NCBI GenBank assembly: GCA_003134035.1
Contig: PLAE01000157.1
Location: 1-45,334 of the forward strand
Reading direction: 5' to 3'
Source: Candidatus Velthaea versatilis
GTDB lineage: Bacteria; Vulcanimicrobiota; Vulcanimicrobiia; Vulcanimicrobiales; Vulcanimicrobiaceae
DNA length: 45,334 nt
The notes beneath the pieces were generated by a model that was not told the DNA's origin, did no database searches, and was given only the letters and a program-made list of their open reading frames with translations. Positions 1 to 45,334 of this stretch are shown one piece after another (the stretch's first letter is position 1; every line of letters begins with the position of its first letter). The position numbers were made by a program, and so were the translations under genes.

Positions 1-18
1 GTGCCGATAGGGACGGCG

Positions 19-884
19 ATGATCTTCCCCCGCTGGGCGGTGTTGGCCCTCGTGCCGCTCGCCGGATGTTCGCATGCCGTCGGGTACAGCGCCGCCGGCG
101 GCGCGACGGTGGTCGCAACGACCTCGACGCTTGCTTCCCTCGCGGAGGGCGTCGTCGGCGACCCGAGCCGGGTCCGCAGCCTGGTCCCGGTGGGAGCTTC
201 GCCCGAGGATTACCAGCCGGCGCCGCAGGACATCGAGGCGATCCACGATGCCAATGTCCTGGTCGAAAACGGAGCCAACCTTGAAGGCTGGCTGCAATCC
301 GACCTGGATAACGCCCGCAACGCGAAGCTGACCGTCGTGGTCTGTGCCGACGATCTGCCGGTCGTCGACAGCAATCCGCACCTCTGGATGGACCCCGAGT
401 ACGCGCGCGCGTACGTTCGTAAGATCCGCGACGCGCTCATGTCGGCCGACCCGCCCAACGCCGCCACGTATCGCCGCAACGCCGCTTCCTACGACGGACA
501 ACTCGTCGCGCTCGTGACGCGAACCAGAAAGAAAATCGCGACCATCCCGCCGGCTCAACGCACGATGATCATCTTCCACAATGCTTTCCTCTATTACAAT
601 GCGCGTTTCGGGTTGCGGACCATCGGCGTCGTCGAAATCCATCCGGGTGCCGAACCCAGCCCGCAGCACATCGCGGAAATCGTGGGCTTGGCGCGGGCCA
701 ATCACGTTCGGGCTGTGTTCGCCGAGCCCGAATACAGCCCGAAGCTCATTCAGGCACTCGCGGACAGTGCGGGCATCCGAACGGTGGAGAGTCTGTACGA
801 TGACTCGGTCGGCGCCGATGCGAAGGTCGACAACTACATCGGGATGATCGACTACGATACCGACACGATCGTGAACGCGCTCAA

Positions 885-888
<4 letters not shown>
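19..888 (+). CDS. Metal ABC transporter substrate-binding lipoprotein (ZnuA/TroA family)
   Basis: Binds Zn2+ or Mn2+ outside the membrane and delivers it to the permease encoded two genes downstream. The chosen ATG gives a short signal peptide ending in a lipobox (LVPLAGC, Cys17), so the protein is a lipoprotein. A GTG at position 1 is in frame and the window begins there, so a slightly longer start cannot be excluded. Expected metal ligands of the cluster-9 family are visible: His in HLWMDP, His in IIFHNAF, Glu in FAEPEYSPK and an Asp in SLYDDS near the C-terminus. The His-rich loop typical of ZnuA is absent, so zinc and manganese cannot be told apart. Length (289 aa) is normal. Its stop overlaps the start of the ATPase gene by 4 bases, so the three transporter genes are one operon. 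Confidence 0.9.
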
Positions 889-1630
<742 letters not shown>

Positions 1631-1634
<4 letters not shown>

Positions 1635-2458
1635 GCGGAATTCTCGCACCGTTCGCCTTCGAGTTCATGCAGCGCGCTTTTGTCGCCGCGCTGGTCGTCG
1701 GTCTGTTGTGTTCGATGATGGGCACGTACGTCGTGCTGCGCAAGTTGGCGTTCATCGGCGACGGTCTCGCGCACGCTTCGTTCGCCGGCATCGCGATCGC
1801 CTATCTGCGCGGGTTGAACTACGCGTTCGGCGCGGGCGTCGTTGCGGTCGTCACCGCGCTGAGCATCGGCTTCGTGCACCGGCGCGCGAAAGTTTCGCTC
1901 GATACGTCGATCGGCGTGCTGTTCACCGGCGCGTTCGCACTCGGCATTTTTGTCATGAGCCGCTCGGCGCGTTCGACGGTCGATCTGCAAAGCTACTTGT
2001 TCGGCGACATCTTGGGCGTGTCGCGCGGCGATCTGATCGTGATCGTCGTGCTCGCGCTGCTCGTCGCGTTCGTGGTCGCGTCGCTCTACCGGCCGCTGCT
2101 CTACACGTCCTTCGATCCGACGGTCGCGCAGGCCAGCGGCATTCACGCCACGTTCGTCGACGACGTGTTGCTCGTGCTGCTGTCACTAACGATCATCGTC
2201 TCGCTGCAGTCCGTCGGCATCATCCTCGTCGCGGCGCTGCTCGTGACGCCGGCCGCGGCGGCGGCACAGCTCACGCGCCGCTTCGTGCCGATGCTGCTGC
2301 TCTCGGGGGTGTTCGGCATCATCTCCTCGGTCGGCGGATTGTATCTCTCGTACGAATTGCGCTCGGCCAGCGGCGCGACGATCGTGCTCCTCGCAACGCT
2401 GATCTTCTTCGCCTCAATCGGCGTCAGCGCAGTGCGTCGGCGGCGGGTTTCTCCATGA
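1631..2458 (+). CDS. Metal ABC transporter permease (ZnuB/MntC-like, ABC-3 family)
   Basis: Integral membrane subunit (275 aa) of the same importer, with about eight hydrophobic segments. The family hallmark near the N-terminus, RKLAFIGDGLAHASFAG, is present. The GTG start was chosen because it overlaps the ATPase stop by 4 bases (GTGA) and gives a normal-length protein; the frame is open further upstream, but that lies inside the ATPase gene. The last 35 bases overlap the 3' end of the convergent S53 protease gene. No fourth gene follows, and no regulator (Fur/Zur/MntR) is visible inside the window. Confidence 0.92.
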
Positions 2459-4184
2459 GAACGCCGAGCCCCGAAACCGCGTCGTAGCCGACCCGCGCGC
2501 TGCAGCCGTGCGGTTCGATCGCGGCGCACCCATACACGGGTTTGGGCAGCGGCGGGATCTGGCCGCGGAAGTCGGGCGGGAGCGGCGCGCGCTGCGGACG
2601 CAGCGTGTTGTCGGTGTAGCCGCGATCATTCTCGCGCTGCACGTCGCGGAACGCCGTGGGCGCCGCTTTGGCCAAGGCGTACAGATCGCCCGCGATCGTG
2701 AGCCGCCGCGCCGGGGGCACGAACGAGTCGATCGCGGCGAGCTGGCCGCCGACGATCGCGGCGCTCTCACTCGTGCCGCCGACGCCCCCGAGGCCATAGC
2801 CGTGCCAGTAGATCCGCAAATGGCCGGCGGCGTCGGCCGAGACGTCGGGCACCATCCGGGTCTTGATGAATTGGGGCGAGAACTCGAAGGCGCCGGCCGC
2901 GTCCTGCCAGGCGGGCCGCGGTTCGAGCGATAGACCGCCGCCCGTCGCGTGTTCGCCGTCGTTCCACGGCGCATCGTCCCAGGCGCCGTCGCGGTCGCCG
3001 ACTTGCGTGCCGCCCGCGCAGATGACGTACGTCGAAACGCACGGGTACGCCACGGCGGGCGTTTCGATGCCGGGCACGCGGTAGCCGTAGGCTCCGTCGT
3101 CGCCGGCCGGCACGATGAGCGGAATGCCGCGGACGATCGCCTCGAGCATCGGGATCGGCGGCTTCCCGTAGAGGCCCGCGACCGCTCCGAGCGCCGGACC
3201 GAGCGTGAAAGGAAAAACGAGGACCGTCGGTGCGTCGCGGTCATCGAGCGCGCGCTCGAGCGCAAGCGTCCCGTCGTTGCCCGCGGAGCAAACGTCTTCG
3301 TAGTCGAGCACGATCGTCGCCAGCGGCGCCATCGTCAGCGCGGCGTCGGCGTCGAGGGCCGGCTCTTGGCCGCGGTCGTCGCGCCCGCACTGCGAAGCCG
3401 GTGCCTTGAAGGCGAAGCTGCGCTCGACGACGCGTTCGGCGGTCGCGCCCGGCGGCGCACCCTCGTTGCTCAGAAACGGCGCGACGTCGCGCAGATCGAA
3501 GCGGTCCGAGGCATCTTCGATGATCGAGATCCGCTCGTTGCCGCCGCCGTTGGGAATCGCCTGGTAGGCCTCGCGCAGCTTGACCGGCGTGTACCAATCG
3601 CCCCGAAACAGGGTGAAGGACGGCGCGTCGGCGAGGCGCGGTGTGTTGGCGGCGACCAGGCCGTGCACCGCTCGAATCTGCGGCAGCGGAACGATGAGCG
3701 GGCCGCTCGGGGCGACCGCGGTCCGCTCGCCGGCGGTGTAACGCTCGAAGTGCACGGAGAAGGCGCGCTGGGCATGCCCGACATCCATGATGCCGCCGCC
3801 GACGAGGCGGTCGCGCGAGATATAGATGTCGCTGGCCCCGTTGGCGCGCAGAAACGCGGCGAGCGCGTCGCCGTCGCGGCCGTCGCGCCCGAAGCGGGCG
3901 GCGAACGCGTCGGCGCTCATCGGCCGGCGGTGCGCGGGCGCCGCCGGATCGGTCATCGCGGCCGCCAGGCCCTCGAGATCGGCCTTGGGCTGGTACTCGA
4001 TCGCGATGCGCAGGAGCGTCCGGCTATCGGCCGGCCCGGCGGCGGTCATCCCGGCGATCAGCCCCAGCGGGACGCTGACGCGGGTCGGTTCGCTCGCGGC
4101 CGCCGCGCGCAGCGGGACCACGGCGAGCAGGGCGAGGGCGACCGCAGCGCAACTCTTGAGCCAGATTTTCGTTCGAGAGAACAC
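2424..4184 (-). CDS. S53 family peptidase (sedolisin/kumamolisin-like) with prodomain
   Basis: Secreted acid serine-carboxyl protease of 586 aa. An N-terminal signal peptide (hydrophobic residues 11-29, AAA cleavage region) is followed by a pro-kumamolisin activation domain (about residues 35-180) and the catalytic domain (about 190-580). The catalytic set is visible: Glu274 and Asp278 (EPALD), oxyanion Asp362 in PAGDDGAYG, and Ser472 in GGTSESAA. The usual Pro a few residues after the Ser (GTSxxxP) is missing here. The GTG start is preferred over an ATG 54 bases upstream because a GGAG lies 5 bases before it and because the longer form would overlap the divergent M48 gene. The 3' end overlaps the convergent permease gene by 35 bases. 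Confidence 0.88.
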   Translation of the reverse strand: MFSRTKIWLKSCAAVALALLAVVPLRAAAASEPTRVSVPLGLIAGMTAAGPADSRTLLRIAIEYQPKADLEGLAAAMTDPAAPAHRRPMSADAFAARFGRDGRDGDALAAFLRANGASDIYISRDRLVGGGIMDVGHAQRAFSVHFERYTAGERTAVAPSGPLIVPLPQIRAVHGLVAANTPRLADAPSFTLFRGDWYTPVKLREAYQAIPNGGGNERISIIEDASDRFDLRDVAPFLSNEGAPPGATAERVVERSFAFKAPASQCGRDDRGQEPALDADAALTMAPLATIVLDYEDVCSAGNDGTLALERALDDRDAPTVLVFPFTLGPALGAVAGLYGKPPIPMLEAIVRGIPLIVPAGDDGAYGYRVPGIETPAVAYPCVSTYVICAGGTQVGDRDGAWDDAPWNDGEHATGGGLSLEPRPAWQDAAGAFEFSPQFIKTRMVPDVSADAAGHLRIYWHGYGLGGVGGTSESAAIVGGQLAAIDSFVPPARRLTIAGDLYALAKAAPTAFRDVQRENDRGYTDNTLRPQRAPLPPDFRGQIPPLPKPVYGCAAIEPHGCSARVGYDAVSGLGVLMEKPAADALR

Positions 4185-4215
4185 AGGTACTCCGTGCGGA
4201 GGATGGCAACGCAAC

Positions 4216-4998
4216 ATGCAACGCAGCGCGTTCGTCAAGAGTCTCGTCGCGATGGTCGGGGTCAGCCAACTCGCCCATATCGCGGCGGCGCTGGCGCTCG
4301 ACGAAGCCGATATTGGGCGCCAATATTTTGCGCAATTGCGTGAGAGCGGCGACCTGCTCTTCGACTCGGTCTATTACGAGCATCTCAACGAGGTCGGTTC
4401 GGTGATCGCCGAAACCGTCCGTCCGCGCTACGAATATCCGATTCGGTTTTATATCGTTCGCGGCGACTCGGCCAATGCGTTTTCGGTTCCCGGCGGGAAT
4501 ATCTACGTCAACGAGCCGCTGCTCAAGCTGGCCAAAAACCGCGACGAACTCGCCGGCGTTTTGGCGCATGAGTCCGGTCACATGGTCCTGCACCACGTCG
4601 CCAAGCACATGGCGGCCGCGAACAAAATGAACACCGTCGCGACGGTCGGTTCGATTCTCGCGCAGGTCTTCGGCGGCCCGCTGGGTGGCGCTGCCGCGCA
4701 GTACGGGATGCAAAACGCCGGCGACCGCGTCGACGCCAACCTGCAGCGTCACATCGAAGCGCAGGCCGACGAAGAGGGCGCGCGCATCGTCGCCGCCACC
4801 AATACGTTCAATCCGTACGGCATGATCTGGTTCTTCCAAACGATGACCGCGACATATGGAGCGGGCCAAGTCGCCTGGACACGTTCGCATCCGCTCGATC
4901 AGCAGCGCATCGACGATCTGCACAACGAGATGTCCGCCGACCCCGCAACCTTCGGGAAATTCAAAGACACGCAGCAACGCGACGTCGCCTACTGGTAA
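4216..4998 (+). CDS. M48 family metallopeptidase, exported
   Basis: Zinc metalloprotease of 260 aa. The N-terminal 28 residues are a hydrophobic, signal-like segment. The zinc-binding motif HESGH sits at residues 118-122, and the third ligand Glu181 lies in the EAQADEEGA motif, as in the BepA/LoiP-type M48C group that handles misfolded envelope proteins. No TPR repeats follow, so this is a minimal catalytic-domain member. A GGAGG lies 13 bases upstream of the ATG. The gene diverges from the S53 protease with only 31 bases between the two starts, so both promoters must be packed together or overlap coding sequence. Substrate is unknown. Confidence 0.9.
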   Translation: MQRSAFVKSLVAMVGVSQLAHIAAALALDEADIGRQYFAQLRESGDLLFDSVYYEHLNEVGSVIAETVRPRYEYPIRFYIVRGDSANAFSVPGGNIYVNEPLLKLAKNRDELAGVLAHESGHMVLHHVAKHMAAANKMNTVATVGSILAQVFGGPLGGAAAQYGMQNAGDRVDANLQRHIEAQADEEGARIVAATNTFNPYGMIWFFQTMTATYGAGQVAWTRSHPLDQQRIDDLHNEMSADPATFGKFKDTQQRDVAYW

Positions 4999-5013
4999 GC
5001 CCCGTCTGGGCTT
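4997..5013 (+). terminator. Short hairpin at the stop of the M48 gene
   Basis: AAGCCC and GGGCTT form a 6-bp stem with a 5-base loop that starts inside the stop codon. No T-run follows, so any terminator role is weakly supported. Confidence 0.25.
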
Positions 5014-5074
5014 GACGCGTTGCCGTCGAGATCGCCGGCTCGGAACTTTTGGGCAAATCTGGCGCTAGTGAGTG

Positions 5075-5296
5075 CTAGTGCACACGGGCAGCACGGATCC
5101 CGACTGGATACATGACCGACTCAAGACTCAGATCGTAGCGCTTGCGACCGCGCTCCGGGACGATTGACAGGGACCGGACCGCATCCGCGAGGCGTGAGCG
5201 AAAGATGCTGGATTTGAGTTCGCTCTCTTCTGCGAGCCGCTCCGCGATGAGCCGAATGTCGGCTTCTGCGCGCGGCGAGAAGTTGACATCAGTCAA
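5075..5296 (-). CDS. ParE/RelE-like toxin, apparently C-terminally truncated
   Basis: A 73-aa protein starting at a TTG that overlaps the stop of a small upstream ORF (TTGA). The first about 55 residues fit the ParE fold: FSPRAEADIRLIAERL, then SLSIVPERGRKR. In ParE toxins the chain continues with two more beta strands carrying the FYRV and VLHGARD segments. Here it reads YPVG, then a divergent tail, and stops. The two other frames past the stop do not restore the missing strands. It is therefore probably an inactive or altered toxin. ParE toxins poison DNA gyrase and RelE toxins cleave mRNA; which applies here cannot be told. Confidence 0.6.
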   Translation of the reverse strand: MTDVNFSPRAEADIRLIAERLAEESELKSSIFRSRLADAVRSLSIVPERGRKRYDLSLESVMYPVGIRAARVH

Positions 5297-5424
5297 ATCG
5301 ACTGATTATCGCGCTCGGTCAGGCGTTGCTGCGCATCAGCCTCGAAGTTGGCGAGTACGGCCTGCCCTTCAGCAAGGTCGGCTTTCACTTGCTCGATGAA
5401 CGGGTTATGTCTGGGGTCAAGCAT
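5293..5424 (-). CDS. Small antitoxin-like protein (43 aa) upstream of the ParE-like ORF
   Basis: The ORF starts at an ATG and encodes 43 residues beginning MLDPRHNPFIEQV and ending in a charged, helical tail (RLTERDNQSI). Its stop overlaps the toxin start by 4 bases, the standard arrangement of antitoxin-toxin operons. The sequence is predicted to be mostly alpha-helical with no clear DNA-binding motif. It is too short for a complete antitoxin of the common ParD type, so it may be the toxin-binding remnant. Assignment rests on position and size, not on recognised homology. Confidence 0.5.
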   Translation of the reverse strand: MLDPRHNPFIEQVKADLAEGQAVLANFEADAQQRLTERDNQSI

Positions 5425-5463
5425 CGCTGTGTTCTTTCGTGGCTCAACTCCGCCGGGCGGCCC

Positions 5464-6078
5464 TCATGTCTGCAATGGGCTTTCGTCGTCCCCGTGTACC
5501 GGATGAAGGACGAACGGCACGCCTGTCCCGGCGTAGATGTCGCTAAAGGCAACGGCCATATCGAGCGAACTCAGAACGAGCGGGCCGTGATAATATTCTC
5601 GGACGGCGAAGCGCCGATCTTGCGTCCACGAATAGCAGATTGCATACTGCCGGGTCGAGTCGATGATCGCGTAATCCTTGGTCCGTGCCGACGCCATGTA
5701 CGCATCGCGTTTCTTCGTAAATTCGCCGCCGCCGTGGTCCGATAAGATCTCGATGACGAGGATCGGGAAATGGGCTGCCGGTCCTTTGCGGTCATGGGGA
5801 CTACACGATACGAAGAGGTCGCTGTAGAACGAGCCTAAGCAATTGCCGTGCGCGTCCTTCGGCACGAGTTTACGATCGGTTCCGCGCACGAAGCAGGGGC
5901 CGTCCGCCAGGGCGGGCCGGATGATCGCGGTGAGATTCGCGCTGATGGCCGCGTGCTCGTCGCTAACTCCGCCGAGTTGGATGACGGTTCCGTCGACCCA
6001 CTCGTAGCGCGATTGCTGCGTTTGTTCCCAAGCCAGGAAATCGCTCAGGCTGATGTGTTCCGGAAACGGCTGATCCAT
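5464..6078 (-). CDS. Uma2 family (DUF820) putative endonuclease
   Basis: A 204-aa member of the Uma2 group, a PD-(D/E)XK nuclease fold abundant in cyanobacteria and other environmental bacteria; biological role unknown. The N-terminal helix LSDFLAWEQTQQSRYEWVDG, then the Asp of YSDLFVSC and the Glu of ILVIEILSD correspond to the conserved D...E pair, followed by TKKRDAYM in place of the usual KL..Y segment and by DYAIID. The ATG at 6078 is preferred over one 24 bases upstream because GGGAGG lies 7 bases before it. It sits next to the toxin-antitoxin remnant, a context in which Uma2 genes often appear. No partner gene is evident. Confidence 0.8.
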   Translation of the reverse strand: MDQPFPEHISLSDFLAWEQTQQSRYEWVDGTVIQLGGVSDEHAAISANLTAIIRPALADGPCFVRGTDRKLVPKDAHGNCLGSFYSDLFVSCSPHDRKGPAAHFPILVIEILSDHGGGEFTKKRDAYMASARTKDYAIIDSTRQYAICYSWTQDRRFAVREYYHGPLVLSSLDMAVAFSDIYAGTGVPFVLHPVHGDDESPLQT

Positions 6079-6180
6079 GCTTGCGCCTCCCGCAGCCTGC
6101 ATTTCGGTCTGGACGGCTCATTGTCCCAGCCGGTTTCCGGTATGTCGATCCGGTCTTCGGCGCGTAGGGGGAGAGCAGGA

Positions 6181-6204
6181 GCGTGTCGGTTTTACCCGAC
6201 ACGC
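6181..6204. terminator. 9-bp stem hairpin downstream of the antiporter gene
   Basis: GCGTGTCGG and CCGACACGC form a perfect 9-bp stem with a 6-base loop. It lies between the antiporter stop and the Uma2 start, past the double-hairpin repeat. It could terminate the antiporter transcript, but no U-tract follows on either strand. Confidence 0.35.
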
Positions 6205-6211
6205 GGCGACG

Positions 6212-6260
6212 GGCGGCTTGCGGCGCAGCCGCAAACGCGAAGGATCGACGAAGTCGATCC
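6212..6260. repeat. Double-hairpin intergenic element, copy 1
   Basis: Two adjacent perfect hairpins: TTGCGGC-GCA-GCCGCAA, then GGATCGAC-GAA-GTCGATCC, joined by ACGCGAA. The first hairpin and linker recur almost unchanged in the two tandem copies at 40.85-41.02 kb, while the second hairpin keeps its ends and GAA loop but differs inside the stem. This copy lies directly after the antiporter stop codon. It resembles a REP/BIME-type dispersed palindromic element. Confidence 0.75.
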
Positions 6261-6262
6261 AC

Positions 6263-7435
6263 TTAGTCCGCCGGCGCGAGTCGCAGTCGCGAAATCACCG
6301 GGCCGATCGCGAGACCCTGGGCGACGAGCGTGATGAGCACCGTTCCGTAGACCGCGTCGACGAGTTGTTCGCGGAACGGAACGTTCGCAGGCAAACCGAT
6401 GACCAGTGCCACCGACAGAGCGCCGCGCATTCCCGATAGCGCGATGACCGACCGCCAGGCGGGCGGGACGCCGCGGCTCGCGAGCGGCAGCACGACATAG
6501 GCAACCGTGATCCGGGCGAACGTGATGAAGGCCAGGGTGAGCAGCACCAGGCGCGGTTCGGCGATGATTTGCCGGAACTCGATGCGAAATCCCATCAGCA
6601 CGAACACGAGGACGTTGGCAAGAAAGGCGATCGCGCTCCAAAACGCGTTGACGTCGACGGTCCCAACGAGCGACGGGAAACGCGGAAACGCGCGCATCGA
6701 GATGCCGACGACGACGGCCGCGAAGATACCCGAAAGGTGGAAGTGCTCGGCCGCCAAATAGGCGCCGAACGCTGCAACGATCGTACCGGCAACTTGCAGC
6801 TGCGATCCGTCGTTGTCGCGCAGCAGCAGTGCAACGAGCGCCGCCACCACGAAGCCGATCGCCGCGCCGCCGAGCGAGGTCGAAAGCGCCGTCCATGCGA
6901 TTTCGAGCGGCGTCGGCGGCCCACCGTGTCCGGTGAGGATTCCGATGACCACGCCGTAGAGCACGATCGCGGCGCCGTCGTTGAGCAACGACTCGCCCTC
7001 GACGATGGTCGCGAGATCGGTCGGCACGCTCAGCCGCTTGAAAACCGCCAACACCGCGATCGGATCGGTCGCGGCCAGAATCGCACCCAATAGCAAGGCG
7101 GGAATGAACGGCATCTGTCCAGTCAGCGCGAGTCCGGCGCCGACGAATCCCGCGGTGATCAGTACGCCCGGAATCGCCAGTACCGCCACCGGCAGCCAGC
7201 GGCGTTTGAGCGCGTCGGCGCGGACGTTCCACGCTGCCTCGAAAACAAGCGCCGGCAGAAAGACGAACAGCAGCGCGGGTGCGAACGCCTCGGACGACGG
7301 GATGTCGATCGGCGCCGCGACGATCAGCAGCGCGACGACATAGGGGATGCCGATTCGATCCGCGACGACGCTGACGACGACGGCGACCGCGAGCAGCGCG
7401 ACGAGCGCGGTGACCTGATGCTCGATCTCGTTCAT
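6263..7435 (-). CDS. Na+/H+ antiporter, CPA1 (NhaP) family
   Basis: Membrane cation:proton antiporter of 390 aa with about 11-12 hydrophobic segments. CPA1 hallmarks are visible in order: FLPALVFEAAWN (cation-pathway helix), GAILAATDPIAVLAVFK with the essential TDP/A region, and EGESLLNDGAAIVLY with the conserved acidic and Asn-Asp residues. It would use the proton gradient to expel Na+ or K+ and regulate internal pH. The long cytoplasmic tail found in some NhaP proteins is absent, so this is a minimal transporter. The stop is followed at once by a double-hairpin repeat, and the start is preceded by a 15-bp tandem repeat. Confidence 0.92.
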   Translation of the reverse strand: MNEIEHQVTALVALLAVAVVVSVVADRIGIPYVVALLIVAAPIDIPSSEAFAPALLFVFLPALVFEAAWNVRADALKRRWLPVAVLAIPGVLITAGFVGAGLALTGQMPFIPALLLGAILAATDPIAVLAVFKRLSVPTDLATIVEGESLLNDGAAIVLYGVVIGILTGHGGPPTPLEIAWTALSTSLGGAAIGFVVAALVALLLRDNDGSQLQVAGTIVAAFGAYLAAEHFHLSGIFAAVVVGISMRAFPRFPSLVGTVDVNAFWSAIAFLANVLVFVLMGFRIEFRQIIAEPRLVLLTLAFITFARITVAYVVLPLASRGVPPAWRSVIALSGMRGALSVALVIGLPANVPFREQLVDAVYGTVLITLVAQGLAIGPVISRLRLAPAD

Positions 7436-7449
7436 CGTGCCGCGTCATC

Positions 7450-7486
7450 GGCGCCGCGGCAAACGGCGCCGCGGCAAACGGCGCCT
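7450..7486. repeat. 15-bp tandem repeat, about 2.5 copies
   Basis: CGGCGCCGCGGCAAA is repeated twice exactly (7450-7464, 7465-7479) and followed by a partial third copy CGGCGCC. Each unit contains the palindrome GGCGCC. It fills the gap between the SDR stop and the antiporter start on the minus strand. Confidence 0.85.
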
Positions 7487-7490
7487 CGAA

Positions 7491-8699
7491 TCAAGCGGGG
7501 ACGCGCACGACGCGATACGTGTGGCCCGGCGTGCGTTCGAGAAAATGGGCGTCGGCGAGCGCTTCGAGCACCTCTTCGGTGATGGCGCGTTCATTTTTGT
7601 TGGGCATGCCCGCCCAGCGCAGCGCGATCTCTCCCAGATCGAGCACCGCGTCGGCAACGAGCAAGTCACGCACGAAGGACTCGCGCAGGCTGAGCTTTTC
7701 CATCCGCCGCCGATGCGGCTCGAGCGCCGTCTCGAATGAGACCTCGGCGTCCGCGTCAACGGCCTGCCCGCCGTCACGGTCGACCTCACCGGAGGGTCCG
7801 GCGCTTTCCGCGGCGGCCGGCGAATCCCCGGCTCCGGGTGTCGACACCGTGCTGTCGATCCAACCGCGAACCGGCGAGCCCGCTTCGGTCAAACGCGCAT
7901 ACATCCAGGCGCGGTCGGGCCCGCTGCGCGTGGCCTCGCCGCCGATCAGGCCAGGCGCGCGCTCGAGCAGCGTGTCGGTGAGCCGCGGAAAGCGCTCGGC
8001 CAGCGCGACGGCGGCGGTCTGCCAGCCGACCACGTTGAGTTCGCGCGGCGGGTCGCCGACCGAAACCAAGAGTTTGCGCGCGACCGCTTCGGGCGAAGCG
8101 AGGATCGACGCGGGCGCACCCGGCATTCCGGCGCGTTTCATAAAGGGCGTGTCGACCGCGCCGGGATCGACATAGGTGACGCTGACCCCGAGCGGCCGCA
8201 GTTCGCGCCGGAGAATGGCCGTCGCCGAACGCACCGCTGCTTTGGCCGGCGGATACGCGCCCAGTTCGCCGACGGCAACGCGCGCGACGCCGGAACCGAG
8301 CATGTAGACATGTCCGCGCGCCGCGCGCAGCGCCGCGAGCGCTTCGCGCACGAGCGCGATCGGACCGATAACATGCGTTCCGAATTGCCGTTGCAATTCG
8401 GCATCGCTCTGCGCGTGCAACGCACCAACGGACACGAAGCCGGCGTTGTTGACGAGCACGTCGATCGAACCGAATCGCGCCAGGACGCGCGCCACCAAAC
8501 CGCGCGCGTTCGCCGGCTGCGCGATGTCGAGGGCTTCGACGGCGACAAAACCGTTTTCGCCGGCGATCTTCGCGCGCAATGTTTCGAGCGCGTCGCGGTC
8601 GCGGCCGACGCCGTACACGGCGTAGCCGGCCCGTGCGGCGCGAACCGCCAGCGCGCGCCCGATCCCCGACGACGCGCCGGTAATAACGATCGTTTTCAA
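7491..8699 (-). CDS. SDR-family oxidoreductase with an extra C-terminal region
   Basis: Residues 1-250 are a classical short-chain dehydrogenase: cofactor loop TGASSGIG (7-14), NNAG (84-87), catalytic Ser136, Tyr149 and Lys153 (YPPAK). The GR..D pattern after beta-2 suggests NADP(H). A further 150 residues follow. They include an acidic, Gly/Ser/Pro-rich linker (about 283-318) and a compact charged C-terminal part (about 325-402) ending in LEALADAHFLERTPGHTYRVV, which I do not recognise. Classical SDRs are 240-280 aa, so the tail is a fusion or a lineage extension. The start overlaps the glycosidase stop by 4 bases (ATGA), so the two are co-translated. Substrate unknown. Confidence 0.85.
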   Translation of the reverse strand: MKTIVITGASSGIGRALAVRAARAGYAVYGVGRDRDALETLRAKIAGENGFVAVEALDIAQPANARGLVARVLARFGSIDVLVNNAGFVSVGALHAQSDAELQRQFGTHVIGPIALVREALAALRAARGHVYMLGSGVARVAVGELGAYPPAKAAVRSATAILRRELRPLGVSVTYVDPGAVDTPFMKRAGMPGAPASILASPEAVARKLLVSVGDPPRELNVVGWQTAAVALAERFPRLTDTLLERAPGLIGGEATRSGPDRAWMYARLTEAGSPVRGWIDSTVSTPGAGDSPAAAESAGPSGEVDRDGGQAVDADAEVSFETALEPHRRRMEKLSLRESFVRDLLVADAVLDLGEIALRWAGMPNKNERAITEEVLEALADAHFLERTPGHTYRVVRVPA

Positions 8700-9925
8700 G
8701 CGCGGTCCTTCAAAAAGTGTTCGTACGCTTCGTGCGTGCTCTGCGGCAGATCGGCATAGTACGCCGGCTCAAAAATTTCGGGGTCGTGCGCGTCGACGAT
8801 GCTGCGCGCCTCGCGCGCGAACTCCGCCAGCGCCGTCGCGACGGGCTTTTCGCTGCCGTCGCTGCGCACGATGCCGAACGACATCTCGTGCGGCGCGCGA
8901 TCGAACGGCGGCGTCGCGCGCAGCGCGTCGGCGTAGTCGGCCCAGCACCACCAATACGCGCCCAGCCGTCCGTCGGCGTGCAACCGCTCGAGCACCGCGA
9001 GCGCGTAGGCCGCCATCTCACGTTCGTTTAAACAGGCGTATGTCGCGCGCAGCGGATCGTCGGGCGGAATGACCGGCAGCGGTGGCTCATCGGGCAACGG
9101 CACGCGCTCGAACGGGGAGATCTTCCCCGGCGGACACGTCGGGTTGCCGAATTCGCTGAAGAGCACGGGTTTTTGGGTGAACGCCGCGGTGAGCTGGGCC
9201 AAAAACGGAACGACGTCGGCGTCGGTGCGGCTGCGCGCGAAATCGCTGTACACCGAGTAGCCGTGCATCGTCGCGAAGGCCCACGGCTCGCTGATCCACG
9301 ACGGCCGGATGTTGCGGTCGCGGGTGAGATCTTCGCCGTGAATGCCGGCCGTCACCGGATGTCCGGACACCCGCTGCACCTCGTGCGTTAGCCGCTTGCT
9401 CCACTCGCGGCCGTCGTTGACCGATGCGGGTTCGCGCAGATTGCTGAATTCGTTGCCCAGGTCCCAAGCCATGATCGCGGGATGGCCGCGCAGGGCCGTG
9501 CCGACTTCGCGCACGTGGTAGAGTTGCGCCTCGAGCAACGCGCCGGCATAAAAATCGCCGATCCCGAACGGTGCTTCGCCGTCCTCGGTCAGCGTGCGGA
9601 ACCGGCCGCTACCCGTGGACCGGTCGAGTGTCCAGCTAGGCAGCCAGTTCACGCCGCTCATGTGCCCGGCAAAGAAGGTCGGCATCGCGCGCAGACCGGT
9701 CGCGCTCAGCGCTTCGAGCACCGCTTCGAGGCGACCGAGCATCCGCCGATCCATGCGCCCCGGCGCGGGCTGAAAATCGAACCAGCGCAGGAAGAAGCGC
9801 ACCGTATCGAATCCGAGCGCGGCGATGTGCGCGAAGTCATCCGCAATCTCGTGCAGGTCGAAGGAGTGCCACATCGCCATCGCGCTGCGGCGCGGCCAGT
9901 AATTGATGCCGAGACTAAAACGCAT
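8696..9925 (-). CDS. GH5-like glycoside hydrolase (cellulase/mannanase fold), cytoplasmic
   Basis: A 409-aa TIM-barrel glycosidase of clan GH-A. It begins with [17 protein letters not shown], typical of endo-1,4-beta-mannanase-like GH5 proteins. The retaining-mechanism acid/base is Glu159 in [11 protein letters not shown] and the likely nucleophile is Glu258 in [10 protein letters not shown]. No signal peptide is present, so the enzyme probably acts on short imported oligosaccharides or an internal glycoside. It is the first gene of a two-gene unit with the SDR protein, suggesting oxidation or reduction of a released sugar or aglycone. It diverges from purE with 60 bases between starts. Confidence 0.8.
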
Positions 9926-9985
9926 TTCGGTCGATGCCCTTCGCAGCCGAGGTCGGCTCTTCCGGTGAGCCGAAGCGCCGCCGGG

Positions 9986-10465
9986 ATGGAACGCGCACCC
10001 GCCGTCGGGATCATCATGGGCTCAGCTTCGGATTTGGACACCATGCGCGCCGCGGCGCTGACCCTGGGCGAATTCGACGTTCCGTTCGAGCTCAAGGTGG
10101 TGTCGGCGCACCGCACGCCGGATCTCATGTTTCGCTACGCCGAAGCGGCGGCCGGACGTGGCCTGCGGGTGATCATCGCGGGCGCCGGCGGCGCGGCGCA
10201 TCTGCCGGGCATGGTGGCGGCCAAAACGCGGGTGCCGGTGATCGGCGTTCCCGTCGAGTCGCGCGCGCTGCACGGCCTCGATTCGCTGCTGTCGATCGTG
10301 CAGATGCCCGCCGGCGTGCCGGTCGCGACGATGGCGATCGGCAACGCGGCCAACGCGGCGCTGTACGCGGTGCGCATCTTGGCGCTGGGCGACGCGGACC
10401 TCGCGCGCAAACTCGACGACCGGTCGGCGCGCATCGCAAGCGCCGTCGAGGCAACGGTCGTATGA
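9986..10465 (+). CDS. purE: 5-(carboxyamino)imidazole ribonucleotide mutase PurE
   Basis: Converts N5-CAIR to CAIR in de novo purine synthesis, working with PurK encoded next. Class I PurE motifs are intact: [19 protein letters not shown] with the catalytic His, and [15 protein letters not shown]. Length is 159 aa, as expected. The ATG gives the conserved N-terminus; a GTG 21 bases upstream is also in frame. A short inverted repeat AGCCGA-GG-TCGGCT lies at 9945-9958, about 28 bases before the start, and could be part of the control region. The stop overlaps the purK start (ATGA). Confidence 0.96.
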
Positions 10466-11610
10466 CGTCGGCGATCGGTATTCTGGGCGGCGGCCAACTC
10501 GGGCGCATGCTCACGCTCGAAGCCAAACGCATGGGCTACCGCGTCGTCGTGCTCGAGCCGCTCACGAATTCACCGGCCGGTCAAATCGCCGACGAGCAGA
10601 TCGTCGCGGCGTACGCCGATTTGCGCTTCATCGGCGAGCTCGGCGCCCGCACCGACGTCGTCACGTACGAATTCGAAAATATTCCGCTCGCGGCGATCGA
10701 AGCGCTCGAAGCGGATCGCCGGCTGGTGCGGCCCAGCGGCGGCGTTTTGCGCATCACGCAAGAGCGGCTGCTCGAAAAACAATTCGTGCGCGAGTGCGGC
10801 ATCGCGACCGTCGACTACGCGGCGGTCGGCACGCACGGCGACTTGGGCGACGCGATCGCGGAAATAAGCCTGCCGGGCGTCCTCAAAACCACGATGGGCG
10901 GATACGACGGCAAGGGGCAGTGGCTGATCCGCGGCGCGGCCGACGCGGATGCGGCCTTCGGCGCCGCCAAAGGCCGGCCGCTCATTTACGAGGCGTTCTC
11001 GCCGTTCGACAAGGAGCTTTCGATCATCTGCGCGCGCAACGCCGCGGGCGAGGTCGTCACCTATCCGGTCGCCGAGAACGAACACGATGGCGGAGTGCTC
11101 GCGACGACGATCGTGCCGGCGCGCATCGCGCCGGCGATTGCCGATGAAGTCCGGCGCGCGGCCGAAACGATCGCGGCCGGACTCGACATCGTCGGTGCCT
11201 TCGCGATCGAGTTCTTCCTGGCCGGGGAACACCTGCTGGTCAATGAAATCGCTCCGCGCGTGCACAACACCGGCCACTACTCGCTCGACGCGGCGACGAT
11301 CTCGCAGTACGAAATGCACGTGCGCGCGATCTGCGACTTACCGCTGGTTCCCCCGCGCATGCTCGTTCCGGCCGTCGTGATGGTCAACATCCTGGGCGGC
11401 GGCAGCGGCGATCAGCTCGGCGGCGTCAACGAACTGCTGCGCGACCCGGATGTGTCGCTGCACATGTACGGTAAAGCGCACGCCGCGCTGCGGCGCAAAA
11501 TGGGGCACTTCACGGTGCTCGGCAGCGACGCCGACGACGCGCTGCGCAAAGCGGAGCTGGGCCGGCGCAAACTGCATTGGATCGACAATCGCGCGGTTAG
11601 TCGCGCATGA
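10462..11610 (+). CDS. purK: 5-(carboxyamino)imidazole ribonucleotide synthase PurK
   Basis: ATP-grasp enzyme that makes N5-CAIR from AIR, bicarbonate and ATP. The N-terminal nucleotide-binding motif [12 protein letters not shown], the central ATP-grasp region ([15 protein letters not shown], then [13 protein letters not shown]) and the metal-binding [14 protein letters not shown] are all present in 382 aa. It starts inside the purE stop and ends inside the start of the acyl-CoA synthetase gene (ATGA at both junctions). The three genes therefore form one translationally coupled unit. Confidence 0.96.
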
Positions 11611-13115
11611 CGCTGCTCGATCTGTTCGATGCTGCGCGCGCCGAATGCGGCAGCACGCTCGCCGTCAACGACGTGTCTTACGACGATCTCGCCGCCGGGA
11701 CGATGCGGGTCGCGCAGGGCTTGATCGAGCGGGGTCTGCGCGCCGGCGACCGCATTGCGCTGTTCTGCGAAAACCGGCTCGCGTTCGTTTACGTTTACCT
11801 TGCCGCGTTGCGCATCGGTGCCATCGCCGTGCCGGCCAACGTGCTGTACCGGTCGTCGGATCTCACCCACGTGCTCACCGACGCCGATGTGTCGCTCGTC
11901 CTCGCGAGCGCGGAAACAGCCATCCACCTCGACGGTCTTGACGCGCCACCGATCGTTGCGGCCGAGGACGTCGAAGCCTGGGCGCGCGATGCGTCGACGG
12001 CCGGCGCGCAACCCTTACGGCGGCCCGAACCCGAAGCCCCCGCGCTCATCGTCTACACCAGCGGGACGACCGGCCGCAGCAAGGGCGCCGTGCTCACGCA
12101 CGCCAACCTGGCGGTGATCGCGACACAGCTAGTCACCGCCTGGCGCTGGACCGCGCGCGACACGCTCGCGATCGCGCTGCCGCTCTTTCACGTCCATGGT
12201 TTGTGTTCGGCGCTCAACGGCACGCTCACGGCCGGCGGACGTCTGCTGATCCACAAACGGTTCGAGGCGAAGGCGATGCTCGTGACGCTGCAGCAGCCCG
12301 GCGTGACGATGTTCTTCGGCGTGCCGACGATGTACGTGCGGCTGCTCGAACTCCCCGACCCGGTCGACTTTCCGACGTTGCGGGTGTGCGTTTCGGGTTC
12401 CGCCGCCCTGAGCACCGAGGTGTTCGAACGCTTCGCCGCGCGGTACGGGATCACCATTCTCGAACGCTACGGCGCGACCGAGTTCGGCTTCGCGCTGACC
12501 AACCGGTTCGGCGGTCCGCGCGTTGCCGGCAGTGTCGGCGTTCCGTTTCCCGGCGTTCGCGTGCGGGTCGCCAGCGCCACGGACGGTGAAGCGGTCGAAT
12601 CGGGCGGCGTCGGCGAGCTGTTGGTCAGCGGTCCCAACGTGTTTAGCGGGTACTGGCGCAACCCCGGCGCGACGGCCGCTGCTTTTGTGGTCGACGGCGA
12701 TGCCACGCGCTGGTACCGCAGCGGCGATCTCGCGACGTACGACGCGCAGCAGCAGGTCTACCGGATCGTCGGCCGGCTAAAAGAGCTGATCATCTCGGGC
12801 GGTTTCAACGTGTATCCGCTGGAGGTCGAGAGCGAAATCGACCGCTTTCCGGGCGTTCGCGCGAGCGCCGTCGTCGGCGCGCCGGACCCCGCGCGCGGCG
12901 AAAACGTGGTTGCTTTCATCGAGGCCGAGCCCGGCGTCCCGTTCGACGCGGCCAAGCTCGACGCGTGGCTGCGCACGCGCCTGGCCAGCTTCAAAGTTCC
13001 CAAGCACACGAGCGTGATCGAAGCACTGCCGCGCAACGCCCTGGGCAAAGTGGAGAAGTCGAAGCTGCGCGCGCTGATCGAAGCGCATGCGGAATCGTCA
13101 ACCTCGATCTGCTAA
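11607..13115 (+). CDS. AMP-forming acyl-CoA synthetase, malonyl-CoA synthetase-like
   Basis: ANL-superfamily enzyme of 502 aa that activates a carboxylic acid to its CoA thioester through an acyl-adenylate. The P-loop YTSGTTGRSKG is at residues 150-160. The segment ALPLFHVHGLC, then TMFFGVPTMYVRL, and ERYGATEFGFALTN resemble malonyl-CoA synthetase (MatB), including the HVHGL substrate region. The hinge and C-terminal motifs SGGFNVYPLEVES and NALGKVEKSKL (catalytic Lys) are intact. Malonate, methylmalonate or a short-chain acid are likely substrates; a medium-chain acid cannot be excluded. The link to purEK is by overlap only and has no obvious metabolic reason. Confidence 0.85.
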   Translation: MTLLDLFDAARAECGSTLAVNDVSYDDLAAGTMRVAQGLIERGLRAGDRIALFCENRLAFVYVYLAALRIGAIAVPANVLYRSSDLTHVLTDADVSLVLASAETAIHLDGLDAPPIVAAEDVEAWARDASTAGAQPLRRPEPEAPALIVYTSGTTGRSKGAVLTHANLAVIATQLVTAWRWTARDTLAIALPLFHVHGLCSALNGTLTAGGRLLIHKRFEAKAMLVTLQQPGVTMFFGVPTMYVRLLELPDPVDFPTLRVCVSGSAALSTEVFERFAARYGITILERYGATEFGFALTNRFGGPRVAGSVGVPFPGVRVRVASATDGEAVESGGVGELLVSGPNVFSGYWRNPGATAAAFVVDGDATRWYRSGDLATYDAQQQVYRIVGRLKELIISGGFNVYPLEVESEIDRFPGVRASAVVGAPDPARGENVVAFIEAEPGVPFDAAKLDAWLRTRLASFKVPKHTSVIEALPRNALGKVEKSKLRALIEAHAESSTSIC

Positions 13116-13216
13116 CGCTAACGCGCCGGCTGCATTTCGCGAGCGGTTCGGTCGTCGCGGACGCTCGGAGCCGTTTTCGCTGGTTCCGGCGTTCACGCGC
13201 TGCCTATCTGCGTCCG

Positions 13217-13444
13217 TTACCGCGGCAGGTCGGATCCGCTGCCCGGCAGGCTGTAATTTCCGGCGTCGCGGCCGAAGAGGCGATGGCCCGGAAGCGGCGG
13301 GCGCTGCCGCCAAAACACGATCGAGATCAGAATCGTCACGGCGATGACGCCGGCCATCAAGATCATCGCGGCAGTGCGCGCGCCGCTGTCCAGCTCCCGC
13401 AGCAGCGTCCGGATCGAGGATTGGACGCTGGGTGCCTGGGTCAT
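13217..13444 (-). CDS. Small single-pass membrane protein, unknown function
   Basis: A 75-aa ORF with a charged N-terminal stretch of about 22 residues, one clear transmembrane helix (about 24-45, AAMILMAGVIAVTILISIVFW), and a Pro/Arg/Gly-rich C-terminal tail. The regular hydrophobic helix followed by positive charge (RQRPP) argues that it is real; no homology was recognised. The ribosome-binding site is weak. It is convergent with the acyl-CoA synthetase gene. Confidence 0.5.
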   Translation of the reverse strand: MTQAPSVQSSIRTLLRELDSGARTAAMILMAGVIAVTILISIVFWRQRPPLPGHRLFGRDAGNYSLPGSGSDLPR

Positions 13445-13798
13445 TTGGAACGACCGCCCCCGACGAACTCATGAACCAAAAGCGACGATCTAACCGGCCC
13501 GCGCGATCGGAGCGCCGCCGCCACGAAGCGTCCACGGACCCGATTCGACGCTGGAAGCGTATCTTCGAGCAAATGTCCGGGCTAATTCTACGGAATGCGG
13601 GTGGTCGGCGCGACGCCACTGCCCTATGCTCACGGTGTCGGCGGCCTCTACCGGCGATCTGCTCTGTAGAAAGGCGCAGCACCGAAATCGATCCCAAGAC
13701 GAGCGGACGATGAGGGTCTCCGCGATCGAACTCGTTTCGCTAAGTAACGGAAGCACTGCTCTACAAAATCTGCAACCATCGGGGGATTAAGATAGACT
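13445..13798. other. Gene-free stretch (354 bases)
   Basis: Lies between the start of the small minus-strand membrane protein and the start of the superinfection-immunity-like gene. No convincing coding sequence, tRNA, repeat or terminator was seen. A GGGGG near 13783-13787 precedes the downstream ATG and could serve as a ribosome-binding site. Confidence 0.5.
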
Positions 13799-14059
13799 AT
13801 GGATCCATCTGGACTCGGCGCGATCGCCGCTTGGAGCGGCGCTGCGCTTTCGATCCTCATCGTGATCGGCCTCATCGTTGGACTCTTGCCGATCATCGTC
13901 GCCGTGCGCCGCAGACATCCCAACGTCATCGCCATTACCGTCCTTACCCTCGTCCTAGGCTGGACTCTCTTGGGTTGGGCACTCGCACTAATCTGGGCGT
14001 GCACGGATTATAAGTACGAAGCTTTGATTCCGACGAAGCGCGAATCGCGAGACTCGTAG
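13799..14059 (+). CDS. Superinfection immunity-like small membrane protein (Imm family)
   Basis: An 86-aa protein with two hydrophobic helices around the motif GLLPIIVAVRRRHPN...LGWTLLGWALALIWA. This two-helix pattern with a conserved R-R-H-P-N turn and a GW..LGW..ALIWA second helix is that of the superinfection immunity family, named after phage T4 Imm, which blocks DNA injection by a second phage. Most bacterial chromosomal members have no tested function. No phage genes lie nearby. The C-terminal tail (YEALIPTKRESRDS) is polar. Confidence 0.8.
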   Translation: MDPSGLGAIAAWSGAALSILIVIGLIVGLLPIIVAVRRRHPNVIAITVLTLVLGWTLLGWALALIWACTDYKYEALIPTKRESRDS

Positions 14060-14269
14060 GCAAGGCCGGTGCGGAGCGTCGGATTTCGTGCCGCACTCCC
14101 GCATCGATCTGTGCCGTAGATTGAGTCGAGTTTGACCGCGCGTCTTGGCGCAGTTGGCCGTTTCCCCGATCGTATCGTTCGTGGCTTGACCACTATCAGA
14201 TTAGGGGCGCAAGTCACGGACGGGGTTCGGCAACGGCCGCAAATACGCGCGAGCATCGAGCCGATCGCG

Positions 14270-15388
14270 TTAGCGCTGCGCGGGCTTCGGTGGAATATCG
14301 GTAAAGGCCATCGGCCGATCCCACCAGTCGTGATCTCGCCAGCGTTGCTGGTCGGCTGTCGGCGCAGCGGGGAGCTTGAGGCGCAGCGCTTGGGCGTAGG
14401 CGTCGCAGTAGCGATCGATCATGCGTTCGGTCGAGAACGTCGTTTCGACGTGGCGGCGGCAGGCTGCGCGATCAAGCGCGGCGAGGTCGGGAACGCGGGC
14501 GGCCGCGGTAGCGACGTCGTCGCACAAGAATCCCGTGATGCCGTCGATGACAATCTCCGGGATCGAGCCCATATTCGCACCGAGAACCGGTGTTCCGCAG
14601 GCCATCGCTTCGATGAGCGTGAGGCCGAAGCGTTCGGGCCGCGTCGTCATGTGGACAAGCGCGAGCGCGGTGCCGAGGAGTTCGTCGCGCGCTTTGCCTT
14701 TGACGTGTCCGAGAAATTGAATTTGATCGCCGTCGATGTGCGGTTCGACGAGTTCCTTGAAGTACGCATCGTCTTGCCGGATGGCGGCCATCTTCAGGCG
14801 CACACCGGCCTGCTTGGCAATCGCAATCGCGAGATGGGCGCCCTTTTCGGGATGGAAGCGGGCGAGGAACACCAGATCTTCGCCCGGTCGCGCGCGAAAC
14901 GTCCACTCCGCGGGGTCGATGCCGTTGTATGTCGTCGCGAGGTACGCTAAGCCGGGATCGCGGTCGGCGTTGCTGATCGAACAGTAGAAGCTGCGCGCGG
15001 CCGCGGCATAATACGCCGCGAGAATCGGCGGCGCGCTGAAGCCGTGGATCGTGGTGAGCATCGGCGGCGCGGTGGTTGCGAGCGCGTACGTGAGCGGTTT
15101 CCAGTCGAAGTTATTGTGGATGAGATCGAAATCGCCGGCACGCTCGAAGAGCTTGCCGATATGCAGCGCGCTGTAGACATCGGCGTTAAGGCCGCGGTCT
15201 TCTTCGAGTCCCACCGGGACGACCGACGAGAGCGTGACTGCAGCCGTAGAATTACCGCTTGCGAACAGCGTGACGTCCAAGCCGCGCGCGCGCATTCCCG
15301 TCGCGATATTGGCCGCGATCTGTTCCCACGGCCCGTACCCCGGCGGCGGCGTCGGCCACGAGATCGGCCCGAGCACCGCCAGCCGCAA
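14270..15388 (-). CDS. Glycosyltransferase family 4 (GT-B)
   Basis: Transfers a sugar from a nucleotide-sugar donor, probably in glycolipid, polysaccharide or glycoside synthesis. The TTG start gives the family-type N-terminus RLAVLGPISWPTPPPGYGPWEQ with the glycine-rich loop. Donor-site motifs follow: LARFHPEKGAHLAI and the E-x7-E motif PERFGLTLIEAMACGTPVLG. Length is 372 aa. Another TTG 9 bases upstream and a GTG at 15436 are possible starts, the latter inside the amidohydrolase gene. No strong Shine-Dalgarno marks any of them. The gene follows the amidohydrolase on the same strand with a gap of about 16 bases. Confidence 0.85.
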   Translation of the reverse strand: MRLAVLGPISWPTPPPGYGPWEQIAANIATGMRARGLDVTLFASGNSTAAVTLSSVVPVGLEEDRGLNADVYSALHIGKLFERAGDFDLIHNNFDWKPLTYALATTAPPMLTTIHGFSAPPILAAYYAAAARSFYCSISNADRDPGLAYLATTYNGIDPAEWTFRARPGEDLVFLARFHPEKGAHLAIAIAKQAGVRLKMAAIRQDDAYFKELVEPHIDGDQIQFLGHVKGKARDELLGTALALVHMTTRPERFGLTLIEAMACGTPVLGANMGSIPEIVIDGITGFLCDDVATAAARVPDLAALDRAACRRHVETTFSTERMIDRYCDAYAQALRLKLPAAPTADQQRWRDHDWWDRPMAFTDIPPKPAQR

Positions 15389-15404
15389 CCCGCGCAACGC
15401 GCCG

Positions 15405-16601
15405 CTAGCCGTTTCCGTGCGAAGCGGCGATCGCACCGGCCTTGATGACGATGCGCGGCGACCGCAATGCGAGCGTTTCGGTTTCGAGGTCGCCGTCGAG
15501 CAGCAGCAGATCGGCGGGGCGCCCGGTCTCGATGACTCCCGAGGAGACACCCAAGAGCCGCGCCGCGGTTTGCGTCGCCGCGCGCAGCGCCTCGCCCGGC
15601 GACATGCCGATCAACGTGTGCATCAATTCGACTTCGTAGGCGTAGTTCGCATGGTAGTTGTACGGCGTGCCGGCGTCCGAACCGCCGGCGATCGCGACGC
15701 CCGAACGATAGGCGTGCGCGATGTTGACGCGGGCTGACTCGTAGAGCGCCGTCGCTTTGCGCACGACGAAGTCGGGCTGCCTGCCTTCCGTCGCGTGCTC
15801 GTAGATGCAGCTCACCGCGGCAAGCGTCGGAACCAGAAACGCGTCGTTGGCCCGAAAGAGATCGATGGCTTCGTCGTCGAGGAGGTGGCCGTGCTCGATC
15901 GAATCAACGCCCGCTCGCAGCGCGTTTTTAATTCCGCTGGTGCCGATCGCGTGGGCGGCGACGCGCATGCCGTGGGTGCGTGCCTCGACGATCGCGGCGT
16001 GCATCTCCTCTTCGCTGAGCTGATCCTGACCGGGAACCGCGCCTTTGGTCAGCACGCCGCCGGTCGCGATGAGCTTGATGCATTCGGCGCCCGCCTTGAG
16101 CTGCTCGCGCACCGCCTTTCGCGCCTCCCACGGCCCGTCGGTCTCGCGTCCGCCGATAAAGTGGCCGTGGCCGCCGGTCATGCACAACGCGCGGCCGGCC
16201 GGCACGATCGTGGGGCCGGGCAAGTTGCCGGCCGCGATGGCGTCGCGCACTTCGATCGCGTTGCTGCCCGTGCCGCCCAAGTCGCGGACCGTCGTCACCC
16301 CGGCTTCGAGCGAACGGCGCGCGTTCGCGGCGGCGGTCAGCGTTTTGATCCCCGGCGACGCGAGGACGACCACGCCCAGGTCCGGCTCGCCGCTGAATTC
16401 GAGGTGGACGTGCGCATTGATCAGACCGGGCGTGACGGCGGCCGCTTCAAGCGTGCGCTCCGCTGCGACCGAAGCATCGTTCGCGACGACCGACTCGATC
16501 GCTCCGCCGGCGATGACGACAGTGACGTTCGTGCGCGGCGCAGCGCCGGTTCCGTCATACAAGCGTCCGCACCGCACGGCCAAGCGAGTCGAGTTCTGCA
16601 T
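15405..16601 (-). CDS. Amidohydrolase (imidazolonepropionase/prolidase-like, metal-dependent)
   Basis: Cytoplasmic metal-dependent hydrolase of 398 aa. The binuclear-site ligands of the amidohydrolase superfamily are visible: His64 and His66 (INAHVHL), bridging Lys176 (ECIKLIATGG), His217 (AAHAIG), His237 (IEHGH) and Asp309 (GGSDAGTP). This pattern with Lys and GGSDAG matches the Xaa-Pro dipeptidase/aryldialkylphosphatase-like group, for which substrates range from N-acyl or Pro-containing dipeptides to cyclic amides. It is first in a two-gene unit with the glycosyltransferase and diverges from the Crp/Fnr regulator. Confidence 0.88.
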   Translation of the reverse strand: MQNSTRLAVRCGRLYDGTGAAPRTNVTVVIAGGAIESVVANDASVAAERTLEAAAVTPGLINAHVHLEFSGEPDLGVVVLASPGIKTLTAAANARRSLEAGVTTVRDLGGTGSNAIEVRDAIAAGNLPGPTIVPAGRALCMTGGHGHFIGGRETDGPWEARKAVREQLKAGAECIKLIATGGVLTKGAVPGQDQLSEEEMHAAIVEARTHGMRVAAHAIGTSGIKNALRAGVDSIEHGHLLDDEAIDLFRANDAFLVPTLAAVSCIYEHATEGRQPDFVVRKATALYESARVNIAHAYRSGVAIAGGSDAGTPYNYHANYAYEVELMHTLIGMSPGEALRAATQTAARLLGVSSGVIETGRPADLLLLDGDLETETLALRSPRIVIKAGAIAASHGNG

Positions 16602-16690
16602 CGGGCTTCGCCTTCCACACCGCGTAGCGGGAACCCGGCGGTAAGGCGGCTTACACCCCGCGACGCGTGCCGCGTGGTAGGCTTGGGGGC

Positions 16691-17401
16691 ATGAACCCCG
16701 CGTTCGCGCCGTACGACGAAGAGACCGATACCAACAAGGTCTGGTACCTCACGCGCAACCGGTTCTTCGCCAACGCCGTCGACGGCGGCATCGACAAGAG
16801 CGCCCACATCTTCACGCTCGTCGGCTATCCGCGACGCACGCTGATCTTCGATCAGGGCGATCCGTCGCGCACGGTCTACTTTCTCAAGCGCGGCGCCGTG
16901 CGCATCGCGCGGGTGACGGCCGAGGCCAAAGAGGTCACCGTTGCCGTGCTCGGACCAGGCGATATGTTCGGGGAAGAGTCGCTCTTTGGTACCGGCGAGC
17001 GCGCGACGGTCGCGATTGCCATCGATAGCGTGCTGCTGTGCACCGTTCGCGCCGAAGATCTCTTCCGGCTCATCCAATCCGAGCCGCTACTCGCGCTCAA
17101 TGTCGCGAAAATTTTGCAGGAACGGTTGGCCGACGCCGCCGCGCAGATGGAAGACATCGCGTATGCGCGCGTCAGCGACCGGCTCATGCACCTCTTCCGA
17201 CGACTTGCCGCGGAGCACGGTGCCCCCGTCGACGGCGGCGTGCGCATTGAAACGCGCTTGACGCACGCCGATCTCGCGACGCTCATCGGCAGTACGCGCG
17301 AAACCGTTTCGCTCGAACTCTCGCTGCTCGTGCGCAGCGGCGCCGTGCGGCTCGACGGCCGCCACTTCATCGTGCCCACCACGGAGCTCGACCGCCAATG
17401 A
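16691..17401 (+). CDS. Crp/Fnr family transcriptional regulator
   Basis: A 236-aa regulator with an N-terminal cyclic-nucleotide-binding-like beta-barrel (about residues 40-150, including IFDQGDPSRTVYFLKRG and GPGDMFGEESLF) and a C-terminal winged helix (about 175-232, HADLATLIGSTRETVSLEL). There are no N-terminal Fe-S cysteines, so it is not a classical Fnr; whether it binds cAMP cannot be judged. The ATG has a GGGGGC just upstream. It starts 89 bases from the divergent amidohydrolase and overlaps the redoxin gene by 4 bases, so these neighbours are its likely targets. Confidence 0.92.
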   Translation: MNPAFAPYDEETDTNKVWYLTRNRFFANAVDGGIDKSAHIFTLVGYPRRTLIFDQGDPSRTVYFLKRGAVRIARVTAEAKEVTVAVLGPGDMFGEESLFGTGERATVAIAIDSVLLCTVRAEDLFRLIQSEPLLALNVAKILQERLADAAAQMEDIAYARVSDRLMHLFRRLAAEHGAPVDGGVRIETRLTHADLATLIGSTRETVSLELSLLVRSGAVRLDGRHFIVPTTELDRQ

Positions 17402-17904
17402 AACGTATCGCCGCCGTGTTCCTCGCGCTGAGCGCACCGTTCGCCGTCGCCGCGGGCGCGCGCGCGCAAACGGACCGGCTCGCCCCGGTCCTCGCCGCGC
17501 CTGATTGGCTCAACGGCCGCGTCGGCGCGGCCGACGTCGCGGGCAAAGTCGTCATCGTCGACGTGTTCACGTTCGATTGCATCAACTGCAAGCACGTGCT
17601 GCCCAACCTGCAGCATTTGCACGCCAGCGTTCCGGCTGGCGATCTCACGATCATCGGCGTCCACGCGCCCGAAACGCCCGCGGAGCGCGAACGCGCGAAT
17701 GTGGTGCGCGAGCTGGCACGGCAAGGCGTGGTCTGGCCGGTCGCGCTCGACAACAGCTTCGCCGTATGGAAAGCGCTCGACAACGAGTATTGGCCGACAC
17801 AGTACATCTTCGACCGCCGCGGTGGGCTGCGGCGCACCGTGGTCGGCGAGGGCCAGGACGACGTCGTGAACGCCACGGTGCGCGCGCTCATCGCCGAACG
17901 CTGA
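17398..17904 (+). CDS. Thioredoxin-like redoxin with CINC active site, exported
   Basis: A 168-aa protein with a signal peptide (about 1-23, cleavage near ARAQ) and a thioredoxin/TlpA-like fold. The active site is FDCINCK with Cys61 and Cys64. The usual Trp before the first Cys is replaced by Asp; SCINC- or DCINC-type sites occur in DipZ/NHL-type redoxins. WPTQYIF supplies a cis-Pro-like position. It probably reduces or oxidises envelope disulfides or peroxides. Its ATG overlaps the stop of the Crp/Fnr gene, so regulator and redoxin are made together, pointing to a redox-response unit. Confidence 0.85.
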   Translation: MKRIAAVFLALSAPFAVAAGARAQTDRLAPVLAAPDWLNGRVGAADVAGKVVIVDVFTFDCINCKHVLPNLQHLHASVPAGDLTIIGVHAPETPAERERANVVRELARQGVVWPVALDNSFAVWKALDNEYWPTQYIFDRRGGLRRTVVGEGQDDVVNATVRALIAER

Positions 17905-17932
17905 TCCGCGCCTCACTCGCCCGCCGAAGGCG

Positions 17933-19024
17933 CTAAGCGCTGACGTTCGCGACGCCGGCGTGCACGTGATCGGCGAAGAAGCGCAGCATCGCCCGCGTGG
18001 CGTCCGGACCTTGCGGGTCGGTATAGGTCCCGGTGTTGCTCCCGCCCGACCAGGCGTGGCCCGCGCCGTGCACGAGCCAGTATTCGAGCATCGGTTTGCC
18101 CTCGGTATCGAGGTAGCGCGTGGTGCTGTATTCGCGGCCGCCCGGCGCGCGTTCGCGACGAACGTCGGCGGGCAATTTCGCGTACGCGCTTTGGGCAACG
18201 ACATACTCGCCGTTGGCGGGATTGACGGTGGAGTCGCGGTCGCCGTGAAAGACGATCGCCGGCACGGTTTGCGAATCGCCGGGCGACCGCGGCGCCGATG
18301 TCCCGGCCGCGCCGCCGCGCATCGCGGAAAGTGCCGAGGGCAAATTCTTCGCGGCGCCGTACGCCAATCCGGAGTGGACGCCGATCGCCGCATACAGGTC
18401 GGGATAGGTCGCGGCCAAGATCGCCGCCTCGGCCGCACCGGCCGACATCCCCGCCGCGTACACGCGCCGCGAATCGACGGCATACTCGTGCATGATCGTT
18501 CGCGTGATCCCCGCGATGATCGACGGCTCGCCCTCGCCCCGCCGCTGGTCACCGGCGTTGAACCAGTTCCAACACCGGCCGGCGTTGGCCGCGCTGGTCT
18601 GCTCGGGATAGACGACGAGAAACGTCCGCTCTTCGGCGAACGCATTCATGCGCGTGCCCGCCGCGAAATCGTCAACCGTTTGCGTGCAGCCGTGCAGCAT
18701 GACGATCAGCGGCACCGGTTGTCCGTGATAGCCGCCGGGGACATACAGTTTATACGGTCGCCGCCCGGCCGGATTCGCGAACGCGCTCGCGACGAACACA
18801 CCGGTCCGGCGTGCGCTGGCCGAATCCGGCGCTTCGCTGAAACCAGGCCGGCGGATCGGCGGCGTCGCTGCTGGGGCCGCCGCTTGGACCGCACCCGGCG
18901 GTTCCGCGCGGCGCTCCGGCGCGGGCCTCGCGTGTGGAAGCACGCGCGCAAGCAGCGCCGCGACCGATCCGAGGCTGCGGGCGGCGGCGCGAAGTTTGGA
19001 GTCGTACGAGTCGGGCGACGGCAT
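17933..19024 (-). CDS. PHB depolymerase-like alpha/beta-hydrolase esterase
   Basis: A 363-aa protein whose residues 85-360 form the alpha/beta hydrolase domain of the PHB depolymerase/LpqC esterase family. The nucleophile is Ser194 in AAGMSAGAAEA, followed by the Asp of HGDRDSTVNP and the His of HGAGHAWSG. PLIVMLHGCTQTVDDFA supplies the oxyanion-hole region. The N-terminal 70 residues are basic, Ala/Pro-rich and lack a normal signal peptide, with an amphipathic segment that could touch a polymer granule. Substrates may be short-chain polyhydroxybutyrate, acetyl-xylan or feruloyl esters. Confidence 0.87.
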   Translation of the reverse strand: MPSPDSYDSKLRAAARSLGSVAALLARVLPHARPAPERRAEPPGAVQAAAPAATPPIRRPGFSEAPDSASARRTGVFVASAFANPAGRRPYKLYVPGGYHGQPVPLIVMLHGCTQTVDDFAAGTRMNAFAEERTFLVVYPEQTSAANAGRCWNWFNAGDQRRGEGEPSIIAGITRTIMHEYAVDSRRVYAAGMSAGAAEAAILAATYPDLYAAIGVHSGLAYGAAKNLPSALSAMRGGAAGTSAPRSPGDSQTVPAIVFHGDRDSTVNPANGEYVVAQSAYAKLPADVRRERAPGGREYSTTRYLDTEGKPMLEYWLVHGAGHAWSGGSNTGTYTDPQGPDATRAMLRFFADHVHAGVANVSA

Positions 19025-19095
19025 ATGAAATGCTTTACCTAAAATTCTGCGGATGAAGCATGCGGCAGCACGTTACCAAAAAATGCCGCCGAAAG

Positions 19096-19115
19096 TCCCG
19101 GACTTCAGGCCGGGA
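19096..19115 (-). terminator. Candidate terminator hairpin downstream of the RHH regulator
   Basis: TCCCGG and CCGGGA pair over an 8-base loop. On the minus strand a run of six T residues (about 19077-19082) lies roughly 13 bases past the stem, so the transcript of the RHH gene could end here. The spacing to the T-run is longer than in a standard intrinsic terminator. Confidence 0.35.
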
Positions 19116-19255
19116 GAGAGAAATAGCCCGCCAACTTTGATCGACGTGTTCAACGAGCGAAGACGAAGCTTGACAGACATACCGGAAGGGCAGGATGCGC
19201 GTAGAGCGCGCCCTACTGCTTCGCCGGCGGAATCCCCGGCGTTCAGCGATGCATG

Positions 19256-19663
19256 TCAAGTTATACGGTCGGCGAGCGCGGATCTGACATCCGAACTCGC
19301 CTGCAGTGCGCCCAGCACGGTGATCGACCCGATGGTCGCGCGCGCCAATTCGGGCGTGACATCGGCGGCGATCCGGATCAATCCGACGACGCCGATGTGG
19401 AGCACGTCGCCGGCGGCGCGATGCTGCTCGAGTTCGCGGCGACTATAATCGCGCAATCCCAGATCGAGCCGCCGGCGTCCAACGGATTGCTTCACCACGT
19501 CGGCGTGCCGGTCGAGCTGATTGCGGATCGCCGTCCGAATCAAGTCGGTCCGATTTGAATAGACGCCCTCGCGCACCAAAAGGTCGATCCGTCCCAAGTC
19601 GACGTAGCCCAGGTTGATCGTGATTTTCTCCGACTCGCTCGGTCTTGCAAGGTCAGTTACCAT
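19256..19663 (-). CDS. CopG/ribbon-helix-helix regulator with C-terminal domain
   Basis: A 135-aa DNA-binding protein. Residues 12-50 form a ribbon-helix-helix: strand KITINLGYVDLGRIDLLV, then EGVYSNRTDLIRTAIRNQLD. The YVDLGxIDLLVxEGxYSNRTDxIRTAIRNQLD pattern is typical of a chromosomal CopG-type family with a longer C-terminus. Residues 60-135 (LRDYSRRELEQHRAAGDVLHIGVVGLIRIA...) form a second domain of unknown function. The ATG is preferred because AGAGGA lies 10 bases upstream. It diverges from the AI-2E transporter gene and may regulate it or itself. No toxin gene is adjacent, so it is more likely a stand-alone regulator. Confidence 0.85.
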   Translation of the reverse strand: MVTDLARPSESEKITINLGYVDLGRIDLLVREGVYSNRTDLIRTAIRNQLDRHADVVKQSVGRRRLDLGLRDYSRRELEQHRAAGDVLHIGVVGLIRIAADVTPELARATIGSITVLGALQASSDVRSALADRIT

Positions 19664-19849
19664 CTGGATAGAATCCTCTTGGATGTTCTCTGGATGGTAG
19701 CGAAGAATTATGAGCCTGTCAATGTCCGCGCGGTGCGAGCGTCGCCGAGTGGCCGCGGGTTCCATACAATCCTCGCAAAGGCATTCGCCAGCGGCAATTT
19801 GTTCTGCCGGCCCAGAGAACGGTCACTTCTGTATGGAATAGGCGCAGTG

Positions 19850-21043
19850 ATGAGATTGTCAGAGGAGCAATCGCCGCACCCGGCGTCGCCTTGGACGGCG
19901 CCCGATCACCGTTTGCTGCGGGCGCTCGCGATCGTGGCGCTGGCGCTGGCGGCCGGCGGACTGCTCTGGATGATTGCCGCGGTCTTCGACCGCGTGCACA
20001 ACGCGCTCGTCGTGATCGTCTTCGCGGTCCTCTTCGCATACTTCGTTTATCCGCCGATCAAGTGGCTAGCGAACCGACGCGTCCCCGTTCCGCTCGCCGG
20101 CGTGATCGTGTACGCGCTGCTGGGTGCCGTCGTCATCAGCGCGCTAGCCTGGCTGACGCCGGCGATCACGGCGCAAGTCGAAGACCTCAGCCATAATTTT
20201 CCGGCGATCGTCGCGAGCGCGCAGCGGCAAATCGTGGACCCGACGGATTCGCCGCTGCTAAGCCGCCTGCCGGCGTCGGCGCGCACCGCAATAGCCGCGA
20301 ATGCCGGTAAAGCCGGCGCGGTCGTCGGGAAGATGGCCGGCAAATTCGGTTCCAACGCGCTGGGCATCGTTACCGGCGCGAGTGCCGCGGTCATCGATAT
20401 CTTTTTAATTTTGGGGCTCACGCTGCTCATCCTCGGCGATCTGCTGCCGATCCAACGGTTCGGCATCCGGCTCGTGCCCCGCCGCTACCGCGTCGCGGCG
20501 ATCTCGTTCATGGACGACGTCGATAAAGTCATCGGCGGCTTCGTGCGCGGTCAGGTGCTGCTCGCACTGGGCGTCGCGATCTCCGGCACGATCGTGCTGC
20601 TCGCCGTCGGCGTTCCGTATGCGATTCTGCTCGGGCTCATCGCGGGTGTGGTCAGCATCGTCCCGCTCGTCGGACCGGTGATTGCGCTCATTCCGGTGGT
20701 GCTCATCGCGTTCTTCACCGTCGCGCTGGTGAAGGTCATCGTGGTCGGCGTGCTCTTCGCGATTATCCTGGTCGTCCAGCAAAACGTTTTCACGCCGCTG
20801 GTCGTCTCACGCTCGGTCGGGGTCACGCCGCTGGTCGTGTTTCTCGCGCTGCTGCTCGGCAGCGAAGCCTTCGGAATTCTCGGTGCGCTGCTGTCGATTC
20901 CGATCGCCGGAATTTTGCGTGTCGCGGCCGAGCGGCTCTTCCCCGCCGATCCCGATGCCGACGCGCTGCTGAGCATCGCCCGCGATCGGGCCGGCGAGCC
21001 GCCGAACACCACGCGCGCCGGCGGCGGTATGTCCGAACATTAG
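19850..21043 (+). CDS. AI-2E family transporter (PF01594)
   Basis: Membrane permease of 397 aa with about eight hydrophobic segments and the family layout: N-terminal helices (ALAAGGLLWMIAAVF, VIVFAVLFAYFVYPP), a long amphipathic middle part, then FVRGQVLLALGVAISGT and the conserved region IVSIVPLVGPVIALIP followed by LVVSRSVGVTPLVVFLALLLG. The family was named for TqsA, proposed to export autoinducer-2, but members include Na+/H+ antiporters, so substrate is open. The ATG gives the first conserved helix at a normal distance. Upstream 186 bases separate it from the divergent RHH regulator. Confidence 0.9.
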   Translation: MRLSEEQSPHPASPWTAPDHRLLRALAIVALALAAGGLLWMIAAVFDRVHNALVVIVFAVLFAYFVYPPIKWLANRRVPVPLAGVIVYALLGAVVISALAWLTPAITAQVEDLSHNFPAIVASAQRQIVDPTDSPLLSRLPASARTAIAANAGKAGAVVGKMAGKFGSNALGIVTGASAAVIDIFLILGLTLLILGDLLPIQRFGIRLVPRRYRVAAISFMDDVDKVIGGFVRGQVLLALGVAISGTIVLLAVGVPYAILLGLIAGVVSIVPLVGPVIALIPVVLIAFFTVALVKVIVVGVLFAIILVVQQNVFTPLVVSRSVGVTPLVVFLALLLGSEAFGILGALLSIPIAGILRVAAERLFPADPDADALLSIARDRAGEPPNTTRAGGGMSEH

Positions 21044-21052
21044 CGCGATTCT

Positions 21053-22069
21053 TCAGATTTCTTTGGCCACCACCCGATTCTTTCCAAGGTGTTTCGCATT
21101 GTAAAGCGCGGCGTCCGCGGCTTCAATGAGCGGAATGAGTGAGGCGCCCCGTTGCGGCCACGTCGAGGCGCAGCCGATGCTGACGGTCACCGCGTTCGCC
21201 ACGGACGAGCCGGTGTGTGGAATGGCGGCGCTTTGTACGGCGTTGCACATACTTTGGGCGACGAACTTCGCACCGTCGAGCGGTGACCCAAGGCAGACCA
21301 CAAATTCCTCGCCTCCAAAGCGCGCAACAAGGTCGGTCGGACGTCCACAGCAGCTTCTCACCGTCTGCGCTACCTTTTTCAACGCGATATCGCCCGCAAG
21401 GTGGCCGTAGGTGTCATTATAGCTTTTGAAAAAATCGACGTCTACCATGAGGATCGCGTAGGGTTGACGTTCGCGAATCGCTTGCCGCCACTGCACGTTC
21501 GTGAACTCATCGAAATACCGTCGGTTGCTCAATCCGGTGAGACCGTCGACACTGCTAAGGCGCTCTAGTTCCAGGACTTTTTCAACGAGCTGCTGCTGGC
21601 TATGCTGTAACGCCAGATACGCGTCGTCCCGTTGAATTTGGTTAAGGCGTGCCCTCGAATGATAGCGCAGCCGAGCCAGCAACTCGATCTCGCTCGGCAA
21701 CTTCACGACATAATCATTCGCGCCGGCTTCGAACGCCGAGCCTTTCACGACGGGATTATCGTCGGCGGACAAGACGATGATCGGAACGTCTTTGGTCACC
21801 ACGCTGGCGCGGTACGCGCGAACGAGCGTCAAGCCATCGACGTCCGGCATGACTAAGTCCTGCAAGATCACCGTTGGCTTGATCAGTTCGGCGGTCTTGA
21901 GCGCATCGACGGCATCGGCGCAATAATGGAAGGCGATGTCCGGCTGATTGGACAGCAGATAGCGAATCACGTCAGCAAAAATCGGCTGATCGTCTACCAA
22001 GAGAACGGTTGTGTTGTACTCACTAACCGACGGTGCCAAGGCCGCCTTGGCGCTGTCGGGTTTGTTCAT
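21053..22069 (-). CDS. Response regulator-diguanylate cyclase (REC-GGDEF)
   Basis: Makes cyclic di-GMP from two GTP when its receiver domain is phosphorylated. Residues 21-140 form the REC domain with acidic pair Asp26-Asp27, phospho-acceptor Asp71 (LQDLVMPDVDG) and Lys123. A coiled linker (about 141-172) leads to the GGDEF domain (about 173-338) with the active site GGEEF at 252-256. An inhibitory I-site RPTD at 243-246, five residues before it, allows product feedback. Length is 338 aa, the WspR/PleD-like arrangement. The partner histidine kinase is not in this neighbourhood. It is convergent with the AI-2E gene with only 9 bases between stops. Confidence 0.94.
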   Translation of the reverse strand: MNKPDSAKAALAPSVSEYNTTVLLVDDQPIFADVIRYLLSNQPDIAFHYCADAVDALKTAELIKPTVILQDLVMPDVDGLTLVRAYRASVVTKDVPIIVLSADDNPVVKGSAFEAGANDYVVKLPSEIELLARLRYHSRARLNQIQRDDAYLALQHSQQQLVEKVLELERLSSVDGLTGLSNRRYFDEFTNVQWRQAIRERQPYAILMVDVDFFKSYNDTYGHLAGDIALKKVAQTVRSCCGRPTDLVARFGGEEFVVCLGSPLDGAKFVAQSMCNAVQSAAIPHTGSSVANAVTVSIGCASTWPQRGASLIPLIEAADAALYNAKHLGKNRVVAKEI

Positions 22070-22603
22070 GTCGTTTCCATTAGACAGACTGCGGCATGGG
22101 GTTGTCGCTGGGCTTTCGACTTCGTACATTCGAGACCCATGCTTGATGCGTAATGCATGCGCGCCCAAAGTTGACGACCAGTGACCGTGTTTCGCGCGCG
22201 GTCGCGGACGAAAGAGGGTTCGGATCTTTCGCTCCGGTTGAATCGTCCAGGGTCGCAAGCACATCGCATGCGACCCTTTCTCACGCGGAGCCGATCGCAG
22301 GGTGCGGCACCTTCGCGCTCGCTGCAACCCGCCGCCGTTTCCCTATCGGAGGAGCGCGCGACGGTACGAGTGCAACCGCCCGACCATCCACCGCGCTTTG
22401 CAGCGTCCCGAGATGTGGCGCGACAAGGGACTTGCGGCGCACCCGCATCGGGACATTTGACGACTACATGCGGCGCACCATCCGCTTCAACATGAATGCT
22501 CGACATATTAGTCCTGCCTGATTCGGCGCGGTCGATCCACAGCCCGGGCAAAAAAATAGCGCGATATGAACGAGCACGAGCGTCTTCATCGGAGGTCAAA
22601 CGG
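22070..22603. other. Gene-free divergent region (534 bases)
   Basis: Lies between the starts of the diguanylate cyclase gene (minus) and the beta-solenoid membrane protein gene (plus), so it must hold both promoters. No convincing ORF or RNA gene was seen. It contains one strong hairpin (listed separately at 22249-22277). A GGAGG at 22591-22595 is the ribosome-binding site of the downstream gene. Confidence 0.55.
22249..22277. other. 9-bp stem hairpin in the divergent promoter region
   Basis: AGGGTCGCA and TGCGACCCT form a perfect 9-bp stem around an 11-base loop, followed on the plus strand by TTCTC. It may be the terminator of a short leader transcript, an RNA element or a regulator site; no function can be assigned. 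Confidence 0.45.
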
Positions 22604-24559
22604 ATGCGAAGTCGCGATTTCGTCGGAGCAGCAGCCTTCGTCGCACTGCTGAGTTTGATCTGCATTCTCGCTTCAACGCAGCCAAGCCGCGCAAAGGCTA
22701 CGGGAGAGTGCGAGCGCGCCGCCAACACGCAGGACTGGACGCTTGGGGAGCGTTGGGTTTGGAAGCGGCTCTGCGCGGGTGAACGCGCGGATCTGGCGAC
22801 GGCAAAGATCGATCGCGCGATCCGTTCGGAATTTATCGTGCAGATTCTCACCGACCGCAATTTCGACGACGTCTTACCGCGCGAAGGCGTCGCCATCGCT
22901 CACGCTCGCTTCGTTGGCCCAATGCGGCTCGCCCATCACGCGGTCGATCAGCCGCTGGCATTGGAATATTCGCGGTTCGATGCGACGCTCGACTTATCTC
23001 GCCTCGCGAGCTCGAGCAATTTCTCGCTCCAAGGTTCAACCGGGGGATATGTCGACCTCCGCTATCTTCGTGCGGGTGATGTGTGGCTCAAGGACGTCGT
23101 CTTTCGCGAAATCGACTTGTCGAATGCGAATATCAGCGGTTCGGTGTTCGGCAACAGCGCGCGCGTCGCCGGCCGGCTCGACTTTACCGATGCGACGGTT
23201 CAAGGCGGCCTCGACATCGATAGCAGCCGGCTCGGCAGTTTTTTCGCGCCGGAGGCGCAGATCGGCTTCGTGCTTTCCGCGAAGCGCGCACATGTCGACG
23301 ACTGGCTCGATTTGCAAGAGGCGAGCGTCGAGCGCCAGGCGGAGTTCGACGACGCGACAATCGGAGGCCAAAGCGCGCTGGCGGGACTGCACGTCGTGGG
23401 ACACCTCCAACTGCCGAAAACCGCCGCCGGGAAGATCGATTTGTCGGGCAGCGAGATCGGCGGAGATCTCCGCGCCGGCGACGCAAAACTCGACGAACTG
23501 CAGTTGGCGCGCGCACATCTCGATGGCCAGCTACTTCTTGTTCGGACCGCGATCCGCAAGCTCGACGCGTACGGCGTTGTCGTCGCGAAGGACTGGAACG
23601 TGTGGAGGTCAATCGTCTCCGACGAGGCGACTTTGGCGAACAGTCAGATCGGCGGCAGCGTCAACTTTGATACGGACGCATTTCCGAGCGGCAACCTTCT
23701 CCTGTCTCACCTCTCCGTCTCGGGAAACGTCAACCTTTACGCGGTCACCGCTCCCGGCAGCACCAAACTGGTGAACCTCAACATCGGCGGTGATTTGGAG
23801 CTGTCGGGCGACACCTTCGTGACGCTCAACGCCACCGGCTCGAAGATTAGCGGCGACCTGCTGCTCGCGCAGTACGAACCGATGCATTGGTCCGATGGTG
23901 CATCCCTGATCTTGCACAACGTCACCGTTCGAGCAATTGAGGATCGCGGCAAGTGCCCGTCGGTCGGGACGTGCGATCCGTTACCCGGAAAGCTCGATCT
24001 GAGCGGCTTCACGTACGAGCAGCTCGGCAGTTCCGCGCCCCAGCCCGACGGCCAATTTGCTGACGATCCCGTTGCGCGACCCGAGAAATGGTGGCAGCAG
24101 CACTGGCTGGCGCGGCAGGATCCATTCACGCGCGATCCCTACGATCAGCTCTCCACGGTGTTGCGCCGCTTCGGCAACGAAGAGGTCGCCGATGAGATCA
24201 TGTACGACGGACACGACGTACCGACGCGCCGTGCACCGTTTCGCAATCCCATGTTGATCGTCCAACGGTATGTGATCGGCTACGGGTACAACGTTTGGCT
24301 CGCCTTTCCGTGGGCTTCCGTGCTCGTTTTGATCGGAACGCTCGTGTTGAAATTCTCGGGCGAGGGACGACGGCTCGGACTTCCCTACGGCGTGACCTAC
24401 AGCTTCGACATGCTCTTGCCGCTAGTTCGGCTGCGCGAATCCAACTACAAGCTCGAGCCGCGTGGTCTCGTCCAATACTACTTCTATTTTCACAAAATCG
24501 CGGGCTTCGTGTTGGCCTCGTTTCTGGTCGCCGCTTTGTCCGGTCTCACGAAGCAATAG
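22604..24559 (+). CDS. Beta-solenoid membrane protein (pentapeptide-like repeats, C-terminal TM helices)
   Basis: A 651-aa protein with a signal peptide (about 8-27), a long repetitive exported region (about 60-430), and a C-terminal membrane part (about 559-583 and 629-651). The repeat region has short units of the type LDLSRL, IDLSNANI, LDFTDATV, IDLSGSEIGGDL, consistent with a right-handed beta-solenoid. Its C-terminal region (DPYDQLSTVLRRFGNEEVADEI..., then IGYGYNVWLAFPW) matches the conserved tail of large pentapeptide-repeat membrane proteins often labelled membrane-associated oxidoreductase; no redox site is seen, so that name is doubtful. The ATG has GGAGG 8 bases upstream. Confidence 0.82.
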   Translation: MRSRDFVGAAAFVALLSLICILASTQPSRAKATGECERAANTQDWTLGERWVWKRLCAGERADLATAKIDRAIRSEFIVQILTDRNFDDVLPREGVAIAHARFVGPMRLAHHAVDQPLALEYSRFDATLDLSRLASSSNFSLQGSTGGYVDLRYLRAGDVWLKDVVFREIDLSNANISGSVFGNSARVAGRLDFTDATVQGGLDIDSSRLGSFFAPEAQIGFVLSAKRAHVDDWLDLQEASVERQAEFDDATIGGQSALAGLHVVGHLQLPKTAAGKIDLSGSEIGGDLRAGDAKLDELQLARAHLDGQLLLVRTAIRKLDAYGVVVAKDWNVWRSIVSDEATLANSQIGGSVNFDTDAFPSGNLLLSHLSVSGNVNLYAVTAPGSTKLVNLNIGGDLELSGDTFVTLNATGSKISGDLLLAQYEPMHWSDGASLILHNVTVRAIEDRGKCPSVGTCDPLPGKLDLSGFTYEQLGSSAPQPDGQFADDPVARPEKWWQQHWLARQDPFTRDPYDQLSTVLRRFGNEEVADEIMYDGHDVPTRRAPFRNPMLIVQRYVIGYGYNVWLAFPWASVLVLIGTLVLKFSGEGRRLGLPYGVTYSFDMLLPLVRLRESNYKLEPRGLVQYYFYFHKIAGFVLASFLVAALSGLTKQ

Positions 24560-24567
24560 CCTATTCG

Positions 24568-25521
24568 TTATGCCCTCGTCAGTGCGGCACGCCGGTCGGC
24601 CGCTTCGAGGGCCGCAAACGCGCGCGAGACGACGCGGCCGGTAAGCTTCTCACCGATGAAGCGTGACGCTGCCCGAACGCGGTCGAGATCGACGCCTGTC
24701 GCGATGCCCATGCCGTGCAGCATGTAGAGAACGTCTTCGGTTGCGACGTTGCCGGTCGCACCGGGTGCGAACGGACAACCGCCCAGGCCGCCGGCGGACG
24801 AATCGTAGATCGCGACGCCGCTTTGAAGACCGGCGACGATATTCGCCAGCGCCGTTCCGCGCGTGTCGTGAAAGTGCAGTCCGATGCGTTGGACCGGCAG
24901 GTGCGGAACGAGCGCGGCAACGACGTCGAAGACCTGATTCGGCGTTGCGACGCCGATCGTGTCGGCGATCGACACCTCGTCGACGCCCAGCGCCCACAGC
25001 CCCTGCGCGACGCGCACGACGTCGGCAACCCGAACGGGTCCGGCAAACGGACAACCGAAGGCGGTGGAAATGGATGCCCGTACGTACATACCGTCGGCTT
25101 TCGCGCGTGCCGCGAGCGGCGCGAACGCGGTCAACGATTCGTCGACGCTCATTCCGATGTTGCGCTGCGTGAACGCGTCGCTGGCGGCGGTGAACAGGCC
25201 GATTGCGCGCACGCCGGCCGCGAAAGCCCGTTCGAGTCCGCGCTCGTTGGCGACGAGCGCGATATAGCGACAGCCGGGGAAAACCGCGAGTCGCGCCCAG
25301 ACCGCCTCCGCGTCCGCCAACTGCGGCACGGCTTTGGGATTGACGAACGAGGTCACTTCGATGTTCGAGCAGCCGGCGGCGGCCAACAGGTCGATATAGC
25401 GAACCTTGTCGTCGGTGCGGACGCTGACGGCTTCGTTCTGCAGTCCGTCGCGCGGCCCGACTTCGCAGATGGTGACCCGCTGCGGAAACCAGGGTCGGGC
25501 GCTTACGGTCGACGCTTCCAT
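24568..25521 (-). CDS. mvaB: Hydroxymethylglutaryl-CoA lyase
   Basis: Cleaves HMG-CoA to acetyl-CoA and acetoacetate, the last step of leucine catabolism. The 317-aa TIM-barrel enzyme has the N-terminal GPRDGLQNE motif (residues 22-30), metal ligands His216 and His218 (GLHFHDTRG), and the signature loop GGLGGCPFAPGATGN with catalytic Cys249. It lies on the same strand as the MCC alpha subunit, hydratase and MCC beta genes, but is separated from them by the sigma-factor/DM13 genes. The enzyme is convergent with the beta-solenoid gene (8 bases between stops). Confidence 0.94.
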   Translation of the reverse strand: MEASTVSARPWFPQRVTICEVGPRDGLQNEAVSVRTDDKVRYIDLLAAAGCSNIEVTSFVNPKAVPQLADAEAVWARLAVFPGCRYIALVANERGLERAFAAGVRAIGLFTAASDAFTQRNIGMSVDESLTAFAPLAARAKADGMYVRASISTAFGCPFAGPVRVADVVRVAQGLWALGVDEVSIADTIGVATPNQVFDVVAALVPHLPVQRIGLHFHDTRGTALANIVAGLQSGVAIYDSSAGGLGGCPFAPGATGNVATEDVLYMLHGMGIATGVDLDRVRAASRFIGEKLTGRVVSRAFAALEAADRRAALTRA

Positions 25522-25762
25522 ACAGCGATCATGACCTCACGGTTCGCCGCGACGTTTGCGACCGGCCCGAGGCGTCCCCTTTGCCCGGGCGGGCGCGCGG
25601 CGCGACGGCGCGAAACGACCGCGCGAAGCGAAGCAGGCGGTCACCGGTCGCGAGCGTCTCGCCGATGGCGTGGAAGCCGTATGCCGGTTGCAAAGGGCGC
25701 CGGGTCGCGGACGGGCGGTCGAAACCGCGCGGCGCCCGCGCCAACGTAGCCGGGGGCGAGCG

Positions 25763-26170
25763 TTACTTCAGCGTCGCAGCGCCGAAGTTGACGTGGAAGC
25801 GTTCGCAATAGATCGCGACCGACTTCACGCCGGCTAGATCGGCGGACGCCGGGATCACGTAATTCTGATTGCCCGTGTTGCCTTTGAGATCGCCGAGGTC
25901 GATCGATTTGGCGTCTTCGACGTCGTTGCCGGCGATCGTGTGATCGGCCAGGATCACGTGCACTTTCGGGCCGTTGGAGGTGGTGAAGTTTGTCAAGCGC
26001 ACGATGCGGCTGCCGTCGTCGAGCTTGTAGATCGTCGCCGTGCCGCTCGTCGCGTGGGCGCCGCTGACGAACATGCCTGTCGAGAGCGCGGAGGGTGCGG
26101 CGTTCGCCGCGAGCGGTGCCAAGGTGGTGAGGAGGGAGACGGTCAGGGCGGTCCGGATCGAGTTATTCAT
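25763..26170 (-). CDS. DM13-domain exported protein
   Basis: A 135-aa exported protein: signal peptide (about 1-25, cleavage ANAAP), then a single DM13 domain (about 30-135). The domain ends in the conserved IYCERFHVNFGAATL with the invariant Cys122, a position proposed to take part in redox or electron transfer. Middle motifs VRLTNFTTSNGPKVHVIL and GNTGNQNYVIP also match the family. The ATG at 26170 is chosen; a TTG 15 bases upstream gives a less likely extension. It lies about 100 bases downstream of a 51-aa ORF that resembles the membrane anchor normally fused to DM13. The ECF sigma gene is divergent and may control it. Confidence 0.85.
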   Translation of the reverse strand: MNNSIRTALTVSLLTTLAPLAANAAPSALSTGMFVSGAHATSGTATIYKLDDGSRIVRLTNFTTSNGPKVHVILADHTIAGNDVEDAKSIDLGDLKGNTGNQNYVIPASADLAGVKSVAIYCERFHVNFGAATLK

Positions 26171-26192
26171 GATGATTGCTTTCAAGGTGATT

Positions 26193-26209
26193 GGCGCACG
26201 TCGTGCGCC
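26193..26209. promoter_or_regulatory. Perfect 8-bp inverted repeat upstream of the DM13 gene
   Basis: GGCGCACG-T-CGTGCGCC lies in the gap between the 51-aa anchor ORF and the DM13 gene, 23 bases before the DM13 start on the minus strand. It could be an operator, or a hairpin that attenuates or separates expression of the two genes. Confidence 0.45.
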
Positions 26210-26270
26210 GGAGGTGATGGCGGTAGGTCTGGGTTGGCGTGATTTCGTTACACGTGTTTTGAAGTATTTG

Positions 26271-26426
26271 TCAGCGGTGCGCGGGTGCGCTCACCGTCGT
26301 GGTTGGAAACGGATCGTCGACGCTCTTATTGACGAACAGCAATTCCGGCCGAAAGGCGAGCCACAGCATGGCGACGAGGACGATGCCAAGAATGACGGCG
26401 ATGGGCTTGCGACGGAGTGTTTTCAT
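26271..26426 (-). CDS. 51-aa membrane-anchor stub resembling the N-terminus of DM13 proteins
   Basis: A short ORF starting at ATG with AAGGA 8-9 bases upstream. It has a basic start (MKTLRRKP), one transmembrane helix (about 9-24) and then FRPELLFVNKSVDDPFP before a short Thr/Ser/Pro tail. In many bacterial DM13 proteins exactly this arrangement (helix, FRPExLFxxKxVxxxFP) precedes the DM13 domain in one chain. Here the DM13 domain is a separate gene with its own signal peptide 100 bases downstream. The ORF may be a split-off anchor or a partner of the DM13 protein. Its start lies only 23 bases from the divergent sigma-factor start. Confidence 0.65.
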   Translation of the reverse strand: MKTLRRKPIAVILGIVLVAMLWLAFRPELLFVNKSVDDPFPTTTVSAPAHR

Positions 26427-26449
26427 TCGAATGGTCCTTGGGCAATGGG

Positions 26450-27136
26450 ATGAGTGCGATGTCCGTACGTCTCGATGAGGGTGACGAACGTTACAGCGGC
26501 CTGGGCGATGAGACCGTGCTGGCGCAACTGCGCGCCGGCGACGAGTCCGCTTTCCTGTGGCTCGTGGACCGCTACGCGCCGGCCATGCACAAGATCGCAC
26601 GCGCCTACGTGCGCGACGATGCCACCGCCGAAGACGTCGTCCAGGAAGCGTGGCTGGGTGTTTTGCGCGGTCTCGCGGCGTTCGAGGGCCGCAGCAGTTT
26701 GCGCGGATGGATCTTCACCATCGTCGTCAATCGCGCGAAAACGCGGGGCGTGCGCGAGGCGCGCTCGGTGCCGTTCTCAGCGCTGGCCCGCGACGAGTCG
26801 GAGCGCGACGATCCGTCGGTGGCGGCCGATCGATTTGCCGGACCCGGTGAGGAGTGGCCGCGGCACTGGCGGGCCGAACCCGAGTCGTGGGGCGATCGGC
26901 CCGAAGAGCGGCTCATGCGGCGCGAACTGCGCGAACGCATCGATGCGGCGATCGACGCGCTGCCGCCGGCGCAGCGGACCGTCGTGCTCTTGCGAGATAT
27001 CGCCGGTCAGCCGACCGCGGAGGTGTGTAACGTTTTGGAGCTCAGTGAGACGAATGCACGTGTTCTGCTCCACCGCGCCCGCGCCAAAATTCGCCGGTCG
27101 CTCGATCCGTACCTCACCGGCGGGAGTGCGGTATGA
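26450..27136 (+). CDS. ECF-type RNA polymerase sigma factor
   Basis: A 228-aa sigma-70 family factor. Region 2 (about 30-95: FLWLVDRYAPAMHKIARAYV, AEDVVQEAWLGVLRGL, LRGWIFTIVVNRAK) and region 4 (about 165-222: LPPAQRTVVLLRDIAGQPTAEVCNVL, NARVLLHRARAKIR) are complete. The linker is long and rich in Arg, Glu and Pro. An ATG 9 bases downstream is an alternative start. It overlaps the anti-sigma gene (ATGA). The divergent DM13 unit is the likely regulon core; in other bacteria ECF-DM13 pairs occur. Confidence 0.93.
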   Translation: MSAMSVRLDEGDERYSGLGDETVLAQLRAGDESAFLWLVDRYAPAMHKIARAYVRDDATAEDVVQEAWLGVLRGLAAFEGRSSLRGWIFTIVVNRAKTRGVREARSVPFSALARDESERDDPSVAADRFAGPGEEWPRHWRAEPESWGDRPEERLMRRELRERIDAAIDALPPAQRTVVLLRDIAGQPTAEVCNVLELSETNARVLLHRARAKIRRSLDPYLTGGSAV

Positions 27137-27378
27137 TGGCTGATCTCGACTGCATCGATCTCGTCGAACTCACGACCGACTACTTCGAGGGGCGGCTGTC
27201 GCCGGACAACGCCGCGCGCTTGGAGGCGCACCTCACCGAATGCGACGGCTGCACCGAATTCGTGCGACAGATGCACGTCACGCAGGATGCGCTGGGCCGA
27301 ATCGACGCGGAGGTCGTGCCGGCAGCCGGTCGGGAGCGCCTGCTGGCAGCCTTTCGCGCCTGGAAAGCCGGGTCTTAG
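27133..27378 (+). CDS. Zinc-finger anti-sigma factor (ZAS/zf-HC2)
   Basis: An 81-aa protein with the zinc-binding HxxxCxxC motif at His33, Cys37 and Cys40 (HLTECDGC), the core of the ZAS anti-sigma fold that sequesters ECF sigma factors. No transmembrane segment follows, so it is a soluble anti-sigma of the RsrA/ChrR-like kind, able to respond to oxidants or zinc through its thiols. Translation is coupled to the sigma gene by an ATGA overlap. Its 3' end overlaps the convergent carboxylase gene by 4 bases. Confidence 0.9.
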   Translation: MMADLDCIDLVELTTDYFEGRLSPDNAARLEAHLTECDGCTEFVRQMHVTQDALGRIDAEVVPAAGRERLLAAFRAWKAGS

Positions 27379-29306
27379 CGTCCCAGCGTGACCAGCGTGG
27401 AGTCGCCTGAAACGACGTCGCCCAACTTGACGTGAACGAGTTCGACCGTGCCCGCCGCCGGCGCTTCGATGCGGTGTTCCATCTTCATCGCCTCGAGCAC
27501 GAGCAGCAGCGCGCGTGCTTCGACGACGTCGCCGGGCGCGACGTTGAGGCTGACGATCCGCCCCGGCATCGGCGCGGTCACGGTGCCGCCGCCGACGGCA
27601 TCGGCGGCGTGCCGGCGCGGGTCGGCGTCCGGCGGCGGCGCGAAGACGAAGAGGTAGGAGCGGCCGTTGTAAACGATGCGCCCGCCGTCGGCGTCGAGCC
27701 GCACGTCGCCCACGATCGTGCGTTCGCCGGCCATCACGACGACCTCGTTGCCGCGCGCTTCGACGCTGAAGGCGGGCCCGAGTTCGTCCGTCGAGTGCCA
27801 CGCGCGGCCGTGCCGCTCGACGCACGTGCGCAGGGCCGCGCCGTCGACGATGAGATCGATCGGCACGCCGACGCCGGCCATGCGCCATGCGCGGTCGCTC
27901 GCGACGAGCGCGCCCGCGGCCAGAAATTTTACCTCGAGCGGTACATTCAGCGATGCGTCGAGGGCCAGAAACGCATCGCGGTCATCGAGAAACCGGGTCG
28001 TCGTTTCGCCCGAGCGGTACGCTTCGTCGGCGACGATCGCGCGCAGCAGCGGCAAGTTGGTTTTGACGCCGGTGACGCGCGTATCGCGCAGCGTCGCTTC
28101 CATCCGCGCGATCGCCGCCGGCCGATCGGCGCCCCAAACGATGATTTTGGCGATCATCGAATCGTAATAGATCGAAATTTCGCTGCCGTCGCGCACGCCG
28201 GTATCGACGCGCACGCCGGGCGTGGCCGGCACCTCGAAGCGCGTAATGGTGCCCGTCGACGGGAGAAAGCCGCGCGCCGGATCTTCGGCGTTCAAGCGCG
28301 CCTCGATCGCCCAGCCGTGCGGCACCAGATCGCTCTGCGCGAAACGCAGTTGCTCGCCGCGGGCGATCCGCAGTTGCTGCTGGACCAGATCGATGCCGTA
28401 GACGAGTTCGGTCACCGGATGCTCGACTTGCAGCCGCGCGTTCATCTCCATGAAATAGAAACGGCCGTCCTCGTCGAGCATGAATTCGACGGTGCCCGCG
28501 TTTTCGTATGCAACCGACCGCGCCGCCGCGACCGCCGCTTCGCCCATCGTCGCGCGCAACGCCGGATCGAGCGCGACCGACGGCGCTTCTTCGATGACTT
28601 TCTGATGCCGGCGCTGGATCGAACATTCGCGTTCGCCCAAGTACAGGGTGGTGCCCCACGAATCGGCCAGAATCTGAAACTCGATGTGACGCGGCCGGCG
28701 CAGGTAGCGTTCGAGCAAAATCGTGTCGTCGCCGAAGGCCGCCGTCGCCTCGCGCTTGGCTGCCGCCAGCGCCTCGTCGAAGTCGGCGAGTTCGTAGACG
28801 ACGCGCATCCCGCGTCCGCCGCCGCCGGCGCTGGCTTTGATGAGGACCGGCATGCCCATCGCGGCGGCTTCGCGGCGTAGCCGTTCGGGCGACTGATCGT
28901 CACCGTCGTAGCCGGGAATGACCGGGACGCCGTTTTGGCGCACGCGCCGCTTGGCGTCGATCTTGCTGCCCATCGCGGCGATCGCCGAGGGCGTTGGGCC
29001 GACGAAGATAAGCCCGGCGTCGATGACGGCCTGAGCGAAGTGCGCACGCTCGGACAGAAAGCCATAGCCGGGATGAATCGCGTCGGCTTCGAGCGTCTTC
29101 GCGGCCGCTAAAATTCGATCGCTCGCGAGGTACGATTCGGCGGCCGGCGCCGGACCGATCCGGACGCTGTCGTCCATCACGCTGCGGAACAGCGCGTGTT
29201 CGTCGGCATCGGAATAGATGCCCAGCGGCGAGATGCCCAGATCGCGTGCGCCGCGCGCGATCCGCACGGCTATTTCGCCGCGGTTGGCGATCAGCAGACG
29301 CTGCAC
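27375..29306 (-). CDS. liuD: Acyl-CoA carboxylase alpha subunit, biotin-carboxylase/BCCP (methylcrotonyl-CoA type)
   Basis: Carboxylates its own biotin with ATP and bicarbonate, then passes CO2 to 3-methylcrotonyl-CoA on the beta subunit. The 643-aa protein has an N-terminal biotin-carboxylase domain (LIANRGEIAVRIARGAR; ATP loop KASAGGGGRGM; MEMNARLQVEHPVTE) to about residue 445, a linker, and a C-terminal biotinyl domain with the lipoyl/biotin site EAMKM, Lys608. The GTG start overlaps the hydratase stop by one base (TAGTG). Propionyl- or geranyl-CoA carboxylase are possible, but the hydratase and HMG-CoA lyase nearby favour the methylcrotonyl enzyme. Confidence 0.9.
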   Translation of the reverse strand: MQRLLIANRGEIAVRIARGARDLGISPLGIYSDADEHALFRSVMDDSVRIGPAPAAESYLASDRILAAAKTLEADAIHPGYGFLSERAHFAQAVIDAGLIFVGPTPSAIAAMGSKIDAKRRVRQNGVPVIPGYDGDDQSPERLRREAAAMGMPVLIKASAGGGGRGMRVVYELADFDEALAAAKREATAAFGDDTILLERYLRRPRHIEFQILADSWGTTLYLGERECSIQRRHQKVIEEAPSVALDPALRATMGEAAVAAARSVAYENAGTVEFMLDEDGRFYFMEMNARLQVEHPVTELVYGIDLVQQQLRIARGEQLRFAQSDLVPHGWAIEARLNAEDPARGFLPSTGTITRFEVPATPGVRVDTGVRDGSEISIYYDSMIAKIIVWGADRPAAIARMEATLRDTRVTGVKTNLPLLRAIVADEAYRSGETTTRFLDDRDAFLALDASLNVPLEVKFLAAGALVASDRAWRMAGVGVPIDLIVDGAALRTCVERHGRAWHSTDELGPAFSVEARGNEVVVMAGERTIVGDVRLDADGGRIVYNGRSYLFVFAPPPDADPRRHAADAVGGGTVTAPMPGRIVSLNVAPGDVVEARALLLVLEAMKMEHRIEAPAAGTVELVHVKLGDVVSGDSTLVTLGR

Positions 29307-30094
29307 TATTTGGCGACCCAGCTCGCCGGACGGCGTTCGAGAAACGCGCGCAGGCCCTCCTGGCCTTCGGGCGTGGTGCGTTGCGCGGCGATCGCCTGCG
29401 CCGTCAGGGCTAACGTTTTATCGTAGGCGGTTTCGCGCACCTCGGCGATGAGCGCTTTGGCGGCCGCGATCGCGCCCGGTCCGGCGGTGGCGAACTCGAT
29501 CTCGAGCGCCTCGACGCGCGCGTCGAGTTCGTCGAGCGGCACGACATGATGGACCAGACCGATGCGCTGCGCGCGTTCGGCGTCGAAGCGTTCGCCGGAG
29601 AGAAACAGCGCGCGGGCCGCCGAAACGCCGATCTTCGCGAGCACGAACGGCGCGATGACCGCGGGGATGATGCCCAGCTTGGTTTCGGTAAAGCCGAAGA
29701 CCGTTTCACTCGATGCCACGACGACGTCGCAGACCGCGGCCAATCCGGCTCCGCCGCCGAGCGCCGCACCGCTAATGCGGCCGATAACGGGTTTGGGGCA
29801 GCGGTCGATCGCGCGGAACATCATCGACATCCGCTCGGCATCGCGGACGTTATCGGCGGCCGAGAGTTCGAGCGCGGCGCGCATCCAATTGACGTCGGCG
29901 CCGCCGCAGAACGTGTTTCCCGTGCCGGTCAGGACGACCGCGCGCACGCCGTGGTCGGCGCTCAGCTCGGCAAAAGCAGCTGTCAGCGCTCCGATCAACG
30001 CGGCGTCAAAGGCGTTGCGAACGGCGGGGCGGTTGAGGCTGAGGACCGCGATACCGCCGCCGCGGTGGTCGACGCGCAGAATCGGTTCAGACAC
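29306..30094 (-). CDS. Enoyl-CoA hydratase/isomerase family, probable methylglutaconyl-CoA hydratase
   Basis: A 262-aa crotonase-fold enzyme. Oxyanion-hole segments are GTGNTFCGGADVNWM and ISGAALGGGAGLAAVCD. The Glu at the second catalytic position is present (FGFTETKLGIIPAVI), while the first Glu of standard enoyl-CoA hydratases is replaced by Gly (GGGAGL), as in LiuC-type methylglutaconyl-CoA hydratases. Coupling to the MCC alpha gene supports this role: it would hydrate 3-methylglutaconyl-CoA to HMG-CoA. The GTG start gives the normal length; upstream codons are open for 93 bases more, so the start is not certain. Confidence 0.85.
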   Translation of the reverse strand: MSEPILRVDHRGGGIAVLSLNRPAVRNAFDAALIGALTAAFAELSADHGVRAVVLTGTGNTFCGGADVNWMRAALELSAADNVRDAERMSMMFRAIDRCPKPVIGRISGAALGGGAGLAAVCDVVVASSETVFGFTETKLGIIPAVIAPFVLAKIGVSAARALFLSGERFDAERAQRIGLVHHVVPLDELDARVEALEIEFATAGPGAIAAAKALIAEVRETAYDKTLALTAQAIAAQRTTPEGQEGLRAFLERRPASWVAK

Positions 30095-30415
30095 TTCGCT
30101 TGCATTCGCAAGGAGGCTCAGCGGCCCCGCCTTGGGGCGAGTGCTGGAAATGAACACGCACCGAATGTCGCTTGAAGGCAATCTCATTCTCTTTGTCGGT
30201 GCTTTCCGAGGTTTAATTCAGGTACGTGGTCTTCCGTCAAACCAACTGCGACTGTAGCGGATTGGCTTAGCGCTCGACATTGACATGCCCCGATGGTGAC
30301 CCGCTTGGACGCCCCCGTTGCTGGGGGTAACGCGCAGATTCGCCTTGGATCGGCATTGATGCCTCGATGATGACTGGCCTCGCGCGCCGGTGAGATATGC
30401 GGGAACTCGACTGAC
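30095..30415. other. Gene-free junction (321 bases) at the left edge of the accessory island
   Basis: Between the divergent hydratase gene and the truncated cas3 gene. No helicase-coding remnant, CRISPR repeat or tRNA was seen. A weak hairpin CCCCC-GTTGCT-GGGGG is at 30312-30327. An in-frame stop at 30371-30373 precedes the cas3 remnant ORF. Confidence 0.5.
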
Positions 30416-31600
30416 ATGGCGGCTCAGTGGCTGCTGGCGTCACCGATTCAGTCGCGCGAGGTCGCGAGCTTGTCCCTCCACGCCGCTCGCTCGATTTTGT
30501 TGCGGAATCCCCGAAGCAACGCCAACGACTTCAACGACGCGAGAGACTCGGCCGGGGCTGCGGGCAAGGAGGCTGACGATACGCGCCAACCTCGGTACGC
30601 TCTGCGATGGGATGGCGAAAGAGCGCAGGTAATCATTGCGCGTCAAGTCTATCCGGGCGATGTCATCGTGATCCCGTCAGAGTATGGTTGGCATGACCAG
30701 TTTGGCCTAGATCCGAAAAGCGACGTTGCTGTACCCGACCTCAGCGACGAGGCCGCCGCGGACATGCTGAAGCCTGCAGTGGTTCGACTGGACGGCTTTA
30801 CCATGCCGCCAGAAGAAGACTTCGAGTCCATTGCGGAACGGGATGGCGCCGCAATCGAACTTGCGCTTATTATTGCCCGCCGCGAACGGCCGCTCTCAGC
30901 AGACCGGATCGCCTCCGCCGCGCCAGGAAAGGTGCGCCTCGTCGAGTTCCCTGCTGGACGGTGGCTTCTCGCCGAGGATGTAATCGCTGGCTGCACTCGG
31001 GACGCGGCAACGACGGCGAATCGGCAAGTGTTGCTTACAAACCACAATATCGCCGTCGGCGAGCTTGCCGAAACCTATGCGAAGTTGCTAAAAAAACTCC
31101 CCAAGCAGTACATCGCCGCGCTTGCGCAAGCGGGTCGGCTGCGCGACCTCGGCAAGGCGCACCCGCTTTTTCAGCGGTTTCGCCTAGGCAATCGGGGCTC
31201 AGAAATACTTGCCAAGTCATCGCGACGCGGCGACCCAAAGTGGGAGTATCGCCATGAGGCCGTGTCTGTGTCGATGGCGGCCAACGGCGAGAAAACGACG
31301 GCGCTCTCGCGCCACCTGATTGGAACCCACCACGGCGACGGACGCCCTCACTTCCGCCCGGAAAACCAGTCGTTCGTTGGCGCTAAGGTGTGCTTCACGC
31401 AAGACGGGCGTGTGTACGCGGCAAGCGATCTTCATGGGTACAACGCGCTTGACTCGCAATGGCGCTCTAACTTCCTTGAACTCGAAGCCAAACACTCGAC
31501 CTGGGGCCTTGCCTACCTTGAGGCGATTTTGCGGTTTGCGGATTGGAACATCTCGGCGATCGAAACCGCGGCCGAGGCGACCGTAAAGAGCGGGTCGTGA
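30416..31600 (+). pseudogene. Truncated type I-G (I-U) Cas3: C-terminal linker and HD domain only
   Basis: The 394-aa ORF matches the C-terminal part of the I-G Cas3, in which the HD nuclease follows the helicase. The segment LRWDGERAQV...GDVIVIPSEYGWHD is the typical post-helicase linker. The HD part follows: NHNIAVGELAETYA (His210), AGRLRDLGKAHPLFQRF, ILAKSSR, RHEAVSVSM (His280), LIGTHHGDGRPHF (His305-His306) and WGLAYLEAILRFADWN. The helicase domains are absent, with an in-frame stop just upstream of the ATG. The defining HD pair reads Arg243-Asp244, so the first metal ligand is lost. The remnant is presumably inactive. GTGA overlap with the next ORF preserves an old operon junction. Confidence 0.8.
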
Positions 31601-32172
31601 ACGAGCTTTATCTTCGATCCTTGCGCTACGACAATCTGCTTCATATCGCGACGGCGATCGGCCTAGTCGAAGCCCTCGGTCCCGAATCCCGGATCGGGTG
31701 GACAGCGATTTCCGAAGGCGAAGGCACGGCGGTCTTGTGGACTCCGCTCACCGAGAACGACATGCGCACGCGCGCAGCTCAGCGTATCGGCCTAATCCAT
31801 AACGCGTGGAAGGCGTTTGGCGCGCTTGCTCCGCGTGTGAAAGAAATTAGAAGCGGGAAAGTAGTCTCGGCTAAAAAGACCCCCAAAGCAATCAAAGACA
31901 ATGAGCCGCGTCGGACTTCGGCCGCGTGGTTCCGTGACCTCATGCTGGCAAATCCCACTGTCGCCGAACTGATCGTACCGTACTACACCGTGAGCCTGAC
32001 GGACGGTGTCGGGCTGTACAAGTCGCCCCTTCAAAGGAGCGTACGAAGGTCGAAGGCTCTGAGAATGCCTGTTAACGTAGGAACACGTCGAGAACACACT
32101 GCGGACACAATTCGGGCGTACCCTCGAGGTAGAGATTCGATTATAAGGCGATTTTCACCGACGAGGGAACGC
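31597..32172 (+). pseudogene. N-terminal fragment of an unassigned cas-operon protein, read-through into the toxin gene
   Basis: The GTG start overlaps the cas3 remnant stop (GTGA), so it was the next gene of the same operon. About 146 residues look like real protein: MNELYLRSLRYDNLLHIATA...GWTAISEGEG...WTPLTENDMRTRAAQ, and later AWFRDLMLANPTVAELIVPYY. It does not match Csx17, Cas7 or Cas5 as I know them; it may be the large subunit (Cas8-like) of a divergent I-G system. After about 32034 the sequence turns into the leader region of the toxin gene (low-complexity Arg-rich reading), still without a stop. The frame then joins the toxin ATG at 32173 in frame. The boundary is estimated by eye. 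Confidence 0.55.
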
Positions 32173-33426
32173 ATGGCCTTTGGCATCCCCGGGATCACGG
32201 CGCCGCCGCAACCGACACCGGCCTCTCCGATCGGAACTCTGGATTCGGTTACGCCTGCGGGATCCGATGCCGCGGGCCTGAGCCCCAAATCCGCACGGAA
32301 CGACCGTCCTGAGATGGCGCCGGACCGAGTGCAGCGCAGCGATTCGGCAACCAATGCCAACGCGTATCACGATGCCATCGTGCGGGCTTACGGCGGTTCG
32401 GGAATTGCTGCTGTCTCGGCGCCCGACCACGCGACGAAGTCCGACGCGGCCATAGCCCACGGAGCGGCGTCTAGCAGCTGGGCGGGAGATTTCGCAACGG
32501 GGGTGGGCGAAGGCGCCTGGGGCGGTGCTTCGGGAATGGTTCAGGGCCTTGGCGATCTCGCCAAGGGCAGCTACAAATTAACCACCAGCATCGACGCGCG
32601 TTCGCACGCGATCGACACGATCTCCAAGGGTGCGGCTGCCGCCGGCCAATTCGCGAAGACGGCCGTGACGGATCCCGCGCAGGCGGCCGGACAAGTCGGT
32701 CGCGCGGCAAGCGGTACCTGGAGTAGCGTCTCGACGGCGTACGAACAAGCTGTGGCCGACGGTAACGGCGCCGAGTTCATCGGCAAAGCCGTCGGCCAAG
32801 GTGCGGTGTTCGCGGCGACCTTGCCAGTTCCGGGTGGCGCCGAATCCGAGGGCGTGGCGGCACTCGGCGATGCCGGCCGTATTGGTGAAGTTGCCGGCGA
32901 GCTCGGCAAAGCCGGCGACGCTGCAGCCGCCGGTAAAGCGCTGCACACCACGGATGCTTTGTCGAGTAATGCGGTTGCGGCCGCGGCAAGAGGAGCAACG
33001 ACCGCGTCTTTCGCGATAGACGGTCGGGCGATCCGTACGGCTGGACAGGTGACCAAGGGCGTCGCCAATCGCGCAGCGGAGACACCTAGGATCGAGGCGG
33101 CAAATCGCGCTCGACATGAGGCTTACGTAGATAGGCTGCGGGCCGATATGCAAAAGCCCGTAGTCTCAGATCCCGTTCTCCAAAAGAGAATCGACGCTCT
33201 CTATCGACCTGGTGCTACAGTGGGAAGTGGAAGCACTGCCGCGGCGGTCCGACGGGAATTGCAGACTGGGATGCCGGTTGGTGGAAGGTTGCACTCGCAG
33301 AAGGCTGAAAACAGCATTGTCGGATTGCAGAAGTGGCTCGATAAGCATCCAACGGCAAAGCCGGCTGATAAAGCTGCCGCCGAAAATGTTATTCGCGATT
33401 TGAAAAACGCGTTGAGGGGAAACTAA
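32173..33426 (+). CDS. Polymorphic toxin with N-terminal pre-toxin region and C-terminal toxin domain
   Basis: A 417-aa protein starting at an ATG with GAGGG 7 bases upstream. Residues 1-110 are Pro/Ala/Ser-rich and disordered. Residues 115-220 (GEGAWGGASGMVQGLGDLAKGSY...DPAQAAGQVGRAA...GKAVGQGAVFAATLPVPGG) are the Ala/Gly-rich pre-toxin module seen before toxin domains in secreted polymorphic toxins. Residues 342-417 form the toxin: VGSGSTAAAVRRELQTG, VGGRLHSQKAENSI, LQKWLDKHP and DKAAAENVIRDLKNALRGN, a cassette often found at the C-termini of RHS/CdiA proteins. Its activity is unknown to me. No secretion signal is visible, so export by a type VI or other system encoded elsewhere is likely. 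The next gene is its immunity protein. Confidence 0.72.
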   Translation: MAFGIPGITAPPQPTPASPIGTLDSVTPAGSDAAGLSPKSARNDRPEMAPDRVQRSDSATNANAYHDAIVRAYGGSGIAAVSAPDHATKSDAAIAHGAASSSWAGDFATGVGEGAWGGASGMVQGLGDLAKGSYKLTTSIDARSHAIDTISKGAAAAGQFAKTAVTDPAQAAGQVGRAASGTWSSVSTAYEQAVADGNGAEFIGKAVGQGAVFAATLPVPGGAESEGVAALGDAGRIGEVAGELGKAGDAAAAGKALHTTDALSSNAVAAAARGATTASFAIDGRAIRTAGQVTKGVANRAAETPRIEAANRARHEAYVDRLRADMQKPVVSDPVLQKRIDALYRPGATVGSGSTAAAVRRELQTGMPVGGRLHSQKAENSIVGLQKWLDKHPTAKPADKAAAENVIRDLKNALRGN

Positions 33427-33827
33427 TGGAATCAAAAACGCGTGAATTCGTTGAGGCGCTCATCAACGAATCCCCTGGATTGCGAGCTGCCTATCTGCAG
33501 TCCATTGAGGAGTATGACGGAGACGATCTACCGAATTTACTGCTTGGTGACCTCGGCATCGAAATAGTTCGAGAGTTTGAGCAGGCTGGAACAGCGACCA
33601 ATCAGCGGATATTTGCGCTGATTGAATCGGGAATGGGTGATGACGATCCCGAAGGCGAGTTTGGCACTGCACTGGCCACGGGCTTAATTGAAGCTGTGGT
33701 GGGCGAGGCGGAGCGGATGAACCTATGGCAGCCAATATCGGAAAGCCTCGGTAAGCTCTCCCGCGCCTACATAGATGCATGGTTCGAGCAACAGGAGAGC
33801 ATCGCGCGCACGATCGCTTACGGATGA
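33426..33827 (+). CDS. Probable immunity protein for the upstream toxin
   Basis: A 133-aa acidic, mainly helical protein. Its ATG overlaps the toxin stop (TAATG). Segments DDLPNLLLGDLGIEIVREFE and RIFALIESGMGDDDPEGEFG, followed by ALATGLIEAVVGEAE, fit an all-alpha immunity-protein type (DUF7674-like, from memory). Position, size and acidity support neutralisation of the toxin in the producing cell. Lower GC than its neighbours supports recent acquisition. No domain match can be confirmed here. Confidence 0.7.
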   Translation: MESKTREFVEALINESPGLRAAYLQSIEEYDGDDLPNLLLGDLGIEIVREFEQAGTATNQRIFALIESGMGDDDPEGEFGTALATGLIEAVVGEAERMNLWQPISESLGKLSRAYIDAWFEQQESIARTIAYG

Positions 33828-34335
33828 TCCCCACGCTTTCTTGGTTATGTGCAAACAAACATGACGGCCCAACTACTGTTATCTTGCAACACCTCTCGAC
33901 GGATTTAGTTTTACTCTCGCCTCGAATGCCGAGTGACGTGAGGACTTCATGAGTGCCTTCCGGAACAAGGCCGACCGCTTGACCCAAGTTCGCGTGAACC
34001 ACTAGCGCTCCACAATTCGGGCGCGGCGTCGGTAATCGTGCGCTAGTCGGTCGCGCGGTGTGATTCGAGGAATCAGCACCTCTCGTGGTCTAGCGGCACC
34101 TTGCGGAACCCCCCGCCGCCGTGTCGAAGCCGCGGTCACGTATGCCATATCTCAGGCGCTCCAGAGGTTTCGCACACCTGCAGCAAAGCGGACTTAAGCG
34201 TTGCGGCCTCCGCGCTGTCGGCGAAACCGGCTTCACGCAAACGTCCCGACCGCGGAATCCATGCATTCCGCGCGCGCGTTGATAAGTCGTGATATCGCTG
34301 CGACCGGTGCGGGCCCCGCCGGATGTGCGTTTAGG

Positions 34336-34353
34336 GCGGCGCCGCGGCGCCGC
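34336..34353. repeat. 18-bp perfect palindrome GCGGCGCCGCGGCGCCGC
   Basis: Both strands read the same. It lies 80 bases upstream of the cytochrome b561 start and is made of two overlapping GGCGCC cores. It may be a regulator site or simply GC-rich chance symmetry. Confidence 0.5.
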
Positions 34354-34373
34354 TTCATGTTCTGTACGCCCCT

Positions 34374-34389
34374 GGTAAGCACGCTTACC
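34374..34389. promoter_or_regulatory. Inverted repeat GGTAAGC-AC-GCTTACC, candidate operator
   Basis: Perfect 7-bp arms with a 2-base spacer, 43 bases upstream of the cytochrome b561 start. Size and position fit a dimeric repressor site controlling the b561/molybdopterin operon; no regulator gene is adjacent. Confidence 0.45.
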
Positions 34390-34432
34390 TCGAGCGTTAC
34401 GAAAGGCGGCCATACTGTGTCTATGTCGATGT

Positions 34433-35263
34433 ATGAGGCTTGCGTTGACCGGTAAGCGCGTGTACCGGCACTCGATCGCCGCCCGATTCAGCCATTGGCT
34501 GTGGACGCTGGCGATGCTGGTGCTCGTGATGTCGGGGCTGCAGATCTTCAACGCGGCACCCTATCTTGACGCATCGGATCAGAACAATCCGGCGCGGCGC
34601 GTGCTGTCGATCGGCGCCCGTCAAGCGTCCGGCGCTGCGCAGCATCCCGCCGGTGTCACGCAGTTCTTCGGCCACACCTTCACGACCACGGGCGTACTCG
34701 GATACACCGACGACGGCCAGGGATCGCGGGCGGAGCGCGCGTTCCCGGGTTGGGCGACGCTGCCGGGCGAACAAGATCTGGCCGACGGCCGGCGCTGGCA
34801 CTTGTTCTTCGGCTGGTGCCTGTCGTTGGCGATCGTCGTATACCTGGTGGCCGGCGCGATCCGCAAGGACTTGCGCGAACTCATTCTCCGGCCGTCGGAC
34901 CTGCCAAAGCTCTTGCCGATGCAGCTGTATTATTTGCGCTTGCGCAAGGAGCCGCCGCCGCACGGGACCTACAACCCGCTGCAAAAGGCGGCGTATACCG
35001 GCGTGCTCTTCGTGTTCATACCACTCATCATCCTCACCGGTTTGGCGCTCTCGCCGGGCGTCGACGCACTGGCCGGACCGCTGACCGCGCTCTTCGGCGG
35101 CCGGCAATTCGCGCGGCTCTGGCATTTCGCGCTGATGACGCTGCTGATTGGTTATTTCATCACGCACATGGTGCTGGTGTTCGCGACGGGACCCTGGAAC
35201 AACATCCGCTCGATGGTGACGGGCTGGTATACCTTGGGCGAACACGACGGGGTCGGACCGTGA
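34433..35263 (+). CDS. Cytochrome b561-type membrane subunit
   Basis: Diheme membrane cytochrome of 276 aa that exchanges electrons between the quinone pool and the molybdopterin enzyme encoded next. Transmembrane helices run at about 21-38, 124-144, 186-206 and 228-255. Candidate heme ligands are His13 and His21 (YRHSIAARFSHWLW), His in GRRWHLFFGW, and the pair in LWHFALMTLLIGYFITH. The family includes thiosulfate-reductase and formate-dehydrogenase gamma-type cytochromes and MsrQ-like partners. A 40-residue loop between helices 1 and 2 is long for the group. The stop overlaps the start of the oxidoreductase gene (GTGA), so the two proteins form one complex. Confidence 0.85.
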   Translation: MRLALTGKRVYRHSIAARFSHWLWTLAMLVLVMSGLQIFNAAPYLDASDQNNPARRVLSIGARQASGAAQHPAGVTQFFGHTFTTTGVLGYTDDGQGSRAERAFPGWATLPGEQDLADGRRWHLFFGWCLSLAIVVYLVAGAIRKDLRELILRPSDLPKLLPMQLYYLRLRKEPPPHGTYNPLQKAAYTGVLFVFIPLIILTGLALSPGVDALAGPLTALFGGRQFARLWHFALMTLLIGYFITHMVLVFATGPWNNIRSMVTGWYTLGEHDGVGP

Positions 35264-36003
35264 AGCGGCGGCTCTTCGTCGCCTCGTCGCTGGGCGCGCT
35301 CGGTCTCGCGGGCTGCTCCTCGCGACTTAAAGATTCGCTGACCAACGGCCCGTTTCACAACGTGCTCACGTCGGTCGAAGGTCTCAACCACAAGGTCATC
35401 GGCACCCGCGGCATGGCGCGTTTGTACACCGAAGCCGACGTCGCGCGCGAATTCCGCGTCAATGGCAACGACCCGCCGGCAGATTCGACGTACACGGGAC
35501 TGGCTAAGGACGGCTGGAGCCGTTACAAACTCGTCGTGACGGGCCTCGTCGATCACCCGCAGGCGCTCACGCTCGCGGCGCTGCGCGCACTCCCGCTGCA
35601 GACGCAGATCACGCGCCACGATTGCGTCGAAGGCTGGAGCGTCGTCGGTAAATGGCGCGGCGTGCGGCTGGCCGACGTGTTGGCGCTCGCCGCACCGACG
35701 GCGGCGGCGCGTTACGCGATTTTCTCGTGCTATGACGCGGACGACGGGGGCGCGCACTATTACGAGTCGCTCGATCTCGCGCAAGCCGCGCATCCGCAAA
35801 CGCTGCTGGCGCTCGATCTCAACGATGCCGCGCTCGACACCGCGCATGGCGCGCCGGTCCGGCTGCGGATTCCGACGCAGCTCGGTTACAAGAGCGCGAA
35901 GTGGGTCTACCGGATCGAACTCGCAGCGACGTTCGCGGGCGCCGGCGGCGGCAAGGGCGGCTACTGGGAGGACCAAGGCTACGAATGGTACGCCGGCATC
36001 TGA
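35260..36003 (+). CDS. Sulfite-oxidase-fold molybdopterin oxidoreductase, exported lipoprotein
   Basis: A 247-aa protein with a lipobox (LGLAGC, Cys19) after an RR-containing signal (MKRRLFVASS), so it may be a Tat-exported lipoprotein. The Mo-cofactor domain begins with ITRHDCVEGWSVVGKWRG; Cys122 is the expected molybdenum ligand, and the RHDCVEGWS motif is a hallmark of the SUOX/MsrP superfamily. YDADDGGAHYYESLDL and APVRLRIPTQLGYKSAKWV complete the fold. The dimerisation domain of true sulfite oxidase is missing. Coupling with the b561 gene indicates a quinone-linked periplasmic reductase or oxidase; the substrate (methionine sulfoxide, sulfite or other) is open. Confidence 0.88.
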   Translation: MKRRLFVASSLGALGLAGCSSRLKDSLTNGPFHNVLTSVEGLNHKVIGTRGMARLYTEADVAREFRVNGNDPPADSTYTGLAKDGWSRYKLVVTGLVDHPQALTLAALRALPLQTQITRHDCVEGWSVVGKWRGVRLADVLALAAPTAAARYAIFSCYDADDGGAHYYESLDLAQAAHPQTLLALDLNDAALDTAHGAPVRLRIPTQLGYKSAKWVYRIELAATFAGAGGGKGGYWEDQGYEWYAGI

Positions 36004-36318
36004 TCGCCGGCGCCGCCCTCGCCGCCGTTGTTTTCCGCGATCCGGACTAATGGGGGCGGGGCGCTGCTCATTACTGATGAGCCGTAGTAAAGTGTGCGTC
36101 AATAATAACAACGTACAGCCAGCAGCGAAAGCGGATGACTATGTTGATTTGGCCGAGGTGCGCTTCGTTCGTAGGGCTCTTGCGTGCGTTAGCGCATTGC
36201 GTTGCCTTGGTGGGTTAGTTCTAGCTACGCTCGCTCGACCGCTGGTGGAGAGCGGCGGAGGGGCCCGCCATTCACTGCGTGGTGGATTCGCGAAAACCGC
36301 GGCGCTTGCCGGTCACCG
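36004..36318. other. Gene-poor stretch (315 bases) with a local drop in GC
   Basis: Between the molybdopterin oxidoreductase stop and the convergent gamma-glutamyltransferase stop. An 81-codon open frame starts at 36077 (beginning MSRSKVCVNNNN) in visibly AT-richer DNA. It has no recognised homology and no good ribosome-binding site, so I do not call it a gene. Confidence 0.4.
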
Positions 36319-37944
36319 CTAGTACCCCAGCGCCAGCGAATCGGCGCGTGGGTCGCCGCCGCCGGCAAGGGTGCCGCGCTCGCGGTCGATCGCGATCGCG
36401 TGCGCGTGGCCCATCTCGTTGCGGTACGGGCCAAGCTCCTGCACGCTGTGTCCGCGCGCGCGCAGCTCGGCGACGAGCGCCGGATCGGCACGCGATTCGA
36501 CGATGATCGAATCCGCCGGCGCGAGTTCGGCTCGTCCGTCGACGGGCTGCCGCCCGTAGATCCAGCGCGGCATGTCCAATGCCTGCTGCACGCTCATGCC
36601 GCGATCGTAGAGATGGTGCAAGAGTTGAACTTGAATTTGCGGCTGACCGTCGCCGCCCATCGTGCCGAACACCAATTCCGGCCGTCCGTCGCGCAGCACC
36701 ATCGACGGCGAGAGGGTGTGCAGCGGGCGTTTGCCGCCGGCATACGCGTTGGGATGCTCGGCGCGAAGCGAGAAATTCGCGCCGCGATTGTGCAGCAGCA
36801 CGCCGGTATTTTCCGCGACGATCCCGCTGCCGAACGGCACGTACAAGCTCTCGATGAGCGAGACTGCTCCGCCGAGTTCATCGACGACGCAGAGAAAGAT
36901 CGTATCGCCGCGGTCGAGGACGCTCGGGGCCGGCCGCGCCCGCAGCGGATCGAGCGCCGCTCGGCGCGCCGCCAGCGCCCGCGGTTCGAGCCGGGCCTCG
37001 CTCCCGCTCTGGTAAAAGGCGGGATCGGCGAACGTCGCGTTGCGTTCGGCGATCGCGTCTTTGAACGCCTCGATCGCGAGGTGCGTCCAGTCGGCCTCGT
37101 CGGCGGCACGATCGTTCGCGAGCATCCCCATCGCGAGCAGCATCGTCGCGCCTTGCGAGTTGGGCGGATGCGCGAGCAGCTCGCGGCCGTTCCACGCGAT
37201 GCGCAACGGCAGCGTCGGTTCGGTGACGTGTGCGGCGAGATCGGCGAGCGACATGCGATTGCCGCGCGCGCCCAGCGTGCGCACGATGCGTTCGGCGATG
37301 CGCCCGGTGTAGAACGCGTCGGCGCCGCCGGCGCGGATCGCCGCGAGCGTCTCCGCCAGATCGGGATTGCGGTGAAGTTCGCCGGCCCGGGGGACGCCGC
37401 GCCCCAAAAACACGCGCTCCGCCTCGCGGTCGCCCTCCAACAACTCGACGTTCGCCGCGAGATAGTTCGCGACCACGTCGGTAACGACGTAGCCGTCGCG
37501 CGCGCAGGCCTCGGCCGGCGCGAGCAATTCGTCCAGACCGCGCGTTCCGTGGGCGCGTCCTACATCTTCCCAGGAGCGAACGGCTCCCGGAACCGTCACG
37601 CTCAAAGCGCCGCGCAGCGGCAGCACGGGGCCGTCGGCGCCGCGCAGTCCGTCCAGGCTCGCCGCGGCGGGTGTCCGGCCACTGCCGTTGTAGCCCGCGA
37701 CGGCATTCCGGCGCGGGTCGTAGACCAGCCAGAAAGCGTCGCCGCCCAGACCACAGCTGGGGTTGTAGAGGACGGCCAGCACGGCGTTCGCCGCGATCGC
37801 CGCATCGACGGCATTGCCGCCGCGGCGCAGCACGTCCAGGCCCGCCAGCGTGGCCTGCGGATGCGGTGTCGCGATCATGCCGCGCGCCGAGCGCGCGACG
37901 GCGCGCGACGGATGGGCGAACGGGCGCTGCGCGATCAAACTCAC
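36319..37944 (-). CDS. Gamma-glutamyltransferase family (YwrD-like)
   Basis: Ntn-hydrolase of 541 aa that would self-cleave into two subunits and hydrolyse or transfer gamma-glutamyl groups. The new N-terminal nucleophile is probably Thr348 in RGDTIFLCVVDELG. N-terminal family motifs are present (ARGMIATPHPQATLAG, RRGGNAVDAAIAANAVL), as are GLGGDAFW and the oxyanion loop GTMGGDGQPQ, in place of the common GSPGG. No signal peptide exists, so it is cytoplasmic like YwrD rather than periplasmic Ggt. It starts at GTG 15 bases after the MCC beta stop and is probably in the same transcript. A cephalosporin-acylase-like activity is an alternative. Confidence 0.9.
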   Translation of the reverse strand: MSLIAQRPFAHPSRAVARSARGMIATPHPQATLAGLDVLRRGGNAVDAAIAANAVLAVLYNPSCGLGGDAFWLVYDPRRNAVAGYNGSGRTPAAASLDGLRGADGPVLPLRGALSVTVPGAVRSWEDVGRAHGTRGLDELLAPAEACARDGYVVTDVVANYLAANVELLEGDREAERVFLGRGVPRAGELHRNPDLAETLAAIRAGGADAFYTGRIAERIVRTLGARGNRMSLADLAAHVTEPTLPLRIAWNGRELLAHPPNSQGATMLLAMGMLANDRAADEADWTHLAIEAFKDAIAERNATFADPAFYQSGSEARLEPRALAARRAALDPLRARPAPSVLDRGDTIFLCVVDELGGAVSLIESLYVPFGSGIVAENTGVLLHNRGANFSLRAEHPNAYAGGKRPLHTLSPSMVLRDGRPELVFGTMGGDGQPQIQVQLLHHLYDRGMSVQQALDMPRWIYGRQPVDGRAELAPADSIIVESRADPALVAELRARGHSVQELGPYRNEMGHAHAIAIDRERGTLAGGGDPRADSLALGY

Positions 37945-37959
37945 TCGTCGGCGTTCGAG

Positions 37960-39567
37960 CTACATGCGGAAGATGCCGTTGTGCGTCGGCGCGGCCGGCC
38001 GGTAGCGGGCGGCGTGCAGCCCGATCGCCAGCACGCGCCGGGTGTCGAGCGGATCGATGATCCCGTCGTCCCACAGGCGCGCCGTGCTGTAATACGGATT
38101 GCCCTCGGTCTCGTACTTGGCCAAGATCGGCGCCTTGAACGCGGCTTGAGCAGCGCTGCCCAGCGGCTCGCCTTTGTCTTTGTCGGCTTCGAGGCGCACG
38201 GCGAGCAAGACCGCCGCGGCCTGCGCGCCGCCCATGACCGAGATGCGCGCGTTGGGCCACATCCAGAGTTGGCGCGGGCCGAACGCGCGCCCGCACATCC
38301 CGTAATTGCCCGCGCCGAAACTGCCGCCGATGATCACCGTGAATTTCGGCACGGCCGCGCAGGCGACCGCGGTCACGAGCTTCGCACCATCTTTGGCGAT
38401 CCCGCCGTTCTCGTAGTGGCGGCCGACCATGAAGCCCGTGATGTTCTGCAAGAACACCAGCGGCGTGTTGCGCTGCGTGCACAGTTCAACGAAGTGCGCG
38501 CCCTTGAGCGCGCTTTCCGAAAATAAGATGCCGTTGTTGGCGAGGATGCCGACCGGGTGGCCCTCGATGTGCGCGAAGCCGCACACCAGCGTCGTCCCAT
38601 AGCGCGCTTTGAATTCGTGGAAATCGGAGCCGTCGACGATTCGCGCGATCACCTCGCGCACGTCGTACGATTGACGCGTGTCGGCCGGCACCACACCGTA
38701 CAGTTCGTCGGGCGAGAGCACGGGCGGACGCGGTTCGCGCCGCGGCCAGGGATCGTGCGGCCTTCGATTGGTGTTCGCGACGATCGCGCGCACGATGCCC
38801 AGCGCGTGTTCGTCGTCCAGGGCGAAATGATCGGCGACGCCGGAGATCCGGGTGTGGACGTCGGCCCCGCCGAGGTCTTCGGCCGAAACGATTTCGCCCG
38901 TCGCCGCTTTGACCAGCGGCGGACCGCCCAGAAAGATCGTGCCGGTTTCGCGCACGATGACCGTTTCGTCCGACATCGCCGGCACGTAGGCGCCGCCCGC
39001 GGTGCACGAGCCCATCACGGCGGCGATCTGCGGGATGCCGCGCGCCGACATCGTCGCCTGATTGTAAAAGATGCGCCCGAAATGATCGCGGTCGGGAAAA
39101 ACTTCGTCCTGCAGCGGCAAGAACGCGCCGCCCGAGTCGACGAGATACACGCACGCTAGACCATTCTGCTCGGCGATCTCTTGGGCGCGCAGATGTTTCT
39201 TCACCGTCGCGGGATAGTACGTGCCGCCTTTGACCGTGGCGTCGTTGGCGACGATCACGCAGTCGATGCCGGCGACCGTGCCGATGCCGGTGACGATACC
39301 CGCGGCGGGAGCGGCGTCTCCGTACAACCCGTTGGCGGCGAGCGCGGAGAACTCCAGAAACGGTGAGGCCGGGTCGATCAGCCGATCGATGCGGTCGCGC
39401 GCGGTAAGCTTGCCGCGCTTGCGATGCCGCTCGACGGCCGCCGGGCCGCCGCCGCCGCGCACCCGCGCGAGCTGCGCGCGCAGATCCTCGACCAGCGCCG
39501 CCATTGCCGCGCTGTTGCGCGAAAAATCGCCCGCCCGCTCGTCGATGCGGGTTTCCAGCACGCTCAT
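37960..39567 (-). CDS. liuB: Acyl-CoA carboxylase beta subunit (methylcrotonyl-CoA carboxyltransferase)
   Basis: Transfers carboxyl from biotin to 3-methylcrotonyl-CoA to give 3-methylglutaconyl-CoA. The 535-aa protein has both carboxyltransferase halves: N-terminal [53 protein letters not shown]-terminal [25 protein letters not shown] and [21 protein letters not shown]. The ITGFMVG and [12 protein letters not shown] segments are typical of the MCC/LiuB group rather than propionyl-CoA carboxylase. Its alpha partner is 8.6 kb away on the same strand. It starts 96 bases from the divergent phosphatase gene, with overlapping inverted repeats between. Confidence 0.93.
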
Positions 39568-39619
39568 CGGCCGAACATCACGCTCGTTGCATTTGCGCTT
39601 ACCCGTGCCTTTACCCGGC

Positions 39620-39649
39620 GCGCGAAGGTTCGCGCACCCGGGGTGCGCG
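39620..39649. promoter_or_regulatory. Two overlapping inverted repeats between the MCC beta and phosphatase genes
   Basis: GCGCGAA-GG-TTCGCGC (39620-39635) overlaps CGCGCACCC-G-GGGTGCGCG (39631-39649). They share bases 39631-39635, so only one can form at a time in RNA. The second has 9-bp arms and ends 14 bases before the phosphatase ATG. They may be operator sites for the divergent promoters or a switch in the phosphatase leader. Confidence 0.5.
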
Positions 39650-39663
39650 ATATACCGGGAAGC

Positions 39664-40236
39664 ATGGAAGAGGGGCCACCGCATTTCGTTTGCGGGATTG
39701 GAGAGCTGCACGCCGCGCCCCTGAAGACGGCGCGGCGCGTGATTTCGATCCTCGATCCGGTGGCCCCGAAGCCCCCGGAGCTGGCCAATCTGCGCGCAAC
39801 GGTATTGACGTTGCGCTTCGACGACGTCATCGTCGCAGGCGAGCCATACCGTGCGCCGGCGCGCGCCGATATCGAGCGGCTCCTGGCCTTTGATCGCGAA
39901 CACCAACCGGGCGACGCGCTCGTGATTCACTGCCATGCCGGAATCTCACGCTCGACCGCCGCTTTTGCGATCTTGCTCGCCGCGCGCCGCCCGGGAACCG
40001 AAGCGCAGGTCTTCGCCGAACTGCGCGCGGTTCGTCCGCGGGCATGGCCAAACTCGTTGATGATCGCGCTGGCCGACGACATCCTCGGAACGCGCGGACG
40101 CCTGGTCGCGGAACTCCGCGAGCATTACAAGCAGCAACTGCGCCAGTATCCCGAGATCGGCCGGATGATGATCGGTCTGGGCCGGGAGCGCGAGATTCCG
40201 TTCGACCCGTTCGTCCCCGACGCCAAAGCGAAATAA
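39664..40236 (+). CDS. Dual-specificity/tyrosine phosphatase-like protein
   Basis: A 190-aa cysteine-dependent phosphatase. The signature [10 protein letters not shown] provides the CX5R loop (Cys90, Arg96), with a DD pair (FDDV, residues 52-55) that may supply the general acid. Many bacterial homologues of this type are annotated as tyrosine phosphatase-like or dual-specificity phosphatases of unknown substrate. [18 protein letters not shown] is the conserved segment after the loop. The ATG has GGGAAG a few bases upstream. The stop is 14 bases from the convergent DsbA-like gene. Confidence 0.85.
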
Positions 40237-40250
40237 GCGCCGCGTTCGGG

Positions 40251-40784
40251 CTACGCGCCGGCGACCGCTTCGAGCGCGGCGCCCAGCGCTTCGACGGTCG
40301 GCTCGTCCTCGAACGGCTGGCCATTGATGAAAAACGTCGGCGTTCCCTCGACGCCGCTGCTCTCGCCGCGCTCGATGGCCGCGTCGATCTCGGCGCGGTA
40401 GTGCCCGGACCCGAGCTCCCGTTCGAACCGCTCGAGGTCGCCAACGCCCGCCGCCGCCGCATAGTCGCGCAGCTTGGTGCTGCCCAGCGCGCGCGCGTGA
40501 CCGAAGAGTTGATCGTACATCGGCCAAAAACGGCCTTGCGCGCTCGCGGCTTCGGCGGCCTCGGCGGCGGCTTCGGCGTGGGGGTGGATGTCGCGCAGCG
40601 GAAACTGACGGAAAACGAAGCGCAGCCGCCCGGCGAAGCGTCCTTCAATCTCGGCGACGACGAGCCGCGCCTTCGCGCAGTAGGGGCACTCGAAGTCGCC
40701 GTACTCGACGAGCGTGAGCGGCGCATCGGCCGGACCGCGAGCGTGGTCGGAGGCAAGGATTGGGGACAGCGTGATTTCTTCCAT
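40251..40784 (-). CDS. DsbA-family thioredoxin-like oxidoreductase, cytoplasmic
   Basis: A 177-aa thioredoxin-fold protein with an alpha-helical insertion, of the thioredoxin_4/DsbA-like kind. The active site is CPYC (Cys33, Cys36; GDFECPYCAK) and the cis-Pro loop is GTPTFF. The helical insert QGRFWPMYDQLFGHAR is typical. No signal peptide is seen from the chosen start, which has GAGGG 3-4 bases upstream, so it probably works in the cytoplasm or is exported in an unseen way. A start 57 bases upstream is open but adds an unrelated N-terminus. The two tandem double-hairpin repeats lie just upstream. Confidence 0.88.
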   Translation of the reverse strand: MEEITLSPILASDHARGPADAPLTLVEYGDFECPYCAKARLVVAEIEGRFAGRLRFVFRQFPLRDIHPHAEAAAEAAEAASAQGRFWPMYDQLFGHARALGSTKLRDYAAAAGVGDLERFERELGSGHYRAEIDAAIERGESSGVEGTPTFFINGQPFEDEPTVEALGAALEAVAGA

Positions 40785-40840
40785 AGCCCTCGTCGTGTTC
40801 CACCAAGGGTGGCGGGCAAACCGTCGCTCCGGCATATTCA

Positions 40841-41017
40841 CCCCTGGACCAGGCGGCTCGGCCCGAACGTGACCGCGGCTTGCGGCGCAGCCGCAAACGC
40901 CAAGGATTCCGGCGAAGCCGGAATCCTGCTACCCCTCAACCAGGCGGCTCGGCCCGAACGCGACCGCGGCTTGCGGCGCAGCCGCAAACGCCAAAGATTC
41001 CGGCGAAGCCGGAATCC
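40841..41017. repeat. Two tandem copies (91-bp period) of the double-hairpin element
   Basis: Copies at 40841-40931 and 40932-41017 differ at only a few bases in their shared part. Each has a leader CCAGGCGGCTCGGCCC, then hairpin TTGCGGC-GCA-GCCGCAA, linker ACGCCAA, and hairpin GGATTCCGGC-GAA-GCCGGAATCC (in copy 2 its first base is A). The core is shared with the single copy at 6.2 kb. They fill the divergent gap between the DsbA-like and PadR genes. Confidence 0.9.
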
Positions 41018-41053
41018 GGCCGCCTGTCTGCGAATCGCCGCCATCCTCGAACG

Positions 41054-41419
41054 ATGAAGATCACCGCCGATGCCGGACTGCCGCCGCGCGGAACGCCGAA
41101 AAACTACCTGTCCGCTTGGCTTTTGGTGATGCTCAAGCGTTCGCACCTGCACGGCTATGAGATTATGAAAGAACTGCGCGAGGAGTTCGGCATCGCCTGC
41201 GACCCCGGGACGCTCTACCGCACGCTGCGCCAACTCGAGGGCAACGCGCTCATCGCCTCGCACTGGGACGCGCACGATCAAGGCCCCGCGCGCCGCGTGT
41301 ACGAGTTGACCGATCGCGGCCGCGACGCGCTCGAGCGCTGGAACGTCACGCTGCACGAATATCGCTTGAATCTCGACGCCTTCTTTCGCGTGTATTCGGC
41401 GGGCGGGTCGGCGGGATGA
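41054..41419 (+). CDS. PadR family transcriptional regulator
   Basis: A 121-aa winged-helix regulator. The PadR signature is clear: LSAWLLVMLKRSHLHGYEIMKEL, then DPGTLYRTLRQLEGNALIASHW and RRVYELTDRGRDALE, the wing and following helix. The C-terminal helix is short, as in the PadR-s2 type. The ligand is unknown. It overlaps the MBL-fold gene by 4 bases (ATGA), which makes the downstream hydrolase and acetyltransferase its likely targets or partners. Confidence 0.92.
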   Translation: MKITADAGLPPRGTPKNYLSAWLLVMLKRSHLHGYEIMKELREEFGIACDPGTLYRTLRQLEGNALIASHWDAHDQGPARRVYELTDRGRDALERWNVTLHEYRLNLDAFFRVYSAGGSAG

Positions 41420-42189
41420 CGACGATCCGCTTTTTGGGCACGGGCGGAGCGCGCTTCGTGGTCGCCCGGCAGATCCGCGCGTCGGGCGGGATGTGGATGC
41501 GCTTCGGCGCGACGCAAATTCATGTCGATCCCGGTCCGGGGGCGCTGGTGCGCGCGCTCTCGTCGGTGCCGCCGTGCGAACCGCCGCTGCTCGATGCGAT
41601 CGTGCTCTCGCACAAGCACCTCGATCATGCCAATGACGTCAACGTCATGATCGAGGCGATGAGTCAGGGCGGTTGGCGGCCGCGCGGTGCGCTGCTCGCG
41701 CCCTCCGACGCGCTGGATTTCGAGCCGGTCGTGCTGCCCTACGTGCGCAAGTTCGTGCCGCGCGAAGAGCGGCTGGCCGAACGCGCCGGCCCGTTCACGA
41801 TCAACGATGTGGAAATTCGGACCTCGATCCGGCATCGCCATGCGGTCGAAACCTACGGGCTGCATTTCCGCTACGCCGGCAAAACGGTCTCGTATCTCCC
41901 CTGCACGCGGTTCTTTCCCGAACTCATCGAGGACTATCGGCGCCACGAGCCCGACGTGCTGGTCATCAACGTGTTGCGCTTTCGCGACACGATGGACGTC
42001 GATCATCTCACCTTCGACGAGGCGCGCACGCTCATCGGCGGCATTCGGCCCAAGACGGTGATCATGACCCACTTCGGCACGAAGATGCTCGAGCAGGATC
42101 CGCACAAACTCGCGCGCGGACTCGAAGACGAATTCGAACTGCGCGCCTACGCCGCCTTTGACGGCTGGGTGTACGATGCCCTGGACTGA
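41416..42189 (+). CDS. MBL-fold metallohydrolase
   Basis: A 257-aa metallo-beta-lactamase-fold protein with the metal motif HxHxDH at His66, His68, Asp70, His71 (LSHKHLDHAND). RHRHAVETYGLHFRY and VIMTHFGTKM supply further ligands. The arrangement resembles the RNase Z/PhnP/PqqB-like group that cleaves phosphodiesters or related bonds. Its substrate cannot be read from sequence. It lies between a PadR regulator and a GNAT gene, overlapping both (4 and 14 bases). Confidence 0.9.
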   Translation: MTTIRFLGTGGARFVVARQIRASGGMWMRFGATQIHVDPGPGALVRALSSVPPCEPPLLDAIVLSHKHLDHANDVNVMIEAMSQGGWRPRGALLAPSDALDFEPVVLPYVRKFVPREERLAERAGPFTINDVEIRTSIRHRHAVETYGLHFRYAGKTVSYLPCTRFFPELIEDYRRHEPDVLVINVLRFRDTMDVDHLTFDEARTLIGGIRPKTVIMTHFGTKMLEQDPHKLARGLEDEFELRAYAAFDGWVYDALD

Positions 42190-42619
42190 AGCCGGACGTT
42201 ACGGGCTCGAAATCGCAAAGCCCGGCGAACTAGACGCCTTCTGGCACGCCAACGACCGCGAGTGGCGCTCGGAGCTTTGGAATTTCCGCGTCGTGTGGCA
42301 CGAGCAAACCCACGACATCGCCATTAAAGACGGGCCCGAGGTGGCGGGCGCGCTGCACGTGCGCATCGCCGCGTCGCTGGCGCACATCGAAGCGCTCTAC
42401 GTGGTTCCCGCCGCGCGCGGCGCGGGGCTGGGCCGCGCGCTGATCGGACGCTGCGAGGAAGTCGCCAACTACTACAACTGCCACAAGGTCAGCGTCGAAG
42501 TTTTCGCCGAGCATCCGGCCCAGGCGTTCTTCGAGCGCTGCGGCTATAAGGCCGAGGCGATCCTGGCGCAGCACACGTTTAAACTCGATGTGGCCGTGCT
42601 GCGCAAGTTTTTATTGTGA
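42176..42619 (+). CDS. GNAT family N-acetyltransferase
   Basis: A 147-aa acetyltransferase. The acetyl-CoA-binding loop is ARGAGLGRALIG, preceded by HIEALYVVPAA and followed by the motif-B region AQAFFERCGYKAE. The ATG inside the MBL gene's end (14-base overlap) is used. GNAT enzymes acetylate amines on small molecules, antibiotics or proteins; the target here is unknown. Translational coupling with PadR and the MBL hydrolase suggests one small-molecule modification or resistance unit. Its 3' end overlaps the convergent exported-protein gene by 9 bases. Confidence 0.88.
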   Translation: MPWTEAGRYGLEIAKPGELDAFWHANDREWRSELWNFRVVWHEQTHDIAIKDGPEVAGALHVRIAASLAHIEALYVVPAARGAGLGRALIGRCEEVANYYNCHKVSVEVFAEHPAQAFFERCGYKAEAILAQHTFKLDVAVLRKFLL

Positions 42620-43810
42620 GGGGCCGCGGAATCCGGCGGGCCGGCGCGGCGTCGTTTGCGGCGCGGCGGTACGCGCGAACTGCCGGCCGCGCGCGACGGC
42701 ATCCTCGGCGTGGCCGGCGGGCCGGTGGTTCATGAACAATCCGAACATCTGACGCCAGGGCGGGCTGAGGTCGTCGGGATGCCGGTCGGCCAGCGAACCG
42801 TCGTAGAGCAGCACGTTGCCGTGGGTCGTGAAGGCGTTGACCAGCGGACCGCCGTCGCCCGCGACCTCCACCGCGTCGGCGTCGGAGCGCCCGAGCAGAA
42901 CCGGAGCGGGCGGCGCGGCGGGCAGCGCCGTGAGGACTTGGCCGTCCTGGGTGTGCGCGCCCAGCTGCGCGCCGCCGTTGACGCCGATCGCGATCGAACC
43001 GCGAACGGACTCGAAGCGCGCCAGCCCCGAGTCGAAGATGCCGTTGTCGAAAATGATGTTGCCGGAGAGCGTCGTCGCGTCGATCTGCTTGACCCGGCAC
43101 GCGTCGAAGACTTCGTCGCCGCGATTGCTGCGGATGCGCAGCCGGTCGAACGTCGAGTCGAGCGCGTAGAAATCGCCGTTGAGCGGCTGCACGAACGCAT
43201 CGCCGCTGACGTTGTTGAAGTTAACCCGGCCGCGTCCGGCCGCGGCGACGGTTGTGCCGTGATAGTCCGTCAAGGTGACGGTGCCGCGGCCCGACCGAAT
43301 GTTGACCAGGCCGGTTGTTTCGGGGATGGTCACCGTCAGGTCCGCCGGCGGCGCGGGCCGGCCGATTTGCGCGGGCACGCTGAGCTGTGCGATGCGCACG
43401 ACGTCGTGCTTGCCGGGTGCGACTTTGGGCACCGGAAAGTCTTCGGGCAGCAGCAGCGCCGTCACCGCCGGTTCGCCCGGCGCGCGTTCTTCTTGAACGC
43501 TCACGCTGGTGATGAGGTAGCTGCGCCGTGCTTCTTGGCGCGAGCGCGACGGTACGAAGGCCGCGCCGTCGGTCCATTCCATGCGCACGCTGCTGCGGTT
43601 CCAGGTTCGAATCGCGATCGACGCGGTGCGCGCGATGACTTGCACCACGGCCCCATCGCCGACGTCGTAAGACATGCTGGCCGCCTCGGCGAGTCGCGGC
43701 GAAGCCAGAACCGCGCTAAGGAGCAAGGCGCCGGCGACCGCACGGGGCCAGGCGCCGTTTCGGGGACCGGGCACTCCTCCATGGTACGTCGCGCCGGCCA
43801 CCGCGGTCAT
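42611..43810 (-). CDS. Exported beta-strand-rich protein (DUF4097-like), coupled to the sensor kinase
   Basis: A 399-aa protein with an N-terminal hydrophobic segment (about 26-40) and a signal-like cleavage region (ASPRLAEAAS). The rest is repetitive beta structure: IAIRTWNRSSVRMEW, LVNIRSGRGTVTLTDYHGTTVAAAGRGRVNFNNVSG, DSTFDRLRIRSNRG, IDATTLSGNIIFDNG and RGSIAIGVNGG. This pattern of short strands with G-x-V/I turns is that of the DUF4097 adhesin-like beta-helix family. Its ATG overlaps the kinase stop (TAATG), so it belongs to the RR-kinase operon and may be an envelope output or a signal-sensing partner. Confidence 0.72.
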   Translation of the reverse strand: MTAVAGATYHGGVPGPRNGAWPRAVAGALLLSAVLASPRLAEAASMSYDVGDGAVVQVIARTASIAIRTWNRSSVRMEWTDGAAFVPSRSRQEARRSYLITSVSVQEERAPGEPAVTALLLPEDFPVPKVAPGKHDVVRIAQLSVPAQIGRPAPPADLTVTIPETTGLVNIRSGRGTVTLTDYHGTTVAAAGRGRVNFNNVSGDAFVQPLNGDFYALDSTFDRLRIRSNRGDEVFDACRVKQIDATTLSGNIIFDNGIFDSGLARFESVRGSIAIGVNGGAQLGAHTQDGQVLTALPAAPPAPVLLGRSDADAVEVAGDGGPLVNAFTTHGNVLLYDGSLADRHPDDLSPPWRQMFGLFMNHRPAGHAEDAVARGRQFARTAAPQTTPRRPAGFRGPSQ

Positions 43811-45231
43811 TAGGTTTCGATGACAGTTGGGCTCGCCGCGGGCAGGCTGATCTCGAACACCGAGCCGCCGCCCGGCCGCCGCCGCGCGGTCACGCTCCCG
43901 CCGTGGATCCGCGCGATGCTGCGCACGATCGCCAGACCCAGGCCGGTGCCTTCGATGGTCCGCGAGTGCGACGCGTCGGAACGGAAGAAACGGTCGAAGA
44001 GCCGCTCGGCGGTTTCCGTTTCGATACCGACGCCGGTGTCGGCCACCTCGACGATCGCGCTTCCGCCGCGCATCGTGAGCGTGGCGTCGATGTGTCCGCT
44101 GTCGGTAAATTTGATCGCGTTGTCGATGAGGTTGCTGAGCATTTGGCGCAAGAGCGATTCGTCGCCGACGACGATCGCGCCGGCCGCCGGCAGGTGCGCC
44201 TCGAGCACGAGCGACTTGCGCTCGGCGCGCGGCCGCGCGTGCGCGACGACGTCGGCGACGAGGCGGTCGAGCAGCAGCGGTTCTTTGGGAATGCTGTCCC
44301 CCGAGTCGGCCTTGGCCAGTGTCAGCATCCCGCTGACCATGCCCGCGAGTTGCTCCGATTCGTTGATGATCGCATCGAGTGACTCGGCGCGCACCGCGGG
44401 CTCGTCGTTCCCCCAGCGCTTGAGCAGCTGGGCGTTGGCGTTTATGACCGTCAAGGGCGTCTTGAGTTCGTGGGAGGCGTCGGAGATGAATCGCCGCTCG
44501 CGCGCGAAGGCTTCTTCGAGTCGCGCGAGCATCGCGTTGAAGGCGGCGGCCAGCCGGCCGACCTCGTCGGTGCGCGTCGAGCGAATCCGCCGATCGAGCT
44601 GATCGGAGCCGATCTGAGTCATCGCTTCGGTGAGTTTGAGAATCGGATCGATCGCCGTTCCAGCGATGACGAACGATGCGGCGAACACGAGCAGCGCGCC
44701 GCCGACCGCCGACCAGATCAAGATCGTGCGCGCGCGACGCAAAACGTACTGGACGTTGCCCAGCGGTTCGGCGACTTGCGCGATGGCGATCGGATCGCCG
44801 GCGCTGCGCAGGAGCCGGTCCAGCACGAGCAAGTCGTTGCCGTCGGCGGCGTGCAGCACCTCGAAGTGCGCGTCCCCGCTGCGGAAGTCGGTCGGCGGCG
44901 CGAGTTCGAGTGAGCCCATGTTGGTGCTCTTGGCCTCGGGATAGCCGCGCAGCGAGTCGATTTGCACGTAGGTGGACGGTCCGGCCCAATGATCGAGATT
45001 CGGGCGATCCGTCAACAGGATCGAGGGTGCCACTGGTTCGAACACGTTGATCGTATTGCGCGCATCGTCGACCGCCTGGACGATTTGTTCGCTCGTCGCC
45101 GCGATCCGCAGCTTTGCCTGATCGAAGAGAATCGAGCGGAAAGCGAAGTTGATGGCGATCGCGGCGATCACGATCACGGTCACGATGAGCGCGCCGTACG
45201 ACACGGCGATGCGCGTCCGCAGCGAGGTCAC
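43810..45231 (-). CDS. Sensor histidine kinase (HAMP-HisKA-HATPase)
   Basis: Membrane sensor kinase of 473 aa. Two transmembrane helices (about 10-30 and 168-190) flank an extracytoplasmic sensor of about 135 residues. HAMP (about 191-243), HisKA with phospho-acceptor His254 (SDASHELKTPL) and the ATPase domain follow; N-box NLIDNAIKF, G1 DTGVGI (398-403), F-box region LFDRFFRSD and G2 GTGLGLAI are intact. This is the EnvZ/OmpR-like class. The GTG start is 13 bases after the upstream response-regulator stop. The signal sensed is unknown. Confidence 0.95.
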   Translation of the reverse strand: MTSLRTRIAVSYGALIVTVIVIAAIAINFAFRSILFDQAKLRIAATSEQIVQAVDDARNTINVFEPVAPSILLTDRPNLDHWAGPSTYVQIDSLRGYPEAKSTNMGSLELAPPTDFRSGDAHFEVLHAADGNDLLVLDRLLRSAGDPIAIAQVAEPLGNVQYVLRRARTILIWSAVGGALLVFAASFVIAGTAIDPILKLTEAMTQIGSDQLDRRIRSTRTDEVGRLAAAFNAMLARLEEAFARERRFISDASHELKTPLTVINANAQLLKRWGNDEPAVRAESLDAIINESEQLAGMVSGMLTLAKADSGDSIPKEPLLLDRLVADVVAHARPRAERKSLVLEAHLPAAGAIVVGDESLLRQMLSNLIDNAIKFTDSGHIDATLTMRGGSAIVEVADTGVGIETETAERLFDRFFRSDASHSRTIEGTGLGLAIVRSIARIHGGSVTARRRPGGGSVFEISLPAASPTVIET

Positions 45232-45244
45232 CGCACCGCCCTAG

Positions 45245-45334
45245 TTAGTCGCGCAGCGCGTAACCGACGCCGCGCACGGTTTGGATCAGCTTGTCCTCGT
45301 AGCCGTCGTCGATCTTGCCGCGCAGGTAGCGGAT
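45245..45334 (-). CDS. OmpR/PhoB-family response regulator, C-terminal end only (continues past window)
   Basis: The last 29 residues are visible, reading IRYLRGKID...KLIQTVRGVGYALRD, the typical third helix and wing of an OmpR/PhoB DNA-binding domain. The gene runs off the right edge of the window and lies 13 bases before the histidine kinase start, so it is its cognate regulator. Confidence 0.93.
   Translation of the reverse strand: MRYLRGKIDDGYEDKLIQTVRGVGYALRD

Follow-up and report, generated by a model that had tools for sequence, protein, structure and literature searches.

The double-hairpin unit at positions 6212-6260 of the window (the whole 45,334-nt stretch of DNA that was analysed) is part of a three-hairpin element that is most probably a REP-like, non-autonomous palindromic repeat, with CTAG ends that steer surviving insertions to stop codons. 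Its high copy number, its extragenic position downstream of genes and its palindromic, modular build bear out the REP-like character proposed in a preliminary description of the window, and the broad-sense hallmarks of REPs (palindromes of 20-40 bp, high copy number, extragenic location) were all found. The broad REP definition fits, and these repeats are best called CTAG-bounded three-hairpin REP-like elements of Eremiobacterota.

Architecture of the element

Rereading of the sequence at 6212-6260 gave GGCGGC, hairpin B, the linker ACGCGAA and hairpin C, the same unit structure as previously described. The full element, at ~6175-6266, comprises three hairpins in the order A-B-C. Overlooked before were hairpin A (6181-6204), the CTAG at the ends and the fact that the element directly abuts a stop codon. 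The features of this copy and of two others in the window are as follows.

6175..6178, + strand: left boundary, GCAG here and degenerate; the consensus left end is CTAGGA, with CTAG in most full copies
6181..6204, + strand: hairpin A, GCGTGTCGG-TTTTAC-CCGACACGC
6205..6217, + strand: constant spacer, GGCGACGGGCGGC
6218..6234, + strand: hairpin B, constant within the host genome, TTGCGGC-GCA-GCCGCAA, with a C(GNA)G triloop
6235..6241, + strand: constant linker, ACGCGAA; the family form is ACGCSAM, conserved across genera
6242..6260, + strand: hairpin C, variable and covarying, GGATCGAC-GAA-GTCGATCC
6263..6266, + strand: right boundary, TTAG here and CTAG in many copies; 6263-6265 are the TAA stop of a minus-strand gene
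6263..7435, - strand: gene abutted at its 3' end by the element, Na+/H+ exchanger family (PF00999)
40840..40929, + strand: second copy, of the ACGCCAM subfamily, with B at 40880-40896, linker ACGCCAA and C at 40904-40926 (GGATTCCGGC-GAA-GCCGGAATCC)
40931..41020, + strand: third copy, a tandem repeat of the second, with B at 40971-40987 and C at 40996-41016

The copies at 40840-40929 and 40931-41020 are 94% identical, with the C stem GGATTCCGGC. It had been claimed that the second stem differs between copies but stays perfectly paired; the difference holds, but perfect pairing does not, as the third copy has A for G in the outermost pair of hairpin C. In the interval 40251-41419 of the window, this tandem pair is flanked by the gene of a DsbA-like thioredoxin and by that of a PadR regulator, which is divergent, a promoter-side placement that is unusual for the element family.

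Detailed sampling covered 1.11 Mb of host sequence, in stretches picked partly because they contain elements. Full copies in this sample read CTAGGA(A/G)TGTGTCGGGTTTACCCGACAC (A) - GCGACGACGGGCGGC - TTGCGGCGNAGCCGCAA (B) - ACGCGAM - GG..GNA..CC (C) - (A/T)(C)CTAG, and subfamilies carry ACGCCAM linkers or the alternative B hairpins TCGGGC, TCGGCC and TTCGGC. The great majority of loops on the element strand read C(GAA)G or C(GCA)G, and loops of the C(GNA)G type give unusually stable DNA mini-hairpins. A copy consists of two or three adjoining hairpins. Copies may stand alone, follow one another in tandem (L114, window 40840-41020) or form arrays of hairpin B (L071), and the tandem copies at L114 have one CTAG-like junction in common. 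The array, at L071:4658-4791, runs head to tail through about five 28-bp units, TTCGGCGAAGCCGAAACGCCACCGCGGC, with a B-type hairpin.

Copy number in the host genome

The host genome (G000) is a 4.74-Mb metagenome-assembled genome (MAG) of a soil bacterium of the Candidatus Eremiobacterota, in 276 contigs and 90% complete. Hairpin B, TTGCGGCGCAGCCGCAA, has 45 exact copies in it, and its reversed control none. Within the window, this 17-mer occurs three times exactly and gives 10 matches at up to 3 mismatches, compared with 0.86 ± 0.93 in shuffled sequences; the 28-mer TTGCGGCGCAGCCGCAAACGCNAAGGAT has 85 copies in the host genome at up to 3 mismatches, with none for the control. A covariance model of the double hairpin matched the host genome at least 151 times at E ≤ 0.01, so the dispersed recurrence reported from the window had been understated. 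These counts exclude chance as their source. No element copies were detected in the viral contigs and plasmids that were searched, and Rfam 15 gave no match above the gathering score. Assembly gaps (NN) fall inside element hairpins at L061, L066, L079, L069 and L074, which means that the MAG contains copies that were assembled wrongly or left unresolved.

Elements often end at stop codons

Gene starts and ends were called with a simple codon-usage caller. Of 90 C-hairpin clusters, 50 had the C end of the element no more than 10 nt from a stop codon, compared with 28 of 1,800 random intergenic placements (1.6%), and the distance from C end to stop had its mode at 1-2 nt. TAG made up 34 of the 50 stops next to C ends but only 287 of 987 in the host sample overall. 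Against a background of 0.24%, a CTAG was found at most 7 nt from the C end in 24 of the 50 elements at stops and also in 13 of 39 that have no called stop; at the A end, it was present in 19 of 32 copies. CTAG is avoided about five-fold in the 1.11-Mb sample (664 observed versus 3,548 expected), and it spans the stop codon in 50 of 679 genes without an element (7%). Since CTAG marks C ends with no called stop as well, it belongs to the boundary of the element or to its target, and the placement at stop codons follows from this. In the window, antiporter orthologs from relatives have the same C-terminal end region without the element (every ortholog shown), which argues that the element was gained behind an intact gene.

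Genes flanking 125 clusters were convergent in 37 cases, in tandem in 59 and divergent in 9. The element thus shares with REPs a preference for gene 3' ends and for convergent or unidirectional neighbours. It is found, among others, behind dnaA, rpsJ, nusG, mreB and carA.

The outer hairpins A and C, set around the constant middle hairpin B and bounded at both ends by CTAG, form a unit that, we propose, multiplied non-autonomously by copying into or beside CTAG. The recognised form would likely be a folded single strand with C(GNA)G triloop hairpins. Because CTAG contains the stop TAG on either strand and is avoided elsewhere, insertions would survive mainly at gene ends, and the element would supply or keep the stop codon of the adjoining gene. 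The 3' UTR of that gene would then begin with the hairpins of the element. By analogy with REPs, a transcribed hairpin 1-2 nt past the stop would probably affect either the 3' end of the mRNA or the ribosome as it terminates.

Stable hairpins directly past stop codons, many of them between convergent genes (37/125), might also be intrinsic or bidirectional transcription terminators. We give this reading hardly any credence, as neither of the outer hairpins is followed by a run of T and there is no match in Rfam. By a strict terminator criterion, which found too few terminators anywhere to be informative, 2 of 74 genes followed by an element qualified, versus 2 of 232 others.

Covariation of the stems

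The variable stem of hairpin C had been taken to imply compensatory change and selection for structure. Among 61 copies chosen by hairpin B alone, 34 had a perfect triloop stem of at least 6 bp within the next 60 nt, compared with 0.4 in shuffles. MAFFT alignment of pooled stem lengths put the pairs out of register, and stems of the 8-bp and 9-bp classes were therefore aligned separately. In the 9-bp C stems, 94% of cells were paired, 28 cells were changed on both sides (8.0 ± 2.0 in shuffles), and the covariation score was 0.388 (0.136 in shuffles and at most 0.069 in slid controls). The 8-bp C stems had 18 two-sided changed cells versus 7.6 ± 3.7 in shuffles. Stem variation with complementary changes, another REP feature, is thus present, and the finding that the preliminary description had said would count against it, namely only three copies and no covariation, is clearly not what the genome contains. 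Counting within the two length classes upholds the compensatory change, but covariation alone does not prove selection for structure, as perfect stems also arise when palindromes are repaired by template switching.

Such a mutational process, in which hairpin-templated repair or template switching perfects quasi-palindromes, is a somewhat unlikely sole source of the perfect stems, although it can operate alongside any other explanation. Mispairs have no strand preference, one copy carries an inverted loop (TTC), and at the sufT-like locus, inner stem and loop changed as a block between two species of one genus (GTTCGC-TTAC-GCGAAC versus GTTCGCG-TTC-CGCGAAC) and not by single paired substitutions. 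Together, the missing strand bias of mispairs and the block changes between sister species suggest that palindrome-perfecting repair may contribute; it does not, however, account for the position at stops, for CTAG at the ends, for the C(GNA)G loops or for a linker that stays constant. A preference for G-U among mispairs was absent on both strands (14 versus 20), so selection at the RNA level is not demonstrated.

The element in related genomes

Among named genomes in GTDB 220, the pattern occurred only in two further MAGs of Candidatus Eremiobacterota, which come from peat and palsa. When 99 genomes of the family were searched for the exact pattern, allowing up to 2 mismatches, the host gave 107 matches and three other genomes 1-3, with 0-3 per genome across the 98 other members. 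With the covariance model, we detected 8 matches in G019, 4 in G006 and 3 in G017, and lone, weaker matches in other genomes; weak matches in family f3 (E ~0.001-0.007) were judged to be chance or low-complexity hits. Approximately six related genera have a few copies each, in which the grammar GGC-[hairpin]-ACGCGAM-[hairpin] is kept and the stems are different. As far as searched, the CTAG-ended REP-like family is new for the phylum and was not found elsewhere.

A strict scan for this grammar gave 6 matches in G019, 4 in G006 and none in G008, compared with ~0.05 for permuted linkers. In G006, 3 of the 4 matches had flanking GGC and either adjoined a stop codon or stood in tandem behind one; the fourth (L254), without flanking words and 241 nt from a gene start, was probably a chance match. 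In the copies sampled from G019 and G006, the C end lay -2 to +2 nt from a stop, with the exceptions of L254 and of a single copy inside a tandem. The stretches were sampled partly because the model matched there. The sufT-like gene carries the element in G019, G093 and G006, which represent two genera; for rpsJ, this is so in G000 and G019. By a rough count, sharing between two genera is expected by chance ~0.02 times at sufT and ~0.2 times at rpsJ. That both genes carry the element in different genera would rarely be expected and speaks against random insertion alone.

These observations bear on a different reading, in which the element is a conserved functional 3'-end module of two hairpins joined by KTCGCGU and anchored at the stop, selected for translation termination or mRNA decay, increased in copy number in the host genome and spreading only secondarily. 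In its favour are the grammar [stop]-hairpin-KTCGCGT-hairpin-GCCGCC, which some six genera share although their stems are very dissimilar, the strict matches over permuted linkers, the close spacing from stops of all real sampled copies bar the inner tandem one, the two-genus occurrence at the sufT-like gene with remodelled stems and at rpsJ, and the housekeeping genes dnaA, nusG, mreB and carA that are followed by an element. Most orthologs lack it, however: 28 of 30 sufT-like loci that were cut out were without the element, as were most rpsJ orthologs and every antiporter ortholog shown. Moreover, copy number ranges from 0 to >150, some CTAG ends are not at stops, and the sharing at rpsJ taken alone has a chance expectation of roughly 0.2. 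We regard a conserved module as an unlikely main explanation. The same modest weight goes to its bolder form, in which the mRNA module (stop, hairpin, KUCGCGU, hairpin, GCCGCC) would be a lineage-wide regulator of termination or 3' ends in Eremiobacterota, with stems rewritten per genus around a fixed position and linker, and would also be a CTAG-bounded repeat that spreads without Y1.

Transposase search

The preliminary description had suggested movement by a RAYT-type transposase and advised a search for an associated Y1/RAYT gene. We searched for PF01797 (Y1) in the host genome and 59 relatives. The search recovered such genes in the controls, and also in f3, the sister family, but found none in the contigs of the 90%-complete host genome and only 2 positive genomes among 36 members of the same family. 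As the host genome is 90% complete, the absence of a transposase is not final, and the enzyme might have been lost, might be encoded in the tenth of the genome that the assembly lacks, or might be of an unrecognised kind. No transposase of the expected kind being found, mobility is inferred from distribution only, namely that the element multiplied as a mobile repeat.

A classical GTAG-type REP or REPIN moved by RAYT, the Y1 tyrosine transposase, is accordingly quite unlikely, since 34 of the 36 family members as well as the host lack PF01797 and the tag of the element is CTAG and not GTAG. The proposal does find some likeness in the HH heterodimer form, the structured spacer and the triloop 8-bp stems, as in REPs of S. 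maltophilia, and RAYT-like proteins are present in f3. Purified S. maltophilia TnpA-REP, moreover, retains cleavage on CTAG-tagged substrates, albeit weaker than on GTAG substrates (PMC8266576).

The CTAG, CTAA and TTAG flanks at both ends of the element would also suit a miniature inverted-repeat element that an IS5-like DDE transposase moves, duplicating a YTAR (CTAG) target. IS5 has the target preference YTAR, and the two ends have a weak likeness (CTAGG..TGKGTCG). This origin is nevertheless very unlikely: the host genome, 90% complete, had no match to PF01609 (DDE_Tnp_1), and the terminal repeats are weak, with ~10 imperfect bases where the definition of such elements calls for 15-30 bp.

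Comparison with known repeats

The closest counterparts of the Eremiobacterota element are the GTAG REPs, BIMEs and REPINs associated with RAYT (TnpA-REP), which are likewise short extragenic palindromes with covarying stems, short loops and high copy number. In the literature, REPs of both the GTAG and the CGTC type are short palindromes whose stems covary and which occur singly, as dimers or in clusters, <20 bp from 3' ends (PMC3733652), and S. maltophilia REPs have perfect 8-bp stems with 3-nt loops (PMC8266576). Like the element described here, GTAG REPs may be single, dimeric or tandem, have structured spacers and lie flush with gene 3' ends, and their GTAG termini often supply the TAG stop (PMC3733652). 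Unlike them, the Eremiobacterota element has CTAG at both sides, three hairpins with a constant middle one, a conserved linker (ACGCSAM) and a host genome in which no Y1 transposase was found. Two defining features of the GTAG superfamily are missing: the unpaired GTAG, GYAG, GTRG or GTMG tag, in place of which CTAG is followed by G(T/A)GG leading into the stem, and a RAYT/Y1 gene in the genome (PF01797 was absent from the 90%-complete assembly).

CGTC REPs (dRS3, RPE-4/RPE-6 and others) are also REP-like and mostly dimers, and no dedicated transposase is known for them (PMC3733652). They differ in having loops of 4-5 nt and AT first pairs, whereas the Eremiobacterota element has C(GNA)G loops of 3 nt and starts its stems with GG/CC pairs. 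The class is defined by a CGTC tag, an 8-9 bp stem starting from AT pairs, a 4-5 nt loop and a CCA tail, and there is no CGTC beside hairpin C.

A study cited in PMC12306157 is reported to show that REPs stall ribosomes and lower translation in E. coli when they lie within 15 nt of a stop. The Eremiobacterota hairpin likewise directly follows the stop codon; its sequence, however, is unrelated, it lies nearer the stop (mode 1-2 nt) and its function is putative. MITEs with a 4-bp CTAG/YTAR target duplication resemble the element in being non-coding, dispersed and bordered by CTAG on both sides, but the element has weak terminal inverted repeats, internal hairpins and no matching transposase found.

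REPs are among the commonest bacterial repeats, and both their need for RAYT and the reason for their closeness to stop codons are still debated. An element that has CTAG ends with no Y1 found, stems swapped between genera, and a linker and stop position that are kept makes these questions separable and testable. Palindromic CTAG ends offer a simple reason for insertions piling up at gene ends, and the grammar common to several genera points to recognition of the linker and the hairpin shape, not of the stem sequence.

A separate observation concerns a ~45-nt block, CGTCGCCCACACCCGGTATGCGGGCAACCGCATACGCGACGGCAA, that is identical in two genera (L211 ~1485-1530 in G006 and L195 ~1520-1565 in G043), whose surrounding DNA is otherwise ~65% alike. 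Rfam gave no match at the block. It contains a GCAA-loop hairpin, followed in L211 by a hairpin with a T run, and, judged by these sequence features, may possibly encode an undescribed small RNA.
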